In this document: positions 1-64,000 of the stretch, one piece after another | How the letters are laid out: the number at the start of each line of letters is the position of its first letter | Position numbering within the stretch: position 1 is the stretch's first letter | Assembly (NCBI RefSeq): GCF_024171735.1 | Contig: NZ_JAMTCH010000003.1 | Coordinates: forward strand, 1,786,841-1,850,840 | Direction: 5' to 3' | DNA length: 64,000 nucleotides | Source: Prauserella alba | Lineage (GTDB): Bacteria; Actinomycetota; Actinomycetes; Mycobacteriales; Pseudonocardiaceae | Notes under the pieces: generated by a model | Databases searched by the model: none | Told to the model about the DNA's origin: nothing | What the model saw: the letters and a program-made list of their open reading frames with translations, nothing else | Position numbers and translations under genes: made by a program

Positions 1-34
1 CTGCGATCACCCCGAAGCCGACGATACTGAGCAT
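1..34 (-). CDS. Start of a probable CitMHS-family citrate transporter (partial)
   Basis: Only the first 11 codons are in the window (MLSIVGFGVIA), behind a good ribosome site (GGAGGCAGGAG) read leftward. The hydrophobic N-terminus looks like the first membrane segment of a CitMHS citrate-metal/H+ symporter. The divergent CitA/CitB-type two-component system next door is the usual regulator of such carriers, and that context drives the call. Too little protein is visible to exclude another secondary transporter. Confidence 0.4.
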   Translation of the reverse strand, partial: MLSIVGFGVIA

Positions 35-230
35 GGGCGCTTCTCCTGCCTCCGTTGGTCATTGAGTTCGCCCGCCGTGACGTTCCGGGGATGTTTCACC
101 CGGATGTACGGCGATTTGCGACATCATGAACCGGGCGTGGTCGCGCCCACGAGCGTTGTGTGCATTGGATCGGTAATGGTCGTATTGGTCTCAGCCGCCT
201 CACCGGCGGAGCCGTCGCGGAGCAGGCCCC

Positions 231-1868
231 GTGACCGCACGTCGTGACCGGCGAGGGCGGTCCCGGCTGTCGCTCACCGGGTACCTGTTCGTCTCGATCA
301 CGCTCCTGCTGCTCGGCGCCCTGCTCGCGGCCGGTACACTGTGGACCGTCAACCAGTACCGCGAGGTGCGCGACGAGTACACCCAACGCGCGTTGACGCT
401 CGCCCAATCCGTCGCCGAACTGCCGACCGTGCGGGACTATCTCGCCGATCCGGGGCATCGCGGTGACATCGCGCCGCTCGCCGAACGCATCCGCCGCGCC
501 GCCGAGGTCCGGTACGTGGTCATCGTCGACGCCGACGGCATCCGCCACTCCCACCCGGACCCCGACCAGATCGGCGGGCGGCCGCACACCGATCCCGCAC
601 CGGTGCTCGCGGGCAACACCTGGACGGGCACCGAATGGGGGCCGGCCGGGCTGACACTGCGCACCCGGGTTCCCGTGAAATCCCGCACGGGGGACGTCGT
701 CGGCTACGTGTCCGTCGGTGTGCTGTCCTCACGCGTGTCGCTCGCGGCGACCAGCACACTGCCCACCATCGGCGCGGGACTGCTGCTCGCGCTCGTCGTC
801 GGCGCGGGCGGCGCGTGGCTCGTCTCGCGCCGCATCCGGGCGAAGACGCACGGGCTCGAACCGCAGGAGATCACCGAACTTCTCGAAGGCAGGGAAGCAC
901 TCCTGTACGCCATCTCCGAGGGCGTGCTGGCTGCCGACTCGGACGGTGCGGTGATGCTGGCCAACGACTCGGCCCGCACCATGCTCGAGCTTCCCGACGA
1001 CTGTGTCGGCCGCAGCCCGGCCGAACTCGGCATGCACCCGCGCCTGCGCGCGATGCTGACGGGCACGGAGGACACCGACGGCGAGCTGGTTCTGCCCGCA
1101 GGCAACCGCCTGCTGGTGTGCGAGCACCGTGCCGTGCGGATCGGCGATCAGGGCACGGGCAGGCTCGTCACCCTGCGCGATCACACCGAGTTGGTCCGTC
1201 TCGGCGGTGAGCTCGACGGTGTGCGCACCATGGTGGGCGGGCTGCGGGCGCAGACCCACGAGTTCGCCAACCGGATCCACACGCTGAGCGGGATGCTCGA
1301 CCTGGGTGCCGTACCGCAGGCCAGGCAGTATCTGGCGGAGCTGTCGGCCACGACGACCGAGGCGTCGACCCGCGTTTCGCAACACGTAGCCGACACCGCG
1401 CTGGCTGCGCTGGTGCTGGCGAAATCGGCGCAGGCCGCCGAACAAGGCGTCGACTTCGAACTCGCGGCGCTCAGCGACGTGCCCGCGGAACTGCCGCCGC
1501 ACCTGCGCGACGACGCGCTGCTCGTCGTCGGCAACCTCGTCGACAACGCGCTCGACGCCGTTGGCGGCGCCGGCTGGGTCGAACTACTCGTCCGCCTGCA
1601 CAGCGACCGACCCCACCTCGACGATCACCGGCTGCTCGAAGTGCGGGTGACCGACTCCGGACCCGGTATCGACCCCGCGCTCGGTGACGACCTGTTCACC
1701 GCGGGCGTGAGCACGAAGGACCACGCGCCCGGCGGATACGGCCCGCGGGGGCTCGGGCTGGCGCTCGTGCGCCAGGCCTGCACCCGATGGGGCGGATGGG
1801 TCGACGTCGACTCCACCGAGGAGACCGTGTTCAGCGCGTTCCTGCCGGTGCGGGAAAATGCGCGGTAG
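231..1868 (+). CDS. CitA/DcuS-type sensor histidine kinase
   Basis: Membrane sensor kinase of 545 aa that probably senses a C4/C6 carboxylate such as citrate. Order of parts: TM1 about residues 14-38, extracellular PAS-like sensor about 40-175 (RYVVIVDADGIRHSHPD and DQIGG are typical of CitA/DcuS), TM2 about 177-199, cytoplasmic PAS about 220-320, then the phospho-acceptor segment LRAQTHEFANRIH with His343, and a HATPase domain (GNLVDNALDA, DSGPGI, GLGLALV). The start is GTG. It precedes its response regulator by 60 bp, and the divergent gene at 34 is probably the controlled transporter. Family call is firm; ligand identity is inferred from context. Confidence 0.88.
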   Translation: MTARRDRRGRSRLSLTGYLFVSITLLLLGALLAAGTLWTVNQYREVRDEYTQRALTLAQSVAELPTVRDYLADPGHRGDIAPLAERIRRAAEVRYVVIVDADGIRHSHPDPDQIGGRPHTDPAPVLAGNTWTGTEWGPAGLTLRTRVPVKSRTGDVVGYVSVGVLSSRVSLAATSTLPTIGAGLLLALVVGAGGAWLVSRRIRAKTHGLEPQEITELLEGREALLYAISEGVLAADSDGAVMLANDSARTMLELPDDCVGRSPAELGMHPRLRAMLTGTEDTDGELVLPAGNRLLVCEHRAVRIGDQGTGRLVTLRDHTELVRLGGELDGVRTMVGGLRAQTHEFANRIHTLSGMLDLGAVPQARQYLAELSATTTEASTRVSQHVADTALAALVLAKSAQAAEQGVDFELAALSDVPAELPPHLRDDALLVVGNLVDNALDAVGGAGWVELLVRLHSDRPHLDDHRLLEVRVTDSGPGIDPALGDDLFTAGVSTKDHAPGGYGPRGLGLALVRQACTRWGGWVDVDSTEETVFSAFLPVRENAR

Positions 1869-1928
1869 CGCGTCCGCCCCGGCCGGGCGCGGCGACCGGA
1901 TCCGCCGAGATCCACGAGAGGAGACCTG

Positions 1929-2612
1929 GTGCTGTCGGTGCTCGTTGTCGACGACGACGCGCGCGTGGCTCGCAATCACGCGGACTGTGTCGCGTCGATG
2001 CGCGGGTTCACCGTGGCGGGCGTCGTGCACACCGGCGCAGCGGCGCTCCAGGCGGTGGAATCGCACCGGCCGGATCTGGTGCTGCTCGACCTCTACCTGC
2101 CCGACATGTCGGGAATCGACGTGTTGCGGCAGCTGCGCACGACGGCCGGGGCCGCCGGCACGCCCGCAGACGTACTGGTCATCAGCGCGCTGCGCGACGT
2201 CGACAGTGTTCGCAGAGCCATGCACGGCGGAGCCGTGTACTACCTGATCAAGCCGTTCGACCTCGATACGCTGCGGGACCAGCTGGAACGGTTCGCGGCC
2301 ACGAGAGACAAGCTCAGCGGCGTCGACCAGGTCACACAGCGTGACGTGGACAGCGTCTTCGGCGTCCAGCGGCCCGCCACCCGGCAGGAGCTGCCGAAGG
2401 GCCTGACGGCCGAAACGGCCCGGCTGGTGGCCGACACGCTCCGCGCGGCCGGATCGGACCTCTCGGCCGTCGAGGTCGCCGAACGGGCGGGGATCGCGCG
2501 GGTCACCGCACGCCGCTATCTGGAGTACCTGTGCGCCGACGGCCGGGCCGAACTGCGCATGCGTTACGGCTCCGCGGGCCGTCCCGAACACCGCTACCGC
2601 TGGGTCAGCTAG
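1929..2612 (+). CDS. CitB/DcuR-type response regulator
   Basis: Response regulator of 227 aa, partner of the kinase just upstream. The receiver domain (about 1-120) starts MLSVLVVDDD and carries the phospho-acceptor Asp54 in LVLLDLYLPDM, with the conserved Lys in YYLIKPF. After a linker, the C-terminus (about 165-225) has a winged or helix-turn-helix fold with SAVEVAERAGIARVTARRYL, as in CitB/DcuR proteins. GTG start, supported by GAGAGGAG upstream. It is expected to activate the neighbouring carboxylate transporter when the kinase detects substrate; the target is inferred. Confidence 0.88.
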   Translation: MLSVLVVDDDARVARNHADCVASMRGFTVAGVVHTGAAALQAVESHRPDLVLLDLYLPDMSGIDVLRQLRTTAGAAGTPADVLVISALRDVDSVRRAMHGGAVYYLIKPFDLDTLRDQLERFAATRDKLSGVDQVTQRDVDSVFGVQRPATRQELPKGLTAETARLVADTLRAAGSDLSAVEVAERAGIARVTARRYLEYLCADGRAELRMRYGSAGRPEHRYRWVS

Positions 2613-2629
2613 CGCCGGGCCGCTGCGGG

Positions 2630-3268
2630 TCAGTTCCCGGCGTACCGCAGGGGCGGACCCGCAGCGCCGTCGCCGAGGGCTCGCCGGACCAGCCACGCCA
2701 GGCCGTCGGCGGTCCGCTCCGGTGTGTCCGAGGGCTGCATGACGTGACTCAGGACCGCGCGCACGACCACGTCGACGACCACGTCGAGCTGTTCCGAGGA
2801 CGCTCCCGACGGATACGACCGCACGCGCTCGGTCAATATCGCCGTGGCTTCGGTGATCAAGGCTTCGGCGCGGGTCGTGAGCAGGGGCAGCAGCTCGGTG
2901 TCGGCGCCGTGGGTTGCCGAGGCGACGGCGCGCAGCAGGACGTTGTCGCCTGCGAGGTCGAGCACGCCCCGAACGGCGTCGAAGACCGCGCCGGGAAGGT
3001 CGTGCGGGTGACGATCGAACGCGCCGCGAACCAGGGCGAGGAACCGGTCCAGCTCGTGGCCGACCATGGCTTCCGCCAGCGCCGCCTTCGAACCGACCTC
3101 GTTGTAGACGGTCTGCCGGCTCACCCCGACACTCTCGGCCAACCGGGCCATCGTGACGGCCGACCAGCCTTCATGCGCCGTGATCTCGATGGCCGCGACG
3201 ACGATCGGCTGCCGGTACTGACCACCGGCCGCCGACGCGGCCGCGAGAGTCTCACCCATGATCACCAT
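2630..3268 (-). CDS. TetR-family regulator, probable repressor of alkB
   Basis: TetR/AcrR regulator of about 212 aa. The N-terminal HTH reads TMARLAESVGVSRQTVYNEVGSKAALAEAM, the canonical TetR helix pair; the C-terminal helical ligand domain is variable. Two starts fit (ATG at 3268 or 3259); the open frame extends upstream into alkB but that extension has no TetR character. It lies 41 bp downstream of alkB on the same strand, as alkane-responsive TetR regulators do in other actinomycetes (alkB-rubredoxin-tetR order). The inverted repeat at 4791-4817 is the most likely binding site. Confidence 0.85.
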   Translation of the reverse strand: MVIMGETLAAASAAGGQYRQPIVVAAIEITAHEGWSAVTMARLAESVGVSRQTVYNEVGSKAALAEAMVGHELDRFLALVRGAFDRHPHDLPGAVFDAVRGVLDLAGDNVLLRAVASATHGADTELLPLLTTRAEALITEATAILTERVRSYPSGASSEQLDVVVDVVVRAVLSHVMQPSDTPERTADGLAWLVRRALGDGAAGPPLRYAGN

Positions 3269-3309
3269 TCTAGGCGGCCGAGCCCCGGCCCGGCGCACCG
3301 CGAACCGCA

Positions 3310-4770
3310 TCACACCCGCGCCGTACCGGGAGCGACGAAGTCGATCTTCTCCCGGACGCCGCAGTCCGGGCAGCACCACGAGTCCGGGATCGCCGACCAG
3401 GGCGTACCCGCCGGGAAGCCCTCCCGGGGATCCCCAGTCCGCTCGTCGTAGACGTACCCGCAGCCGGGGCACATCCCTCCCCCGGCCACCTCGCCGGGAC
3501 GACCGGTGGCGCGGGCCTCCGTTGCTACCTCCTCCGTTGCGGCCTCCGGCACGGGGTCGTCCTCGGGGTCCTCGTCGGGGGCTTCCGGCCGGGCGGCGTG
3601 CGCGTACCGGGCGAGGATCTTCGCCCGCTTGCTGGGCCGAATGTTGGCGCGGGAGATGTCACCGTCGAAGTGTTCGACGACGCGGGGGTCCATCACGCGC
3701 CGCCACAGCGGCGGCACCAGCGCGAGCACGATCATTCCCGCGTAGCCGGTGGGCAGCACCGGCGACTCGGCGAAGTCCCGCAGGGTCTGGTAGCGGCGGG
3801 TCGGGTTGGCGTGGTGGTCACTGTGCCGTTGCAGGTGGTAGAGCAACACGTTGGTCGCGATGTTGTTGGAGTTCCAGCTGTGGCTGGGGTCGACCCGCTC
3901 GTACCGGCGCCTGCCGGGAACGCCGCGCTGCTGCCGCAGCATGCCGTAGTGCTCCATGTAGTTCACGACTTCCAGCAGCGAGAACCCGATCACGGCCTGG
4001 ATCAGCAGGTACGGCAGGACGCCGATCCCCAGCCAGGCGATCATCGCCGCCCACAGCACGGCCGACATCAGCCAGGCGTTGAGCACGTCGTTGCCGATGC
4101 GGTACGGGTGCCGGTCGCGCCTGGCGTAGCGCTTGCGTTCGAGCCGCCAGGCCGACCGCAGCGAGCCCGCGACGGTCCGGGGCCAGAACCGGTAGAAGCT
4201 CTCCCCCACCCGGCTGCTGGCCGGGTCCTCGGGTGTCGCGACCCGTACGTGATGCCCGCGGTTGTGCTCGATGTAGAAGTGCCCGTAGAAGCTCTGGGCC
4301 AGCGCGATCTTGGACAGCCACCGCTCGTGGCTCTCCTTCTTGTGACCGAGTTCGTGCGCGGTGTTGATCCCGATGCCGCCGACGCAGCCCACGGTGATCG
4401 CCAGGCCCACACTGTCCACGGCGGACAGGTCGCCGCGCATGATCAGCCACAGCGCGGCGGCGAATCCCGCGTATTGGATGGGCAGGAACGCGTACGTGAT
4501 CCAGCGGTAGTACCGGTCGTTCTCGAGCTGTTCGATCACCTCGTCCGGCGGGTTGCTCCGGTCGAGTCCTGCCACGAGGTCGAGCACCGGCACGACGATC
4601 AGGATCACGATCGGCCCGAGCCACAGCCACACGCCCCAGCCGGTCGCCGCGTGCAGGCCGATGGCCAGGAACACCAGCGACGGCACGACCAGGCCGATCA
4701 GCCACAGGTACCGCTTCCGATCGGTCCACCGCTCGGTCGAGCCGACGGGCACCGTTGCCTTCGCGCTCAT
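3310..4770 (-). CDS. alkB: Alkane 1-monooxygenase fused to rubredoxin
   Basis: Integral-membrane non-haem di-iron alkane omega-hydroxylase of 486 aa. Several membrane segments lie within about residues 22-130. The histidine clusters are HELGHKK (139-145), HNRGHH (169-174), NYMEHYG and LQRHSDHH, the AlkB signature. After a linker rich in Glu/Asp/Ala, the C-terminus is a rubredoxin with CPGCG and CPDCG iron-ligand pairs, so the electron carrier is built in. The start ATG at 4770 has an excellent GAGGAGG site; longer upstream reading is unsupported. It turns medium- or long-chain alkanes into 1-alkanols. Rubredoxin reductase is not in view. Such fusions are known in several actinomycetes. Confidence 0.95.
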   Translation of the reverse strand: MSAKATVPVGSTERWTDRKRYLWLIGLVVPSLVFLAIGLHAATGWGVWLWLGPIVILIVVPVLDLVAGLDRSNPPDEVIEQLENDRYYRWITYAFLPIQYAGFAAALWLIMRGDLSAVDSVGLAITVGCVGGIGINTAHELGHKKESHERWLSKIALAQSFYGHFYIEHNRGHHVRVATPEDPASSRVGESFYRFWPRTVAGSLRSAWRLERKRYARRDRHPYRIGNDVLNAWLMSAVLWAAMIAWLGIGVLPYLLIQAVIGFSLLEVVNYMEHYGMLRQQRGVPGRRRYERVDPSHSWNSNNIATNVLLYHLQRHSDHHANPTRRYQTLRDFAESPVLPTGYAGMIVLALVPPLWRRVMDPRVVEHFDGDISRANIRPSKRAKILARYAHAARPEAPDEDPEDDPVPEAATEEVATEARATGRPGEVAGGGMCPGCGYVYDERTGDPREGFPAGTPWSAIPDSWCCPDCGVREKIDFVAPGTARV

Positions 4771-4790
4771 CACAGACCTCCTCGATCCGG

Positions 4791-4817
4791 CTTTACATGA
4801 GACTAGCTTCTGTAAAG
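4791..4817. promoter_or_regulatory. Inverted repeat in the alkB promoter, candidate TetR operator
   Basis: Perfect 7-bp arms CTTTACA and TGTAAAG separated by 13 bp, ending 20 bp before the alkB start codon and 149 bp before the divergent monooxygenase. Size and position fit a TetR-dimer operator; the regulator at 2630-3268 is the obvious candidate. Function is inferred from sequence only. Confidence 0.55.
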
Positions 4818-4966
4818 ACACGTGGACAACAGGAGGAGGCACGTACATCACCCGTACGGGCGGCACGCGGGAGGTCGAGGTGTCGAATATCTGGACAACC
4901 ACCGGATGTGATCCGGCTTACGTTCGGAGGGGCCACCGTAGGCACCACGAGTTCGAGGAGAGCCCC

Positions 4967-6145
4967 ATGGACCGATTGCGCTTCGGCACGTTCCTCGCCC
5001 CGTTCCACCCCGCGGGCGAGAACCCGACGCTGGCACTGCAGCGCGACCTCGAACTCGTCGAACATCTGGACGCCTGCGGGTACGACGAGGCGTGGATCGG
5101 TGAGCACCACTCGGCCGGCACCGAGCTGATCGCGTCACCGGAGATCTTCATGGCCGCGGCCGCCGAACGGACCCGGCGGATCAAACTGGGCACGGGCGTG
5201 ACGTCGATCGCGTACCACAACCCGCTGTGGGTGGCCGAGCGCATGGTGCTGCTCGACCACCTGACGCGCGGCCGCACGATGCTCGGCTGCGGCCCCGGGT
5301 CGCTGCCGAGCGACTCGATGATGCTCGGGCTCACCCCGACGGACACGCGGGAGCTCATGGAGGTCGACCTCGACATCATCATGCGGCTGTTCCGCGGCGA
5401 GGCCGTCACCGAGCAGACCAGGACGCACAACCTCGTCGATGCGCGCCTGCACCTGCGGCCCTACACCGAGCCGTGTTTCGACATCGCCGTCGCCGCGGTC
5501 GCATCCCCGACGGGCCCGCGGTTGGCCGGCCGGTACGGAGCCGGACTGCTGTCGATCGGCGCGACCATGACGCAGGACGGCTTCGACGCGCTCGCCCACC
5601 ACTGGGGCGTCGTCGAGGAGCGGGCGGCCCATTACGGGCAGCCGGTCTCGCGGCGGGACTGGCGGCTCGTCGGCCTGATGCACGTGGCCGAGACCCGCGA
5701 GCAGGCCTACCGCGACGTCGAGTACGGCATCGAGACGTGGTTCGACTACTTCCAGAAGACGGCCGCGTTCCCGCAGATGGCCGTCGAAGGAAACCGGCTA
5801 CGGGAGATGATCGATTTCATCAACGAGGCCGGTGTCGGTGCGATCGGCACCGTCGAGGACGCTCGCGCCCAGGTGCAGCGCCTGTGGGACCAGTCGGGCG
5901 GCTTCGGCTGCATGCTGCTGCTCGCCCACGAATGGGCCAATCCGGCCGCGACGAAACGCTCCTACGAGCTCATCGCCCAGCACGTCATGCCCCACTTCCA
6001 GGGCGGGGCCGTCTCGCACGCGGACCAGACCCTCGCCGCGAAGCAGCGCGCCCGCAGCACCCGCGAGGACTACGCGGCCGCACAGCTCCAGGCGGTGGCG
6101 ACCATGACCGAGCGCTACGAGCAGGAGAAGGCGGAACGGTCCTGA
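4967..6145 (+). CDS. LLM-class flavin-dependent monooxygenase (limonene 1,2-monooxygenase-like)
   Basis: Bacterial-luciferase-like FMNH2-dependent oxygenase of 392 aa. Typical features are RFGTFLAPFHPAGENPTLAL at the N-terminus, GYDEAWIGEHHS, and the core IKLGTGVTSIAYHNPLWVAER. The start ATG at 4967 has CGAGGAG upstream; the frame is open much further upstream but antisense to alkB. Closest recognised style is LimB/alkanal-monooxygenase-like proteins that hydroxylate or epoxidise hydrophobic substrates with reduced flavin from a separate reductase. It is divergent from alkB and shares the promoter gap, suggesting a joint role in hydrocarbon or terpenoid use. Substrate unknown. Confidence 0.82.
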   Translation: MDRLRFGTFLAPFHPAGENPTLALQRDLELVEHLDACGYDEAWIGEHHSAGTELIASPEIFMAAAAERTRRIKLGTGVTSIAYHNPLWVAERMVLLDHLTRGRTMLGCGPGSLPSDSMMLGLTPTDTRELMEVDLDIIMRLFRGEAVTEQTRTHNLVDARLHLRPYTEPCFDIAVAAVASPTGPRLAGRYGAGLLSIGATMTQDGFDALAHHWGVVEERAAHYGQPVSRRDWRLVGLMHVAETREQAYRDVEYGIETWFDYFQKTAAFPQMAVEGNRLREMIDFINEAGVGAIGTVEDARAQVQRLWDQSGGFGCMLLLAHEWANPAATKRSYELIAQHVMPHFQGGAVSHADQTLAAKQRARSTREDYAAAQLQAVATMTERYEQEKAERS

Positions 6146-6201
6146 CCACCGCAATCGGGCGACGGCGCCAGGCCGGTGGCCGCGATCCGCCACCGGCCGG
6201 C

Positions 6202-7866
6202 CTACTCGTCCCCTGCCACCAGCCGCTCGGCCAGCTCCCGGAGTGCGGCCGTGCGGATCTTGGAGCCGTTCGTGCCCGCCGTCATCGGCATCTCGTCGAT
6301 CACCCGCACCTCGTGCGGAACCTTGAACGGGGCGAGCGTCCGGCCGCACCACGCGCGCAGCTCCTCCGGATCGGCGTTCTGGCCACCGTCGGGATCCTGT
6401 TCGACGAAACCGACCGTGTGCGTCTCACCGGCCACGGCGACCCCGACCACTTTGGCCCGCCCGACCGCCGGATGGTCAGCGAGCCGTAGCTCGATCTCCG
6501 CAGGCTCGACGAGGAACCCCTTGAGACGCAGCGAGTCACCCATGCGGCACAGGTAATCGAAACTCCCGTCGACGTGGACGAGTCCCAGATCCCCAGTGCG
6601 GAACCAGCCGTCGGCGGTGAACGACCGGGCACGGATCGTGCCGTCGTCATCCCCGAGGTAGGCGTCCACCACGGGATAGCCGCGGAACTGCAGCTCGCCC
6701 GGTTCACCGTCGGCGGGCGGCTCACCGGTCACCGGGTCGACCGCACGGACCGCAATGCCGTCGGACACAGGCCTGCCACCGCCGCGCCATCGCGCCGGAG
6801 CCGGATCGAGCTCCCGCCAGCACGCGGTCAGGGCGAACACCTCACTCGACCCGTACACACCCATGGTCGGCGTCGCGGTCTCCTCCTCGGACCACGTCGA
6901 CAACCGCTGCGAGTCGCCGTAGAAATCGGCCATTAACATGCGACGCCAGCGCGGCAGCTCCGTCGGACGTTCGTGCCAGGCCGCCGCGAGCCGGCCGACG
7001 ACATCGTCGGCGCAGGCGAGGTGGGTTACCCCGAAATCGGCCATGTGCCGAAGAACTAGCGCGGGGTCGAATCGTGGTTCGAGCAGCGCTGCTCCGCCGG
7101 CGCCGATCGCGGTGACCGCCGGGATGTAGCCGAACACACCGGACAGCGGGAGCACCACCAGGCTCACCGAGGTGGCGTCCCAGCCGCCCGCGCCCGCGAC
7201 GCGGCGCGCGTGCTCTGCCACGGCCCCACCGCGGTGGGCCGCCAGTTTCGGCATGCCCGTCGAACCGGACGTCGTGAAGGCGACGGCGAGGGCGTCGGGC
7301 AGATGCCGCAGGCCCTCGGACCGCCCAGCCACCGGCGCCGCTTCGGCCGGGAGCCACGCCCCCGCACCGACGTCGTGGTCGGATAGGTCGGAGACCGCTG
7401 CCGCGTCCCGCCCCGGACCGGGGATCACCGCCACCGACGGAACCATCGCGCCGCGCCGCGCCGACCCGGCCCGTTCCGCCGCGCTGTGCAGTGTGCCGAC
7501 GAGGTCGAGGCCGAGGAAGTCGTGGGCGATCGCCAGGACCTTCGGTCGCGCGCACTCGAGAACGTGGGCGACCTCGTCGATCCCGTAGCGGGTGTTGATA
7601 CCGATGACGTGCGCGCCCAGTCCCGCGGCCGCGAACTGCCACACCAGCGCATCCGACCAGTTCGGCAACCACACGCCGACACAGTCCCCCTCGGCCACGC
7701 CGCGGTCGCGCAGCTCGTCGCGAAGCGCGAGCGTCCGGCGCCACAACTCCTCACGGGTGACGCGGCGAGGCTCCGGCCCGCCGTCGACGATCGCCGTGGA
7801 CGCCGGATCCGCGACGACCCCGGCCGTCAGCAACTCGGTCAACGTCGTGGGTTCGGCGGCATTCAC
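6202..7866 (-). CDS. AMP-forming acyl-CoA synthetase
   Basis: ANL-superfamily ligase of about 554 aa that activates a carboxylic acid to its CoA thioester via an acyl-adenylate. The P-loop-like motif is AFTTSGSTGMPKLAAH; later motifs are MGVYGSSEVFAL, the FRTGDLG segment and the C-terminal catalytic lysine region NGSKIRTAALRE. The chosen start is GTG at 7866, four bases overlapping the upstream hydrolase stop (GTGA) and preceded by GGGAGG; an ATG at 7884 is a weaker option. It is the last gene of the operon with the hydrolase and MaoC-SCP2-like protein, so it probably activates a product of that pathway. Acid unknown. Confidence 0.88.
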   Translation of the reverse strand: MNAAEPTTLTELLTAGVVADPASTAIVDGGPEPRRVTREELWRRTLALRDELRDRGVAEGDCVGVWLPNWSDALVWQFAAAGLGAHVIGINTRYGIDEVAHVLECARPKVLAIAHDFLGLDLVGTLHSAAERAGSARRGAMVPSVAVIPGPGRDAAAVSDLSDHDVGAGAWLPAEAAPVAGRSEGLRHLPDALAVAFTTSGSTGMPKLAAHRGGAVAEHARRVAGAGGWDATSVSLVVLPLSGVFGYIPAVTAIGAGGAALLEPRFDPALVLRHMADFGVTHLACADDVVGRLAAAWHERPTELPRWRRMLMADFYGDSQRLSTWSEEETATPTMGVYGSSEVFALTACWRELDPAPARWRGGGRPVSDGIAVRAVDPVTGEPPADGEPGELQFRGYPVVDAYLGDDDGTIRARSFTADGWFRTGDLGLVHVDGSFDYLCRMGDSLRLKGFLVEPAEIELRLADHPAVGRAKVVGVAVAGETHTVGFVEQDPDGGQNADPEELRAWCGRTLAPFKVPHEVRVIDEMPMTAGTNGSKIRTAALRELAERLVAGDE

Positions 7867-8684
7867 GGTTTCCTCCCGGTGCATCGGCTGCCGAGGTCGT
7901 CGAGCCACTCGTGCAGCGCCGCCGCGAACTGCTCGAGTTCCTCCATCGGGTAGTGCCCGACGCCGTCCAGCACGGTGCATCGCGCGTCCGGGATCGCCTC
8001 GGCGGTGCGGCGGACGTCGGCGACGTCGAGCCAGAGGTCGTCCTCGCCGGCGACCAGGTGAACGCGGCACGCGATCGTCGGCAGTACGTCCCGCACGTCG
8101 TGGTTGACCCAGCCGATGAGATCGCTGGTCGAGACCTGTGGATCCTCACGGCGGTGCATGCGCGCGATGAGCTCCGCCCGCTCGGCGGGAACGCGACGTC
8201 CCACGACGGCCCGCGTCCCGTAGTACGTCCGGTCCGACCTGCTCGGCGCGGCGGCGTCGACCAGTTCCCTGCGGAGGCCGCGCACGCTGAGCCCCGGCGT
8301 GTCCGTGCCGCCGTGCGCCGCCATGGCGACGACACCCGCGAGGCACTCGCCACGCCGCGCGGCCAGCTGCAGTGCGATCGCGCCACCGATCGAGCAGCCG
8401 ACGACGAAGGGGCGTTCGAGGTGGAGTACGTCGACCAGCTCCTCGCACCACACCGCGTAGGCACCGAGGTCGCTCACCGCGCCGCCGGGTGCCGGTTCCG
8501 ACCGGCCGTGTCCTGGCAGGTCCGGGACCACCACTCGGTAACCGAGCGCGGCCAGCTCCGACTGCGTGTCCCGCCACTGCACGCCGTTCTGACCGGCCGT
8601 GTGCAGGCACAGCACCGCGGGCCCTTCCCCATCGTCGAGTACGAACGACCGGGTGCCGCCGACGTCGAGATACTCCGCTCTCAC
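7863..8684 (-). CDS. Alpha/beta hydrolase
   Basis: Single-domain hydrolase of 273 aa. The oxyanion strand LCLHTAGQNG, nucleophile elbow GCSIGG (Ser), acid GEDDLWLD and the catalytic His in GVGHYPMEE form a complete triad. It resembles the MhpC/haloperoxidase-like enol-lactone and C-C hydrolases. GTG start with GGGAGG upstream, overlapping the MaoC gene stop by 4 nt and itself overlapping the acyl-CoA synthetase, so the three are translationally coupled. Likely cleaves an ester, lactone or diketone intermediate in the same pathway; substrate not deducible. Confidence 0.85.
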   Translation of the reverse strand: MRAEYLDVGGTRSFVLDDGEGPAVLCLHTAGQNGVQWRDTQSELAALGYRVVVPDLPGHGRSEPAPGGAVSDLGAYAVWCEELVDVLHLERPFVVGCSIGGAIALQLAARRGECLAGVVAMAAHGGTDTPGLSVRGLRRELVDAAAPSRSDRTYYGTRAVVGRRVPAERAELIARMHRREDPQVSTSDLIGWVNHDVRDVLPTIACRVHLVAGEDDLWLDVADVRRTAEAIPDARCTVLDGVGHYPMEELEQFAAALHEWLDDLGSRCTGRKP

Positions 8685-9562
8685 CGCGCCTCCCCCACCG
8701 TTTCGGCCGGCGCCCCGACCGCTCCGGCGTGTGCCAACGCCCGGGCCTCGTCCACGAGCGCCACGAGGGCCGCCGTCGAGCGCAGATACTCGTACGCGCT
8801 GCCCGACACCGAGAACTCGTCGCACATCACGCGCCGGGTGAAGTCGTTGCCGGGCCCCGTGATCAGGCGCGTCCACGTCAGATCCGAGGCCCCGACCACA
8901 AAGGTCGGCGGGTGTGGCGTGCGCGTTCCGCATTCCAGTACTCGCCCGCGATACACCCGGAACAGCACGGTGTCGTTCCCGAAGCCGAGTCCGATCGTGC
9001 CGTCCCATTCGGCGGTCGCGGACGTGAACGTGGCCGAACGCTCGAGCCGTTCGGCGAGCGCACGTGCCCATGCTGCCGTCGGAAATGCCCGGCCGGCCCG
9101 TGTCTCCGTGTCATCCACTGCATGTCGTGCGGTCACGAGCGCGGCGGTCCGCCCTTCCTGCACCACGGTTCCGTGCTGGTTCCGGACGGTCACGTGGCGC
9201 CCGACCACGCCGGAACGCAACCCGGTGGTGCGGCGCGCACGCGTCACCGTCATCTCATAGGTGACCGCGTCCCCGACGTGGATCGGCGCCACAAAATCCC
9301 AGTGGGTGCCGAACGCCGCCTCGACGTGGGCGGACAACCCGAGGTCGTGGTGCCAGCCGAAGAAGGCGGCGAGCGCGAGCGGCCCGTGCACCATCGGCCG
9401 CCCGTCCCGCGTGCGGCCGTACTCGGTGTGCAGCGCAGCCCTGTCACCACTGATCTCGGCGAACGCGGCCACGACGTCCGCCGAGAAGGTGCGCGCGGTA
9501 CCGGTGAACACGCGACCCACCTCGAAGTCCTCGAAATGAGGACCGTCGTCGGTGGCGTTCAT
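8681..9562 (-). CDS. MaoC-type hydratase with C-terminal SCP2-like domain
   Basis: 293 aa. Residues about 8-140 are a MaoC/hot-dog domain with the hydratase signature SGDRAALH (Asp and His kept, the usual Asn-Pro replaced by Ala-Ala), then a central segment THWDFVAPIHVGDAVTYEMTV. Residues about 155-290 read like an SCP2 sterol-carrier domain: WARALAERLE, EWDGTIGL, a ligand-tunnel-like FVVGASDLTWTRLI, and a final VSGSAYEYLRS. Together this suggests 2-enoyl-CoA hydration of a bulky substrate delivered by the carrier domain. The MaoC part is firm; SCP2 is a by-eye call. First gene of the operon, starting at ATG 9562 with GGAAGGGG. Confidence 0.7.
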   Translation of the reverse strand: MNATDDGPHFEDFEVGRVFTGTARTFSADVVAAFAEISGDRAALHTEYGRTRDGRPMVHGPLALAAFFGWHHDLGLSAHVEAAFGTHWDFVAPIHVGDAVTYEMTVTRARRTTGLRSGVVGRHVTVRNQHGTVVQEGRTAALVTARHAVDDTETRAGRAFPTAAWARALAERLERSATFTSATAEWDGTIGLGFGNDTVLFRVYRGRVLECGTRTPHPPTFVVGASDLTWTRLITGPGNDFTRRVMCDEFSVSGSAYEYLRSTAALVALVDEARALAHAGAVGAPAETVGEAR

Positions 9563-9584
9563 CGACCGCCCCTTCCGCCGACAT

Positions 9585-9611
9585 GAACAACTGTTCTTAC
9601 CTAGAAGGTAA
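9585..9611. promoter_or_regulatory. Double palindrome between maoC-SCP2 operon and tetR
   Basis: Two abutting inverted repeats: GAACAACTGTTC at 9585-9596 and TTACCT-AGA-AGGTAA at 9597-9611. The first, with its TTACCT flank, is matched by GAACGATCGTTC-TTATCT upstream of the transporter at 10469. The site lies 23 bp from the operon start and 66 bp from tetR, a typical place for autoregulation by a divergent TetR repressor. Confidence 0.6.
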
Positions 9612-9676
9612 CCAGGCTCGTACACTCGCTGTCAACGCACCAAATCCGAGCCGTTCCGGTCAGATACGGTGTGTAC

Positions 9677-10297
9677 ATGAATGGCCGTTCTCCTGAGCCT
9701 CTCGTCCGCAACACCGGTCGTCGCAACGAGGCCACCATCCTCAACGCCGCGCTGCAGGCGTTCGGCACCAGCGGCTTCAACGGCGCCTCGATGCGTGACG
9801 TCGCGAAAGGCGCGGGAACGAGCCTGTCGAACCTCTACAACTATTTCCCGTCGAAGTCGAAGCTGCTCGCCGCCGTGCTGCGACACGCCAACGGCGAATT
9901 GCAGCGCCGCGTTGCCCACGCCGTCGACGACGCGGGCAACGACGCACCGTCACGACTCCGGGAAGCAGTCCGCGCGCACGTCGGATTCGTCGTCGACCAC
10001 CAGGTCGCCACTCTCGTGGCCACCAACGAGGTCCGCTACCTCGACCCCGCCGACCGGACGGAACTGGTCTCGCACCGCGACGCCACCCAGGCGACGTTCG
10101 AGCACATCGTCGATCAGGGCGCGGCCGACGGCGTGTTCTGCACCCCGTACCCCGGCGACGCCGCCCGCGCGATCCTCGGCGCCGTCGCGGCGATCGCCTC
10201 CTGGTACCGCCAGGACGGGCCACTGAGCCGCGGCCAACTGGCTGAGCAATACGCCCGCTACGCGCTCGCCCTCCTCGAAGGCCCACTTCCCCGCTGA
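9677..10297 (+). CDS. TetR-family regulator of the adjacent catabolic operon
   Basis: 206 aa. The N-terminal HTH is strong: ATILNAALQAFGTSGFNGASM, then RDVAKGAGTSLSNLYNYFPSKSKLL. The C-terminal domain contains TKINV-like variable helices and no recognised ligand motif. ATG at 9677 is preferred over GTG two codons earlier; neither has a clear ribosome site, so the message may be leaderless. It is divergent from the MaoC-SCP2 operon and upstream of an MHS transporter, and palindromic sites occur before both, which makes it the probable shared repressor. The inducer is likely the transported or activated acid, by inference. Confidence 0.88.
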   Translation: MNGRSPEPLVRNTGRRNEATILNAALQAFGTSGFNGASMRDVAKGAGTSLSNLYNYFPSKSKLLAAVLRHANGELQRRVAHAVDDAGNDAPSRLREAVRAHVGFVVDHQVATLVATNEVRYLDPADRTELVSHRDATQATFEHIVDQGAADGVFCTPYPGDAARAILGAVAAIASWYRQDGPLSRGQLAEQYARYALALLEGPLPR

Positions 10298-10386
10298 CCG
10301 AAACGTCCCACCGACCGCACCGCCTCGCCCTGCACCACCTCTCCCCGCACCCTTGCCTCGGATGGAACAGCTTCGCTAGCGTGCAC

Positions 10387-10404
10387 GAACGATCGTTCTT
10401 ATCT
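10387..10404. promoter_or_regulatory. Palindrome upstream of the MHS transporter
   Basis: Perfect 12-bp palindrome GAACGATCGTTC (10387-10398) followed by TTATCT. The 18-bp block GAAC-N4-GTTCTTAYCT is also present at 9585-9602. It lies 65 bp before the transporter start, consistent with an operator for the TetR protein encoded at 9677-10297. Confidence 0.6.
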
Positions 10405-10468
10405 GTTCCGAACGTCTCTCCCGTCCCAGCACCACGGACGCAATGACGCGACCCGGAGGTGGACGCGC

Positions 10469-11818
10469 ATGAACTCGTCGGCTCCCACTGCGAAGATGGG
10501 GCGACTCGCCGCCGCGGCGGTGTTCGCCACGGCACTCGAGTGGTTCGACTTCCTGATCTACGCCACCGCGGCGGCTCTCGTACTCGGACCGTTGTTCTTC
10601 CCCGCCGCCAGTCCGGTGGCCGGCACCCTCGCCTCGTTCGCCACCTTCGCCGTCGGCTTCGTCGCGCGTCCGCTCGGCGGCATCATCGCGGGCCACGTCG
10701 GCGACCGGTTCGGCCGCAAGCCCCCTCTCGTCGCCGCGATGCTCCTGATGGGCGCGGCGACGTTCACCATCGGGCTCCTGCCCGGATACGCCACGATCGG
10801 CGTCTGGGCCCCGATCCTGCTCGTCCTCGCCCGCCTCGTTCAGGGCCTGGGCGTCGGCGCACAGTGGGGCGGCGCCGCACTGTTGCTCACCGAGCACGCA
10901 CCGGCCGAGCGCCGCGGGTTCTACGGCAGTCTGGTGCAGACCGGTGCAATCTTCGGCGCCGTCGCCGGCAACCTGTTCTTCGTCCTGTTAACGACCACGC
11001 TGACCGCCGATCAGTTCGCCGCCTGGGGTTGGCGCATTCCGTTCCTGTCCGGCCTCCTGCTCGTACTGATCGGCTGCTACGTGCAGCTGAAGATCGAAGA
11101 CACCCCCGTCTTCCGTGAACTACAACAACAGACGGCCGCGGCGAAGCGCGAGGCGGGACTCCGGAAGGCACCCCTCGTGGACGCCGTCCGTTCACACTGG
11201 CGGCAGATCCTGCAGGCGGCCGGCGCGTTCTTCGTCGTCAACGCGACGTTCTACTTCCTCATCAGCGGCATGCTCAACTACGCCACCACCAACATCGGCA
11301 TGTCCCGCACGACGATCCTTTGGTGCGTGATGCTCGCGGGCCTCACTCAGGTGGTCAGCATGCCGTTCTTCGGGGCGCTCACCGACCGCATGGGCAGCCG
11401 TAAGAAGCTGTACCTGACCGGCACAGTACTGATGGCCGTGTTCGCCTTCCCGATGTTCTGGCTCGTCGACACGGGATCGGTGCCGCTGGTACTGATCGCC
11501 CTGCTCATCGCGTTCACGATCCACGCAACCATGTACGGACCGCAGGCGACGTTGTACGCCGAAATGTTCCCCGCCGACGTCCGTTACTCGGGCGCCTCGC
11601 TCGGCTACCAGTTCGCGTCCGTGTTCGCGGGCGGTCTCGCCCCGTTCATCACAACCGCACTGCTCGCCGCGACCGGGAGTTCCTGGTCGGTGGCGTTGTA
11701 CATCATCGCCACGGCGATGATCACGTTCGTCGCGGTCGCGTCCATCAAGGAGCGTTTCCGCCGGGACCTCTACGCCACGTCGTCCGAAGAGCAGGTCGCA
11801 GCGACCTCGTCATCCTGA
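10469..11818 (+). CDS. MHS-type major facilitator (metabolite:H+ symporter)
   Basis: Twelve-helix transporter of 449 aa. The MFS motif after TM2 reads GHVGDRFGRKPPL, and ALEWFDFLIYATAAALV near the start is characteristic of the metabolite:H+ symporter subfamily (shikimate, proline/betaine, alpha-ketoglutarate, aromatic acids). ATG start preceded by CCCGGAGG. Its promoter carries the same palindrome as the MaoC-SCP2 operon, so it probably imports the acid that the acyl-CoA synthetase activates. Exact substrate unknown. Residues from about 430 on are a short hydrophilic tail. Confidence 0.87.
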   Translation: MNSSAPTAKMGRLAAAAVFATALEWFDFLIYATAAALVLGPLFFPAASPVAGTLASFATFAVGFVARPLGGIIAGHVGDRFGRKPPLVAAMLLMGAATFTIGLLPGYATIGVWAPILLVLARLVQGLGVGAQWGGAALLLTEHAPAERRGFYGSLVQTGAIFGAVAGNLFFVLLTTTLTADQFAAWGWRIPFLSGLLLVLIGCYVQLKIEDTPVFRELQQQTAAAKREAGLRKAPLVDAVRSHWRQILQAAGAFFVVNATFYFLISGMLNYATTNIGMSRTTILWCVMLAGLTQVVSMPFFGALTDRMGSRKKLYLTGTVLMAVFAFPMFWLVDTGSVPLVLIALLIAFTIHATMYGPQATLYAEMFPADVRYSGASLGYQFASVFAGGLAPFITTALLAATGSSWSVALYIIATAMITFVAVASIKERFRRDLYATSSEEQVAATSSS

Positions 11819-11908
11819 GCCCACCACGCAAGCAGCGGCACCGGCGCCCGCGACATCCGCGACGCCGGTGCCGTGACCACGATCCGCCGTCACGGCCGGC
11901 CTGCGGCG

Positions 11909-13027
11909 TCAGTACAGCGTCTGGACGGCGTCCTTCGTGAACGGGATGAGCTCGGATTCACGGCCGGTGAGCACCTTGCGCGCCCATTCCGGATCCGCGA
12001 GCAGCGCCCGGCCGACGGCCACCAGGTCGAACTCGTCCCGTTCGAAGCGTTCGAGCAGTCCTTCGATGCTCTGGACACCGGCACCCGCGCCCTGGAACGT
12101 CTCCGGGCTGAACACGGAGTCGAGACCGACGGAACCGACGGTGATGACCGGCTTGCCCGTGACCTTGCGCGCCCAGCCACCGATGTTGAGCGCCGAGTCG
12201 TATTCCGGGAACTCCGGCTCCCAGTAGCGACGGCCGGAGGCGTGGAATGCCGTCACGCCCGCCGAGGAGATCGGACCGAGCACGGCCTGCAGTTCGTCCG
12301 GCGTCGTCGCGAGTCGGGCGTCGTAGTTGTCGGCCTTCCACTGCGAGAACCGGAACAGCACCGGGAAATCCGGCGATACGCGCTCCCGCACGGCCGCCAC
12401 GATGTCGGCGGCGAACCGTGTCCGCGAAGCCGCGTCACCGCCGTAGGCGTCGGTGCGGCGGTTGGTGCGTTCCCACAGGAACTGGTCGATCAGGTAGCCG
12501 TGGGCGCCGTGCAGTTCGACACCGTCGAAGCCGATCCGTTCGGCCTGCGCGGCCGCCTCGGCGAACGCCTCGATGACGCGCTCGACGTCCGCCGACGTGA
12601 GCACCTCGCCCGCATGCTCGGTGCCGTCGAGCGCCACCCCGGACGGACCCACCGACGGCGCCTCCGGGTACGGCGGCTTCCCGGCGACCCGCTGGATGCC
12701 CACGTGCCAGAGCTGCGGCATGATCGTGCCGCCCTCGGCGTGGACGGCGTCCACCACGCGCTGCCACCCGGCGAGCGAGTCCTCGCCGTGGAACCGCGGC
12801 GCCTTGCCGATGTCGCCCGCCGACGGGTGGTCGATGTACGTGCCCTCGGTGATGATCAGCCCGGTGCCGGCCGCGGCACGCCTGCTGTAGTACGCCGCGA
12901 CGTCCTGGTCCGGGACGCCGTACGGCGAGAACGCCCGGGTCATCGGCGCCATGACGATCCGGTTCGGCAGCTCCGCCGAGCCCAGGGTGAACGGGCGGGC
13001 GAGGGCCTGTGCCGCGCGTGTGGACAT
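11909..13027 (-). CDS. NADH:flavin oxidoreductase, Old Yellow Enzyme family
   Basis: FMN-dependent ene-reductase of 372 aa with the TIM-barrel pattern: LPNRIVMAPMTRAFSPYGVP, the GTGLIITEGTYI strand, PQLWHVGIQ (with the substrate-anchoring region), DGVELHGAHGYLIDQF (His and Asn-equivalent region) and VAVGRALLADPEWARKV for phosphate binding. Start ATG at 13027 with TAGGAG. It reduces activated C=C bonds of enones, quinones or nitro compounds using NAD(P)H. Divergent from an Rrf2 regulator, which suggests electrophile or redox control; physiological substrate unknown. Confidence 0.9.
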   Translation of the reverse strand: MSTRAAQALARPFTLGSAELPNRIVMAPMTRAFSPYGVPDQDVAAYYSRRAAAGTGLIITEGTYIDHPSAGDIGKAPRFHGEDSLAGWQRVVDAVHAEGGTIMPQLWHVGIQRVAGKPPYPEAPSVGPSGVALDGTEHAGEVLTSADVERVIEAFAEAAAQAERIGFDGVELHGAHGYLIDQFLWERTNRRTDAYGGDAASRTRFAADIVAAVRERVSPDFPVLFRFSQWKADNYDARLATTPDELQAVLGPISSAGVTAFHASGRRYWEPEFPEYDSALNIGGWARKVTGKPVITVGSVGLDSVFSPETFQGAGAGVQSIEGLLERFERDEFDLVAVGRALLADPEWARKVLTGRESELIPFTKDAVQTLY

Positions 13028-13215
13028 GCTGCTCCTACTGCGTTCGACGGTGCACTGTCGGGTTCGGTCGGGTGCCGGGACGCGACGCCGCAACCCGGTC
13101 GAAAACTGCTCCCGTCAAACGTACATATCCACGGAGGAAATGTAACTGTGTCGAATACCATTAGACCCCCGGGAATGGACCGCCACCGGTACGATGGAGC
13201 CGCGACACAGGAGGG

Positions 13216-13698
13216 GTGGTGAACGAGCACATGCTGGACATCAGATTTTCGAGCGCGCTCAAGGCACTGCTCTACCTCGCCGCCACCGCCGAGCAGGATC
13301 CCGCGGATCCGCCGACGTCGAGCTCGGCACAACTCGCCGAGGTCCTCGCGACGAACGCGAGCCTCGTCCGCAAACTCCTCGTGCCGCTCGTCCACGGCGG
13401 TCTGATCGAATCGACCAAGGGCCGCGCGGGCGGGGCCCGCCTCGCCAAACCGGCCGAGGACATCACCCTCGCCGAGATCTACCGCTGCACGGTCGGCGAC
13501 AAACCGCTGTGGGCGTGCCGGCCCGACTCCGCCGCGTCCTGCGACGTCACCGCGCACACGGCGGAGTTCTTCGGCCGTCTCAGCGCCGACACCGAGCGCG
13601 CCGTCCTCGACGTACTCGGCAGCCGCACCCTCGCCGACAGTCTCGCCGAGGTCCGCACACTCGACACACCGGCCGCATCACCCGAAACGGCGCGGTGA
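13216..13698 (+). CDS. Rrf2-family transcriptional regulator
   Basis: About 160 aa. The winged HTH reads ALKALLYLAAT, then SSAQLAEVLATNASLVRKLLVPLVHGGLIESTKGRAGGARLAKPAEDITLAEIYR. Three Cys in YRC, WAC and AASC are spaced C-x9-C-x7-C after the wing, close to the Fe-S ligand region of IscR/NsrR, though the GDKPLW segment resembles YwnA-type proteins. Start could be GTG 13216, GTG 13219 or ATG 13231; an AGGAGGGG run at 13209 fits the GTGs. Likely controls the divergent Old Yellow Enzyme gene 188 bp away. Confidence 0.85.
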   Translation: MVNEHMLDIRFSSALKALLYLAATAEQDPADPPTSSSAQLAEVLATNASLVRKLLVPLVHGGLIESTKGRAGGARLAKPAEDITLAEIYRCTVGDKPLWACRPDSAASCDVTAHTAEFFGRLSADTERAVLDVLGSRTLADSLAEVRTLDTPAASPETAR

Positions 13699-13749
13699 CC
13701 CACTCAGCCCGTGCCGACGCGAACGGGCGAGCCGGAGCTCGGCCGGAGC

Positions 13750-14541
13750 TCAGCCGGTGATCCGCACGACCACCTGACGGTTCGCGTACGTGTAGGCCTC
13801 GTACGCGAACTCCGTCCCGGTCCGCTCGACGTACTCCTGCCAGGCCTTGTGCTCGTGCTCCTGCCAGCCCGGATAGTTGAAGTACTCGTCGAAGGCCACG
13901 ATGCTGCCGGGGCGCAGCCGGGGGCCGACGAGGTCGAGCACCGTCTTCGCCGAGCTGTACAGATCGCTGTCGACGTGCAGGAAGTCCACCGGGCCGGGAT
14001 GCTGATCGAGGAAGTCGGGCAGCGTGTCCTCGAACCAGCCGACCACCAGTTCCGCACCGGGCACCTCCGGCAGATCTTCCCGCGCGAACGTGCCCGCCTG
14101 GATCCCGACCAGCCACGGTTCCGGAAGCCCCTGGAACGAGTCGAAACCGAAGACCTGCTTGTCGTCCCGGATCGTGGTGATCAACCGGAGCGTGTTGCCC
14201 GTGGCCACGCCGAACTCGAGCGCCATACCACCGGTCGGCGCCAGCGACACCGCGTGGCGCAGCGTTTCGGCCGGGGTGCGGAAATGCTCCGCCCCGATCA
14301 TGTTCGCCCTCGCGAAGTGGTGACTTTCGAGGGCGGCCTCCTGATCCCCCGCGTAGACGGTGTCGCGGCGCGACCGGATCTCGAACTCCACGACCCGGTC
14401 CAGCACGCGTTTCACATCCTTGCGGAGGGCCGCCACCTCGCCTTCGAGGCGTTCGATGTCCTGGGTGCGCGCGCGTTCCCGCACGGCGCGGTAGACCTCC
14501 CTGGCGAGCTTGCCTGCCTTGTGACGCTTGGTTTCGAGCAC
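13750..14541 (-). CDS. TylF/MycF-type class I methyltransferase
   Basis: 263 aa, SAM-dependent methyltransferase of the TylF/macrocin O-methyltransferase group. Evidence: MALEFGVATGNTLRLI (SAM loop), VFGFDSFQGLPEPW, and HVDSDLYSSAKTVLDLVGPRLRPGSIVAFDEYFNYPGW with the metal-binding Asp residues. A basic, partly coiled-coil region (about residues 1-55, TQDIERLEGEVAALRKDVKRVL) precedes the domain. GTG start at 14541 chosen because AGGAGGT sits 9 nt upstream; the frame is open further up but that stretch is Cys/Arg-rich and repeat-bearing. Many relatives act on sugar residues or on unknown small molecules. No biosynthetic partners are nearby. Confidence 0.82.
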   Translation of the reverse strand: MLETKRHKAGKLAREVYRAVRERARTQDIERLEGEVAALRKDVKRVLDRVVEFEIRSRRDTVYAGDQEAALESHHFARANMIGAEHFRTPAETLRHAVSLAPTGGMALEFGVATGNTLRLITTIRDDKQVFGFDSFQGLPEPWLVGIQAGTFAREDLPEVPGAELVVGWFEDTLPDFLDQHPGPVDFLHVDSDLYSSAKTVLDLVGPRLRPGSIVAFDEYFNYPGWQEHEHKAWQEYVERTGTEFAYEAYTYANRQVVVRITG

Positions 14542-15210
14542 GGTGTGGGTACCTCCTGCCGGACGGGATCGACGAATCGGCCTGCTGCGCGCACACGTCA
14601 CGACCGGTGCGACCGGCCACTGCACCGAGGCCGAACCCGGGCAGCAGCACTGGGCCGAACCACTGGACAGCAGCACTGGGCAGCAGCACCCGGCGGCGCC
14701 GACACCCAGCAGCACCAGCGGCCACCGGCGACGCGTGTCCGGCCCTGCCGCGCGGCTGCCTCGCACCCGACGACACCGGCCACGCGTGACCGCTTTCCGT
14801 GCCATGACCGTTTTCCGCGCTATGAACGCCTCTGCGCCATGCCACCGAATCGCCCGATACGACCGCCGACGACGTTGTTGTCGCGAGTTGATCTCGAAGT
14901 TGTCGCGTCACGGTAACCGCCGCCGGAAGCCGGGACGGTGCGGGGCGGCCTGCCGCATGAGGTGACCGCCACGGCAGCACCCGCCTCACGCGGACCGGCG
15001 TGCACACCAGGGGCGACGAACCGCCTGCGGGGCCACCGCCCGGCTCAGCCGCACCGGGAACGGCGGCCGCGGCACACCGTCTCGCTCGCTGCTCCCGCGG
15101 CGTTTCTCACCCGATCGTGCCCCATCGGGGGACGCCACTCCCCCACTCGGACGAGGTCGCCCGCGCCGCCGCCACCGGGTCGCAGCGGTGCGGGCGACCG
15201 CCACGTCACC
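14542..15210. repeat. Long intergenic region with small direct repeats
   Basis: About 670 bp without a convincing gene. CAGCAGCACTGGGC occurs at 14642-14655 and again at 14668-14681. An 18-bp unit (starting TGACCGCTTTCCG) is tandemly repeated at 14787-14804 and 14805-14822, with a decayed third copy up to about 14839. GTTGTCGCG occurs at 14877-14885 and 14899-14907, 22 bp apart. The repeats lie upstream of the methyltransferase, so promoter or leader function is possible; no terminator or RNA was recognised. Confidence 0.5.
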
Positions 15211-15843
15211 TCACCGCTGTGCGCGCGGCGACCCCGTCAGCAGGTCGGTCGCCGACCGGCACGCCTCGTCGGTGATGATGTGCTCCTCGCCCGGATCGAT
15301 GCGGACGTCGACATCCGCACCCGCCCGGCGCAGTAGGTCCGCCGTCGCAACGACCCGGTCCCGCGGCACCCACGGATCGTGCTCGATACTCCGCACGACG
15401 GCAGGCACGCCACGCAGCGGCCGCTCCACCGACACCGTCGGCGGTTCCGTGCCGAGGTAGCCACCGGTAAGCAACACGAGACCGGCCACCGGCCGCGGGG
15501 TGGTGAGGATCAGCTGCGACACCAGGCACGCACCCTGTGAGAAACCCCAGAGCACCACGCGCCGCGCGGCGAACCCGGACTGTGCGATCCGGGCGAGACC
15601 GTCCTCCAGCACCTGCAACGACCGTCCGAGTGCCGGTTCGTTGCGTTCCACGGGTTCGAGGAACGACTCCGGATACCACGTGTTGCCGTCGGCCTCCGGG
15701 GCGAAGAACCGCACCGGTGCCGTGCCGAACCGCATCGACGTGTCCCGCATGAATCCGGGATCCTGTCCCCGGCCGTGCACTGCGAGCACGGCCAGTTCCG
15801 CCCGGTCGGCCGGAACGCCCCATTCCGCCGGCCGCGGGCTCAC
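15211..15843 (-). CDS. Phospholipase/carboxylesterase-family hydrolase (MhqD-like)
   Basis: 210 aa. LAVLAVHGRGQD, the nucleophile elbow LWGFSQGACLVSQL (Ser), the acid in HDPWVPRD and His in GEEHIITDEA give a complete serine-hydrolase triad of the phospholipase/carboxylesterase family. GTG start overlaps the flavin reductase stop by 4 nt. It is last in the five-gene leftward operon that begins with a VOC dioxygenase. In Bacillus a similar hydrolase, MhqD, is co-controlled with dioxygenase MhqO in quinone response, which parallels this pairing. Substrate unknown. Confidence 0.82.
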   Translation of the reverse strand: MSPRPAEWGVPADRAELAVLAVHGRGQDPGFMRDTSMRFGTAPVRFFAPEADGNTWYPESFLEPVERNEPALGRSLQVLEDGLARIAQSGFAARRVVLWGFSQGACLVSQLILTTPRPVAGLVLLTGGYLGTEPPTVSVERPLRGVPAVVRSIEHDPWVPRDRVVATADLLRRAGADVDVRIDPGEEHIITDEACRSATDLLTGSPRAQR

Positions 15844-16349
15844 GTCGTCACCGCCCGTTCGTCCAGCAGGTACCAGGCGCGGTCCCGGTACACGAGGGGC
15901 GCGCCGTCCGCAGGGCCCGGAGCCGCCTCTTCGACGTCGACCACGACGAGTGTCGATCCGCCGGCAGGCAGCCGGTCCGCGATGCGCCCGCGCAGCCACG
16001 TGCGCACGGTCGAGAGCACCGGTTCACCGGTCGGCAGCCGGTGCCACCGGCACGGCGGCGCGAACCGGTCGATACCGCCCGTCGCGAACCGCTTCGCCAG
16101 CTCGACCTGCTCGGCCCCCAGCAGATGCACCACCACCGTGCCGGCCGCCTCGATGCGCGGGGAGGCCGACGACTGCGCCGACAACGAGAACGCCAGCACC
16201 GCCGGCCTGGCGCTCAGCGAGATGACCGACGTCGCCGTGAGCCCGGCGGGCCCCGCACCGTCGTCGGCGGTGATGATCGCGACCCCGGCCGGATGAGCGC
16301 GGAAGGCGGCCGCGAACCGCCCGGCCAGGTCCTCGTCGCACCCGGTCAT
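15840..16349 (-). CDS. Flavin reductase, small component of a two-component monooxygenase
   Basis: 169 aa, flavin reductase-like split-barrel domain: FRAHPAGVAIITAD, GLTATSVISLSARPAVLAFSLSAQSSASPRI, VHLLGAEQVELAKRFA, WYLLDE at the end. It supplies reduced flavin to the oxygenase encoded immediately upstream (HsaAB/NphA1A2-like pair). ATG at 16349 shares one base with the oxygenase stop (TGATG) and the gene's own stop overlaps the next start. The family is firm; partner assignment comes from adjacency and coupling. Confidence 0.88.
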   Translation of the reverse strand: MTGCDEDLAGRFAAAFRAHPAGVAIITADDGAGPAGLTATSVISLSARPAVLAFSLSAQSSASPRIEAAGTVVVHLLGAEQVELAKRFATGGIDRFAPPCRWHRLPTGEPVLSTVRTWLRGRIADRLPAGGSTLVVVDVEEAAPGPADGAPLVYRDRAWYLLDERAVTT

Positions 16350-17527
16350 CACTCGGCCTCCTGCAATTCCAGGAACACCCATTGCGCGTTCGGCGCCAGT
16401 CCACTCAGGAGTTTCCCGCAGTTCTGCAACACGACCGGCCCCGACGTGACGTGCTGGGTGCCCGCGTGCAGATCGCGGAAGAACCGCTGCAGTACGCCCC
16501 GCCGCAGCGCCGCGGTGGCCGCCCATTTGTAGACGGCCTGGCCCACCGCGTGCACCGACCACGTGGTGTTGTTGAGCATCAGCCGCGTCAGCGTCTCCTG
16601 CTCGGTGCTCAGCACCTCACCGGCGTCCAATGTGGCCTCGTTGCCGGCCCAGACGTCCATCGCCCACGCCCACGCCGAGCGCAGTTTCGCCTCGGCCTGC
16701 GCGTACTCCGCGTAGAACTGCCGGGTGTCCACCGACGCGTTGGGAGCACCGCTCTTCTTGGCTGCCAGCACCCGCAGCTCGTCGAGCATCCGCCTGCCGA
16801 CACCGAGCGCCCACCCGGTGTGACAGATACCGGACATGTTGGCCAGGCCCATGCGGTAGATCGCACCGCCGTGCCGGGTGTCGGTGGTCGCGATGTCGTA
16901 GACGTGGCTCGCCGGGACGAACAGGTCCTCGCACACGTAGTCGTGGCTGCTGGTCCCCCGCAGGCCCATGACGTCCCAGTTGTCGATCACCGTCACCTGT
17001 TCCTTGGGCAGCGTGAAGATGAGTGCCTCACCGGTCTCCTCGCACAGCGCGGCGGTGTGGATGTGGGTCGCCATCGATATCCCCGACGCGAAATGCCAGT
17101 GCCCGCTGATGCGGTAGCCACCGTCGGTCTTCACGGCGGTCCCCAGTTTGGTGCCCTGACCGGCGATCAGCGCATACCTGTCGTCGGTCGGGTCGGGGAA
17201 CAGTTCGGCGACCGCTTCACGGCCCAGGTACGCCGCGGTCGTCCCCGTGATCATCTGCAGCGCCATGAACGCCCACCCGGCCGAGGCGTCGGCATACGAC
17301 ACCTTCGCGATCGTGTCGATCACCTGGCGCGGGGAGAACTCGTAACCGCCGAGTTCACGGGGGATGCCGACCTTGAAGACCCCGCTCTCCCACAGCGCCT
17401 TCGCGGCCTCGTCGGTCAGCCTGCCCAGTTCCTCACCCTGGTCGGCGTTCTCCTCGAGGATCGGGGTGATGGTGTCGAGACGCTCCATGAGCGCGCCGAA
17501 GTCCTCGCTGACGTGCACGTCGTTCAT
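16349..17527 (-). CDS. Flavin-dependent monooxygenase, oxygenase component (acyl-CoA-dehydrogenase fold)
   Basis: 392 aa, HsaA/HpaH-like group D aromatic monooxygenase. Features: VGIPRELGGYEFSPRQVIDTIAKVSYADASAGWAFM, the central strand GYRISGHWHFASG, the VMGLRGTSSHDYVCEDLFVP segment, and C-terminal FRDLHAGTQHV typical of the group. It probably hydroxylates a phenolic ring with reduced flavin from the next gene. The ATG at 17527 overlaps the upstream hydrolase stop by 4 nt. In this operon a ring-cleaving dioxygenase and hydrolases flank it, consistent with hydroxylation before ring opening. Substrate undetermined. Confidence 0.85.
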   Translation of the reverse strand: MNDVHVSEDFGALMERLDTITPILEENADQGEELGRLTDEAAKALWESGVFKVGIPRELGGYEFSPRQVIDTIAKVSYADASAGWAFMALQMITGTTAAYLGREAVAELFPDPTDDRYALIAGQGTKLGTAVKTDGGYRISGHWHFASGISMATHIHTAALCEETGEALIFTLPKEQVTVIDNWDVMGLRGTSSHDYVCEDLFVPASHVYDIATTDTRHGGAIYRMGLANMSGICHTGWALGVGRRMLDELRVLAAKKSGAPNASVDTRQFYAEYAQAEAKLRSAWAWAMDVWAGNEATLDAGEVLSTEQETLTRLMLNNTTWSVHAVGQAVYKWAATAALRRGVLQRFFRDLHAGTQHVTSGPVVLQNCGKLLSGLAPNAQWVFLELQEAE

Positions 17528-18546
17528 GATGTCCGTCCTTGGGTCCGTTCCGCGGCCGGTTCGTGCGGCGCGACGGTGGTCAGAATCCAGTCGATCACCG
17601 GCTTGACGGTCTCGTCCGAGTTGGCCTCGAAGATCAGACCGTGACCGTTGCCGGTGATGCCGAAGTCGGGCAGGTACAGGCTTCGCGCGTCGGCTCCCGC
17701 GACGTTGAGGAAGTCCACGACCTGCGGCGCGAAGTCGGCGAACGCCGAGGCGCCGCCGGTCACGACCGCCACGGGCTTGCCGGCCAGTGCCGGGATGCGC
17801 CGTCCGGCGACCTCGTCCGGTGAGCCCGCCGGCGGGTCGCAGGGGATCGCTGCGCTCGTGAGGCCCCACGTGAGCGTGCCCATGCCGGGGATCTCCGCGA
17901 ACGGCGGGCCGACCGGTTCGATCGCGGCGATACCGAGGGTCCGTTCGGGACGGGCCGCCGCGGTGAGCCAGCCGACCGGCCCACCCGCCGAGTGCGTCAC
18001 GAGCACCGCCTCGCCGACGATGTCGAGGAGCCTGCCGAGCCGGTCCGCGTCGAGGCGTTGCGACTCGGCCAGGTCCGCGGGCAGCGGCCCCATCGGGCTG
18101 AGGAGCTGGTCGACCTCGCCGGAGCCGACGTCGCGTGCGAACGTCCACTGTGTCTGGTGCTCACGCATCTCGTCGGGCAGGAACAGGGCCGTGGCAGCCT
18201 CGTACGGAAACTGCGCACCCATCGGCCCGACCACGTCGGGGTGATACGGCGACCGCCCGTGTCCGCACCGGTCGACGACGTAGACCGCGAAACCCGCCTC
18301 GACGAAGCGCGTCGCCCAGCCCGGCCTGCCGTCCGGAGTGCCCGTCCAATCCGTTCCCTGCCCGCCGCCGCCGTGCACCAGCACGAGCGGAATCCGATGG
18401 GCGCCGGCAGGGGGCGCCTCCCACGAGACGAACAGCGGGGCCCGCTGCACCGTGCCGTACGCGGTCCCGACCCGCTCGCCGGGAATCCAGAACTGTCCAC
18501 GGCGGACGGTCAGTTCGTGACCGCCCGCCACATGCGGTGCCGTCAT
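17524..18546 (-). CDS. Alpha/beta hydrolase
   Basis: 340 aa. Motifs: IPLVLVHGGGGQGTDW (oxyanion), VDRCGHGRSPYH, nucleophile VTHSAGGPVGWL, and GNGHGLIFEANSDE near the C-terminus for the catalytic His. The extended N-terminus (about 60 aa before the core) is typical of a poorly characterised actinobacterial and fungal group of esterases. ATG 18546 has GAGGTGG; a 19-bp gap follows the dioxygenase. Likely acts on the ring-cleavage product or an aryl ester; evidence is positional. Confidence 0.82.
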   Translation of the reverse strand: MTAPHVAGGHELTVRRGQFWIPGERVGTAYGTVQRAPLFVSWEAPPAGAHRIPLVLVHGGGGQGTDWTGTPDGRPGWATRFVEAGFAVYVVDRCGHGRSPYHPDVVGPMGAQFPYEAATALFLPDEMREHQTQWTFARDVGSGEVDQLLSPMGPLPADLAESQRLDADRLGRLLDIVGEAVLVTHSAGGPVGWLTAAARPERTLGIAAIEPVGPPFAEIPGMGTLTWGLTSAAIPCDPPAGSPDEVAGRRIPALAGKPVAVVTGGASAFADFAPQVVDFLNVAGADARSLYLPDFGITGNGHGLIFEANSDETVKPVIDWILTTVAPHEPAAERTQGRTS

Positions 18547-18565
18547 GTCAGCCACCTCACCGCGC

Positions 18566-19519
18566 TCAGACGTCGATCGGTTCGAGCCTGCCGAGCAGTT
18601 CCTCACGCCGGTGCTCGAACTGCTCGGGCAACTGGAACCTGCTGCCCAGCTCGTGCGGCGACTCGTCACACGTCCACCCGCCGTCGGCGTGCGTGACCGC
18701 GAGTTCGAACAGGGCTCCGCAGGGCGTACGGACGTAGACGCTCTTGAAGTACTTGCGGTCCTTGAGTTCGGAGATGTCGGTGTAGCCGCGTCCTTCGATG
18801 CCGAACTTCACCGCGTCCTGGTTGTCGAGCGTGTCGAGGTTCCACGCGAAATGGTGGTAGGTACCGGCGCCGTAGCCCCAGGTTCCCTGGTCGTCGCTGC
18901 GGTTGACGGTGATCTCGAGATGGTTGCCGTGTTTGGCGTCACCGATCTGCATCCCGATCACCGAGCCCTCCTCGGCGAGTCCGTCGCGGGCGAAGAACGA
19001 CTCCCCCGCGAACTCGACCATGCGGTCCGGTGTGGCCATGTGCACGCCCACCCCGTGGATGCCGTGGATCGCGTGCTCCTGCGGCACCCCGTACCCTGCG
19101 TGGCCGACCCGCTCGTCGCCGCTGTTTCCCACGAACACGTACTCGATTCCGGACGGATGCCGGAACGCGAGCCTGCGCCTGCCGAACCGTTCGACGTTCT
19201 CGACCTCGATGTCGTGACCGGTGAGCCGGTCGTGCCAGAAGTCGAGCGAGTGGGCAGGGACCGACAGCAGCACCTCCCGCGCCTGGTTGGTGCCTCGGGT
19301 GCCGTACAAGCCGGCCTGTGCCCACGGGAACGTCGTCACCACGCTCGACGGATCACCCGCGGCGTTCGAGTAGTACAGGTGGTAGACGGGAAGCGAGCCG
19401 TCGAACAGCACGGTGCGCTTGATGAAGCGCATCCCGAGGACCTTGACGTGGAAATCGACGTCCTCCTGCGCGTCGGCCACGGAGAGCGTCACATGGTGCG
19501 ACCCTGTCACGTATGTCAT
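18566..19519 (-). CDS. VOC-family ring-cleaving dioxygenase (MhqO-like)
   Basis: 317 aa with two tandem vicinal-oxygen-chelate modules: ITGSHHVTLSVADAQEDVDFHVKVLGMR at the N-terminus, and IHGIHGVGVHMATPDRMVEF mid-protein. Metal ligands are probably the His in GSHHVT or GIHGVG, the His in TYHHFAW and a Glu in GALFELAV. This pattern matches putative hydroquinone/catechol extradiol dioxygenases of the MhqO/LinE type. ATG 19519 with GGAGGAG; an in-frame ATG 15 bp upstream is less well placed. First gene of the leftward catabolic operon, divergent from AraC regulators. Confidence 0.85.
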   Translation of the reverse strand: MTYVTGSHHVTLSVADAQEDVDFHVKVLGMRFIKRTVLFDGSLPVYHLYYSNAAGDPSSVVTTFPWAQAGLYGTRGTNQAREVLLSVPAHSLDFWHDRLTGHDIEVENVERFGRRRLAFRHPSGIEYVFVGNSGDERVGHAGYGVPQEHAIHGIHGVGVHMATPDRMVEFAGESFFARDGLAEEGSVIGMQIGDAKHGNHLEITVNRSDDQGTWGYGAGTYHHFAWNLDTLDNQDAVKFGIEGRGYTDISELKDRKYFKSVYVRTPCGALFELAVTHADGGWTCDESPHELGSRFQLPEQFEHRREELLGRLEPIDV

Positions 19520-19716
19520 CGATGGCTCCTCCACACTGAGAAATCCGCTGAGGCGAACTGTAGGAACGCCGCCTGCCGGTGTGTGACGTCAGAGCGCACG
19601 ACGTTGTCGAACCCGCGCACCGCATCCCGCCCGGAGCGCGGTGTTGGTGTGCGACGCGGCCTGCTGGGTACTGTGTCCCGAACGACGTGCAGTCGCCAGC
19701 TGTGGAGATGACAACG

Positions 19717-20703
19717 ATGTCACTTACGTCGCTCACGGAACAGTTTGCCGTGACCGGGCCGTCGCCACACCCGGTCACGTTCCCGTCGTGGAAGGACGCC
19801 GTCCGGCGCAGCGTGCTGAGCTTCGAATTCGACTGCGCCCGGCCCGACCGGTTCTCCGGCACGGTCCGGGAGCGGTACCTGCACGGGGTCAGCTTCATCG
19901 ACATGACCTCGGGTCCGCACGCGGCCTACCGCGACCGCACCATGATCAGCGAGGCCGACACCGGTTTCTACGTGCTCACCCTGCAGCTCGACGGGCGCAT
20001 CCGCATCGAGCAGGACGAGCGGGTCGCCGCCCTCGAACCAGGCCTGTTCGCGCTGTACGACTCCAGCAGGCCCGCCGCGCTCACCGTCGGTGAGGGCTAC
20101 CGCTCCACGTGTATCCGCTTCCCCAAGACGGCGATCGCACCGCACGACGCCGATCGTCTCGCCGAGCTCACCGCGCGGCCGATGGCCTGCGCCCCCGGCC
20201 TCAACGACGCCGTGTGGAGCACGATCCTGGGCGTCAACCGCAACCTCGAATCGCTCGGGGTCCACGGGCACACGACCGTGCACTCGCTGATGACCCTCGT
20301 CGGCACGATGCTGCTCAGCGAACTCGGCCGGAACGCCCGCCCGAGCAGGCCCGACGAGCAGCAGCTCGAACGTGTCCTCGGTTACATCGACGCCCACCTG
20401 TCCGACGCCGACCTCGATCCGGGCCGGATCGCGGCCGCCCACTTCCTGTCGCCGCGCTCGCTGCACGCGTTGTTCGAACAGAGCGGCACCACCGTGGCGC
20501 GGTACATCCGCAGGCGGCGCGTGGAACGCTGCCGGCTCGACCTGGCCGACCCCGCACTCGCACGGCTGCCCGCGTCGTCCGTCGGTGCCCGCTGGGGTTT
20601 CGCCGGCCCGTCACACTTCGGGCAGGTCTTCAAACGCGAGACCGGCCTCACGCCGGCCCAGTTCCGCAGACAGGCGCTGGCCGAACCGTCCGGCGCGGTA
20701 TGA
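19717..20703 (+). CDS. AraC/XylS-family regulator 1 of the aromatic island
   Basis: About 328 aa. The N-terminal half resembles the AraC-binding-like domain of NphR/FeaR regulators (LTLQLDGRIRIEQDERVAALEPGLFALYDSSRPAAL). The C-terminal double HTH has ADLDPGRIAAAHFLSPRSLHALFEQSGTTVARYIRRRR followed by WGFAGPSHFGQVFKRETGLTPAQFR. ATG at 19717 is favoured because GGAG lies 9 nt upstream; ATG 19708 overlaps that site. Divergent from the VOC dioxygenase operon with 197 bp between, so it probably activates that operon in response to a phenolic inducer. Confidence 0.88.
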   Translation: MSLTSLTEQFAVTGPSPHPVTFPSWKDAVRRSVLSFEFDCARPDRFSGTVRERYLHGVSFIDMTSGPHAAYRDRTMISEADTGFYVLTLQLDGRIRIEQDERVAALEPGLFALYDSSRPAALTVGEGYRSTCIRFPKTAIAPHDADRLAELTARPMACAPGLNDAVWSTILGVNRNLESLGVHGHTTVHSLMTLVGTMLLSELGRNARPSRPDEQQLERVLGYIDAHLSDADLDPGRIAAAHFLSPRSLHALFEQSGTTVARYIRRRRVERCRLDLADPALARLPASSVGARWGFAGPSHFGQVFKRETGLTPAQFRRQALAEPSGAV

Positions 20704-20781
20704 GCGGCCCCGTTCACCGCCACCGCGCCCCGGCCGGTGAAACGCCCGGTCCGTACCCGCACCCGTGATCGGAGGACACCC

Positions 20782-21708
20782 GTGACCGTGCACGGCCTGA
20801 CCCGCTTCCGCACCGCCGACGTCCCCGAGGGCAGCAGGCTGTCGGCGTGGGAGGCGCACAACGTGCGCTCCCTCGTCGGGCTCCGCGCCCGGCCGTTGGG
20901 CGACCGGCCGTTCACCGGGACCGAACTCAACCTCACCCTCCCCAGCCTGCGGTTCGCGAAGGTCACGGGCTCGCCGCACGTCGTCGAGCGCGGTCCCGGG
21001 CAGATCGCGACGTGCCCCGGCGACGGCGTCGTCGTGTACTTCGCGCTGGCCGGGGAGGGATCGTTCCACCACCGGGAGGGCCGCGCCGTGCTGTCGCCGG
21101 GGCAGGCACTGGTGTGTGACGCCGACCAGCCGTTCCGCCGCGGCTTCTCCCGCGGACTGACCGAGCTCGTACTCGCGGTGCCGCGCGATGTGCTGCGCGA
21201 CGCGACCGGCCGTTCGGGGCTCACGCGGCCCCGCACGATCGGCGCCGACTCGCCGCACTGCCGCGCGCTCGCCTCGCTCGTGGCGAGCGGACTGCGCGGT
21301 GACGGCGACTGGGACACGCTCGAGGCGGGGGTCGTGGACCTGCTGCCTGCGGTCGTGGGATCCGAGCCGGCCGACGGCGGCCACCTCGCCGCGGCACGGG
21401 CGTACATCACCACGCACCTGGCGGACCCGGACCTGTCCGCGAGCCGGATCGCCCGCGCCGTGGGCGTGTCGGCGCGGCAGCTGTCCCGGCTGTTCGCCGC
21501 GGCGGGAGAGAGCGTGCCCCGAGCGGTGCTGGCCGCCCGGCTCGACGCGGCACGCGCCGCTGTCACCGACCCGGCCACGCGTGGCAGCTCCCTTGCCGAA
21601 CTCGCCGCGGGCCTCGGGTTCGCCTCACCGGCCCACTTCTCCCGTAGCTACCGCGCGCGCTTCGGCACCACTCCGCTGCGTGACCGTCGCGAGGCCATCC
21701 GCGACTGA
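20782..21708 (+). CDS. AraC-family regulator 2 of the aromatic island
   Basis: 308 aa. N-terminal cupin-like sensor (CPGDGVVVYFALAGEGSFHHREGRAVLSPGQALVCDADQPF), C-terminal HTH pair (LSASRIARAVGVSARQLSRLFAAAGESVPRAVLAARL and LGFASPAHFSRSYRARFGTTP). GTG start with GGAGGACACC. It lies 78 bp after the first AraC gene and before the FAD hydroxylase, so two different AraC sensors sit in the middle of one divergent cluster. It probably controls the hydroxylase-dioxygenase pair downstream. Inducer unknown. Confidence 0.87.
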   Translation: MTVHGLTRFRTADVPEGSRLSAWEAHNVRSLVGLRARPLGDRPFTGTELNLTLPSLRFAKVTGSPHVVERGPGQIATCPGDGVVVYFALAGEGSFHHREGRAVLSPGQALVCDADQPFRRGFSRGLTELVLAVPRDVLRDATGRSGLTRPRTIGADSPHCRALASLVASGLRGDGDWDTLEAGVVDLLPAVVGSEPADGGHLAAARAYITTHLADPDLSASRIARAVGVSARQLSRLFAAAGESVPRAVLAARLDAARAAVTDPATRGSSLAELAAGLGFASPAHFSRSYRARFGTTPLRDRREAIRD

Positions 21709-21837
21709 GCCGCCGCCGGTGGTCTTGCTCGTTTCCGCCATCGACGCGACCGCCCGCCCATCCCGCCGCTGCCGTTGGCACGGTGTCCGAAACGGTCCGG
21801 CGACGAGGCCGGGCACCGACGACGGAGGCCAGCAGCC

Positions 21838-23658
21838 ATGGTGACGTTCGACGACGGGCTCGCCGAGACCACTCGGCCGACCGCGGCCGTGATCGAGACG
21901 GACGTGCTGATCGTCGGCTCGGGACCCGCGGGCGCCTCCGCAGCGCTCTTCCTCTCCACCCTCGGGGTCCGCAACACGATGATCACCAAGTACCGCTGGA
22001 CGGCGAACACGCCGCGGGCCCACATCACCAACCAGCGGACCATGGAGATCTTCCGTGACATGGGAGTCGAGGACCGCGTGCTCGCCGACGCCACGCCCCA
22101 CCGGCTGATGGGCGACACCGTGTTCTGCACGGCGATCGCCGGTGAGGAGATCGGCCGCATCCTCACCTGGGGCAACCATCCGGCGCGCCGGGCCGACTAC
22201 GAGCTGGCGTCGCCGTCGCTGCCGTGCGACATCCCGCAGACGTATCTCGAACCGATCCTGGTGCGCGCCGCCACGGTGCGCGGGACCCAGACCCGGTTCA
22301 GCACCGAGTACCTCGGGCACACCCAGGACGGCGACGGCGTGAACGTCCGGGTGCTCGACCGGTTCGCCGGCACCGAGTACACGATCCGCGCGCGATACCT
22401 GATCGGTGCCGACGGTGCCCGATCGCAGGTCGCCGCGGACGTCGGACTGCCGTACGAGGGGCGGATGGACATCGCGGGGTCGATGAACATCACGTTCAAG
22501 GCCGACCTGTCCGCGCTCTGCGGTCACCGCCCGTCGGTGCTGTACTGGGTGATCCAACCCGGAGCCGACATCGGCGGCATCGGCGCGGGGCTCGTGCGGA
22601 TGGTGCGGCCGTGGAACGAGTGGCTCGTCGTGTGGGGCTTCGACATCGACCAGGGGCCGCCGGAGGTGACCGACGAGGACGCGGCGGCCATCGTGCGCAA
22701 TCTCGTCGGCGACCCGGAACTGGACGTCGAGATCACGGGCGTCTCGCTGTGGGGCAACAACGAGCAGTACGCGACCGGCCTCCAGCACGGCCGCGTGTTC
22801 TGTGCCGGGGACGCCGTCCACAAGCACCCGCCCAGCAACGGACTCGGCTCCAACACGTCCATCCAGGACTCCTACAACCTCGCGTGGAAGATCGCCGCGG
22901 TGCTGCAGGGCCACGCCGGTGCGGGCCTGCTGGAGAGCTACACCGCGGAACGCGCACCCGTGGCCCGGCAGATCGTGGTGCGTGCCAACACGTCCGCCCG
23001 CGAGTTCGGTGCGCTGTTCTCCGCCCTGGGCCTCGACACCGCCGCCGACGCGCAGCAGTTACGGGCGCAGCTGGAGGAACGCAAGGACGACACCGCCGCG
23101 GGCGCCGCGAAACGTGCCGCGGTGCGCGAGGCCATGAAGCTGAAGAACTACGAGTTCAACGCACACGGCGTGGAGCTGGGACAGCACTACGACGCGACCG
23201 AGTCGGCGGCCGTCGTCGGCGACGGCACTCCCCGCGCCGAACCGGCACGAGACCCGGAGCTGTACTACGAACCCTCGACCCGTCCCGGAGCCCGACTGCC
23301 GCACGCCTGGGTGGGCGACAGCAACCACCGCCGATCGACCCACGACCTGGCAGGCTACGACGCGTTCACGTTGCTCACCGGCATCACGGGTGAGCCGTGG
23401 GTCGCGGCGGCGCAGAAGGCCGCGGCGGAACTCGGCGTTCCGGTCAGGCCGGTCGTGATCGGTCCCGGCCGCGAGGTGACCGACCTGTACTTCGACTGGG
23501 CCGAGCTGTGCGGCGTCGCCGAGGACGGGGCCGTCCTCGTGCGGCCGGACAAACACGTCGGCTGGCGCAGCCACGGTCTCGTCGAGGACCCTGAACGCGA
23601 ACTGGTCGGCGTGTTGCGCAGGATCCTCGACCGCACCGGCGACTCGACGACGGTGTGA
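21838..23658 (+). CDS. FAD-dependent phenol-type hydroxylase
   Basis: 606 aa class A flavoprotein monooxygenase. Rossmann FAD motif [21 protein letters not shown], the mid-protein [13 protein letters not shown] (DG motif), and [36 protein letters not shown] (GD motif); thioredoxin-like C-terminal domain about 530-600. Length and motifs match TfdB/phenol 2-monooxygenase and resorcinol hydroxylases. CGGAGG precedes ATG 21838. With hydroxyquinol 1,2-dioxygenase 64 bp downstream, the likely reaction is resorcinol (or a similar phenol) to hydroxyquinol. Maleylacetate reductase, needed next, is not in the window. Confidence 0.88.
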
Positions 23659-23722
23659 CCCACCCGACAGGGCCGCGCGCTCTCCCGATCCGCTTCCGCG
23701 TAACCCGAGAAGGAGCCGACGC

Positions 23723-24655
23723 ATGACCACCACCGACGACTCGTCCACGGCAGCCGGCGAACCCGCGGTGTCCGAGGCGCAGCGCAGCATCGAGGAGCGG
23801 CTGACCGAGGAGGTCGTCGCCTCCTTCGCGGGTGCGAGCGACGCCCGGCTGCGTGCGGTGCTGGAGTCGTTGACCCGGCACCTGCACGCGTTCATCCGCG
23901 ACGTCCGGTTGACCGAGGACGAGTGGAACCGGGCGATCGAGTTCCTCACCGCCACGGGCCACATCACCGACGACAACCGCCAGGAGTTCATCCTGCTGTC
24001 CGATGTGCTCGGTGCGTCGATGCAGACGATCGCCGTGAACAACGAGGCCTACCGCGACGCGACCGAGGCCACCGTGTTCGGCCCGTTCTTCGTGGCTGAC
24101 GCGCCGCACGTGAGCAACGGCGGCGACATCGCAGGCGGGGCACCCGGTCAGCCGTGCTGGGTCGAAGGAACCGTGCGCGACACCGACGGATCGCCCGTGC
24201 CCGGCGCGCGCATCGAGGTGTGGGAGGCCGACGAGGACGGCTTCTACGACGTGCAGTACAGCGACGACCGCGTCGCGGGCCGCGGGCACCTGTTCGCCGA
24301 GTCGGACGGGAGCTTCCGGTTTTGGTGCCTGACGCCGACGCCGTACCCGATTCCGCACGACGGCCCGGTCGGACGACTGCTGGAGGCAGCCGGCCGGTCC
24401 CCGGTCCGCGCCGCCCACCTGCACTTCATGGTGACCGCCGAGGGCCTGCGCACGCTCGTCACGCACATCTTCGTCGACGGCGACCCCCAGCTGGCCCTCG
24501 GCGATTCGGTGTTCGGGGTGAAGGACTCGTTGGTGAAACGCTTCGACGAGCAGACCGCGGACACGCCCACACCCGACGGCCGCGACCTGGGCGGGCGCAC
24601 GTGGACGCGAGCGCGGTTCGACATCGTCCTCGCCCCGGACGACACCGCCGCGTAA
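23723..24655 (+). CDS. Hydroxyquinol 1,2-dioxygenase (intradiol)
   Basis: 310 aa Fe(III) intradiol dioxygenase. The N-terminal helical dimer domain contains [16 protein letters not shown], the hallmark of the hydroxyquinol/catechol group, followed by [10 protein letters not shown]. Iron ligands are readable as Tyr175 (GFYDVQY), Tyr208 (PTPYPIP), His232 and His234 (HLHF). It opens hydroxyquinol to 3-hydroxy-cis,cis-muconate/maleylacetate. AAGGAG precedes the ATG. Catechol 1,2-dioxygenase activity cannot be excluded, but the upstream phenol-type hydroxylase favours hydroxyquinol. Confidence 0.88.
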
Positions 24656-24722
24656 GCCGTGCCCGGCCCGTGAGCGGCCGCCCGAGAGGGAAACCCGATC
24701 GCACCACAACCCATACACCGCA

Positions 24723-25355
24723 TCAACGGCGAAAGAGGCCGCGGCGCTGTGCTGCCGCGACGGCGGAGGTTCGAGACTCGACGCCGAGCTTGTCGTAGAT
24801 GTGGACCAGATGCGATTTGACGGTGGCTTGGCTGAGGAAAAGCCGCTTGCTTATCTCGTGGTTGGACAATCCGTCGGCGACCAGTGTGAGCACTTCGATC
24901 TCCCGGCCGGACAGTGCCGTCGCCGGAGCGCGCATCCGAGCCATGAGACGGTCAGCGATCGCGGGTGCCAACGCCGACCGTCCCTCGGCGGCCGTCCGCA
25001 CCCCGTGAGCCAGTTCCTCGGGCGGTGCGTCCTTGAGCAGATAGCCGGTCGCACCCGACTCTATGGCGGCGAGGATGTCAGCGTCGGTGTCGTATGTCGT
25101 GAGCACCAGCACTCGCGGCGCCCCCGGCCGGTCGACGATCGCGGCCGTCGCCTCCGATCCGTGCATCCCGGCACCGAACTGCAGGTCCATGAGCACCACA
25201 TCGGCCGGAGTCGCAGCGGCGAGCCGCACCGCTTCCTCCGCCGAGGCCGCTTCCGCCACGACCCGGAAGTCGGGTTCGGTGTCGAGTACCGCACGAAGAC
25301 CCGTACGCACCACGGGATGGTCGTCGGCGACTATCAGTCGTATCCGGTCACTCAT
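24723..25355 (-). CDS. NarL/LuxR-type response regulator
   Basis: 210 aa. Receiver domain starts IRLIVADDHPVVRTGLR, with acceptor Asp in DVVLMDLQFG and Lys in GYLLKDAPPEEL. The output is a LuxR HTH: LSGREIEVLTLVADGLSNHEISKRLFLSQATVKSHLVHIYDKLGV. The ATG lies inside the kinase gene (8-bp overlap), so the pair is co-translated. It is divergent from an MacB-like ABC transporter 1.4 kb away, which it may control, as with many DesK/NarL-type pairs adjoining ABC exporters. Confidence 0.9.
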   Translation of the reverse strand: MSDRIRLIVADDHPVVRTGLRAVLDTEPDFRVVAEAASAEEAVRLAAATPADVVLMDLQFGAGMHGSEATAAIVDRPGAPRVLVLTTYDTDADILAAIESGATGYLLKDAPPEELAHGVRTAAEGRSALAPAIADRLMARMRAPATALSGREIEVLTLVADGLSNHEISKRLFLSQATVKSHLVHIYDKLGVESRTSAVAAAQRRGLFRR

Positions 25356-26616
25356 CGGGACCCGCCTCTCCCTGCGCCGCCCCGGGTGCCGCACCGTCGC
25401 CCGCCACAGAGACACCGGTTTCACCGTCACCGGATTGCCGCGGAAAGTGGACCGCCAAGGCCGTGCCCTGGCCGGGGGTCGATTCCACGGTCCAGTGGCC
25501 GCCGAGGGCACGGGCGCGCGCACGCATGGCGGCGAGGCCGAAACCTCCGTCCCGCATGCCGGCGCGAGACGCGACCGCCTCGGGATCGAACCCCACCCCG
25601 TCGTCGACGACGTCCAAGCTGAGACTGGTGTCCATGTAGCTCAGTGTCACCTCCGCGCGCCCGGCTCCGGAATGCTGAATCGTGTTGTCCAACGCCGACT
25701 GGGCGACACGCAACAACGCGACCTCGTACGGCGTCGGAACCTCGTACGGGTCCCCGCTGAGGTGGAAGTGCACTGAAAGGCCGCCTTGCTGCTGCGTGTT
25801 CGTGCACAGTCGTCGGAGCGCGGCCGGTAACGAGCGGCCTTCCAGTTCCACCGGCGCCAACGCGTGGACCACCCGTCGCGCCTCAGCCAGGTTGTCCTGC
25901 GCCGCCCGGCGTGCCCGGACGACGTGTGGGGAGGCTTCGTCGGGCCGCTCGGGCAACGCTCGTTCCGCCGCCCGCAACAGCAGCTGGATGCTGGACAGGC
26001 CCTGTGCGACCGTGTCGTGTATCTCCCTGGCCAGCCGCTCACGCTCGGCGAACACGCCTGCCGAGTGTTCCGCCGCCGCCAGGTCGCTACGCGTGTCCCG
26101 CAATTCCTCGATGAGCCGGCGCCGTTGCTCGCTCTCCTGGTACAGCGCCTGGTAGCCGAGCACCGTCGCGACCGCCACCGCCGCACCGAGCGCAGGCCCG
26201 ATGACCGTGCCCACCGCGAACTCGCCTTGGTGCCACAGGAATCCCGCAATCGCCACAACTGTGGTTCCGGCAACACTCGCCAGCCCCCACCGTGTCGGCA
26301 ACAGGTGCAACTGGAGGAAGAACAACGGGAACGCCAGCCACACCCCGTCCGCTGTCAGCCACAGCAGCGCCAACCAGACGACCGCGAGCACGCCGAGCCA
26401 CACCGTCGCCCCGCGCGGCGAGCGCCCTACCCCGGGCAGCAACGGTCCTGCCCCGTAGACCACACCCAACGCGACAGTCACGGCGAGCACGGATGGTGCG
26501 TGCACCAGACCGCCGAGGAATGCACGCACGGCCGCGAGCACGAGCAGGCCTGCCATCAGCAGATGCAGGCAAATCCGCAGCACGCGAAGCGGGCGGTCGA
26601 GAGTGTGCGGGTTCAC
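25348..26616 (-). CDS. DesK-type sensor histidine kinase
   Basis: 422 aa. Five to six hydrophobic segments fill about residues 10-155, with little extracellular sequence, so it probably senses a signal within or at the membrane. The HisKA_3 box is ERLAREIHDTVAQGLSSIQLLL; the HATPase domain has SALDNTIQHSGAGRAEV and DDGVGFDPE with GFGLAAMRARARALGG. GTG start with GAGGAGG. Its gene ends 8 bp inside the regulator gene. Probably controls the ABC transporter at 26801-28574. Confidence 0.9.
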   Translation of the reverse strand: MNPHTLDRPLRVLRICLHLLMAGLLVLAAVRAFLGGLVHAPSVLAVTVALGVVYGAGPLLPGVGRSPRGATVWLGVLAVVWLALLWLTADGVWLAFPLFFLQLHLLPTRWGLASVAGTTVVAIAGFLWHQGEFAVGTVIGPALGAAVAVATVLGYQALYQESEQRRRLIEELRDTRSDLAAAEHSAGVFAERERLAREIHDTVAQGLSSIQLLLRAAERALPERPDEASPHVVRARRAAQDNLAEARRVVHALAPVELEGRSLPAALRRLCTNTQQQGGLSVHFHLSGDPYEVPTPYEVALLRVAQSALDNTIQHSGAGRAEVTLSYMDTSLSLDVVDDGVGFDPEAVASRAGMRDGGFGLAAMRARARALGGHWTVESTPGQGTALAVHFPRQSGDGETGVSVAGDGAAPGAAQGEAGPDE

Positions 26617-26800
26617 GAGCGCTGACCTCCTCCGCAGCCCAGTGTGGGCACCGCCGCGAGGTACCGCATCAATCGAAAGTTGGACCCGGCCGTCATTTCT
26701 TCGGCACTACAGAACCGAACCGCGGTGCGATGAGGCACGGCCCGCCGCGGATCAGAGTGGATGACGTATCGGACGTCGACAGGAAAAGGACGGCAGGAAC

Positions 26801-27871
26801 GTGTTCGTCGCGTGGCGGGATCTGCGATTCGCGAAAGGGCGGTTCACCCTGATGGGGTCCGTCGTCATCCTGATGACGTTACTGGTCAGTCTGCTGACCG
26901 GCTTGACTGCGGGGCTCGGCGCGCAGAGCGCCTCGGCGGTCACCGGCCTGGACGCGGACCACATCACCTTCGCAGCGCCGGCGGACGGTGAAGATCCGTC
27001 GTTCACGCGGTCTGTCGTTCACCCGAAGCAATGGCAGCGGCTCGCGGACACTCCGGGTGTCACGGGCGCACACCCGCTCGGGGTCGCCACCGTAGAGGGC
27101 GACACCGGCACCCGCGGAGGCACCGCGGCCCTGTCCGCATTCGGCGTCGAGCCTGGGTCCGCTCTCGCCCCCGGCCCGGTCTCCACCGGTACCGCCATAC
27201 TCTCCACCGCGGCCGCCGAGGAGCTGTCCGCGCGGCCCGGCGACTCCCTCACGCTCGCGGGCCACCGGTTGACCGTCGGTCCCGTCGCCGGCGACGCATC
27301 GTTCAACCACACTCCGGTGGTGTGGTTGAGCCTGTCCGACTGGCAGCGCCTCGCGCCGGGATCCGGCCCACGCGCCACGGTCGTGGCGCTGCGCACGACC
27401 GCTACCTCCGAGCTCGGCCCGGCCGATGCGCAGCTGAGCACCACCACCGTCACCACCGGCGATGCACTGTCGGCCATCGGTTCCTACACCGCCGAGAACG
27501 GCTCACTCCAGCTGATGCGCGGCTTCCTCTTCGCGATCGCGGCACTCGTCATCGGCGCGTTCTTCACCGTGTGGACCATCCAGCGCAGTCGCGACATCGC
27601 CGTACTGAAGGCTCTCGGCGCCACCACGACGTACCTGTTGCGGGACGCACTCGGCCAGGTGGTGGTGCTGCTTGTCGCCGGCACCGGGATCGGCGCAGGC
27701 CTTGCCGCCGGAGTCGGCTCCGCCGTCGCCGACACGGTGCCGTTCGTGCTCGACCCGAAGACCGTGCTGTTGCCGCCGCTGGCGATGATCCTCCTCGGTG
27801 TCGCCGGCGCGGCGCTCGCCGTCCGCCGCGTTACCGCGGTCGACCCGCTGAACGCCCTGTCCCACCACTGA
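26801..27871 (+). CDS. FtsX/MacB-like ABC transporter permease
   Basis: 356 aa. TM1 near residues 15-40 (GSVVILMTLLVSLLTGLTAGL), a large extracytoplasmic domain about 45-225, then three C-terminal membrane segments ending in the FtsX motif region RSRDIAVLKALGATTTYLL. GTG start with GGCAGGAAC. The ATPase gene follows after 16 bp. MacB-type systems act on lipids, peptides or antibiotics from the outer leaflet by mechanotransmission rather than conventional transport. Divergent from the DesK/NarL system, suggesting cell-envelope stress control. Confidence 0.87.
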   Translation: MFVAWRDLRFAKGRFTLMGSVVILMTLLVSLLTGLTAGLGAQSASAVTGLDADHITFAAPADGEDPSFTRSVVHPKQWQRLADTPGVTGAHPLGVATVEGDTGTRGGTAALSAFGVEPGSALAPGPVSTGTAILSTAAAEELSARPGDSLTLAGHRLTVGPVAGDASFNHTPVVWLSLSDWQRLAPGSGPRATVVALRTTATSELGPADAQLSTTTVTTGDALSAIGSYTAENGSLQLMRGFLFAIAALVIGAFFTVWTIQRSRDIAVLKALGATTTYLLRDALGQVVVLLVAGTGIGAGLAAGVGSAVADTVPFVLDPKTVLLPPLAMILLGVAGAALAVRRVTAVDPLNALSHH

Positions 27872-27887
27872 TTCGAAGGAGCCGACC

Positions 27888-28574
27888 ATGGGCCTGCAAC
27901 TCGCCGGCATCACTCTGACCTACCCCGATGGGGACGGTTCCCTGACCGCACTGGACGACGTCAGCCTGGAGGCACCCAGCGGCCACGTCACAGCTGTCGT
28001 CGGCCCGTCGGGGTCGGGCAAATCAAGCCTACTGGCCGTGGCCGCGATGCTGATCACACCGGACAGCGGACGACTCGTCATTGACGGTATCGAGACGTCC
28101 GGTCTGGACCGCCACGCGCGTACTGCGCTGCGCCGGAGCAGCATCGGCATCGTGTTCCAACAGCCCAATCTCCTGGCGTCGCTCACGGCTGCCGAACAGC
28201 TGCAGGTCATGGCGCACCTCGACGGCACGTCACCTCGGGCCGCGACTGCGCGCGCGGCCGAGCTGCTCGACGCCGTCGACCTCGTCGACAAGGCGGGGAA
28301 CCTGCCCGGACAGTTGTCCGGCGGGCAGCAGCAACGGGTGAACATTGCACGCGCGCTGATGAACGAGCCGAGCGTGCTGCTCGTCGACGAGCCCACCAGC
28401 GCCCTCGACCGGCAGCGCGGCGGCGCCGTCATCGACCTGCTCACGGCGATCACCCACAGCAGGGAAACCGCGACCGTGCTCGTCACCCACGACCGCTCAC
28501 ATCTGGACGGCGTCGACGCGGTGTACGAGGTCGTCGACGGCCGCATCCGCGAGCTTTCCCGGGCACGACCGTGA
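27888..28574 (+). CDS. MacB/LolD-type ABC transporter ATPase
   Basis: 228 aa. Walker A GPSGSGKSSL, Q-loop FQQPNLLASLTAAEQL, signature LSGGQQQRVNIARAL, Walker B VLLVDEPTSALD, and H-loop LVTHDRS. Sequence is the LolD/MacB/FtsE class that pairs with FtsX-type permeases, matching the gene 16 bp upstream. ATG start; AAGGAG upstream. No dedicated periplasmic protein follows, so the unit is a two-gene transporter under the divergent kinase-regulator pair. Confidence 0.92.
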   Translation: MGLQLAGITLTYPDGDGSLTALDDVSLEAPSGHVTAVVGPSGSGKSSLLAVAAMLITPDSGRLVIDGIETSGLDRHARTALRRSSIGIVFQQPNLLASLTAAEQLQVMAHLDGTSPRAATARAAELLDAVDLVDKAGNLPGQLSGGQQQRVNIARALMNEPSVLLVDEPTSALDRQRGGAVIDLLTAITHSRETATVLVTHDRSHLDGVDAVYEVVDGRIRELSRARP

Positions 28575-28688
28575 ACCCACACCGCGGTCGGGCCCCGAGT
28601 CACCGAGCAGTCCGTCCCACGGTTCCTTGCCGAGCCACTACCCAGCGCCGTGCACACGTCGATACCCCTCCCGGGTAAGGTGGGCGTC

Positions 28689-29237
28689 ATGGAGTGCGGG
28701 CGAGCACGATGGTGGCTACTGACGCTGCTCGCCCTGCCTGTCCTGTTCGGCGTGGTCGGTATGCACGCCCTCGTGACCACGCCCGCTCCACCGGCTGCAG
28801 CAACCCCCGCGATCGCGAACACCACCGCAGGCCACGACGTCTCGGACGACCGCGGTTCGGACCACAGCGTTTCAGGCCGCAGCGTTTCGGACGACAGCGT
28901 CGCGTTGCACAGCGTCAGGCTGCACGCCGGGCACGGGCCACGGGCGGAGTCTTCCCATGATGCTCGCCTCCAGCCAGGCACGGAGCCGCACGCCGGCGCC
29001 GCGTCACAGGGCGACACCGGGCCGCACGCCGATCACGACGGCCTGCACCAGCTGCTCCATCTGTGCCTCGCGATACTGGCCGCAGCCGGACTCGTCGTAC
29101 TGGCCGCCCCGTTGCTCACCCGGCTACGCCCGGCCACGGCAGCGAGGCGACCGCCGCAGCCGGGCGGCCGGCTGCCGGTGCAGCGACCGCCGCCGACGTC
29201 CCGGCGGCTCGCGCAGCTCTGTGTGATGCGGACCTGA
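28689..29237 (+). CDS. DUF6153-family small membrane protein
   Basis: About 182 aa. Short basic N-terminus, TM near residues 8-28 (WWLLTLLALPVLFGVVGMHAL), a His/Ser/Asp-rich extracytoplasmic segment (many GHD and H residues), second TM about 130-150 (LCLAILAAAGLVVLAAPLL), and the family ending PPPTSRRLAQLCVMRT. This layout matches DUF6153 proteins of actinomycetes, often next to a DUF305 gene, as here (70 bp). ATG 28689 has AAGGTGG. Function unknown; the His-rich loop suggests metal binding, perhaps copper, as inference. Confidence 0.72.
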   Translation: MECGRARWWLLTLLALPVLFGVVGMHALVTTPAPPAAATPAIANTTAGHDVSDDRGSDHSVSGRSVSDDSVALHSVRLHAGHGPRAESSHDARLQPGTEPHAGAASQGDTGPHADHDGLHQLLHLCLAILAAAGLVVLAAPLLTRLRPATAARRPPQPGGRLPVQRPPPTSRRLAQLCVMRT

Positions 29238-29307
29238 TCGGCACCACGGCGCACAACGCGCCGGAGCCCGATCGATCGCACCTCATCACACAGGAGTCCA
29301 CACCACC

Positions 29308-29961
29308 ATGAAGAGCACCAACGCGGCGGCCACCGCCGCGGCACTGACCGCTGCCCTCGTCCTGACCGGCTGCGCCGGTCAGGACACCTCCGGCGGCACG
29401 CCGACCTCCACACCGGCAGTCTCGACCACATCGGAGCCGGCCACATCGGAGTCAGGCACGCCGAAGCCGGCCACGTCGGAGCCGGGCATGCGGGCATCGG
29501 CCGAGCACAACGACGCCGACATCGCTTTCGCCCAGGGCATGATCCCGCACCACCGGCAGGCGATCGAGATGTCGGAACTGGCCGACGACCGTGCGGGCAG
29601 CCCGGAGCTGCGCCGGCTCGCGGCGAGGATCGAACGCGCACAGGCCCCTGAGATCGCCACCCTGCGCGGATTCCTCTCGTCGTGGGATGCGCCGGAATCC
29701 GCCACGGACCACGGTGCCGGCGAGCACAGCGGCATGTCCGGCATGATGACCGACGAGCAGCTCCGGCGGCTCGAACGGTCCGACGGGACCACGTTCGATC
29801 GCCTGTTCCTGGACATGATGATCGACCACCACGAGGGAGCGCTCCGGATGGCCCGGGACCAGCTCGCGAACGGGACCAGCCCGGAAGCGACGGAACTGGC
29901 CAGGGAGATCATCGACACCCAGCGAGCCGAGATCACCGAGATGCGCGGCCTGCTCGAGTAG
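29308..29961 (+). CDS. DUF305-family lipoprotein
   Basis: 217 aa. Signal peptide with lipobox LTGC (Cys22) and a Thr/Ser/Pro-rich linker with a repeated PATSE motif, then the DUF305 four-helix domain with two hallmark pairs: GMIPHHRQAIEM and MMIDHHEGALRM, plus Met-rich SGMSGMMTDEQ. DUF305 proteins are often copper-linked, and the paired HH and Met clusters fit metal handling at the cell surface. Downstream of the DUF6153 gene in one probable operon. CAGGAG precedes the ATG. Confidence 0.9.
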   Translation: MKSTNAAATAAALTAALVLTGCAGQDTSGGTPTSTPAVSTTSEPATSESGTPKPATSEPGMRASAEHNDADIAFAQGMIPHHRQAIEMSELADDRAGSPELRRLAARIERAQAPEIATLRGFLSSWDAPESATDHGAGEHSGMSGMMTDEQLRRLERSDGTTFDRLFLDMMIDHHEGALRMARDQLANGTSPEATELAREIIDTQRAEITEMRGLLE

Positions 29962-30071
29962 CCGGCCACGGCGGCGGGATTCCCGCGGCGCCGCTGGTGC
30001 GCCGTTCACCTGACACGGCGACGGTCCGAGACGGTCCGAGACGGTCCGCCGTCCCCGGCGTCCCGCCCGGG

Positions 30072-30126
30072 CGCCCCGAGCAGTGCGCACGTTGCGCCGC
30101 CGACCGGCCGCGCACTGCTCGGGGCG
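30072..30126. terminator. Perfect 17-bp stem-loop between convergent genes
   Basis: Arms at 30072-30088 and 30110-30126 are exact reverse complements (core GCAGTGCGC / GCGCACTGC) with a 21-nt loop. It lies between the DUF305 gene and the convergent Cache gene, so a bidirectional terminator is plausible. No T run follows on either side, so it would be a non-canonical terminator, or an inverted repeat of another kind. Confidence 0.5.
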
Positions 30127-30190
30127 GCGCATTGCCCGGGGCCGCGTACCGCCCGGGGCCGCGTACTGCCCGGGGCCGACTATTGCCCGA
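30117..30190. repeat. 17-bp tandem repeat
   Basis: Unit GCCCGGGGCCGCGTACY: copies at 30134-30150, 30151-30167 (differing in one base) and 30168-30184 (3' part diverged), with a degenerate copy at 30117-30133 that overlaps the hairpin arm and a partial one after 30185. A 10-bp unit GACGGTCCGA is also repeated three times at about 30020-30048. The repeats end before the 3' end of the Cache gene. Confidence 0.7.
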
Positions 30191-30215
30191 CGCGGCGCCG
30201 GTTCGGATCACGCCG

Positions 30216-30929
30216 TCACCGCGGAGTTCCGACAAGCCGCCAGCTCACGTGCCCGCCGACGTCGACCGCGTCCGACCATCCGTCCCCCGGGGCCCGCTGC
30301 AGCAGGGTTCCGCTCCACCAGCGGGCGCTGGTCGAGGCCACGACCCGATCGTGCTCGTTGACGAGGACCGTGTCCTGCGGGGCCGAGCGCAACGATTCGA
30401 TCAGCAGTCGTTCGACACCCTCGACCGCCACGTCGGCACCCAGCACGTCGACGTACCCGTCGGCGTGCGCCACCGGCACGGCCAGCGTGATGGTGTGTTC
30501 GTTGGTCCCGCCGAAGTCCACGAACGGGCCCGTGACGGTCGCCCTTCGGTTCGCGCGCGGCAACGCGAACCACTCCTTGCCCACGTAGTCGTAGAAGTGG
30601 TTGTGCTCCGGGTCGAGGTTGTGGCGGACGAACTCGGCCGGTTCGCCGCCCTCACTGCGCCACCACTCCATCCAACGTGGCGAGTCGGCGAGATGCCCGT
30701 CGTCGAGGGCGAGCCCCACGCCCTGCACGAAGTCCCGGTGCCGGTCGATCACCGCCAGCAGCGCCGGCTGTACGGGCGCCAGGTCGGCGCGGCGCAGCGG
30801 CCGTTCCGCCGGCGCGAGCGTCCGCACCAGGTCACCGGCCGTGGCGCCGAGGTCGGCCAGTACGCGGTCGATTCGTTCCCTGATGCGGTCCGCGGGACGG
30901 CGCAGCGACGCCAGGTCTGCCTCGTTCAC
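30216..30929 (-). CDS. Stand-alone Cache-domain protein
   Basis: 237 aa with no signal peptide or membrane segment seen. Residues about 50-230 look like a single Cache sensor module: RHRDFVQGVGLALDD, WMEWWRSEGGEPAEF, and FYDYVGKEWFALPRANRRATVTGPFVDFGGTNEHTITLAVPV. Extracellular sensor domains of receptors have this layout, but here the domain is free and apparently cytoplasmic. It follows a FadR-type regulator by 31 bp on the same strand and is divergent from an oxidase and EutH transporter. It may act as ligand-sensing partner of the regulator; hypothesis only. GTG start with GAAGG. Confidence 0.72.
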   Translation of the reverse strand: MNEADLASLRRPADRIRERIDRVLADLGATAGDLVRTLAPAERPLRRADLAPVQPALLAVIDRHRDFVQGVGLALDDGHLADSPRWMEWWRSEGGEPAEFVRHNLDPEHNHFYDYVGKEWFALPRANRRATVTGPFVDFGGTNEHTITLAVPVAHADGYVDVLGADVAVEGVERLLIESLRSAPQDTVLVNEHDRVVASTSARWWSGTLLQRAPGDGWSDAVDVGGHVSWRLVGTPR

Positions 30930-30960
30930 GATCCTTCACCTTCTCGCCTGCGCGTTGGCG

Positions 30961-31707
30961 TCATCCTGGTTCACCGCGCACCGCCAGGTCCAGGTGCAGA
31001 TCGAGCAGGTGCTGGACCCGGCCTTCGACGTTGCGCATCACCACGTCGCGCGCCGTGTCCGCGTCGGCACCGTCGACCGCGGAGATGAGTGCGGTGTGCG
31101 CGCTCTCCGTCACCGGATGATGGTCGGCCTCCCCGCCCACCATCCAGAACAGCGACGCCAACTCGTCGTGCAGATGGACGATGGCCTGCGTCAGCCGCGC
31201 CGAGTGGGCGATCACGCCGATCTCGATGTGGAAACGACTGTCCGCGCGGCGCCGCTCGTCCGCGGTCTCGGCGGTGCGGAACTGGTCGGCCAGCGACCGC
31301 AGGTGGTCCACGTCGTCCCCGACCGCACGCTGCGCCGCCAGGTGTGCCGCACCGCCGACCACGGCCGCGCACGCGTCACCGAGATCACGCAACGAATCGG
31401 CGCTGCGCTCGCGCAACCGGTTCATCACGGCCTCGGGTGGCGGTTGCGTGGCACTCCGCACGAAGCTGCCGCCGCCCCGGCCACGGCGGGTTTCGATCAC
31501 GCCGCGCTGACGCAGGGTCTCCAAAGCCTGACGGAGTGTTCCGGTGGAGATTCCCAGCTCGGCCGCGAGTTCGGACTCCGGCGGCAACCGGTCTCCGTGA
31601 CTGAGCAGCCCGACGGCGACGGCCGTCTCCAGTTGCCGGGCCACGTTCTGCGGGAGGCCCGGACCTTCGGTGGCGTCCAACCGCAGATACGCAGCAAAAC
31701 TCGACAC
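30961..31707 (-). CDS. FadR-type GntR-family regulator
   Basis: 248 aa. Winged HTH: LPPESELAAELGISTGTLRQALETLRQRGVIETRRGRGGGSFV. The C-terminal FCD ligand domain has ADSRFHIEIGVIAHSARL and ESAHTALISAVDGAD, with His residues positioned for metal-assisted acid binding. GTG start at 31707 with AGAGGAAAC. It precedes the Cache gene and is divergent from the oxidase/EutH pair by 506 bp; probably represses that pair until a substrate appears. A TTAAATTTAA palindrome at 31840-31849 in the gap is one possible site. Confidence 0.87.
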   Translation of the reverse strand: MSSFAAYLRLDATEGPGLPQNVARQLETAVAVGLLSHGDRLPPESELAAELGISTGTLRQALETLRQRGVIETRRGRGGGSFVRSATQPPPEAVMNRLRERSADSLRDLGDACAAVVGGAAHLAAQRAVGDDVDHLRSLADQFRTAETADERRRADSRFHIEIGVIAHSARLTQAIVHLHDELASLFWMVGGEADHHPVTESAHTALISAVDGADADTARDVVMRNVEGRVQHLLDLHLDLAVRGEPG

Positions 31708-32213
31708 CGTTGTGTTTCCTCTGCTCACGAAGCTAGTCCAGGCGGGTTCGACGTGCGGATGGGAACGAATCGCTCGCCTGTCACGGTACGGCACCGATCC
31801 GGCGACCCCCTGTCACCCGGCTTCACACCGACTTGTCATTTAAATTTAAGTGTTTTATGTTTCCTGCGCCGCCGTCCACTCGGGGCACCGCGGGCAGCGT
31901 TCACCGCCGAACCCGGCCCGCCGGTGCCGTCGACGAGCCTTCGGGGAGCAGGTCCCATGACGACGCAGTCGGGCCACCGGCGCACGCGGGCCGGCATCCG
32001 GTCCCGGAGCCTCCACAGGGCTCCACGGCGACCGTCCGGCACCCCGTCCCCGGACGCGGCATGCCGTGGTCAACGCGTCCTGATCGGTCCTGGATCTCCG
32101 GGGCCGATGCCGGCCCGCACCGCTCCACCCGTATTGCGCCGTCCGCGCGGGCGACGCGGAGACGCGGGCCGGGGCGCTGACCGAGATCCGCTGCACAAGA
32201 TCGGAGCATCCAC
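31708..32213. promoter_or_regulatory. Divergent control region with AT-rich promoter-like segment
   Basis: 506 bp gap without a convincing gene. An AT-rich island at 31833-31861 stands out in GC-rich sequence: TTGTCA (31833-31838), 17-bp spacer, TATGTT (31856-31861), a good sigma-70-like promoter facing the oxidase. The spacer contains the perfect palindrome TTAAATTTAA (31840-31849), placed for repression by the divergent FadR-type protein. The remaining 350 bp to the start codon would be a long leader; an 86-codon frame there is not credible. Confidence 0.5.
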
Positions 32214-33476
32214 ATGACCGAGCCATCGCTGTCCGCACCTGTCAGCTACGACCGGGTCTGGACCAACTGGGCGGGCAACCACACCGTCACAGCGTCGATG
32301 TACGCCCGGCCCCGGGACGAATCCGAGGTCGTCGACGCCGTCCGGTACGCGATCCGGCAGGGCATGAACGTGCGGGTCGCGGGAACCGGTCACTCGTTCA
32401 CGCCGATCGTGCCGACCGGCGGTCTCATGCTCGATCTGACCCAGCTCAGCGGCGTGACGTCGACGGACCCGCAGCGATTGCGAGCCTCGGCACTGGCGGG
32501 CACCACGGTGGGCAGGCTCGGCGAGCCGCTGTGGGACGCCGGGCTGTCGCTGTCCAACCAGGGCGACATCGACAAACAGGTCATCGCCGGTGCACTGGCG
32601 ACGGCCACGCACGGCTCCGGCATCGAACTGCCGAACATGTCGGCCGCCCTGCGTCGCGTGCGCCTGGTCGACGGGCACGGCGAGGTCGTCGAGATCGGTG
32701 AGGACCGGATGCGGGAGCTGCGGGCGGCACAGGTCGCGCTCGGCACGCTCGGCGTGATGCTCGAGGTGGAACTCGCGGTCTCCCCGAAGTACTACATCGC
32801 CGAGGAGATCAGCTACCGGCCCTGGCAGGAGATCGAGGAGTCCTGGGACGAGTTGATCGCGAACCACCGGCACTTCTCGTTCTTCTGGTGCCCCGCGGAC
32901 CACTCGGTGGACCTCTACCAACTCCCGGCACCTCCCGACCAGCCGATGCACAACCACTGCTACGTCAAGATCTACGACGAGGTCGAGGTCACCGAACCGG
33001 ACGGGCTCGTCTCCGACGACGTGGGCAACCGCACCGACCGTGCATACCGGGTCTACCCGGGCGGCTACGACGAGCCCTTCCACGAGATGGAGTACATGGT
33101 GCCCGCCGAACACGGCTTGGAGGCGCTCAACAAGATCCGGCGGTTGATGCTCGACGAGTTCCCCGACCAGCTCTATCCGATCGAGGTCCGCTGGACGGCT
33201 GCTGACGACGCGTACCTGTCGCCGAACTACCGGCGCGACACCATGGTGATCTCGGTGTCCGGCGCCCCCGGCACGGACTACTGGCCGTTCCTGCGCGCCG
33301 TCGACCGGCGATTGCAGCAGTACCAGGCCCGTCCGCACTGGGGCAAGATCCACTTCATGACGCGGGACCGGCTGGAGCAACTGTTCCCCGAGTTCGACAC
33401 GTTCGTCGCCGTGCGCAGGGAGTTCGACCCGGACGGCGTGTTCCTGAACGACCACCTGCGCCCGCTCCTGCGCTGA
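32214..33476 (+). CDS. D-arabinono/L-gulono-1,4-lactone oxidase-family flavoprotein
   Basis: 420 aa, FAD-linked oxidase of the VAO/PCMH fold. N-terminal FAD domain: NWAGN, VRVAGTGHSFTPI, SLSNQGDIDKQVIAGALATATHGSG. C-terminal ALO-type domain: FHEMEYMVPAEHG, PIEVRWTAADDAYLSPNYRRDT, and the family signature HWGKIH. It resembles mycobacterial L-gulono-1,4-lactone dehydrogenase more than alditol oxidase. ATG is supported by GGAGC. Transcribed with an EutH carrier 29 bp later, so the true substrate may be whatever that carrier imports rather than a sugar lactone. Confidence 0.82.
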   Translation: MTEPSLSAPVSYDRVWTNWAGNHTVTASMYARPRDESEVVDAVRYAIRQGMNVRVAGTGHSFTPIVPTGGLMLDLTQLSGVTSTDPQRLRASALAGTTVGRLGEPLWDAGLSLSNQGDIDKQVIAGALATATHGSGIELPNMSAALRRVRLVDGHGEVVEIGEDRMRELRAAQVALGTLGVMLEVELAVSPKYYIAEEISYRPWQEIEESWDELIANHRHFSFFWCPADHSVDLYQLPAPPDQPMHNHCYVKIYDEVEVTEPDGLVSDDVGNRTDRAYRVYPGGYDEPFHEMEYMVPAEHGLEALNKIRRLMLDEFPDQLYPIEVRWTAADDAYLSPNYRRDTMVISVSGAPGTDYWPFLRAVDRRLQQYQARPHWGKIHFMTRDRLEQLFPEFDTFVAVRREFDPDGVFLNDHLRPLLR

Positions 33477-33505
33477 CCCGTCCCCCACCGGAAGGAGGAG
33501 GACGC

Positions 33506-34732
33506 GTGGAGTCCTTCGGGAACCTGATCATCTACATCATGATGGTGTTCGTCGTCATCGGCGCCGTGGCGTCGATCCGCGACGACGAACACGGCCTCGG
33601 CAGGGAGTTCAAGGAAGGCCTGCACTCGATCGGCGCCATCTTCATCCCGGTCGCCGGGATCATGGCCGCCATCCCGTACCTGTCCGCCCTGGTCGAGTCC
33701 GTCGCCGGGCCGTTGTTCGACGCGATCGGCGCCGACCCGGCGATCGCCGCGACGAGCCTCATCGCCGTGGACATGGGCGGCTACCAACTGGCGCAGGAAA
33801 CCGCCACCAGCACCGGCGGCTGGATCATGGCGACCGTCGTCGGCTACATGGCCGGAGCCACCATCATCTTCACCATCCCCGTCGGCCTGGCCATGTTGCA
33901 CAAGCGGGATCACCGGTACATGGCGCTCGGCGTGATGTCGGGCGTCCTCGCGATTCCGATCGGCGTACTGGTCACCACGGCGATTCTCGCCGCGAGCTCG
34001 ACCACGGTACGCGGCGAGGTGTCGGCAGACAGCGCCTCCGACGCCGCACTGACCGGATTGGACGCCGGGGCCATCCTGCTGAACCTGCTGCCGCTCGCGG
34101 TGTTCGTCGTGGCACTCGCCGCGGCGCTGTGGTTCGCACCCACGTTCATGATCCGCCTGTTCATCTGGTTCGGGCGCATCCTCGACGCTGCGCTGAAACT
34201 CGTACTGGCGGTGAGCATCGTCGAACACTTCACCGGCGTGTTCTCCGCCGTGTTCGGCAGCTTCGGTTTCGACCCGATCATCGCCGACTCCGAGGACCAG
34301 TACCGGGCCCTCGAAGTGGCCGGCAACATCGGCATCATGCTGGCGGGCGCCTTCCCGATGGTCTACGTGCTGCGCAAGGGGCTCGCCCGGCCGCTGGGGG
34401 CGCTCGGCCGTCGCGTGGGAATGAGTTCGGAGGGCACGGCAGGACTGCTCGCCGCCGTGGCCAACGTGCTGGCCCTGTTCCGCCTGATCCGGGACATGCC
34501 GCCCAAGGACAAGGTGCTGTGCATCGCGTTCGCCGTCTGCGCCGCGTTCCTCGTGGGCGACCACCTGGCGTTCACGGCGAACTTCCAGCCGAACCTCATC
34601 CTGCCGCTGCTCGTCGGCAAGCTGGTCGGCGGCCTGCTCGCCATCGGGCTGGCTGTCGTCATCACGAAGCCGGCCGTGCGGGCGCTGGCCGCCGAGGAAG
34701 AGCAGGAGAGCACCCCCACCCCGGCAACGTAG
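33506..34732 (+). CDS. eutH: EutH-family ethanolamine transporter
   Basis: 408 aa, about eleven membrane segments. EutH features: MESFGNLIIYIMMVFVVIGAVASI, AVDMGGYQLAQETATS, AGNIGIMLAGAFPMVYVL, and a late FLVGDHLAFTANFQPNLILPLLVGKL. GTG start with AAGGAGGAGG. EutH moves uncharged ethanolamine into the cell. No ethanolamine ammonia-lyase, shell or aldehyde dehydrogenase genes are near, and the gene sits behind a flavin oxidase, so an alternative route for ethanolamine or another small amino-alcohol is possible. Family call firm; pathway is conjecture. Confidence 0.85.
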   Translation: MESFGNLIIYIMMVFVVIGAVASIRDDEHGLGREFKEGLHSIGAIFIPVAGIMAAIPYLSALVESVAGPLFDAIGADPAIAATSLIAVDMGGYQLAQETATSTGGWIMATVVGYMAGATIIFTIPVGLAMLHKRDHRYMALGVMSGVLAIPIGVLVTTAILAASSTTVRGEVSADSASDAALTGLDAGAILLNLLPLAVFVVALAAALWFAPTFMIRLFIWFGRILDAALKLVLAVSIVEHFTGVFSAVFGSFGFDPIIADSEDQYRALEVAGNIGIMLAGAFPMVYVLRKGLARPLGALGRRVGMSSEGTAGLLAAVANVLALFRLIRDMPPKDKVLCIAFAVCAAFLVGDHLAFTANFQPNLILPLLVGKLVGGLLAIGLAVVITKPAVRALAAEEEQESTPTPAT

Positions 34733-34755
34733 CCCAGGGCGCAGGCCGAGGGATT

Positions 34756-34807
34756 CGAGGCGGCCGGCGGCGAGGCGTGATCGACGTCCTCGCCGCCGGC
34801 CGCCTCG
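34756..34807 (+). terminator. Very stable stem-loop downstream of eutH
   Basis: Arms at 34756-34775 and 34788-34807 are 20 bp long and perfectly complementary, GC-rich (GGCGGCCGGCGGCGAGG core), with a 12-nt loop. It begins 24 bp after the eutH stop and lies before the bioB promoter, so it is most likely the transcription terminator, though no T run follows. Confidence 0.7.
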
Positions 34808-34871
34808 TCGGTTCGCGCCCCAGTGACAGCGCGAACCGCTCCGTTGACCACCCGGCGGCGGCCGGTTTAAC

Positions 34872-34901
34872 CTGAACAGCGTTCAGCTGAACACTGTTCA
34901 G
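34872..34901. promoter_or_regulatory. Two abutting BioQ-like operators upstream of bioB
   Basis: CTGAACAGCGTTCAG (34872-34886) is followed without spacing by CTGAACACTGTTCAG (34887-34901). Each is a palindrome of form TGAAC-N3-GTTCA, the pattern bound by the biotin repressor BioQ (TetR family) in mycobacteria and corynebacteria. The site is 34 bp before the bioB start codon. No bioQ gene lies in the window. Confidence 0.8.
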
Positions 34902-34934
34902 GTCAGTGACCCGCCAGTCGATACCGGAGACGCG

Positions 34935-36008
34935 ATGAGCGACACGTTCCAGCAGCTTGCCGACGCGATCCTGGCCGGCACGCCGGCCACACCAGACGAC
35001 GCGCTGGGGGCATTGCGCGCCGACGACCCCGAGCTGATGCACCTGGTCGCCGCCGCGGGACGGCTCCGCCGCGCCCACTTCGGCAACACGGTGAAGGTGA
35101 ACTACCTCGTCAACCTGAAGTCCGGCCTGTGCCCCGAGAACTGCAACTACTGCTCGCAGGCGCTGGGGTCCGGCGCTCCGATCCTGACGTACTCGTGGTT
35201 GTCCAAGGAAGACACCTTGGCCCAGGCGGATGCGGGACTGCGCGGCGGTGCGAGCCGGGTCTGCCTGGTCGCGTCCGGCCGCGGACCGTCCACACGGGAC
35301 GTGGACAAGGTCACCGACATGGTCGAGTCCCTGAAGACGGAGTATCCGGACGTCGAGGTCTGTGCGTGCCTGGGGCTGCTCGGCGACGGGCAGGCCGAGA
35401 AACTCAAGGCCGCCGGAGTCGACGCCTACAACCACAACATCAACACCGCCGAGAGCAACCACGCCAACATCGTCCAGACCCACACCTACGACGACCGCGT
35501 CGACACCGTGCAGAAGGCGAAGAACGCGGGGATCTCCCCCTGCTCCGGGCTGATCGCAGGACTCGGAGAGTCCGACGAGCAGCTGGTCGAGGCGCTGTTC
35601 GCGCTCCGCGACCTCGGCTCCGACTCGATCCCGGTGAACTTCCTGATGCCCTTCGAGGGCACACCCCACGAGAACACCTGGGACCTCTCCCCCACCCGTT
35701 GCGTGAAGATCCTCGCGGCCGCGCGCCTCGTCTGCCCCGACAAGGAGGTGCGCATCGCCGGCGGGCGGGAGATGCATCTGCGGTCGCTGCAGCCGATCGC
35801 ACTGCACGTCGCCAACTCCCTGTTCCTGGGCGACTATCTGACCTCCGAGGGCCAGGACGCCCGGGCCGACCTGGACATGATCCGCGACAACGGGTTCGTC
35901 GTCCTGGGCTCCGAACAGGACCTTCGCGGCCGGGACGCGGAGCAGGAACCGGCCGACCCCGCGATCCGCCGCCGCGGTGCGGGCACCGACGTCCTCCCCA
36001 ACGCATGA
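34935..36008 (+). CDS. bioB: Biotin synthase
   Basis: Radical-SAM enzyme of 357 aa inserting sulfur into dethiobiotin. The [4Fe-4S] motif is [10 protein letters not shown]; further family blocks are [33 protein letters not shown] and [14 protein letters not shown]; the auxiliary cluster residues sit in VCLVA and ACLG segments and Arg in [12 protein letters not shown]. Start ATG has GGAGAC. First gene of bioBAFD, under the twin BioQ-like operators. The C-terminal 20 aa are a loose acidic-basic tail. Full-length and intact. Confidence 0.97.
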
Positions 36009-37270
36009 CGGGTCCGGCCGAGCAGGTGCTCGCCTTCGACCGTGAGCACCTGTGGCACCCGTACACGTCGATGACCGACCCGGCGCCCGTGCGACTGGTG
36101 ACGGGTGCGGAGGGCAGCCGGATCACCCTCGACGACGTCGGCGACGTGGTCGACGGGATGGCGTCCTGGTGGTCGGCCATCCACGGATACCGGAACCCCG
36201 TGCTCGACGAGGCCGCACGCCGCCAGCTCGACAACGTGTCGCACGTGATGTTCGGCGGACTGACCCACGAGCCCGCGGTCGAACTCGCCCGTCGCCTCGT
36301 CGACCGTGCACCCGGCGATCTCGACCGGGTGTTCCTCGCCGACTCCGGGTCGGTGAGCATCGAGGTGGCCATGAAGATGGCGCTGCAGTACCAACGCGGC
36401 CGAGGGAGGCCGCAGCGCTCCCGCTTCCTGACCGTCCGCGGTGGTTACCACGGCGACACCTTCGACTGTATGAGCGTGTGCGACCCGACCGGCGGCATGC
36501 ACTCGATGTGGTCGGGGCTGCTGCCGCAGCAGGTGTTCGGCGAGCGGCCTCCCCCGCTCGGTGGCGACGTCGATGCCTGGGCCGAGGGGTTCCGCGCACT
36601 CGCGGCACAGCATCGGGACCAGCTCGCGGGCCTGATCGTGGAACCGCTCCTGCAGGGCGCCGGAGGCATGCACCCCTATCCTGCCGAGTGCCTGGCGGTC
36701 TTTCGCGACGTGGCCGACGAACACGGCCTGGTGCTCGTCTTCGACGAGATCGCCACCGGCTTCGGCCGCACCGGTACGTTCTTCGCGGCCGACGCGGCCG
36801 GCGTGGCCCCCGACGTGATGTGCGTCGGGAAAGCACTCACCGGCGGGTACCTGTCCCTTGCGGCGACGCTGTGCACGGCGGACATCGCGCGTGGCCTCTC
36901 CGCGAGCGATTCCGGGGTGCTCATGCACGGCCCCACGTTCATGGGCAATCCGCTGGCGTGCGCGATCGCCTCCGCGAGCCTGGACCTGTTGTCCGAACGC
37001 GACTGGACCGTCGATGTGGGGCGGATCAACGCCGGGTTGCAGGCCCTGCACGGGATCGACTGCGTCGACGTGCGTGTTCTCGGCGCGGTCGGTGTGGTCC
37101 AGCTCGACCACGACGTCGACGTACCCGCCGCAACCGAGGCGGCACTCGCCCAGGGCGTGTGGCTGCGTCCGTTCCGCGACCTGATCTACACGATGCCGCC
37201 CTACGTGTGCACCGACGACGACATCGCGACCATCTGTGCCGGGATCGCGGCCGCGGCGGAGGTGGCATGA
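36005..37270 (+). CDS. bioA: Adenosylmethionine-8-amino-7-oxononanoate aminotransferase
   Basis: PLP aminotransferase of 421 aa forming 7,8-diaminopelargonate from KAPA with SAM as amino donor. Evidence: [15 protein letters not shown] (BioA signature), [53 protein letters not shown] and the PLP lysine in [19 protein letters not shown] overlaps the bioB stop by 4 nt (ATGA), and its own stop overlaps bioF. Intact. Confidence 0.96.
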
Positions 37271-38400
37271 CCGCGTGGGCAGGCTGGCTGGCCGAGCAGC
37301 GGGCGGCGCGCGAGGCCGCGGGATTGCAACGCGGTTTGCGGCCCCGGCAGGCCGGCGACGAGACCATCGACCTCGCCAGCAACGACTACCTGGGGCTGAG
37401 CAACCACCCCGACGTGTGCCGGGCCGCCACCGACGCCGTCCTCACCTGGGGGACCGGCGCGGGTGCCTCCCGCCTCGTCACCGGCACGACCACCCTGCAC
37501 ACCGACCTGGAACGGGAGCTGAGCGCGTTCATCGGACAGGAAGCGGGACTGGCCTGTTCGACGGGATACCACGCCAACCTGTCCGCGGTGACGGCGTTGA
37601 CGGACCGGAACTCGCTGATCGTCTCGGACGAACACGTCCACGCGTCACTGATCGACGCGGCACGTCTGTCGAAGGCGGCGGTCACGGTCACTGCACACAA
37701 CGATATCGCCGCGGTCCGCGACGCGCTGGCGGACGCGGGCGGACGGCGAGCCGTGGTGCTGACCGAGTCGGTCTTCTCGGTACTGGGCGATGCCGCACCA
37801 CTGCCCGATCTGGTCGACGTGTGCACGGCGGCAGGTGCACTCCTCGTCGTCGACGAGGCGCACGGGCTCGGTGTGGTCGGTGAGGACGGATGCGGGGCGG
37901 TCCGTGCCGGCGGCCTGGCCGCCCACCCGAACGTGGTCGTGACCGCGACGCTGTCCAAATCGCTCGGTGCCATGGGCGGCGCCGTGCTCGGCTCCGCGGA
38001 GCTCGTCGACCACCTCGTCAACCGCGCCCGCCCGTTCATCTTCGACACCGGTCTCGCCCCGGCGCCGACGGCCGCGGCGCTGGCCGCTCTGCGGCTGTTG
38101 CGCGAACGGCGGATCGGACCGGCGCGGATTCACCGGCGCGGCGCCGAACTGGCCGAACGGCTCGGCGTGCCGTGCTCTGCCGGTGCCGTGCTGTCGGTTC
38201 CGATGCCGTCCCCGCAGGCCGCCCTCGCGGCGCAGGCCCACGCCCTCGACGCCGGAGTGCGCGTGGGCTGTTTCCGCCCGCCGTCGGTGCCGGACGGCGT
38301 CTCCCGACTGCGGATCACCACCCACATCGGACTCGACGACGAGCGCTGGGCCCATGCCCTCGACGTCCTGACCACCGCGGTCCAACGGTGCCGAACGTGA
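37267..38400 (+). CDS. bioF: 8-amino-7-oxononanoate synthase
   Basis: 377 aa PLP-dependent alpha-oxoamine synthase that joins pimeloyl-CoA/ACP and L-alanine. Motifs: [51 protein letters not shown], and the PLP Lys in [19 protein letters not shown] coupled to bioA by a 4-nt overlap. C-terminal domain ends [15 protein letters not shown]. Pimelate-forming genes (bioC/H or bioI) are not in the window. Confidence 0.95.
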
Positions 38401-39107
38401 TCACCGTCGTCACCGGGACCGACACGGGCGTCGGCAAGACGGTCGCCACCTCGGCACTCGCGGTCTGTTCCGGCCCCGGAACGATCGTCGTCAAGCCCGC
38501 GCAGACGGGAGCCGGCACCGACGAACCGGACTGTTCCGTGGTGGGGCGCCTCTCGGCCTGTCCCACCACGGAGTTCGTGCGGCTCGACGACCCGCTCGCG
38601 CCCGGCACCGCGGCGCGGCTGCGTGGTGCCGACATCCCGGCGGTCCACACGCACGCCGCGCGCATTCGTGACCTGGCAACGCGGCACACTTCGGTGATCG
38701 TCGAGGGCAGCGGCGGGCTTCTCGTCCACCTCGACACCCGCGGGGGCACGCTGGCGGACCTCGCGACGGATCTGGCGCGGGATCACGACGTGCGGGTGCT
38801 GGTGGTGACGCGCATCGCCCTGGGCACGCTGAACCACACCGGACTCACGGTCGAGGCGCTCCGCAGGCGGGGCATCGAACCGGCGGGCCTCGTGCTCGGC
38901 GCCGTTCCGGAACGCCCCGGGCTCGCCGAGCGGTGCAACCTGGCCGATCTGCCCCGGATCACCGGGATACCGATCGTCGCCGCGCTTCCGGAGGGTGCCG
39001 GCGCGCTCGATCCCGAACGATTCCGGGCCCGCGCCGACTCCTGGTTCGCCGCATCGCCCGGACACGACGGGGCCGAAGAATCGCGGCCGGGGGCCACGAA
39101 TCCGTGA
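38397..39107 (+). CDS. bioD: Dethiobiotin synthetase
   Basis: 236 aa ATP-dependent carboxylase closing the ureido ring. Starts with the P-loop VTGTDTGVGKTVATSALAV; later VVKPAQTGAG, VEGSGGLLVHLD and VVTRIALGTLNHTGLTVEAL. GTG start overlapping the bioF stop (GTGA). Last gene of bioBAFD, so all four steps from KAPA formation to biotin are in one coupled operon. Confidence 0.95.
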   Translation: MITVVTGTDTGVGKTVATSALAVCSGPGTIVVKPAQTGAGTDEPDCSVVGRLSACPTTEFVRLDDPLAPGTAARLRGADIPAVHTHAARIRDLATRHTSVIVEGSGGLLVHLDTRGGTLADLATDLARDHDVRVLVVTRIALGTLNHTGLTVEALRRRGIEPAGLVLGAVPERPGLAERCNLADLPRITGIPIVAALPEGAGALDPERFRARADSWFAASPGHDGAEESRPGATNP

Positions 39108-39125
39108 CCCCCGGTTCACCGCGGC

Positions 39126-39239
39126 CTAGTCCTCGCGGCCCTCCGGGCTCCGCCGGACCAGGTTGGCGATCGCCAACGCGAGACCGCCCCAGATCACCAG
39201 GATCGCAACGAGCATCATCACCACGGCCGAGACACCCAT
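39126..39239 (-). CDS. metS: MetS-like small subunit of amino-acid importer
   Basis: 37 aa, single membrane helix: MGVSAVVMMLVAILVIWGGLALAIANL, then a charged tail RRSPEGRED. This is the pattern of MetS, the small subunit needed by the Corynebacterium MetP methionine/alanine carrier. Its ATG shares one base with the transporter stop (TGATG), so the two are coupled. A gene this short is easily missed. Confidence 0.8.
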   Translation of the reverse strand: MGVSAVVMMLVAILVIWGGLALAIANLVRRSPEGRED

Positions 39240-40786
39240 CAGCGCACCTCCTCCTCGGTCAGATCCAGCCGCGTCTGCGACTTCCACGGCGCCAGCGACG
39301 CCAGCGCGGCCAGGACGATCACGCCGACGACGACGCCCCAGCCGAAGGTGGCCAGCATCCACGCCGGATAGTCCTCGTACGGCGTGCCGATATCGGTGAT
39401 GAACTGCCGGACGAGCACGTACAGCAGCGCCAGCGGAGCAACCACACCGATGAGCAGCTGCCAGGCCCGGCCCACCGGGATCGAACCGTGGTGGTTGAGC
39501 TGGCGGATCAGCTCCGGCAGCAGCCGGACGCCCCACGCGAGCACGAGCATGCTCACCACCGCGACCAGCAGGATGCCGAACTGGTTGACGAAGTGGTCCA
39601 CGATATCGAGCACGTACAACCCGCTGGTCGTAGCGAAGAGCACCAGGCTGATCACCGCGGTCGGGATCACCACGGACAGCGTCGCGGTCAGGCGTGACAG
39701 CTCGAACTTGTCCCGCACGCCGGAGATCACGACTTCGATCACGCTGATCAACGATGTCAGCCCGGCGATCACGAGCGAGCCGAAGAACAGCACGCCGAGC
39801 AGCGCCCCTGCCGGCGCCTCGTTGATGATCGCCGGGAACGCGACGAAGGCGAGGCCGATGCCGTCGGAGGCGACGTCGGCGACCGCCACCCCGGAGGCCT
39901 GGGCCATGAACCCGAGTGCGGCGAACACACCGATACCGGCGAGCAGCTCGAAGCCGGAGTTGGCGAAGCCGACCGCCATCGCCGACCCGGTCATGTCGGT
40001 CTTGCGCTTCACATAGGACGCGTAGGTGATCATGACGCCGAAACCGATCGACAGCGAGAAGAAGATCTGCCCGAAGGCGGCTCCCCAGACACCGGGCTCG
40101 GCCAGAGCCGCCCATTCCGGGGTGAACAGCGCGTTCAGCCCGCCGCCGGACCCCGGCAGCAGGAGCGCCTGCACGACCAGCGCGATGAACGCGATCACCA
40201 GGATCGGGATGAAGATCATCGCGACCGCGCCGATGCCGCGCTGCACGCCCAGCGCCATGATCACGAGCAACGCCACCCACACCACGAGCAACGGCACCAG
40301 CACACCGGGCGTGAACTCCATGGCCACGCCCGGGTCACCGAGGTGCAGGAAATCGTCGAAGAAGAACGTCTCCGGATCGTCACCCCAGGCCTTGTTCACC
40401 GAGAAGAACGTGTACCGCACGGCCCAGGCGAGCACGGCCGCGTAGTAGACGCCGATGCAGAAGCAGAGCAGAACCTGCCACCAGCCGATGGTCTCGATAC
40501 GCCTGCGAGCACGGGCGAACGACAGCGGTGCAGACCCTCGGAACCGGTGCCCCAGCCCGTAGTCGAGCAGCAGGAACGGGATTCCCGCCGTCAGCAGCGC
40601 GACGAGGTACGGCAGGATGAACGCGCCCCCGCCGTTCTCGTAGGCGACGTAGGGGAACCGCCAGATGTTGCCGAGCCCGACCGCTGACCCGATGGCGGCG
40701 AGGATGAACACGCGGCGGCTGGTGAACCTGCCTCGCCGCGTCTCGTCGACCTGTGTTCCCGGCCCCGAGCCGGCACTGTCGGTCAT
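39239..40786 (-). CDS. metP: NSS-family sodium:amino-acid symporter (MetP-like)
   Basis: 515 aa, twelve membrane segments. NSS (LeuT-like) signatures: SRRVFILAAIGSAVGLGNIWRFPYVAYENGGGAF (sodium-binding TM1) and FFSLSIGFGVMITYASYVKRK; later LTSLISVIEVVISG. With the tiny MetS-like partner it is best matched to the Corynebacterium methionine/alanine importer MetPS. ATG with GAGGAGG. Symporter class firm; substrate by analogy. No SAM or methionine riboswitch was recognised upstream. Confidence 0.88.
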   Translation of the reverse strand: MTDSAGSGPGTQVDETRRGRFTSRRVFILAAIGSAVGLGNIWRFPYVAYENGGGAFILPYLVALLTAGIPFLLLDYGLGHRFRGSAPLSFARARRRIETIGWWQVLLCFCIGVYYAAVLAWAVRYTFFSVNKAWGDDPETFFFDDFLHLGDPGVAMEFTPGVLVPLLVVWVALLVIMALGVQRGIGAVAMIFIPILVIAFIALVVQALLLPGSGGGLNALFTPEWAALAEPGVWGAAFGQIFFSLSIGFGVMITYASYVKRKTDMTGSAMAVGFANSGFELLAGIGVFAALGFMAQASGVAVADVASDGIGLAFVAFPAIINEAPAGALLGVLFFGSLVIAGLTSLISVIEVVISGVRDKFELSRLTATLSVVIPTAVISLVLFATTSGLYVLDIVDHFVNQFGILLVAVVSMLVLAWGVRLLPELIRQLNHHGSIPVGRAWQLLIGVVAPLALLYVLVRQFITDIGTPYEDYPAWMLATFGWGVVVGVIVLAALASLAPWKSQTRLDLTEEEVR

Positions 40787-41190
40787 CCGTCCTCCTCGGT
40801 ATCAGCCGTGGCGCGTGGTCCACGCATATCGGGCAAATTCTATTCCGCGTGACTCCCGGGAACAAAACGTCGACTACCCGCCGGGGCACGCAGGAAATCC
40901 TCGCCGTGTCGACGAGGCCGGTACAGTACCCGGCCCGTTGCGCGCCGATGATCTCAGGGTCGCCGCGTCCGGTGCGCCGGGGCGTGACGGTCGGGAACGA
41001 CGGGCGACGGGCGGTCCGCGGCGCGCGCGTCCGGTAGCGACACCGGCGGCACCAAGGCCGGCGACACCGAGGCCGACGGTCGGGAACGACGGGCGACACC
41101 GAGGCCCCGCGCCCGTGATCGACTCCCACGTACACGTCGGCGACACAAAAAAACTACCCACCCGACGAAATCGGATGGGTAGTCGTTGTG
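40787..41190. repeat. Intergenic region with direct repeats
   Basis: 404 bp without a credible gene, between metP and tRNA-Leu. A 23-bp sequence (starting GACGGTCGGGAACGAC) is present exactly at 40986-41008 and 41075-41097. Overlapping it, GGCGACACCGAGGCC occurs at 41060-41074 and 41092-41106, a 32-bp period. The right end holds the tRNA terminator at 41147-41183. Function of the repeats is not evident. Confidence 0.6.
41147..41183 (-). terminator. Intrinsic terminator of tRNA-Leu
   Basis: Arms at 41153-41165 and 41171-41183 pair in 12 of 13 positions around a 5-nt loop, and read leftward the stem is followed by seven T residues (plus-strand A run at 41147-41153). It lies 8 bp after the tRNA 3' end. 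This is the clearest rho-independent terminator in the window. Confidence 0.9.
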
Positions 41191-41274
41191 TGTCCGAGGG
41201 GGGACTTGAACCCCCACGCCCTTTACGGGCACTAGCACCTCAAGCTAGCGCGTCTGCCATTCCGCCACTCGGAC
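41191..41274 (-). tRNA. tRNA-Leu (anticodon GAG)
   Basis: 84-nt class II tRNA read leftward. Acceptor arms GTCCGAG (5') and CTCGGAC (3'), discriminator A, D arm containing GCGGAATGGCAGACGC, anticodon stem CTAGC/GCTAG with loop TTGAGGT (anticodon GAG, CUC/CUU codons), a long variable arm TGCCCGTAAAGGGCG, and T arm with GGTTCAAGTCC. CCA is not encoded. The T7 terminator follows. Confidence 0.96.
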
Positions 41275-41384
41275 TTGCTGGCGAATAGATTAGCGGACGC
41301 GTCGGACCCCGCGCACAGGGGGGTCCACCGTTGTGAACCCACGTGTCTCACCTGCACCAACGGTCTCAGTGATAGGAAGGTCCC

Positions 41385-42704
41385 GTGACCGAGAACCTCA
41401 TCGAGGCGGCCGCCGACGAGGCCGTGACTCTCACCAGCGAGCTCATCCGCATCGACACGACCAACACCGGCGACCCCGACACGGTCGTCGGCGAACGCGC
41501 GGCGGCCGAGTACGTCGCCGAGAAGCTCACCGAGGTCGGCTACGAGATCAGCTACGTCGAATCCGGTGGGACGAACCGGCACAACGTGGTCGCGCGGCTC
41601 CCCGGCGCCGACCCGACGCGCGGCGCGCTGCTCGTGCACGGCCACCTCGATGTCGTGCCCGCCGATCCCGCCGAGTGGTCCGTGCACCCGTTCTCCGGCG
41701 CGGTGCAGGACGGCTACGTCTGGGGCCGCGGCGCGGTCGACATGAAGGACATGGTGGGCATGACGCTCGCCCTGGCACGGCACTACAAGCGCGAGGGCAT
41801 CGTCCCGCCCCGCGACATGATCTTCGCCTTCCTCGCCGACGAGGAAGCAGGCGGCAAGTACGGCGCGCAGTGGCTCGTGTCGAACCGGCCCGAACTCTTC
41901 GACGGCGCCACCGAGGCGATCAGCGAGGTCGGCGGGTTCTCCATCACGCTGAAGGACGACGTGCGCGCCTACCTGGTCGAGACGGCCCAGCGGGGCATCC
42001 GCTGGATGACGCTGCGGGTGCGCGGCACGGCAGGCCACGGGTCGATGATCCACCGCGACAACGCCGTCACGAAGCTGTCCGAGGCCGTCGCGAAACTCGG
42101 CAACCACCGCTTCCCGCTCGTCGTGTCCGACTCGGTGCGGGAGTTCCTGGACGGCGTCACCGAGATCACCGGATGGGACTTCCCCGACGACGACCTCGAA
42201 GGCAGCGTCGCCAAACTCGGCAACATCTCCCGCATGATCGGCGCGACGCTGCGCGACACCGCCAACCCGACGATGCTGACCGCCGGATACAAGGCCAACG
42301 TCATCCCCTCGGTGGCCGAGGCCTCGGTCGACTGCCGCATCCTGCCGGGCAGGGTCGACGCCTTCGACCGCGAACTCGACGACCTGCTCGGCCCCGACGT
42401 CGAACGCGAGTGGATGGAGCTGCCACCGGTGGAGACGACGTTCGACGGCGCGATCGTCGACGCCATGGGCGCCGCCGTCACCGCGGAGGACCCGGGCGCG
42501 CGCACCCTGCCGTACATGCTCTCCGCGGGCACGGACGCCAAGGCGTTCCAGCGGCTCGGCATCCGCAACTTCGGGTTCGCTCCCCTGCAGCTGCCCGCCG
42601 ACCTGGACTTCTCCGCGCTGTTCCACGGCGTCGACGAGCGGGTTCCGGTCGACGCGCTCAAATTCGGCACTCGCGTGCTCGACCGGTTCTTCCGCAACGC
42701 CTGA
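41385..42704 (+). CDS. M20-family metallopeptidase
   Basis: 439 aa dizinc peptidase/deacylase of the M20 (DapE/ArgE/CPG2) clan. Zinc ligands and catalytic residues: HGHLDVVPAD, GRGAVDMKDMVG, DEEAGGKYGAQW (catalytic Glu-Glu), and SALFHGVDERVPVDA near the C-terminus; the lid/dimer domain is in the middle (GTAGHGSMIHRDNAVTKL). GTG start with AGGAAGG. Hydrolyses dipeptides or N-acyl amino acids. It lies alone, divergent from the tRNA-Leu gene and convergent with the lactate permease. Confidence 0.92.
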   Translation: MTENLIEAAADEAVTLTSELIRIDTTNTGDPDTVVGERAAAEYVAEKLTEVGYEISYVESGGTNRHNVVARLPGADPTRGALLVHGHLDVVPADPAEWSVHPFSGAVQDGYVWGRGAVDMKDMVGMTLALARHYKREGIVPPRDMIFAFLADEEAGGKYGAQWLVSNRPELFDGATEAISEVGGFSITLKDDVRAYLVETAQRGIRWMTLRVRGTAGHGSMIHRDNAVTKLSEAVAKLGNHRFPLVVSDSVREFLDGVTEITGWDFPDDDLEGSVAKLGNISRMIGATLRDTANPTMLTAGYKANVIPSVAEASVDCRILPGRVDAFDRELDDLLGPDVEREWMELPPVETTFDGAIVDAMGAAVTAEDPGARTLPYMLSAGTDAKAFQRLGIRNFGFAPLQLPADLDFSALFHGVDERVPVDALKFGTRVLDRFFRNA

Positions 42705-42723
42705 CCCGCCGCGTGTCCTGCGC

Positions 42724-44493
42724 TCAGACCCGCGTGTTCTGCGCTTGGCGCTGCCTGCGCAGCAGCCACGCGGTCACCGCAAGCCCGGCGACCAGGAGCG
42801 CGATCAGTACCGTGCCCGGGTTGAACCCGAGACCGTAGGCGAACACGTACCCCAGTCCGCCCGCGAAGACGACGTAGTAGCCGAGCGGAAGCAGGTTCTT
42901 CCTGATCACGTCGCCTTCCCTGCCCAACAGGCCGACCGTGGCGGACGCCGCGACGACGTTGTGCACCGTGACCATGTTGCCCGCTGCACCGCCGACCGCC
43001 TGCGAGGCGACCACGCTCTCCGGCGGGATGCCGACCTGCTCGGCGGTCGAGAACTGGAACAGCGAGAACATCATGTTGCTGATGGTGTTCGAGCCGGCGA
43101 CGAACGCGCCCAGCGCGCCGATCGCCGGTGCCAACAGCGGCCAGTTCCCTCCGGTGATCGAGGCGACGCCCTCGGCGATGGTCAACGGCATGCTGTCGTA
43201 GCCGGACAGATTGATCTCGGAGTTGATGAACACCCGCACCAGCGGAACCGCGAACAGCAACGCGACGGCCACGCCGAAGATCTGCTTGCCCGCGATGCGC
43301 CACGAACCGGCGATCTCGCCGGCACGCATCCGGTGCAGCCCGTAGGTCGCCACACACACGACGATGAGCAGGAAACCGGGCAGGTACAGCGGCTCGATAC
43401 TCTCGCTGATCTCCGTGCCGAAGATGTTCTCGAAGTCCATCGACACCCCCGTCAGCAGCTCCTGGACGGGAGTCACCGTGCGGGTCACCACCAGCAGTCC
43501 GGCCAGCAGCACATAGGGCGTCCACGCCAACAACGGGTGGATCCGCCGGGCCGCCACGTCGGTCTCCGGCTCCAACGTGCCCATCCAGCGCGGGTTCCAC
43601 CGCTCGCGGTCGGGGAACTCCCACGCCTGCTCCGGCATGAACACCCCGCGCCGGGCCGCGGTCACCACGATCGCCAGGCCGGTGAGCCCGCCCAGCAGAG
43701 CCGGGAACTCCGGGCCCAGCACGATGGCGAACACGACGTACGGCACGGTCATGGCGAACGCCGAGAACAACGCGAACTTCCAGACGCCGAGACCGTCGCC
43801 GAACCGGCGGCGTTCCCCGAAGAATCCCGTCACCATGCATGCCAGGAACAGCGGGATCAGCGTGCCGATGATGGCGTGCATGAGGGCCGCGTCGACGCCG
43901 ATGCGCGCGGCGTACTCCGGCATCTCGACCCCGAGGAACCGCAGTCGTTCGTCGACCGCAGCGCTGCCGCCGAGGCCGTCGCCGATACCGGTGATCACCG
44001 GAGTACCGGCGGCACCGAACGTCACGGGCGTCGACTGGATGACCAGTCCGACCATCACCGCGGCCATCGCGGGGAACCCGAGTGCCAACAGCAACGGCGC
44101 GACGACGGCGGCGGGCGTGCCGAACCCGGACGCGCCCTCGATGAACGACCCGAACAGCCAGCCGATGATGATCGCCTGGACGCGACGGTCCGGGCTGATG
44201 TCGGTGAACGTCGATCTGATCGTGGCCAGTCCGCCGCTCTTGCTCAGCGTGCCCAGCAGGAGCAGCGCACCGAACACGATGGCCAGGATCCCGACCGCGA
44301 TGATCAGGCCTTCGACACTGGCCGCGGCGATGACGGTGGCCTCCACCTCCCACACCAGTGCCGCGGCCACCACGACGGTCACGAAGCCGACGGGCATCGC
44401 GTACTTCGCGGGCCATCGGAACCCGACCAGGAGAATCCCGACGACGGCCAGCGGTGCCAACGCGACAAGACTCAGCACGGCCAAGTTATCCAT
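42724..44493 (-). CDS. lctP: L-lactate permease family transporter
   Basis: 589 aa with about 13-14 membrane segments. LctP features: [64 protein letters not shown] in the N-terminal half, [27 protein letters not shown] near the C-terminus. It imports lactate or glycolate with protons. ATG 44493 is preferred (GAAGGG upstream) over GTG 44514. A long leader separates it from a promoter and LldR-like operator near 44810-44846. No lactate dehydrogenase or lldR gene is adjacent. Confidence 0.92.
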
Positions 44494-44964
44494 GGGGAAC
44501 ACACCCTTCGACACACCGTTGTGTCCCAGGACCCCGTGTCGGAGCCGTGGGTCGGGTACGAGCGTTCGGCGCCCCGGATGGCCCGCGAACTCCCGCCTGC
44601 GGGCAGGTCAGGGCAGGCTTTCGATCGCCGGGGATATCAGGTGGGTGGTGCGCTTCGTTGTTGCGCGGATCGGGGTCGTCGTGCCGACCGGGTGCGCGGT
44701 AACGGCCGGGTGCGCGAGCGCGGCCGCGGAAGTCTCGGGAGGGTTCGTCTCGCGCTGCCGCCACCGGGGAACGTCATGAATACACCTCTGTATCGCTCGC
44801 TCCGCGCCAATGGTGTGACCATAATCATCGCGGGTGGTCCAGACAAGAGCATCCGCATGATTCCGCTTCTTGACCGGCCACGGCACACCCGCACTGCCTG
44901 CCGGTGCCCACCCGTCACGCCCTCGCGCGCACCACGCGGCCCGTTCCCACTGCCGGTTCCGGCG
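44494..44964. promoter_or_regulatory. Intergenic control region of lctP
   Basis: 471 bp with no credible gene. It holds, at about 320 bp from lctP, the leftward promoter-like pair at 44818-44846 and the operator described separately. The stretch between them and lctP would be an untranslated leader of about 300 nt; no riboswitch or open frame stands out in it. The 120 bp right of the promoter up to the ABC permease stop show nothing recognisable. Confidence 0.5.
44810..44846 (-). promoter_or_regulatory. LldR-like operator overlapping a sigma-70-type promoter of lctP
   Basis: Read leftward: TTGTCT (44846-44841), 17-bp spacer, TATGGT (44823-44818). The -10 box is inside the perfect palindrome ATGGT-N3-ACCAT at 44810-44822, which matches the TGGT-N3-ACCA operator of LldR/FadR-type GntR regulators of lactate use. 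A repressor bound there would block RNA polymerase. The 317-bp distance to lctP is long. Confidence 0.65.
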
Positions 44965-45828
44965 TCACTTGCGGTTGTACCTGCGCATCGTCAGCGGGCC
45001 GAAGATCGCCAGGATGATCCCGGCCGAGACGAACATCCACAGCGTCGCCGAGCCATCCCACTGCCCGCTCAACGCACCGCGCACCGCCGCGACCAGGTGT
45101 GCGATCGGGTTGACGTCGACGAAGCCCTGCAGCCACGACGGCATCGTCCGCGGATCGACGAACACGTTGCTCAGGAACGACAACGGGAACAGCACCATGG
45201 CGCTGACACCCATCACCGAGCGTTCCGACCGCAGCAGCAGGCCGAGCAGGGTCCAGATCCACGAGAACGCGAAGGAGAACACCAGCAGTAGCCCGACGCC
45301 CGCCAGCACGCCGAGCACGCCACCACCCGGCCGGTAGCCGAGGGCCAGCCCGAGCACGATGATCACCACGGAGGCCAGCGAATACCGGCAGACGTCGCCG
45401 ATGACGGCGCCCACCAGCGCGGACGGCCGCCAGATCGGCAGGGTGCGAAACCGGTCGAACACGCCCTTCTGGATGTCGGCGTTGAGCCCGACCCCGGTGT
45501 ACATCGTGATCATCGCGACGCTCATCACCAGCACGCCGGGCAACAGGTACTGCAGGTACTCCTCGGGCGAGCCCGCCAGTGCGCCACCGAACAGGTAGGT
45601 GAACATGAGTGTCATGATCACCGGGAACGCGGTGACGTCGAACAACTGCTCGGGCACGTGTTTGATCTTGAGCATGGCGCGCCATGCGAACGTCACCGAC
45701 GCCGACCACGCGCTGGGGGCGTTCGGTGGTTCGCCGGTGGCCAGTACTGCGCCCAGGTTGTCCGCGACGGGCGTGTCACCGTCGGCGTCCGCGCGCTCGG
45801 CGCTCGACGCGTTCGACGTGCTCGTCAT
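44965..45828 (-). CDS. ABC-2 type transporter permease (DrrB-like)
   Basis: 287 aa, six membrane segments. DrrB-class features: [80 protein letters not shown], and [36 protein letters not shown]. It overlaps the ATPase stop by 4 nt. Together they form a two-gene exporter of the daunorubicin-resistance type, usually for hydrophobic drugs, lipids or polyketides. No biosynthetic cluster is adjacent, so a self-protection role is not shown. Confidence 0.9.
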
Positions 45829-46802
45829 GCCCGGTTCTCCTTCCGGTCCGTCAGGGCCAGGAACACCTCGTCGAGGCTCGGCTGGCCGAGTGAGAAGTCG
45901 TCGACGGTGATGCCGTCCTGTGCCAGCCGTGCAAGGGCGCGCGAGGCGTGCTCGGCGGCTCCCCTTCCGGACTCGCCGCCCGCGATGCGCGCCGTCAGCG
46001 CCACGGGGTCGGCGTCGAAATGCACCTCCGTGCCCAGCTCGGCGGCCAGTACGCGTTCCGCCTGGGCCCGTTGCTCCGCCCTGCGCAGCCGCACCCGCAC
46101 CGATCCCGCGCCGACGGACGATTTCAGCTCGCCGGGCGTGCCCTCCGCGATCACCGTGCCGTGGTCGATCACGGCGATCCGGCCCGCGAGATGATCCGCC
46201 TCGTCGAGGTACTGCGTGGTCAGCAGCACGGTCGTACCCTGCGCGACGATGACACGCACGATGTCCCACACCTGGTTGCGGCTGCGCGGATCCAGGCCGG
46301 TCGTGGGTTCGTCGAGGAACAACAGCCGCGGCGTGGAGATGATGCTCGCGGCGATGTCGATCCGCCGCCGCATGCCGCCGGAATAATGCTTGACCTGCCG
46401 GTCCGCGGCGGCGGTCAGCCCGAACGCGTCGAGCAGTTCACCCGCCCGCCGCCGCGCCGCCGTCTTGCCGTGCCCCAGCAGCCTGCCCAGCAGTACCAGG
46501 TTCTCCGTGCCCGTCAGATCCTCGTCGATCGACGCGTACTGCCCGGTGAGACTGACCTGCCTGCGCACGAGCGCCGCGTCACCGACGATGTCCCGTCCGA
46601 ACACGGTGCCGTGGCCGCCGTCCGGACGCAGCAGGGTCGCGAGCATGCGCACGAACGTCGTCTTGCCTGCACCGTTCGGCCCGAGAATGCCGTACACGGC
46701 CGCCTCCGGCACCGTCAGGTCGATCCCGTCGACCGCTCGGGTCGCGCCGAAGACCTTGACCAAGCCGGATGTCTCGATGGCCGGAGCCGACGACACTGCC
46801 AC
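45825..46802 (-). CDS. ABC transporter ATPase (DrrA-like)
   Basis: 325 aa. Walker [12 protein letters not shown]-loop [20 protein letters not shown], signature [15 protein letters not shown], Walker [13 protein letters not shown], switch [23 protein letters not shown]. The TTQYLDEAD form and a DrrA-specific C-terminal domain ending [10 protein letters not shown] identify the DrrA group. GTG at 46802 with AGGGGAA. It energises the permease with which it overlaps. Confidence 0.93.
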
Positions 46803-46920
46803 TGCTTCCCCTTTCGCCGCACCCGGACGGGGTGTGCGCTTCCCGCGCGCGAACCGCACTCCGAGGAACGGTTAGATTGCCCCTGCACATTCCGAACCCG
46901 CCGCGAGAAGGGCACGTGAC

Positions 46921-47700
46921 ATGACCGGCGAGATCCGCGGACTGTACGTCTACCCCGTGAAGGGACTGAGCCCGCAGACACTGTCGTCCGTCACCCTCGA
47001 ACCCGGTCGCGGCGTGCCGTACGACCGGGCGTTCGCACTCGCCCGGCCCGACGGCGACTTCACCCCCGGCTCGACCGAGCCGCTGCCGAAGACGCAGTTC
47101 TTCATGCTCGCCCGCGACGCGTCGCTCGCCGGCTACCGCACCCACTTCGACCCGGAGACCGGCGTCCTGCGGGCCGACCGCGACGGTCGCACCGAACTGG
47201 AGGCGACCCTCGCCACCGACGACGGCGCCGCGGCCGTGACCACATTCTTCGCCGAGGCGCTCGGCCTGTCCACTCCGCCCGTGCTCGCCCGCGGCGACGG
47301 CAGACGGTTCACCGACGTCTCGGTGATCTCGGACTCCATGATGAACGCCGTCTCGCTGGTGAACCTCGCCTCCGTGCGGGCGCTCGGCGACCGCCTCGGC
47401 ACGCGGCTCGATCCCCGGAGGTTCCGCGCGAACATCTACTACGACGGGCTGCCGGCCTTCAGCGAACGCGACCTCGTCGGCGAGGAGATCACCGTCGGCG
47501 GCCTCCGGCTGCGGGGAGTGCTCGCCACGAAGCGCTGCGCCGCGACGCAGGTCAACCCGGACACCGCCGAACGCGACATCGACCTGCCGCGGCGCCTGCA
47601 CCAGGAGTTCGGACACAACGAGATGGGCGTGTACGCCGAGGTCGTCACCGGCGGCACGATCCACCCCGGTGACCCGCTCGACCACCCGGTCACCGGCTGA
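46921..47700 (+). CDS. MOSC-domain protein
   Basis: 259 aa. N-terminal MOSC beta-barrel (about 1-120) with LYVYPVKGLSPQTLSSVTL; C-terminal MOSC domain with RFRANIYYDGLPAFSERDLVG and the conserved Cys in RCAATQVNPDT, which in relatives binds molybdenum cofactor or carries persulfide sulfur. Probably a Moco sulfurase-like or N-hydroxylated-substrate-reducing enzyme partner; the exact role is unknown. AAGGGCACGTGAC precedes the ATG. HIT gene follows after 58 bp. Confidence 0.88.
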   Translation: MTGEIRGLYVYPVKGLSPQTLSSVTLEPGRGVPYDRAFALARPDGDFTPGSTEPLPKTQFFMLARDASLAGYRTHFDPETGVLRADRDGRTELEATLATDDGAAAVTTFFAEALGLSTPPVLARGDGRRFTDVSVISDSMMNAVSLVNLASVRALGDRLGTRLDPRRFRANIYYDGLPAFSERDLVGEEITVGGLRLRGVLATKRCAATQVNPDTAERDIDLPRRLHQEFGHNEMGVYAEVVTGGTIHPGDPLDHPVTG

Positions 47701-47758
47701 CCGGGCGCACCCGCCGGCGCTGGCGCACCCCACCGCACTCGACCTACAGTGCGGTCGC

Positions 47759-48106
47759 GTGAGTTCCGACTGCTTGTTCTGCAACATCGTGGAGCGGTCC
47801 GTGCCCGCCACGATCGTCCACGAGACCGGTTCCGTACTGGCGTTCCGCGACATCAACCCGCAGGCGCCCACCCACGTACTGGTCATCCCGAAGGCACACC
47901 ACGCTGACGCCGCGTCGATGGCGGCCAGCGACCCGGCACTGGCGGGCGAGGTGCTCGACATCGCGGGAACGGTCGCCGCGGCCGACGGGATCGACGCCGC
48001 CGGATACCGGCTCGTGTTCAACACCGGCAAGGACGGCCAGCAGACCGTCCTCCACGCCCACTGCCACGTACTCGGCGGACGCGGCATGGAGTGGCCCCCG
48101 GGCTGA
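47759..48106 (+). CDS. HIT-family (histidine triad) nucleotide hydrolase
   Basis: 115 aa, HINT-type. CLFCNIVERSVPATIVHET at the N-terminus, RDINPQAPTHVLVIPKAHHAD, and the triad HAHCHVLGGRGMEWPPG. Such proteins hydrolyse AMP-lysine and other purine phosphoramidates. GTG start; N-terminal CxxC may bind zinc, as in some HINT proteins. Full-length. Confidence 0.93.
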   Translation: MSSDCLFCNIVERSVPATIVHETGSVLAFRDINPQAPTHVLVIPKAHHADAASMAASDPALAGEVLDIAGTVAAADGIDAAGYRLVFNTGKDGQQTVLHAHCHVLGGRGMEWPPG

Positions 48107-48170
48107 CGCCGACACCCAGCATCCCGGCGGAGTCCACTGTGGATCGCCGGGCGGCCGGCGGCAGGCCTGC

Positions 48171-49028
48171 TCACGAGCCCGATTCCATGAGCCGCGCCAA
48201 CAGGCGTGCCGCCTCGACCGTCGCGGCGGGGCGCACGAGGAACCCGGCGTGACTGCTCTCCAATGTGTGCACGTCGAACCGATTGTGTGGCGTGAGTGCG
48301 TCCGCGTCGCCGATCAGCCGGTCCTGCATCGCGGGCGGCATCGACGTGTCCCCGGCCAGTCGGACGTAGGTGTGCGGCACGCTGCCCCACCGGGCGAGGT
48401 CGGCACGCTCACCCGGATCGAGGATCTCGTCGGGGTCGAGCAGGGCGAGGTAGGCGAAGAACTCGTCGTCGGTGGCGTCGGCGAGCATCGCGTGCTTGAG
48501 GGCCGTGAGCACGTCGGGATCGGCCGTGCGCCAGTTCATCCGGAGCGCGCCGAGTTGCGAGGGGTCGGCGGCGAACAGGTTCGGCAGGCTGTTCAGGGCA
48601 CTGGCCGCGTACTCGGGCGTGGCCAGGTACTCGGCGACCGTGGCCGCAACCGGACACCACGCCGAGAGGTACACGGCCCGGTCGACCAGCTCCGGCTCGG
48701 CGCTCACCAAGGCGGTGAGCGGCAGTCCACCGCGGCTGTGTGCCGCCACGACGACGGGCCCGTGCTCCCGCGCCCTGCGGACGACGGCCCCGAGGTGGTC
48801 GGCCGCATCGGCCACCGTCACCCCTGCCGTTCGCGACGGGACGGTGCCGAGCGCCGCGCTGTCCTGCGGAGCCTGGTACGCGGCGGGCCAGGTGCCACCG
48901 AAACCGTGGCCGGGAAGGTCGACGGCGAGGGCACGCACACCCAGCAGCGCCAGCTCCCGCAGCAACGGCGCCACCGAGAAGGAGTTGCTGTTCGAACCGG
49001 GAACGACGACGAGAGTGGGTGCAGGCAT
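48171..49028 (-). CDS. Alpha/beta hydrolase
   Basis: 285 aa. LVVVPGSNSNSFSVAPLL, nucleophile AAHSRGGLPLTALV (Ser), Asp in the RLAGDTSMPP segment, and the catalytic His in ESSHAGFLVRP. This arrangement resembles plant hydroxynitrile-lyase/esterase-like members and bacterial relatives without known substrate. ATG 49028 lacks a strong ribosome site. TetR gene at 49159 is upstream on the same strand. Confidence 0.8.
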   Translation of the reverse strand: MPAPTLVVVPGSNSNSFSVAPLLRELALLGVRALAVDLPGHGFGGTWPAAYQAPQDSAALGTVPSRTAGVTVADAADHLGAVVRRAREHGPVVVAAHSRGGLPLTALVSAEPELVDRAVYLSAWCPVAATVAEYLATPEYAASALNSLPNLFAADPSQLGALRMNWRTADPDVLTALKHAMLADATDDEFFAYLALLDPDEILDPGERADLARWGSVPHTYVRLAGDTSMPPAMQDRLIGDADALTPHNRFDVHTLESSHAGFLVRPAATVEAARLLARLMESGS

Positions 49029-49158
49029 GTGCCGACCCTGACAGCCGGCAGTGCGCGGTGCCCAGCGATTTTCGGCGCCTCCGTGCGTGGCGGGTGAGCG
49101 CTCGCCGGTGGGGTGAGGCCGGCGGCCGTCGAACCCGAAAGCCACCGCGTATAGGTCG

Positions 49159-49794
49159 TTATACGCCACTCTCGTTCGTGGAGGCCCGCTCGCCACGCCG
49201 CACGAGCTCGTCCCACCCGAGCATCGCGCCGTCGATCACCGCATGCGCCTGCTCCCGGGTGCACCCGTCGCGCGCCTGGATGGACAAGCCGTGCAGCACC
49301 GTGGCGCCGTACGACGCCAACGTCGCGGGGTCCGCACTCGCGGGTAGGTCACCCTCGGCCACCGCGCGGGTGAGACGTTCGAGCACCTTCTCGTGATCCC
49401 TGCGCCGGCATTCCGTGAGATATCGGCCGATGTGCTCGTTCCCGGCGGTCACGTTCAACCCGGCGAGCACCACCATGCAGCCCTGCGGCGTGGCGGGGTC
49501 GACGTAGGCGTCGGCGTTCCGCCGCAGCATCGCCTCCACCACCTCGCGAGCGGTTGATTCCTCGAGCGCGGCGGCGGTGGGCGAATGATCGGCGGAGTTG
49601 TACAGCTCCACGGCCTCACGGAAGAGATCGTCCTTGGACCCGAAAGCCGCGTAGAGACTGGTGGCCGTGATGCCCATGGCCGAGGTGAGCATGCTCATCG
49701 ACGTGCCCTCGTAGCCGTGCTCCCAGAACAGCACCATCGCCGTCCGCAGGGCGACTTCCCTGTCGAAGCGCCTCGGGCGGCCACGTCCCGCCAC
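49159..49794 (-). CDS. TetR-family regulator
   Basis: 211 aa. HTH: FDREVALRTAMVLFWEHGYEGTSMSMLTSAMGITATSLYAAFGSKDDLFREA; C-terminus is of the TetR_C_33-like type with GCMVVLAGLN (Cys). This subgroup often controls a divergent SDR or oxidoreductase gene, as found here. GTG start with GAGGGG. The inverted repeat at 49853-49874 in the shared gap is its probable operator, suggesting response to an electrophile or toxic carbonyl exported by the SMR pair downstream. Confidence 0.88.
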   Translation of the reverse strand: MAGRGRPRRFDREVALRTAMVLFWEHGYEGTSMSMLTSAMGITATSLYAAFGSKDDLFREAVELYNSADHSPTAAALEESTAREVVEAMLRRNADAYVDPATPQGCMVVLAGLNVTAGNEHIGRYLTECRRRDHEKVLERLTRAVAEGDLPASADPATLASYGATVLHGLSIQARDGCTREQAHAVIDGAMLGWDELVRRGERASTNESGV

Positions 49795-49852
49795 GCCATC
49801 ACCCCTCGGCCGTTCGACTCGGTTGACTGCCGTACGATCCCGATGCTAGCAA

Positions 49853-49874
49853 TTATGCAATACGCATTACATAA
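49853..49874. promoter_or_regulatory. Inverted repeat in the tetR-SDR gap, candidate operator
   Basis: TTATGCAAT (49853-49861) and ATTACATAA (49866-49874) pair in 8 of 9 positions around ACGC. It is AT-rich and sits 34 bp from the SDR start and 59 bp from tetR, as expected for control of both genes by the divergent TetR protein. Confidence 0.6.
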
Positions 49875-49907
49875 ATAGTCGTGGGACACGAACCGAGGGA
49901 GAGTGTG

Positions 49908-50648
49908 ATGGGGCCACTCCAGGGCAAGGTCGCGTTGGTCACCGGAGGCAGCAGAGGGATCGGCGCAGCCACCGCCACCCGCCTGGCCGCCGACGGGGCG
50001 GCGGTCGCCCTCACGTACCGGACCGCACGCGACCGCGCCGCCGACGTGGTCCGGCACATCGAAGAAGCGGGCGGGAAAGCCCTCGCGCTCGCCGCAGATG
50101 CGGCCGACAGCTCCGCCATCGCGACGGCCGTCGACCGGACGGCCACTGACCTCGGCGCGCTCGACATCCTGGTCAACAACGCCGGCGTCTTCCCCTACGG
50201 GACGATCGGCGACGTCACCCTCGCCGACTACGACGACACCATGGCTGTCCACGTCCGCGCGGCGTTCGTCGCCGTGCAGACCGCCGCGGCGCATCTGCGC
50301 ACGGGTGGACGGATCATCAGCATCGGCAGCAGTCTCGTCGGCCGCGTTCCCGCGCCGGGTCTGAGCCTCTACTCGATGAGCGAATCCGCCCTCGTCGGCC
50401 TCACCAAAGGCATCTCGCGCGATCTTGGCCCTCGGGGAATCACAGCCAACGTCGTGCACCCCGGTTCGACCGACACCGAGATGAACCCTGCCGACGGCGA
50501 GGGCGCCGACGAGGAGCGCGCGCTCACCGCACTGAACCGCTACGGCACACCCGCCGACGTCGCGGCTGCGGTGGCGTATCTCGCGGGCCCGGGCGGCGCC
50601 TACGTCACCGGGGCGGAGATCACGGTCGACGGCGGCGTGAACGCGTGA
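49908..50648 (+). CDS. Short-chain dehydrogenase/reductase with altered catalytic Lys
   Basis: 246 aa, classical SDR fold. NAD(P)-binding VTGGSRGIGAATATRLA, NNAG motif, Ser142 region IISIGSSLVG, Tyr155 in LYSMSESALVGLTKG, and late RYGTPADVAAAVAYLAGPGGAYVTGAEITVDGG. The usual YxxxK is YxxxE here (Tyr155, Glu159; GAA codon), so the lysine that lowers the Tyr pKa is absent; activity may be changed or lost. The reading frame is otherwise intact and conserved. GAGGGAG precedes the ATG. Translationally coupled to SMR genes. Confidence 0.85.
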   Translation: MGPLQGKVALVTGGSRGIGAATATRLAADGAAVALTYRTARDRAADVVRHIEEAGGKALALAADAADSSAIATAVDRTATDLGALDILVNNAGVFPYGTIGDVTLADYDDTMAVHVRAAFVAVQTAAAHLRTGGRIISIGSSLVGRVPAPGLSLYSMSESALVGLTKGISRDLGPRGITANVVHPGSTDTEMNPADGEGADEERALTALNRYGTPADVAAAVAYLAGPGGAYVTGAEITVDGGVNA

Positions 50649-51091
50649 ACGGCCGTCGACGCTCCCGCTCCCGCCCGGCACGCGGGACGGGCCGCACGCT
50701 CACGATCGCGTGGACGACGCTCACCGTGGCCGGTCTGCTGGAGATCGCGTGGTCGCTGGCCTTGGCGGCGGCCGACGGGCTGACCCGCCCATGGTGGGCC
50801 GTCGCCGGCATCGCACTCGCGATGATCAGCCTGGGCATGCTCTCCTGTGCACTTCGAGAGCTGCCGGTCGGCACGGCCTACGCCGCATGGGTGGGCATCG
50901 GCGCCGTCGGCGTCGCCGTGACCGGAATGCTCTGGCTCGGCGACCCCGCCTCCTGGCAGCGGTTGATGTGCCTCGGCCTGATCGTCGCGGGCGTGATCGG
51001 CCTCAACCGAGCCGAACCCGCGCCAGGCCCCGGCGCCTCCGGTTCTTCCGGGCCCGTGGCCGCGGCACCGGGCCCGGAAGGACCGCCGTGA
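50645..51091 (+). CDS. SMR-family multidrug efflux protein 1
   Basis: 148 aa, four membrane helices. GLLEIAWSLALAAADGL (membrane Glu in TM1 is the proton/drug site), then GTAYAAWVGIGAVGVAVTGMLWLGDP. The N-terminus (about 20 aa, Arg-rich) and C-terminal tail (Pro/Ala/Gly-rich) are longer than in typical 105-110 aa SMR proteins. GTG overlaps the SDR stop by 4 nt. Forms a likely heterodimer with the next gene. Confidence 0.9.
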   Translation: MNGRRRSRSRPARGTGRTLTIAWTTLTVAGLLEIAWSLALAAADGLTRPWWAVAGIALAMISLGMLSCALRELPVGTAYAAWVGIGAVGVAVTGMLWLGDPASWQRLMCLGLIVAGVIGLNRAEPAPGPGASGSSGPVAAAPGPEGPP

Positions 51092-51408
51092 CCGCCGCAT
51101 GGGCCGTACTCGTGGCGGCCGGTCTGCTGGAGATCGCGTGGTCACTGGCACTCAGGAACGCGGGCGGACTCGACCGTCCCGGCTGGCTGGTTCTCGGGGT
51201 CGCGCTCGCCGCGATCAGCCTGGGCATGCTCTCCTATGCGCTCCGGGAGCTGCCGGTCGGCACGGCCTACGCCGCATGGGTGGGCATCGGAGCCATCGGC
51301 GTCGCCGTGACCGGAATGCTCCGATTGGACGAACCCGCGTCCCGCGCGCGACTGCTCAGCATCGCCGCGATCGTCGCCGGGGTCGTCGGCCTCAACCTGA
51401 CCGGCTGA
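51088..51408 (+). CDS. SMR-family multidrug efflux protein 2
   Basis: 106 aa, four helices, canonical length. TM1 Glu in AAGLLEIAWSLALR, YALRELPVGTAYAAWVGIGAIGVAVTGML in TM3-4. GTG overlaps the previous gene's stop by 4 nt. A 44-nt block is identical to the first SMR gene (50858-50901 versus 51247-51290), showing tandem duplication. Paired SMR subunits usually work as a heterodimer with opposite membrane orientation. Confidence 0.92.
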   Translation: MTAAWAVLVAAGLLEIAWSLALRNAGGLDRPGWLVLGVALAAISLGMLSYALRELPVGTAYAAWVGIGAIGVAVTGMLRLDEPASRARLLSIAAIVAGVVGLNLTG

Positions 51409-51430
51409 CCGGGTCCGCTACACCCGGCGT

Positions 51431-51997
51431 TCACCCCGCGCGTTCGCGCCGGCAGGAACGAGCGGCATGCACGCTCCACGGCGCACGGCGCGGACCGCTC
51501 AGCGCCGTCGGCGCCGCAGCGCGCTGGGAGGCGACCGGCTCGGGACCGGACGAGCCCGACGCGACCGGTTCCGGCACGACAGGCTCCGGCACGACAGGCT
51601 CCGAGGCAACGGACTCCGCTGCGACAGACTCCGACGTGACGTGCTCCGACGGTACGGATTCCGAGGCGGCCGGTGACGGCACGGCAGACTCCGACACGGG
51701 CTCCGGGACGACGGCACGCGGCTGCGCCCCGAAACAGCCCGGGCACACCAGATGCCGCCGCCGAATCGCCACGAGCGTCGCCTGACACCATTCCAGACAC
51801 TGCGCGCAGACGAACTCCACGACGTCGGCCAGACTGTGCAGCTCGGCGCTCCCCTGCCCCACCGGCACCGAATAGGACGAAAGCACCCGAACTCGCCGTC
51901 CCCGCCCGTAGAGCGCGCGCGCCGCGGCCTCACTCACCAGCCGCACCGGCCCGAACACACCGTCGGCCGCCTCACTCGCTTCCGGCGCCATCGTCAT
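51431..51997 (-). CDS. Hypothetical protein with CxxC cysteine cluster and pentapeptide repeats
   Basis: 188 aa, no recognised family. The N-terminal half (about 1-95) has a possible zinc-binding cluster: CAQCLEWC then CPGCFG, i.e. two CxxC-type pairs 16-18 residues apart. The C-terminal half is low-complexity, with seven tandem pentads of form [SAP]E[SPH]Vx (51560-51664). No signal peptide or membrane segment. Frame is open throughout with consistent GC-rich third positions. ATG at 51997 lacks a strong ribosome site; ATG at 51991 is possible. Lies convergent to the SMR gene. Confidence 0.6.
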   Translation of the reverse strand: MTMAPEASEAADGVFGPVRLVSEAAARALYGRGRRVRVLSSYSVPVGQGSAELHSLADVVEFVCAQCLEWCQATLVAIRRRHLVCPGCFGAQPRAVVPEPVSESAVPSPAASESVPSEHVTSESVAAESVASEPVVPEPVVPEPVASGSSGPEPVASQRAAAPTALSGPRRAPWSVHAARSCRRERAG

Positions 51998-52097
51998 GCT
52001 CTCGGCTTACCCGAACAGGCGACGGCGAAACCATCACGCCGTGGCGTCCAGGATGTCCGAACCGGACTGGACCGGACCACCGAACACCACGCCGATG

Positions 52098-52571
52098 TCA
52101 GCCTGCGAGTTCGCCGACGAGCCGGTCCAGGAACACTCGCTGCGCCGCGACGAGCCGCCCGCGCGCGGCGTCGACCGTGCACCACTCGACGCGGTCGAGT
52201 TCCGGAAACTCCTGTGTGCGCCCGGATCCGCGCGGCCACTCCAGCTCGAACGTACCGGCCGTGACACGTGCCGGATCCAGATCACCCTCCACCGCCCATA
52301 CGGTGACGACCTTGCCTGCGGACTGGCGCACGTCGCCGAGCGGCATCGGCACGCCGTCCGGCACCGCGATGCCGAGCTCTTCGGCGAACTCCCGGTACGC
52401 CGCGGCCTCGGGTTCCTCGTCGTCGCCGTACTCGCCCTTCGGGATGGTCCACGCCCCCGCGTCCCGCCGCACCCAGAACGGGCCTCCCATGTGCCCGATC
52501 AGTACGTCGACGGCGCCCGACCGGCGGCGATACAGCAGGATGCCGGCACTGCGTCTGGCCGACCCGGTCAC
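52098..52571 (-). CDS. Nudix hydrolase
   Basis: 157 aa. The Nudix box is GEYGDDEEPEAAAYREFAEELG (Gx5Ex7REx2EExG) with all catalytic Glu residues; preceded by SAGILLYRRRSG and GGPFWVRRDAGAWTIPKG. This is the actinobacterial type related to diadenosine polyphosphate or phosphorylated guanosine hydrolases. GTG start overlaps the PASTA-gene stop by 4 nt. Confidence 0.9.
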   Translation of the reverse strand: MTGSARRSAGILLYRRRSGAVDVLIGHMGGPFWVRRDAGAWTIPKGEYGDDEEPEAAAYREFAEELGIAVPDGVPMPLGDVRQSAGKVVTVWAVEGDLDPARVTAGTFELEWPRGSGRTQEFPELDRVEWCTVDAARGRLVAAQRVFLDRLVGELAG

Positions 52572-52843
52572 GCCGGGTCGAAGTCGGCCGATTCCCGCGG
52601 GCTGGGACCCACGAGCGCCTCGGCCGAATCCTTGCCGGGATGGGTCCACAGGGCGACCTTCGCACCCTCCTCGGCTCCGGCCGCCCCGATCGGCCGCTGC
52701 GCGGAGACGACACCCGTGCCCGGCGCCGGCGCGCCGTCCGGCCCGACGGGAACGAGACCCGCGCGCCGCACGATGTCACACGCGTCCTCGGCTCCGAGGC
52801 CGACCACGTCGGGGACCTCGGTGACCGGTCGAGGTCGATGCAT
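52568..52843 (-). CDS. Small PASTA-domain protein
   Basis: 91 aa. TEVPDVVGLGAEDACDIVRRAGLVPVGPDGAPAPGTGVVSAQRPIGAAGAEEGAKVALW is a single PASTA-type module with no kinase, transpeptidase or membrane part, and no signal peptide. PASTA modules usually sense muropeptides outside the cell, so a free cytoplasmic copy is unusual. ATG at 52843 is preferred; the frame opens up to 52957. Coupled to a Nudix gene. Related proteins occur in other actinomycetes without known function. Confidence 0.7.
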   Translation of the reverse strand: MHRPRPVTEVPDVVGLGAEDACDIVRRAGLVPVGPDGAPAPGTGVVSAQRPIGAAGAEEGAKVALWTHPGKDSAEALVGPSPRESADFDPA

Positions 52844-52955
52844 GGCTTGATTGTAGGCGCCCGGTCCGCCCCGTGGGTCGCCGAAGCGGAAATGATCGGC
52901 AGCCACCACCGGACACGGGTAGAACACCCGTTCGAGATGCCGTACCGTCGGCCTC

Positions 52956-53663
52956 ATGGACCTGGCGCTTCAGGGATCGCTCTTCGACACACCGGCCGCC
53001 GGTGCCGACCCCGCGGGTCGCGGCTCGGCGGCCGGCGACACCGGGATCGGCAACGCCGGGATCGGCGACACCGACGCCGCTCCGGCGCTCCGGCCGTTGG
53101 CCGGCGTGCGCCGCACGCAGCTCGGCCACGGCGCGTGGATCGACGTCCTGCCCGGGTGGCTGTCCGGCGCCGACACACTGTTCCGCACGCTGGCGACGCA
53201 GGTCCCGTGGCACGCGGAACGCAGGCGGATGTACGACCGGACGGTCGACGTGCCACGGCTGCTGAGCTTCTACGACGAGCACGACGCCCTGCCCGACACC
53301 GTGCTGGCCGAAGCGCGGGACGCGTTGTCCGCGCACTACGGCGGCGAGCTCGGCGAGCCGTTCCGCACCGCGGGCCTGTGCTACTACCGCGACGGCTCCG
53401 ACAGCGTGGCCTGGCACGGCGACACGATCGGCCGCGGGCGCACGGAGGACACGATGGTGGCGATCCTGTCCGTCGGCGCTGCTCGGCCACTACTGCTGCG
53501 GCCGCGAGGCGGCGGTGCCACCATGCGCTACGGGCTGGGGCACGGCGATCTCGTCGTGATGGGTGGTGCGTGCCAGCGCACGTGGGAACACGCCGTACCC
53601 AAGACGTCGAAGCCCGTCGGACCGCGCGTCAGCATCCAGTTCCGCCCCCGAGGCGTGCGCTGA
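52956..53663 (+). CDS. AlkB-family 2-oxoglutarate-dependent dioxygenase (alkylation repair)
   Basis: 235 aa, Fe(II)/2OG oxygenase of the AlkB DNA-repair family. GLCYYRDGSDSVAWHGDTIGR supplies HxD (His, Asp), WEHAVPK the second His, and RVSIQFRPR the 2OG-binding Arg pair. N-terminal about 45 aa are low-complexity with GIG-repeats. It removes alkyl groups from damaged bases such as 1-methyladenine and 3-methylcytosine. Not to be confused with the alkane hydroxylase AlkB earlier in the window. Divergent from the PASTA/Nudix pair. Confidence 0.88.
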   Translation: MDLALQGSLFDTPAAGADPAGRGSAAGDTGIGNAGIGDTDAAPALRPLAGVRRTQLGHGAWIDVLPGWLSGADTLFRTLATQVPWHAERRRMYDRTVDVPRLLSFYDEHDALPDTVLAEARDALSAHYGGELGEPFRTAGLCYYRDGSDSVAWHGDTIGRGRTEDTMVAILSVGAARPLLLRPRGGGATMRYGLGHGDLVVMGGACQRTWEHAVPKTSKPVGPRVSIQFRPRGVR

Positions 53664-53704
53664 CCCGCCGCCGTGCCGGGCGGCACCGCACGTCGGCAAA
53701 GGGG

Positions 53705-55492
53705 TCACACCAGCTCGCGCGAACCGTCGTCCCGCCGCCGCGTCGCGCCCTGGGCGTCGAGCAGTTCCAGCAACGGCACGGCGACGCGCCGTGTGGTGGC
53801 CCACGCGCGGCGGGCCTGGCTGACGGTGAACGGCGGTTCGACGCGCCGCAGTTCCGCCGCGGCGTGTTCGAGCGCCCCTGCGGCGAGCACGACCGTGTCG
53901 GTGAGCCGCACGAGCCTGCCGGCCCGCTCCGCAGCGGCCAGTTCCCGCTGCCCCAGCCCCAGCCGGGCGAGTTCGTCGGCGTCCGGCGCGCAGAACGGTT
54001 CGGCCGCAAGGCGCCGTTCGAGCTCGGCCACGGCCCGGTCGACCGCGGGCGGCAGCCCGCCGGCCCCTGGGCTGCGGACCAGCCCGTCGGAGCACTCCAG
54101 CCCCGCGCGCTCGACGACGCGGGGGATCAGCACCGCTGGCACACCCAGGTCCCGCCGCAGCGCGTCCACCGGCATGCCCGCCGCGAGGGGGTCCGACGCG
54201 GCGAAGTCGGCGACTTGCTCACGCGCCCGCCCGGGCAGCGCCGCAAGCAGGTCCGCGTCGACGTGCAGGCCGTCGAGCACGGGCACGTCCGGATGGAACC
54301 CGCGCGACCGCAGCTCGGCCACCGGCACGACCCCGCACCGGCGCACGTACGCCACGGCCGGGTCGGCCCCGTCCAGCTCGCTCGCTCGTTCCCGAGCCGC
54401 TCCTCTCCTGCGCAGGGCGGGCGGATCGGGATCGAGGACCTCCACGCCCGCGGGTACGCGGTGTTCGCCGGGGTCCCGCAGCAGTCCGCTGTCACCGCGA
54501 CGCAACGGCAACGGCTCGCGGAGCGTCACCCGCGCCGTGTCGTGACCGAGCGGGCGGACGCGGCACGGCACGGCGGCCGCGCCCACGTGCAGGACGAGGT
54601 CCCGGTGCAGTTCGCCCGCCTTGTCGCCACGCAGGCGCACGTCGGCCTCCCGAGCGGGCCGCCACGCCCCCGGCGTCAGCAGCGCCTCACCCCGCCGGAT
54701 CCCGGAACGGTCGACGCCGCGCAGGTTCACGGCCACTCTGGCGACCGCGTCGACCGAATCCCGGTCGCGTCCGAGTGCCTGCAGCCCGCGCACCGTGACG
54801 CGCCTGCCCGAGCCGGACAGCTCGAGGTCGTCGCCCACGGCGATGCGGCCCGCACCCAGCGTTCCCGTCACGACCGTGCCCGCTCCGCGGATCGTGAACA
54901 CCCGGTCGGCCCACAACCGGACATCGGCCGCAGCGTCGGGCGCCGGCAGAGTACGCACGAGGTCCCCGAGAGCGCGGCGCAGATCGCCGAGCCCCGCCCC
55001 GGTGCGCCCGCTCACCGGCACCACGGGCACCTCGCCCAGCGTCGTGGCGGCGACCCGCGCGCGGGCGTCCGCGATCACCTCGCCCGGGTCGGCCCGGTCC
55101 GTCTTCGTGACGACCAGCACGCCCCGCGACACGCCGAACGCGTCGAGCGCCGCGAGATGTTCCGCCGACTGGGCCTGCCACCCCTCGTCGGCCGCCACCA
55201 CGACCATCGCCGCCGCCACCGGACCGGCCCCCGCGAGCATGTTCGGCACGAACCGTTCGTGACCGGGCACGTCGACGAACGCCACGACGTCACCGGTACT
55301 GCCGACGTCACCGGCAGTACCGTCGTCGCCGTCGGTAGCGGCACCCGGCAACCGGGTCCAGGCGAATCCGAGATCCACCGTCAGGCCTCGCCGTTGTTCC
55401 TCGGCCAACCGGTCCGGCTCCATCCCGGTCAGCGCGCGCACCACCGTCGACTTGCCGTGGTCGACGTGGCCCGCCGTGGCTACGACGTGCAC
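53705..55492 (-). CDS. selB: Selenocysteine-specific translation elongation factor
   Basis: 595 aa GTPase that delivers Sec-tRNA(Sec) to UGA. G-domain: GHVDHGKSTVV (P-loop), DVPGHERFVPNML (switch II), TKTD; then EF-Tu-like domains 2 and 3 and a C-terminal region of winged helices (about 400-595) that binds SECIS RNA, ending GATRRRDDGSRELV. GTG 55492 lies inside the end of selA, so the two overlap by 13 bp. With selA, selC and selD alongside, Sec incorporation machinery is complete. Confidence 0.93.
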   Translation of the reverse strand: MHVVATAGHVDHGKSTVVRALTGMEPDRLAEEQRRGLTVDLGFAWTRLPGAATDGDDGTAGDVGSTGDVVAFVDVPGHERFVPNMLAGAGPVAAAMVVVAADEGWQAQSAEHLAALDAFGVSRGVLVVTKTDRADPGEVIADARARVAATTLGEVPVVPVSGRTGAGLGDLRRALGDLVRTLPAPDAAADVRLWADRVFTIRGAGTVVTGTLGAGRIAVGDDLELSGSGRRVTVRGLQALGRDRDSVDAVARVAVNLRGVDRSGIRRGEALLTPGAWRPAREADVRLRGDKAGELHRDLVLHVGAAAVPCRVRPLGHDTARVTLREPLPLRRGDSGLLRDPGEHRVPAGVEVLDPDPPALRRRGAARERASELDGADPAVAYVRRCGVVPVAELRSRGFHPDVPVLDGLHVDADLLAALPGRAREQVADFAASDPLAAGMPVDALRRDLGVPAVLIPRVVERAGLECSDGLVRSPGAGGLPPAVDRAVAELERRLAAEPFCAPDADELARLGLGQRELAAAERAGRLVRLTDTVVLAAGALEHAAAELRRVEPPFTVSQARRAWATTRRVAVPLLELLDAQGATRRRDDGSRELV

Positions 55493-56784
55493 CGCATCAC
55501 CGCCTCCACCAGCCTGCGATCGTCGCCTTCCTGCACCGTCCGCAGGTCCAGCAGGCAGCGCCGGTGGTCGAGCCTGCCGACGACGGCGGGCGAACCCGCG
55601 CGCAGCAGATCGGCGTAGTGCTCCGGCAGACTCACCGCGGCGCTCGGCAGTTCCACGCCGGGTGCTCCACCACCTCCGACGGCGGCGACCGATTCCACGG
55701 CCGTGGCCGGCACCCCACGGGTCGTCAGTTCGACCGCGAGCCGCTCCGCCCGCGACCACAGGTCGCCCACGTCGGCGTCCAGCGCCGCGGCCACCGGCGG
55801 TACGTCTCCCCGTAGCGTGGCTTCCAGCGCGGCCAGGGTCAGCTTGTCCACCCGCAACGCTCGCGCGGCCGGATGCCGCCGCAGCCGTTCGACCAGCGCG
55901 GTGTCCCCCAGCAGTAGGCCTGCCTGCGGACCGCCGAGCAGCTTGTCCCCGCTCGCGGTGACCACGGCCGCACCCGCACGCAGCGCCGTCGTCGCGTCCG
56001 GTTCGTCCGGCAACAGCGGATGCGGCCGCAGCAGGCCGGAGCCGATGTCCGCGACCACCGGTACGCCCAAGTTCGCCAACTCGGCGATGCCGGCCTCCGC
56101 GGCGAAACCGGTGACCCGGAAGTTCGACGGATGCACCTTCAGCACGCACCCCGTGTCCGGCCCGATCGCCGCGGCGTAGTCGGCGACGCTCGTGCGGTTC
56201 GTCGTGCCGACCTCCCGCAGCCGCGCACCCGCAGCGGTCAGCAACTCCGGGATCCGGAACCCGTCGCCGATCTCGACGAGCTCACCCCGGCCGAGCACGA
56301 TCTCCCTTCCCTGCGCCAACGTCAGCGCGCACAGCAGCAGCGCCGCGGCGTTGTTGTTCACCACGTGCACGTCGCCGGCGTCCGGCACCGCCTCGGCGAG
56401 TGCCGCGAGCGCTCCCCTGCCCCTCCGGGCACGCCTGCCGTCGGTGAGCTCGAACTCGACGTCGGTGTAACCGCCCGCCGTGTGCACGGCCTCGAGTGCG
56501 GAGCCGGACAGCGGTGCCCTGCCCAGATTGGTGTGCACGATGACGCCGGTCGCGTTCACCACCGGAGCCAGGCTCGCCGCCCTCCGGGTCACCGGCGAGT
56601 CGACCTCGGCGAGCGCCGCCTCGGCCACGTCCTCCGGCGCCATCGCACCGGCCCGGGCACGATCCTGCGCCGCCACGATCGCCGCTTTCACCCGGTCGCG
56701 GCCCAGTTCTTCCACGGCCTTGGCTAGCCGTGGTTCGGCGAGCAGGACGTCGGTGCGGGGGATGCGCCGCCGTGGGTCGCTCAC
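55480..56784 (-). CDS. selA: L-seryl-tRNA(Sec) selenium transferase
   Basis: 434 aa PLP enzyme turning Ser-tRNA(Sec) into Sec-tRNA(Sec). SelA motifs: LAPVVNATGVIVHTNLGRAPL, the NNNAAALLL block, RELVEIGDGFRIPEL, ADIGSGLLRP and the PLP Lys in ASGDKLLGGPQAGLLLG. GTG at 56784 has GGGGG upstream; a GTG 15 bp earlier is possible. It is directly followed by selB (13-bp overlap) and preceded by tRNA-Sec 25 bp away. Confidence 0.93.
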   Translation of the reverse strand: MSDPRRRIPRTDVLLAEPRLAKAVEELGRDRVKAAIVAAQDRARAGAMAPEDVAEAALAEVDSPVTRRAASLAPVVNATGVIVHTNLGRAPLSGSALEAVHTAGGYTDVEFELTDGRRARRGRGALAALAEAVPDAGDVHVVNNNAAALLLCALTLAQGREIVLGRGELVEIGDGFRIPELLTAAGARLREVGTTNRTSVADYAAAIGPDTGCVLKVHPSNFRVTGFAAEAGIAELANLGVPVVADIGSGLLRPHPLLPDEPDATTALRAGAAVVTASGDKLLGGPQAGLLLGDTALVERLRRHPAARALRVDKLTLAALEATLRGDVPPVAAALDADVGDLWSRAERLAVELTTRGVPATAVESVAAVGGGGAPGVELPSAAVSLPEHYADLLRAGSPAVVGRLDHRRCLLDLRTVQEGDDRRLVEAVMRCTS

Positions 56785-56808
56785 GACGCACCCCCGCACC
56801 GGTCCCGG

Positions 56809-56900
56809 CGGAGGCGAACGGGAATCGAACCCGCCAACGGCAGTGCCTGCCGTTCCACGGTGTTGAAGACCGGGCCGGTCACCAGGCCGGAAGCGCCTCC
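56809..56900 (-). tRNA. selC: tRNA-Sec (anticodon UCA)
   Basis: 92 nt read leftward: 5' GGAGGCGC and 3' CGCCTCC with discriminator G; CCA not encoded. The D arm is long, anticodon loop CTTCAAC gives anticodon UCA, and the big variable arm (GGAACGGCAGGCACTGCCG) is stem-forming. T arm GCGGGTTCGATTCCCG. These features match bacterial tRNA-Sec. It lies between selA and divergent selD, which supports the call. Confidence 0.94.
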
Positions 56901-56977
56901 CTGCAGCAATGCCGCGATCGCCGACATGCCGTCATCCTCGCAAGGACGATCACGACGCGCACAGGCAGGATCGGGGT

Positions 56978-57970
56978 ATGACACCCCGACTGACCCAGTA
57001 CGCCCACGGCGGCGGCTGCGCCTGCAAGATTCCAGCCGGTGAACTCGAGGACATGGTCCGCGGCCTCGGCGCCGTCACCCCGCCCGGTGCGACGGGCGAG
57101 CTGCTGGTCGGCCTCGACACCGGTGACGACGCCGCAGCGGTCCGGATCGACGGTGGCAGGGCGGTCGTCGCGACGACGGACTTCTTCACGCCCGTCGTCG
57201 ACGACGCCTACGACTGGGGCCGCATCGCCGCCACCAACGCGCTGTCCGACGTCTACGCCATGGGCGCGGCCCCGCTCCTCGCCCTGAACCTGCTGTGCTG
57301 GCCGCGCGAGCAGTTGTCACCTGACCTGGCGACCGAGGTGCTGCGCGGCGGCGCCGACGTCTGTGCGACGGCGGGCTGCCACCTCGCGGGCGGGCACAGC
57401 GTCGACGATCCGGAACCGAAGTACGGCCTCGCCGTCACCGGCCTCGCCGCCCCGGACCGACTGCTGCGCAACGACACCGGCGCGCCGGGCCTGCCGCTGT
57501 CGCTGACGAAACCGCTCGGCCTGGGCGTGCTCAACGCGCGGCACAAGGCGACCGGTGAGCGCAACGAGGCCGCGATCGCCGTCATGACCACCCTGAACGA
57601 CACCGCGTCGCGGGCCGCCGTCGATGCGGGTATCCGCTGCGCCACGGACGTCACGGGGTTCGGACTCCTGGGGCACGTGCACAAGCTCGCGCGCGCCAGC
57701 GACGTCACCGCGGTGATCGACGCCGCGGCGGTGCCCTATGTGGAGGGTGCGCGGCAGGGGCTGGCCGACGGGTACGTCCCCGGCGGCAGCACCCGCAACC
57801 TCGACTGGGTACGCCCCCACGTCGACCTTTCCGGTGTGGACGGTGACACGGCCCTGCTGCTGGCCGATGCGCAGACGTCGGGCGGTCTGGTCGTCGCGGG
57901 CGAGGTACCGGGCGCGCCCGTCGTCGGCGAACTACGCCCGCGCGGCGAACACACCGTCGTCGTGCGCTGA
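56978..57970 (+). CDS. selD: Selenide, water dikinase
   Basis: 330 aa, makes selenophosphate for SelA. N-terminal catalytic segment HGGGCACKI has Cys14 in the usual Sec/Cys position, Cys16 and Lys17; then TGDDAAAVRI, the ATP-binding DVYAMGAAPLLALNLLCWP, LAGGHSVDDPEPKYGLAVTG and DVTGFGLLGH. It uses cysteine, not selenocysteine. ATG is preceded by CAGGATCGGGGT. Divergent from selA with tRNA-Sec in the gap. Confidence 0.95.
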   Translation: MTPRLTQYAHGGGCACKIPAGELEDMVRGLGAVTPPGATGELLVGLDTGDDAAAVRIDGGRAVVATTDFFTPVVDDAYDWGRIAATNALSDVYAMGAAPLLALNLLCWPREQLSPDLATEVLRGGADVCATAGCHLAGGHSVDDPEPKYGLAVTGLAAPDRLLRNDTGAPGLPLSLTKPLGLGVLNARHKATGERNEAAIAVMTTLNDTASRAAVDAGIRCATDVTGFGLLGHVHKLARASDVTAVIDAAAVPYVEGARQGLADGYVPGGSTRNLDWVRPHVDLSGVDGDTALLLADAQTSGGLVVAGEVPGAPVVGELRPRGEHTVVVR

Positions 57971-58016
57971 CCGCTCCGAGCTCCGGCACGCCCCGCGGCT
58001 CGACCCTCGCCCGGCG

Positions 58017-60560
58017 CTATCGGCCGCCGTCGGAGCCGCCACCGTCACCGTCGGAACCGCCGCCGTCACCGGAGCCGCCGTCACCACCGCCGGAACCGTC
58101 CCCGGAGCCGCCGTCGTCGCCACCACCACCGGAGTCGTTCCCCGAACCGCCGCCGTCGTTGCCGGAGCCGTTGCCGTTGCCGTTGCCCGAGTCGTCCCCG
58201 GAGCCGTCCGACGGCGGCTCGGGTTCCGGCTCCGGTTCGAGACACACGACCGCGGTCTGACCCTGGTACTTGACGTCCCGCCGCTCGCGACGGATCACCT
58301 CACCGGTCTGCGGATCCTTGAAGATGCGCGTGTCGTTGGTGCTGAAACCGCTGGAACCGCTGCTGGGCACACAGGACTCGCTCGCGGGCACCACCTCGGT
58401 GGGCGGCGACGTGTAGTTGTACCGGCCCCCGTTGACCGATTCGATCTCGTACCGCTTGGTTCCCCACAGCTTCACGGTGATGTTGGTCGGGGTCCAGATC
58501 GTCTGGATGACGACACCGTGCGGCGAGTCGTTCTTGAACGCCAGGTCGATGACGCTCGAGCCGTCCGGGTTCTGGAACACCGTCGCCTCGCGGCCCACCG
58601 GGTAGCGGCTGATGTAGTAGCTGTGCTCCTGGTGGTGCACGTCCTTCAAGCCGGCGAAGTAGTACGCGTTGTACAGCGTCGTCGCGAACTGCGAGATCCC
58701 CCCGCCCACGGCTCGGCCGGGCTGGCCGCCCGAGATGACGCCCGCCGACACGTAGCCTTGCTCCAGGCCCCGCGGGCCGGTGTACTCGTTCAGGCTGAAC
58801 GTCTCGCCGGGTTCGACGACCGCGCCGTTCACCTCTTTCGCGACCTGTTTGATGTTCAGCCCCGAGTCGTAGGCGAACCCGCCCGTGGTGAACTCGCCGA
58901 CGACCTCCTCGACCCCGAGGTCCCGCGCTTCCTTCGTGGTCAGTTCGGCAGGCTGTTCGCCGTAGGGAGCGGTCACGGCCCGCTCACCGTCGCCGGTGAG
59001 CACGCCGGGCAGCTTCTTCGCCACGGCCGCCCAGTCGACGCCGTAGCCGTCCGTCGACGGCTCGATCTTCGGCTTCCCGCCGGCGAACGTGAACCGCGCG
59101 TCCCGGCCCGGGTCCTCGGTCGAGGCGAGCTGCGGCCCCGCGACCTCGCGCAGGATCTCCTCGTCGATTCCGGCGGTGAGCGATCCGTCGTCACGTACGT
59201 CGAACGTCAGCGACCGGGCGATACCGCGCGGTCGCACCGTGGCGGCGGCCCCTTCGCCACGGATGGTCACCGGCGCGGACACGGCGGGTTCGGCGAGTTC
59301 CGTCACCGCGGCGCGCACGGTGTCGGGCGTCGAACGCACCTCCAACGTCCGCACGGGCAGCGCGACTCCGCCCGGCGCGGCCCAGCGCGCCAGAATCGCC
59401 GACTTGGCGCCCGCGACGTCGAGCTTGCGGCCCTTCACCGGGTCGACCGCCACGGGCGTCGTGCCCTCGAACCGGATCGTTCCCTCGGCGGCCTTCCTGT
59501 CGATGTCGGCGCGGACGCGCTCGATCTCCGCGTCGAGCTGCGCCGTGTCGGCGTTCGAGACGAGTCCGATGTCCTCACTGGTGAACAGTGAGGACAGGCG
59601 CGTGAACGGGTTCAGCGGCTGGTCGGTCGCCGCGTCGAGCGTGGCCCGCCAGTCGACGGCCAGGCCGGCCGACGCCGGGTCGAGCGTGTGCTCACCACCC
59701 CCGGTGAGCCGGACCGGCGACTTCTCGTCCAGTTCACCGCGCAACGTCCGTTCGGCCTCCTCGCGGCTCTGCCCGGCCACGTCGATGCCCGCGACCGTAC
59801 GGCCACGCGCCACGTCTCCCTGGCTGATCAGCAGGTCGAGGCCGTACAGCACCACCAGCACGCCCGCCACGGCGGCCGCGATCACGCCGACCCTGCGCCA
59901 CCGCACGTCGAACGGCAGCACACCGCCCGCGGCCGCGTCGTCCGGTGCCGCGTCGTCCGCAGCTGTGGTGTCGGGTGTCGTGGTGTCCGGTTCTGCAGTG
60001 GTGGCGTCGGCGGTACCGGACGTGGCTGCACCACGCTCCGTCCGGTCCGGCGCGCGGTCGGTGGCGTTCGCGTCGTCGGTCTCCACGGCATCGGGGTCCA
60101 CGGCATCGGGGTCCACGGAGTTGGTTTCCGCCGCGTCGGTCCCCGCGGAGCCGAGCGCCGCCGTGCCGGGAGTGCGGGAATCACCCGCGACGGTTTCGGG
60201 CTCGTCGGTGACGTCCGAACCGATCCCTGCGCCTGCACCGCCCTGACCGCCGAGCGCGGCGGCGTCGCTCTCCGACGGCCACGCCGGGCTCTCGGCAGGC
60301 CACGCCGGCTCGGGCGGGTCGTCACGGCGGCCGCCGGGGTTCGTATCGGTGCTCAGCTGCCCGCTGTGGACGTCCGGCGTCGCGTCGTCCGCGTCGTGCC
60401 CCTCGTCGGCAGCGGGGTCGGCGGTCTCAGCCTCGTCGGCAGAGGTGTCAGCGGCAGCGGGGTCGGCGGACGGTGACTCGGCGCCCGAGGCCTGGTCCGG
60501 CACGTCGCCGGTTTCGGACGTGGCGGGGTCGGGCGTCGCGGAGTCGTCGTCCTGAGCCAA
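58017..60560 (-). CDS. VanW-family membrane protein with peptidoglycan-binding-type repeats
   Basis: 847 aa. N-terminus: about 220 aa of Asp/Ala/Thr-rich disordered sequence, then one membrane segment (about 230-255, VGVIAAAVAGVLVVLYGLDLL). The outside part has two PG-binding-4-like regions (about 265-520), and a VanW domain (about 580-745: GVISGGQPGRAVGGGISQFATTLYNAYYFAGL, HHQEHSYYISRYPVG). The C-terminal about 75 aa is Gly/Ser/Asp-only. TTG start with GAGGA. The family includes YoaR-like and glycopeptide-cluster proteins; biochemical role is unknown. Confidence 0.85.
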   Translation of the reverse strand: MAQDDDSATPDPATSETGDVPDQASGAESPSADPAAADTSADEAETADPAADEGHDADDATPDVHSGQLSTDTNPGGRRDDPPEPAWPAESPAWPSESDAAALGGQGGAGAGIGSDVTDEPETVAGDSRTPGTAALGSAGTDAAETNSVDPDAVDPDAVETDDANATDRAPDRTERGAATSGTADATTAEPDTTTPDTTAADDAAPDDAAAGGVLPFDVRWRRVGVIAAAVAGVLVVLYGLDLLISQGDVARGRTVAGIDVAGQSREEAERTLRGELDEKSPVRLTGGGEHTLDPASAGLAVDWRATLDAATDQPLNPFTRLSSLFTSEDIGLVSNADTAQLDAEIERVRADIDRKAAEGTIRFEGTTPVAVDPVKGRKLDVAGAKSAILARWAAPGGVALPVRTLEVRSTPDTVRAAVTELAEPAVSAPVTIRGEGAAATVRPRGIARSLTFDVRDDGSLTAGIDEEILREVAGPQLASTEDPGRDARFTFAGGKPKIEPSTDGYGVDWAAVAKKLPGVLTGDGERAVTAPYGEQPAELTTKEARDLGVEEVVGEFTTGGFAYDSGLNIKQVAKEVNGAVVEPGETFSLNEYTGPRGLEQGYVSAGVISGGQPGRAVGGGISQFATTLYNAYYFAGLKDVHHQEHSYYISRYPVGREATVFQNPDGSSVIDLAFKNDSPHGVVIQTIWTPTNITVKLWGTKRYEIESVNGGRYNYTSPPTEVVPASESCVPSSGSSGFSTNDTRIFKDPQTGEVIRRERRDVKYQGQTAVVCLEPEPEPEPPSDGSGDDSGNGNGNGSGNDGGGSGNDSGGGGDDGGSGDGSGGGDGGSGDGGGSDGDGGGSDGGR

Positions 60561-60732
60561 GGCATTCCTCTGAGACAGTCAGCTGCAGCAATCGCGACAA
60601 AATTACCGCAGTGCGTGACACCCACCGCCAGGGACCTCACTCCCCGGCCGTCCGCGAGCACGGGCCGTGCCCACGGGACGCCACCAGGTCCGAGGCCCGC
60701 GGATGCGCCCCCGCCCGTCCGCTGGGCACCCC

Positions 60733-62346
60733 TCATTCGTCGTCCTTCTCGTCCTTCTTCTCGTCGGCCTTGTCCTCGCCCTTCTTGTTCTCGCGCTTCT
60801 TCTCGTCCTTCTCGCCCTCGCCGCTCCCGCCGTCACCCTTCCCCTTGAGGTCGCGGGTGCTGAGGACCTCGTCGGTGTCGATCAGCGGGTCGCCGGCGGC
60901 GGACACGGTCATCCCCAGGCGGTGCATCTCGCGGGTCCGGTCGCCGTCGGTGGTCTCGAAGTCCAGCCGGACCTTGACGGTCTCGTCACCGACGGCGCGA
61001 GGGCCGCCGCTGATCTCGACCTTCTCGATGCCGTCCCAGAATTCCCCGTACTGCTCCTTGCCCTGGGCGTGCAACGTCGGGCCGAGCGAGCCCCACGCGG
61101 TGTCGGCATCGTCCGGCACCAGCGCGTAGTAACGCGCGACGGCCGCCTCCAACTCGGCCCGCGACGGCTGCGGCCGCGTGCTCGTGGCCGGCGTCTCCAC
61201 GGACCGGGATACCGAGGCGGGAGCGGATGTCCCCGGCGACGCTCCCGCCTCCGAACCGGATGCGCCTACCGTGCGCACGAGGATCTCGGACACCAGCACG
61301 CCGGCGGCCACGGCCGCGAGGACCGCGGCGGCGACGAGAGCGATCCGCGTGCGATCCCGTCCCGGTCGCTCCGGCTCGACGGTGGGTAGCCCGACGCGGG
61401 TCGCCGGTCGCTGCTGCGCGGCGGACACGGTCGTCGCTGCCGGGGCGACCGCGGGCGTGGCGGGCATCGGCGCGGTCACCGGAGCGACCGCGGGCACGGT
61501 GGCAGGTTCGAGTTGCGGAGCCGCCCCGGCCGCCACCGCGCGCAGTGCGGCCTCGACCTCCACCATGGCCGGCCGCTCGGCCGCATCCTGGTGCAGCATC
61601 GCCTGGAGCGGCCCCGTCAACGGCCCCGCCTGGCGCGGCGGCGTCGCGGCAGAGGTGGCCACCTTGTGCAGCAGCGCGATCTCGTTGTCCAGGGTGCCGA
61701 ACGGCGGGCCGCCCTCGACCAGTGAGTACAGCGTCGCGCCGAGGGAGAACACGTCGGAAGGCGGCCCGGGGTCTGCTCCTCGCGCCGCCTCCGGCGACAG
61801 GTACGCGGGCGTGCCCGCGAACAGGCCGGTGCTGGTCAACGTGACGTCCCCTGCGGCGCGCGAGATACCGAAGTCGGTGATCTTCGCGGTGCCGTCCTCG
61901 GCGATGAGCACGTTGCCCGGTTTCACGTCCCGGTGCACGACCCCGGCGGCGTGCGCGGCACCGAGCGCCGAGGCCACCTGCGCACCGAGTCGCGCCACCT
62001 CGGCGGGCGGGAGCAGCCGCCCACCGGCGAGCAGGTCGGCCATGCTGCGGGACGGCAGGAACTCCATCACCAGCACCGGCTGGCCCTCGTCCTCGGCGAC
62101 GTTGTAGACGGTGATCGCGTTCGGATGCTGCAGCCTTGCGGCCATGCGCCCCTCGCGGAACGCACGCTGCCGCGCCGTCTCGGCCTCGCGCTGGTTCAGC
62201 CCTGGCGGCAGCAGGAGTTGTTTGACCGCCACCGTCCGGTCCAGCCGTTCATCGACCGCCCGCCAGACCACTCCCATCGCACCGGCGCCGATCCGGGAAC
62301 GCAGACGATAACGGTCCGCAATCAAACGGCCTTCGTCGTCACTCAA
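60733..62346 (-). CDS. Membrane-anchored Ser/Thr protein kinase
   Basis: 537 aa. Kinase domain about 8-260: RSRIGAGAMGVVWRAV (Gly loop), AVKQLLL (Lys), VVHRDVKPGNVL (catalytic loop), ITDFGISRAAG, GTPAYLSPE (activation loop end), SDVFSLGATLY. A Pro/Ala-rich linker, TM about 330-352 (LVAAAVLAAVAAGVLVSEIL), and an extracytoplasmic domain (about 400-490) of NTF2-like appearance follow, then a Lys/Glu/Asp-rich tail. No PASTA repeats. TTG at 62346 with AGGAG is favoured over GTG 62454, whose upstream shows no ribosome site. Confidence 0.88.
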   Translation of the reverse strand: MSDDEGRLIADRYRLRSRIGAGAMGVVWRAVDERLDRTVAVKQLLLPPGLNQREAETARQRAFREGRMAARLQHPNAITVYNVAEDEGQPVLVMEFLPSRSMADLLAGGRLLPPAEVARLGAQVASALGAAHAAGVVHRDVKPGNVLIAEDGTAKITDFGISRAAGDVTLTSTGLFAGTPAYLSPEAARGADPGPPSDVFSLGATLYSLVEGGPPFGTLDNEIALLHKVATSAATPPRQAGPLTGPLQAMLHQDAAERPAMVEVEAALRAVAAGAAPQLEPATVPAVAPVTAPMPATPAVAPAATTVSAAQQRPATRVGLPTVEPERPGRDRTRIALVAAAVLAAVAAGVLVSEILVRTVGASGSEAGASPGTSAPASVSRSVETPATSTRPQPSRAELEAAVARYYALVPDDADTAWGSLGPTLHAQGKEQYGEFWDGIEKVEISGGPRAVGDETVKVRLDFETTDGDRTREMHRLGMTVSAAGDPLIDTDEVLSTRDLKGKGDGGSGEGEKDEKKRENKKGEDKADEKKDEKDDE

Positions 62347-62538
62347 CGGCGGCTCCTGAGGTTCCGGCGAGCTACGGGGATCTGCATGGTCCGGACAGCG
62401 TAGAGGCCCCTGCCTCGGCGCACGGAACAACCGGGCAAGCACGCGGAAGATCACATCGTGCGCGGGCGGATCACTCGTCCGGCCGAACCCCGCGATCCCC
62501 CATCCGCTGGCGACGCCAAGTCACGAAGTGCCTGAAGA

Positions 62539-62556
62539 TCCACCCGAACGGGTGGA
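62539..62556. promoter_or_regulatory. Short inverted repeat upstream of the DUF6401 gene
   Basis: TCCACCCG and CGGGTGGA, perfect 8-bp arms with a 2-bp AA centre, 14 bp before the ATG at 62570. Its compact symmetry suggests a dimeric regulator site, or a hairpin covering the ribosome-binding region. No candidate regulator is adjacent. Confidence 0.4.
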
Positions 62557-62569
62557 TAGACTATGCGCC

Positions 62570-62935
62570 ATGGGTTGGTTGATGAACACGTGGCGGGAGT
62601 CTGCCGCCAGGCGGGAACTCACCGCGCTCACCGACCGGCTCGGCCGCATCGGCGCCGCACCCTCGCTGCTGCCGGTGGGCCGGCTGGCAGCGGTCGATCA
62701 GCACGCGGCCGCGATCCGCGACATTCTGACACTCGGCGCGGGCGGACTCTCCCAGGCCCAACTCGCCTACTACGCCCGCGGTGTCCATGACGCGGCCAGG
62801 GACTCCGGCTGGACGCCGCCCGCCGACGAGGGGGCCACCGCGGACTGGGTCACGCTCCGGCTGGCCGCCGTCTGCTTGCTGGCGACCGCGGGCGCCGCCG
62901 CAGGTGCGGACCTCGACCCGGCCCTGTTCTTCTGA
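62570..62935 (+). CDS. DUF6401-family small protein
   Basis: 121 aa, mainly alpha-helical. WRESAARRELTALTDRLGRIG, AAVDQHAAAIRDILTLG, LAYYARGVHDAARDSGW and WVTLRLAAVCLLATAGAAAGADLDP match DUF6401 proteins of actinomycetes, some found in natural-product loci. No membrane segment. ATG 62570 is preferred; the frame is open to GTG 62528. Stands alone between the kinase gene (divergent) and the channel gene (convergent). Function unknown. Confidence 0.7.
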   Translation: MGWLMNTWRESAARRELTALTDRLGRIGAAPSLLPVGRLAAVDQHAAAIRDILTLGAGGLSQAQLAYYARGVHDAARDSGWTPPADEGATADWVTLRLAAVCLLATAGAAAGADLDPALFF

Positions 62936-63122
62936 CCCACTCGACACCGCCGAATGCACGCCGGCCGAACCTGCCGGCCGGGCGGATCAGGCCGCCGTGA
63001 CCGGCCGTCTCGCCGCGGCTCCCGGGACCCGGCACACCCGCGGTCGCACACACGACGGCGGGTACGCCCCCGAAGGTCCTCGGGGACGCACCCGCCGCGG
63101 CGATGGAACTACTCGTGGGCGT

Positions 63123-63953
63123 TCACCTGGGGTAGTCGCCCGTGTCGGGCCGGGGCTGCTCGGACTGCATGCCCGATGCGCCCGGAGCCGTCGGAATCGG
63201 CCCGGTCGACGGCTCCTGCTGCGCGGTCGCGGCACCGGACTGGGCACGCATCGTGTCCTCGCGGCCACGCTGGTAGGCCTCGTCCGACCCGGCCGCCGCG
63301 GGCAGCTCCGACTCGGCCCTGCCGAGCCACCGCTCCCACCGTTGCTGCATCGGGCGCACCATGCCACCGCCGACGCCGACGACGATCACGCCGCCGACGG
63401 TCGCGAGCACCGTGATCAGGACCGGCGTCGTCACCGTGGTGGCCACACCCATCTGGTTCAGTGCGGCGATCACACCCAGCGCGACGATGAAGACCTGCGC
63501 CACCCTGGCCACGAAGTTGCCCCAGCTGAACGCGCCGAGCGCGGCGCCTGCGATGTCCTTCACCGCGTTGCCGATCGCGGCGGCGACCACCACGATCACG
63601 ATCGCGACCACGGCCATCGGCAGCCAGGCGACCACGTCGGCCAGGAGCGTGCTCACGGGGTTCGGACCGAAGACCGCAAAGGCCATCTGGAGTGCGATCA
63701 GCAGGACCGCGTAGTAGACGATGGCGGCGATCAGATCACTCGCGTCGTACTTCGAGCGTTCGAGCGCCCGCTTGATACCACCACGTTCGACCGCGCGATC
63801 GAAATGCAGCCGCTCGAGCACCATGTCGACGACCTTGCGCAGCGCCTTCGCCACGATCCAGCCGACGACGAGAATCACCAGGAACACGGCGAGGTTGGGC
63901 AAGAAGTTGATCACCGTGTCCAAGACGTTGCGGAATGAATCACCAATGTTCAT
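63123..63953 (-). CDS. MscS-like mechanosensitive channel-family membrane protein
   Basis: 276 aa with five predicted membrane segments: FLPNLAVFLVILVVGWIVAKALRKVV, ASDLIAAIVYYAVLLIALQMAF, VVAWLPMAVVAIVIVVVAAAIGNAVKDIAGAAL, and two more before the cytoplasmic tail. This is the TM-helix-repeat type (CmpX-like) without a beta domain. C-terminal about 70 aa is Gln/Pro/Ala-rich and disordered. ATG 63953 preferred. An inverted repeat at 63968-63996 precedes it. Confidence 0.82.
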   Translation of the reverse strand: MNIGDSFRNVLDTVINFLPNLAVFLVILVVGWIVAKALRKVVDMVLERLHFDRAVERGGIKRALERSKYDASDLIAAIVYYAVLLIALQMAFAVFGPNPVSTLLADVVAWLPMAVVAIVIVVVAAAIGNAVKDIAGAALGAFSWGNFVARVAQVFIVALGVIAALNQMGVATTVTTPVLITVLATVGGVIVVGVGGGMVRPMQQRWERWLGRAESELPAAAGSDEAYQRGREDTMRAQSGAATAQQEPSTGPIPTAPGASGMQSEQPRPDTGDYPR

Positions 63954-63967
63954 CGCCGGTACCATCC

Positions 63968-63996
63968 TTTCCGGGTGGTTGCGGACTACCCGGAAA
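63968..63996. promoter_or_regulatory. Inverted repeat upstream of the channel gene
   Basis: Perfect 9-bp arms TTTCCGGGT (63968-63976) and ACCCGGAAA (63988-63996) separated by 11 bp, 15 bp upstream of the ATG at 63953. It could be an operator, or a hairpin (A/T run at both ends) ending transcription of a gene beyond the window edge. Cannot be settled without the next bases. Confidence 0.4.
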
Positions 63997-64000
63997 ATGA

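Follow-up and report, generated by a model that had tools for sequence, protein, structure and literature searches.

Ethanolamine is a membrane-derived source of carbon and nitrogen. For choline, an oxidase or dehydrogenase of the GMC family, unrelated to the ALO oxidases, acts with betaine aldehyde dehydrogenase to convert the amino alcohol through an aminoaldehyde to an amino acid, a route that the locus described here would resemble if its oxidase acts on the alcohol. According to the accessible part of a review (PMC9397018), ethanolamine is catabolized by a B12-dependent lyase in a microcompartment, by gamma-glutamylation or by conversion to glycolaldehyde, and most actinobacteria and proteobacteria use the eat transporter, which is unrelated to EutH, so that the presence of EutH in the locus described here is itself unusual. 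The sensory half of the locus also has a described counterpart, since many actinobacterial genomes have, according to the available text of a preprint (PMC10104139), two-gene operons that encode a stand-alone amine-type dCache protein and a transcription factor. The locus lies at positions 30216–34732 of the window (the whole 64,000-nucleotide stretch of Prauserella alba DNA that was analysed, part of one contig of a 5.6-Mb genome that is 99.93% complete) and comprises two operons that diverge from about 31.7–32.2 kb, with the following features.

30216–30929, minus strand: stand-alone soluble dCache sensor protein of predicted amine type, 237 aa (Pfam, AlphaFold, structural matches)
30961–31707 (open frame to 31794), minus strand: GntR/FCD (FadR-type) regulator (Pfam GntR and FCD)
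31833–31861, plus strand: predicted sigma-70-like promoter TTGTCA-17-TATGTT of the oxidase–EutH operon (motif match, conservation)
32214–33476, plus strand: ALO-family FAD-linked oxidase, TIGR01679 (Pfam, NCBIfam, PDB alignments, residue survey)
33506–34732, plus strand: EutH ethanolamine-transporter family protein (NF011668, tree, hydropathy)

In the rightward operon the oxidase gene is followed after 29 bp by EutH, and in the leftward operon the regulator gene is followed after 31 bp by the Cache gene. These gene-level facts are firm: Pfam and NCBIfam find all four genes where a preliminary description of this DNA had placed them, with the Cache and FadR-type regulator genes co-directional and divergent from the oxidase and EutH, as it had stated. 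The oxidase matches Pfam ALO and FAD_binding_4 and TIGR01679 (339 bits, cut-off 292), and the regulator carries both a GntR winged helix and an FCD domain (Pfam), its likelier start being the GTG at 31707; relatives are less similar upstream of this codon. EutH, with many hydrophobic segments, is by hydropathy a membrane protein, and its matches to Pfam EutH (E 1.6e-122) and NF011668 (612 bits, cut-off 575) place it in the ethanolamine-transporter family and make it a putative ethanolamine transporter. No 19-residue hydrophobic segment over 1.6 occurs in the Cache protein, the regulator or the oxidase, so all three should be cytosolic, in agreement with the earlier reading of the Cache protein as soluble.

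The cassette shares the EutH transporter family with the eut operon of E. coli, Salmonella and Listeria, but differs from it in having no EutBC, no shell proteins, another regulator and an oxidase in place of the lyase. A tblastn search with 16 E. coli Eut proteins (EutH excluded) gave zero matches in the window at E values up to 1e-3; EutB and EutC of E. coli had no match within the window, EutB had none anywhere in the 99.93% complete genome, and the shell proteins EutS, EutM, EutN, EutL and EutK had none in the window or in cassette loci L020–L030. The earlier claim that ethanolamine ammonia-lyase and a microcompartment are missing was borne out to that extent, and the cassette suggests, on its gene content, ethanolamine use without vitamin B12 or a microcompartment. 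No aldehyde dehydrogenase gene is linked within the cassette, in contrast with the choline route, and this counts against the pathway proposed below. Nor does it contain a glutamine-synthetase-like enzyme, unlike the GlnA4 gamma-glutamylation route of Streptomyces coelicolor (PMC9397018, accessible part), which resembles the pathway proposed below in being actinobacterial and ammonia-lyase-free and in ending at glycine.

We hypothesize, with a confidence slightly better than even, that the cassette is an amine-responsive module which needs neither B12 nor a microcompartment and which acts on ethanolamine or a closely related 2-amino alcohol, in our view the most likely substrate. EutH would import this compound, the cytosolic oxidase would convert it with O2 to the aminoaldehyde (2-aminoacetaldehyde from ethanolamine) and H2O2, and a putative aldehyde dehydrogenase encoded outside the cassette would finish the conversion of the aminoaldehyde to glycine, the same two steps that choline oxidase and betaine aldehyde dehydrogenase perform for choline. 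The soluble dCache protein would bind the amine and signal to the GntR/FCD regulator, which, its own effector site being degraded, would control the divergent oxidase–EutH promoter; we infer both this contact and the direction of control.

EutH is found in 14 of 200 Pseudonocardiaceae genomes, and the oxidase is adjacent in 12 of these, including the window's own; in the remaining two there is no oxidase within 1.5 kb of EutH. Among 80 fetched loci the pair occurs in 11 from Pseudonocardiaceae, eight of them also with the regulator and Cache genes, so that genera other than that of the window have all four genes together. Locus L025 is cut by a contig end, L028 and L030 show the oxidase and EutH only (a divergent frame in L028 resembles, as read from its sequence, an XRE-cupin regulator), and L038, from the same family, has EutH without the oxidase. 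The oxidase gene also lies directly upstream of EutH in five alphaproteobacterial loci (Leisingera, Paracoccus kondratievae, Pseudogemmobacter, P. denitrificans and P. yeei; L081, L093, L096, L102 and L103), with an oxidase 43–45% identical and an SDR gene preceding it in all five, in two pieces in L103; L081 carries a LuxR-type regulator as well. The conserved co-occurrence for which the preliminary description had proposed a survey was therefore found in both groups. A search for EutH in 198 Paracoccus-family genomes gave a strong match in the centre genome alone, besides three weak matches (E 4e-4 to 9e-4). In the P. yeei locus (L103:6280-10457) an annotated IS5 transposase interrupts the SDR gene and the match to EutH is split in two, and the locus looks decayed.

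In a tree of 30 oxidases and another of 82 EutH proteins, the paired proteins fall each time into two distinct clades (L103 being represented among the oxidases but not in the EutH tree); with the starred branches, at least two changes are needed, and a single change is enough in 0% of 200 bootstrap trees. Because two separate clades appear in both trees, the pairing of EutH with such an oxidase probably arose at least twice. The alphaproteobacterial oxidases have their nearest relatives in Sinorhizobium, where the oxidase genes follow an SDR gene, with no EutH in the stretches examined. A coincidental neighbourhood was rejected, as both trees show the pair in two clades and the flanks differ (L023, L025–L027): in the stretches fetched, L025 and L027 have no protein match with the window outside the cassette, and L023 and L026 have only matches of 32–39% identity. 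The close Prauserella relatives L020, L021, L022 and L024, in which EutH is 94–96% identical, have more of the window flanks in common, and one downstream gene of L029 is shared with the window flank (71%) and is also downstream in L020–L022, so that the position of the cassette may be partly inherited and not that of a clean island. On these comparisons, the linkage of the oxidase to EutH is strong. A biotin synthesis cluster starts 3' of EutH (34935–39119), in which the biotin synthase is domain-supported and the frames after it resemble BioA, BioF and BioD by sequence reading; L020 and L021 contain nothing that matches the cluster in the interval from the cassette to the next gene they share with the window.

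The wider surroundings of EutH were surveyed in 81 loci (the 80 fetched plus L102), each given one class at E 1e-15 in a fixed order of priority (oxidase, EutB, shell, dimethylglycine-dehydrogenase-like, glutamine-synthetase-like, kinase-like, none). The neighbour was the oxidase in 15, EutB in 38, shell proteins without EutB in the stretch in 5, a dimethylglycine-dehydrogenase-like flavoprotein in 13, a glutamine-synthetase-like protein in 1, a kinase-like protein in 1 and none of these in 8. EutH relatives thus often adjoin ethanolamine ammonia-lyase or other ethanolamine/choline-type enzymes, and the domains detected by a Pfam scan of ten neighbour proteins include choline-kinase-like, nucleotidyltransferase and glutamine-synthetase domains. 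In the Bacillus-type loci L047, L055 and L060, EutH adjoins the gene of a single protein with nucleotidyltransferase and choline-kinase domains (Pfam domains for L047, matching ORF clusters in L055 and partly in L060), suggesting that choline or ethanolamine is imported there to make phospho-head-groups and not for catabolism. In L071 (4503-9221) and related Hyphomicrobiales, EutH follows genes for a choline-kinase-like protein and a dimethylglycine-dehydrogenase-like flavoprotein, perhaps forming a methylated ethanolamine route. Neighbours of these kinds would suit a cassette whose substrate is another EutH-carried amine, such as choline, N-methyl- or N,N-dimethylethanolamine or serinol, as would the binding of choline and methylamines by some dCache_1AM domains (PMC10104139, available text) and the presence of EutB elsewhere in the genome in four of the 14 EutH-bearing family genomes, which also counts against our main reading; we nevertheless regard this alternative as unlikely, the largest class of EutH neighbour being ethanolamine ammonia-lyase (38 of 81 loci).

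If ethanolamine or a close relative is imported, the next question is where the oxidase attacks it. Alignments to AldO and GLDH structures in the PDB, together with a residue survey, show that the enzyme keeps the flavin-linking His60 and the AldO-site residues Glu324, Arg326 and Lys378, features that it has in common, along with the ALO family, with the AldO-type alditol oxidases (2vfr, 8ot8). It differs from them in gene context and in having Asp118 for Ser at flavin N5, and the remaining two residues of the alditol pocket are not kept, Gln being replaced by Glu291 and His by Ser347 (pocket residues as given for the AldO homologue 8ot8 in the accessible part of PMC10771423). In the pocket survey, which covered the window enzyme, 24 relatives and AldO with positions mapped by motif, the 24 relatives revealed no active-site mark unique to EutH-linked enzymes and no pattern that fixes the substrate. 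Asp118, considered as an amine-binding change, was dropped as a family feature because 23 of the 24 relatives have it too, as does a distant paralogue encoded in the same genome. Where the GLDH A113G variant has its glycine, at a position that we take to be the oxygen gate, the enzyme has Gly117.

Matches to the oxidase with E up to 1e-85 occur in three of 394 Actinomycetes genomes, the window's own counted; the third genome (G585; L110, L184) has an oxidase 48% identical, with no EutH match in the 18 kb of sequence examined. On the Paenarthrobacter plasmid pYJN5-2, a 55% identical relative comes after genes for an FCD regulator, a Cache protein and an aminobutyraldehyde-dehydrogenase-type enzyme and before an amino-acid-type permease gene, and on an Arthrobacter plasmid a 54% identical relative comes after an agmatinase-type gene, an NCS1-type permease and an aminobutyraldehyde-dehydrogenase-type aldehyde dehydrogenase. 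Both contexts fit an aminoaldehyde product; other relatives, for example in L184 and L201, have contexts without an evident amine link. The Arthrobacter context also fits a putrescine-type amine oxidase, and would thereby favour an attack on the C–N bond, in which ethanolamine would yield glycolaldehyde, NH3 and H2O2 and glycolaldehyde would pass to glycolate or glyoxylate. An Arthrobacter ethanolamine oxidase of older work, reportedly of amine-oxidase type, counts in the same direction. Ethanolamine is, moreover, converted to glycolaldehyde in Mycobacterium (PMC9397018, accessible part), but AldO, the best PDB match of the oxidase, oxidizes C–OH (PMC10771423, accessible part), and of the two AldO side chains that hold C1–O1 the Lys is kept (Lys378) and the His lost, so that we think C–N attack rather improbable and prefer oxidation at the alcohol carbon, a guess made from the enzyme family. 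Finally, that EutH is a bystander and the enzyme a sugar-lactone or alditol oxidase, as the family name and the Glu324, Arg326 and Lys378 common to the AldO active site would suggest, is very improbable in view of the adjacency to EutH in two phyla and two clades of both trees, the change of the pocket Gln and His to Glu291 and Ser347, and the amine-type sensor encoded on the opposite strand.

More distant oxidase relatives in L194 and L195 adjoin a flavin-dependent (LLM) oxidoreductase, in L194 with a flavin reductase and an aldehyde dehydrogenase nearby, possibly in an amine-xenobiotic pathway. In L104 and L105, relatives of 47–48% identity with Gln for Glu324 and Lys for His133 are clustered with proline-racemase, mandelate-racemase and dihydrodipicolinate-synthase family genes, an arrangement reminiscent of hydroxyproline catabolism.

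The Cache protein barely exceeds the cut-off of Pfam MCP-like_PDC_1 (27.2 against 27 bits), and its AlphaFold model has a pLDDT of 91.7. The model aligns end to end with double-Cache (dCache) domains, so the protein is not the single Cache domain of the preliminary description. Amine-binding dCache domains rank highest among its structural matches, amino-acid receptors following closely, and together with the predicted fold these matches support the cytoplasmic ligand sensor envisaged there, as one of amine type; the ligand would accordingly be an amine. Trp120, Phe121 and Asp166 fit aromatic/Asp positions of the dCache_1AM motif (in PctD numbering R103/D133, W155, F188, M215, S217 and D235), in an alignment to PctA/PctC and not to PctD. 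The Fisher comparison behind the amine-type assignment set 39 case loci (of 53 matches) against 35 control stretches from the same genomes and gives too small a p value, as related sequences are counted as independent. The ethanolamine receptor CqsR (9nia, PMC12410723) has the dCache fold in common with the Cache protein, and by our own reading of the profile register its acidic platform residue Asp198 corresponds to the invariant Asp166; the CqsR sensor, however, is the periplasmic part of a histidine kinase, whereas the protein here is stand-alone and soluble.

In FCD domains, three histidines bind an effector-side metal (PMC7674646, accessible part). The third is Asn in the regulator, and Asn or Asp in all six cassette copies compared. 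All three are intact in 17 of 45 Cache-paired regulators and damaged in the other 28, against 25 of 28 intact among the other FCD proteins of the genome and 3 of 3 among E. coli yardsticks, a contrast whose Fisher p of 1.1e-5 (1.0e-4 with the cassette copies reduced to one) is too small, kinship being ignored, and which may be inflated by a selection favouring intact sites among the controls, since the Pfam FCD model was used to choose these, and similarity to two Cache-paired regulators to choose the Cache-paired set. The loss fits a handing over of sensing to the Cache partner, but FadR itself is without the metal site (PMC7674646, same part), so the loss alone is no proof of a partner.

The preliminary description knew of no account of such a system. 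For the sensor–regulator half this does not hold, since the pairs of PMC10104139, a soluble intracellular amine-type dCache protein beside a GntR-family transcription factor, as here, make it known in kind; the available text of that preprint describes for them no tie to EutH or an ALO oxidase, no FCD metal-site loss and no binding test. For the other half, in the literature covered (titles and abstract openings, most subscription journals lying outside the coverage), we found no work joining EutH to an ALO oxidase, no paper on a bacterial flavin 'ethanolamine oxidase', no description of FCD metal-site loss in Cache-paired regulators and, among the matches listed for EutH with lactone oxidase, no study of a bacterial ethanolamine locus by title. 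We put forward tentatively, at somewhat less than an even chance, the wider proposal that EutH and the ALO oxidase form an undescribed B12-independent oxidase pathway for ethanolamine (2-amino alcohol), assembled at least twice across phyla and run in actinobacteria by a split sensor–regulator, in which a repurposed soluble dCache protein senses a cytoplasmic amine for a FadR-type regulator with a decayed effector pocket. If true, this two-gene importer–oxidase unit would be a simpler aerobic ethanolamine route, an unassigned clade of ALO oxidases would gain a function, and the published intracellular amine-dCache/transcription-factor pair would have an assayable case.

The target of such control may lie in the region between the two operons, where TTGTCA-17-TATGTT is the sole promoter-like match (0.1 expected in shuffles). 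This predicted promoter points toward the oxidase and sits in a strongly conserved block: TTGTCATTTAA is invariant in all nine aligned loci and the second hexamer is TATGTT in seven and TAGGTT in two, whereas much of the remaining intergenic region drifts among them. Its spacer is AT-rich and may hold an operator. Rfam at gathering thresholds gave no match in 29000–36000, and so no known riboswitch or RNA family in the leader. The predicted oxidase leader is about 350 nt long (31862–32213), but L023 and L202 have less sequence between the two operons.
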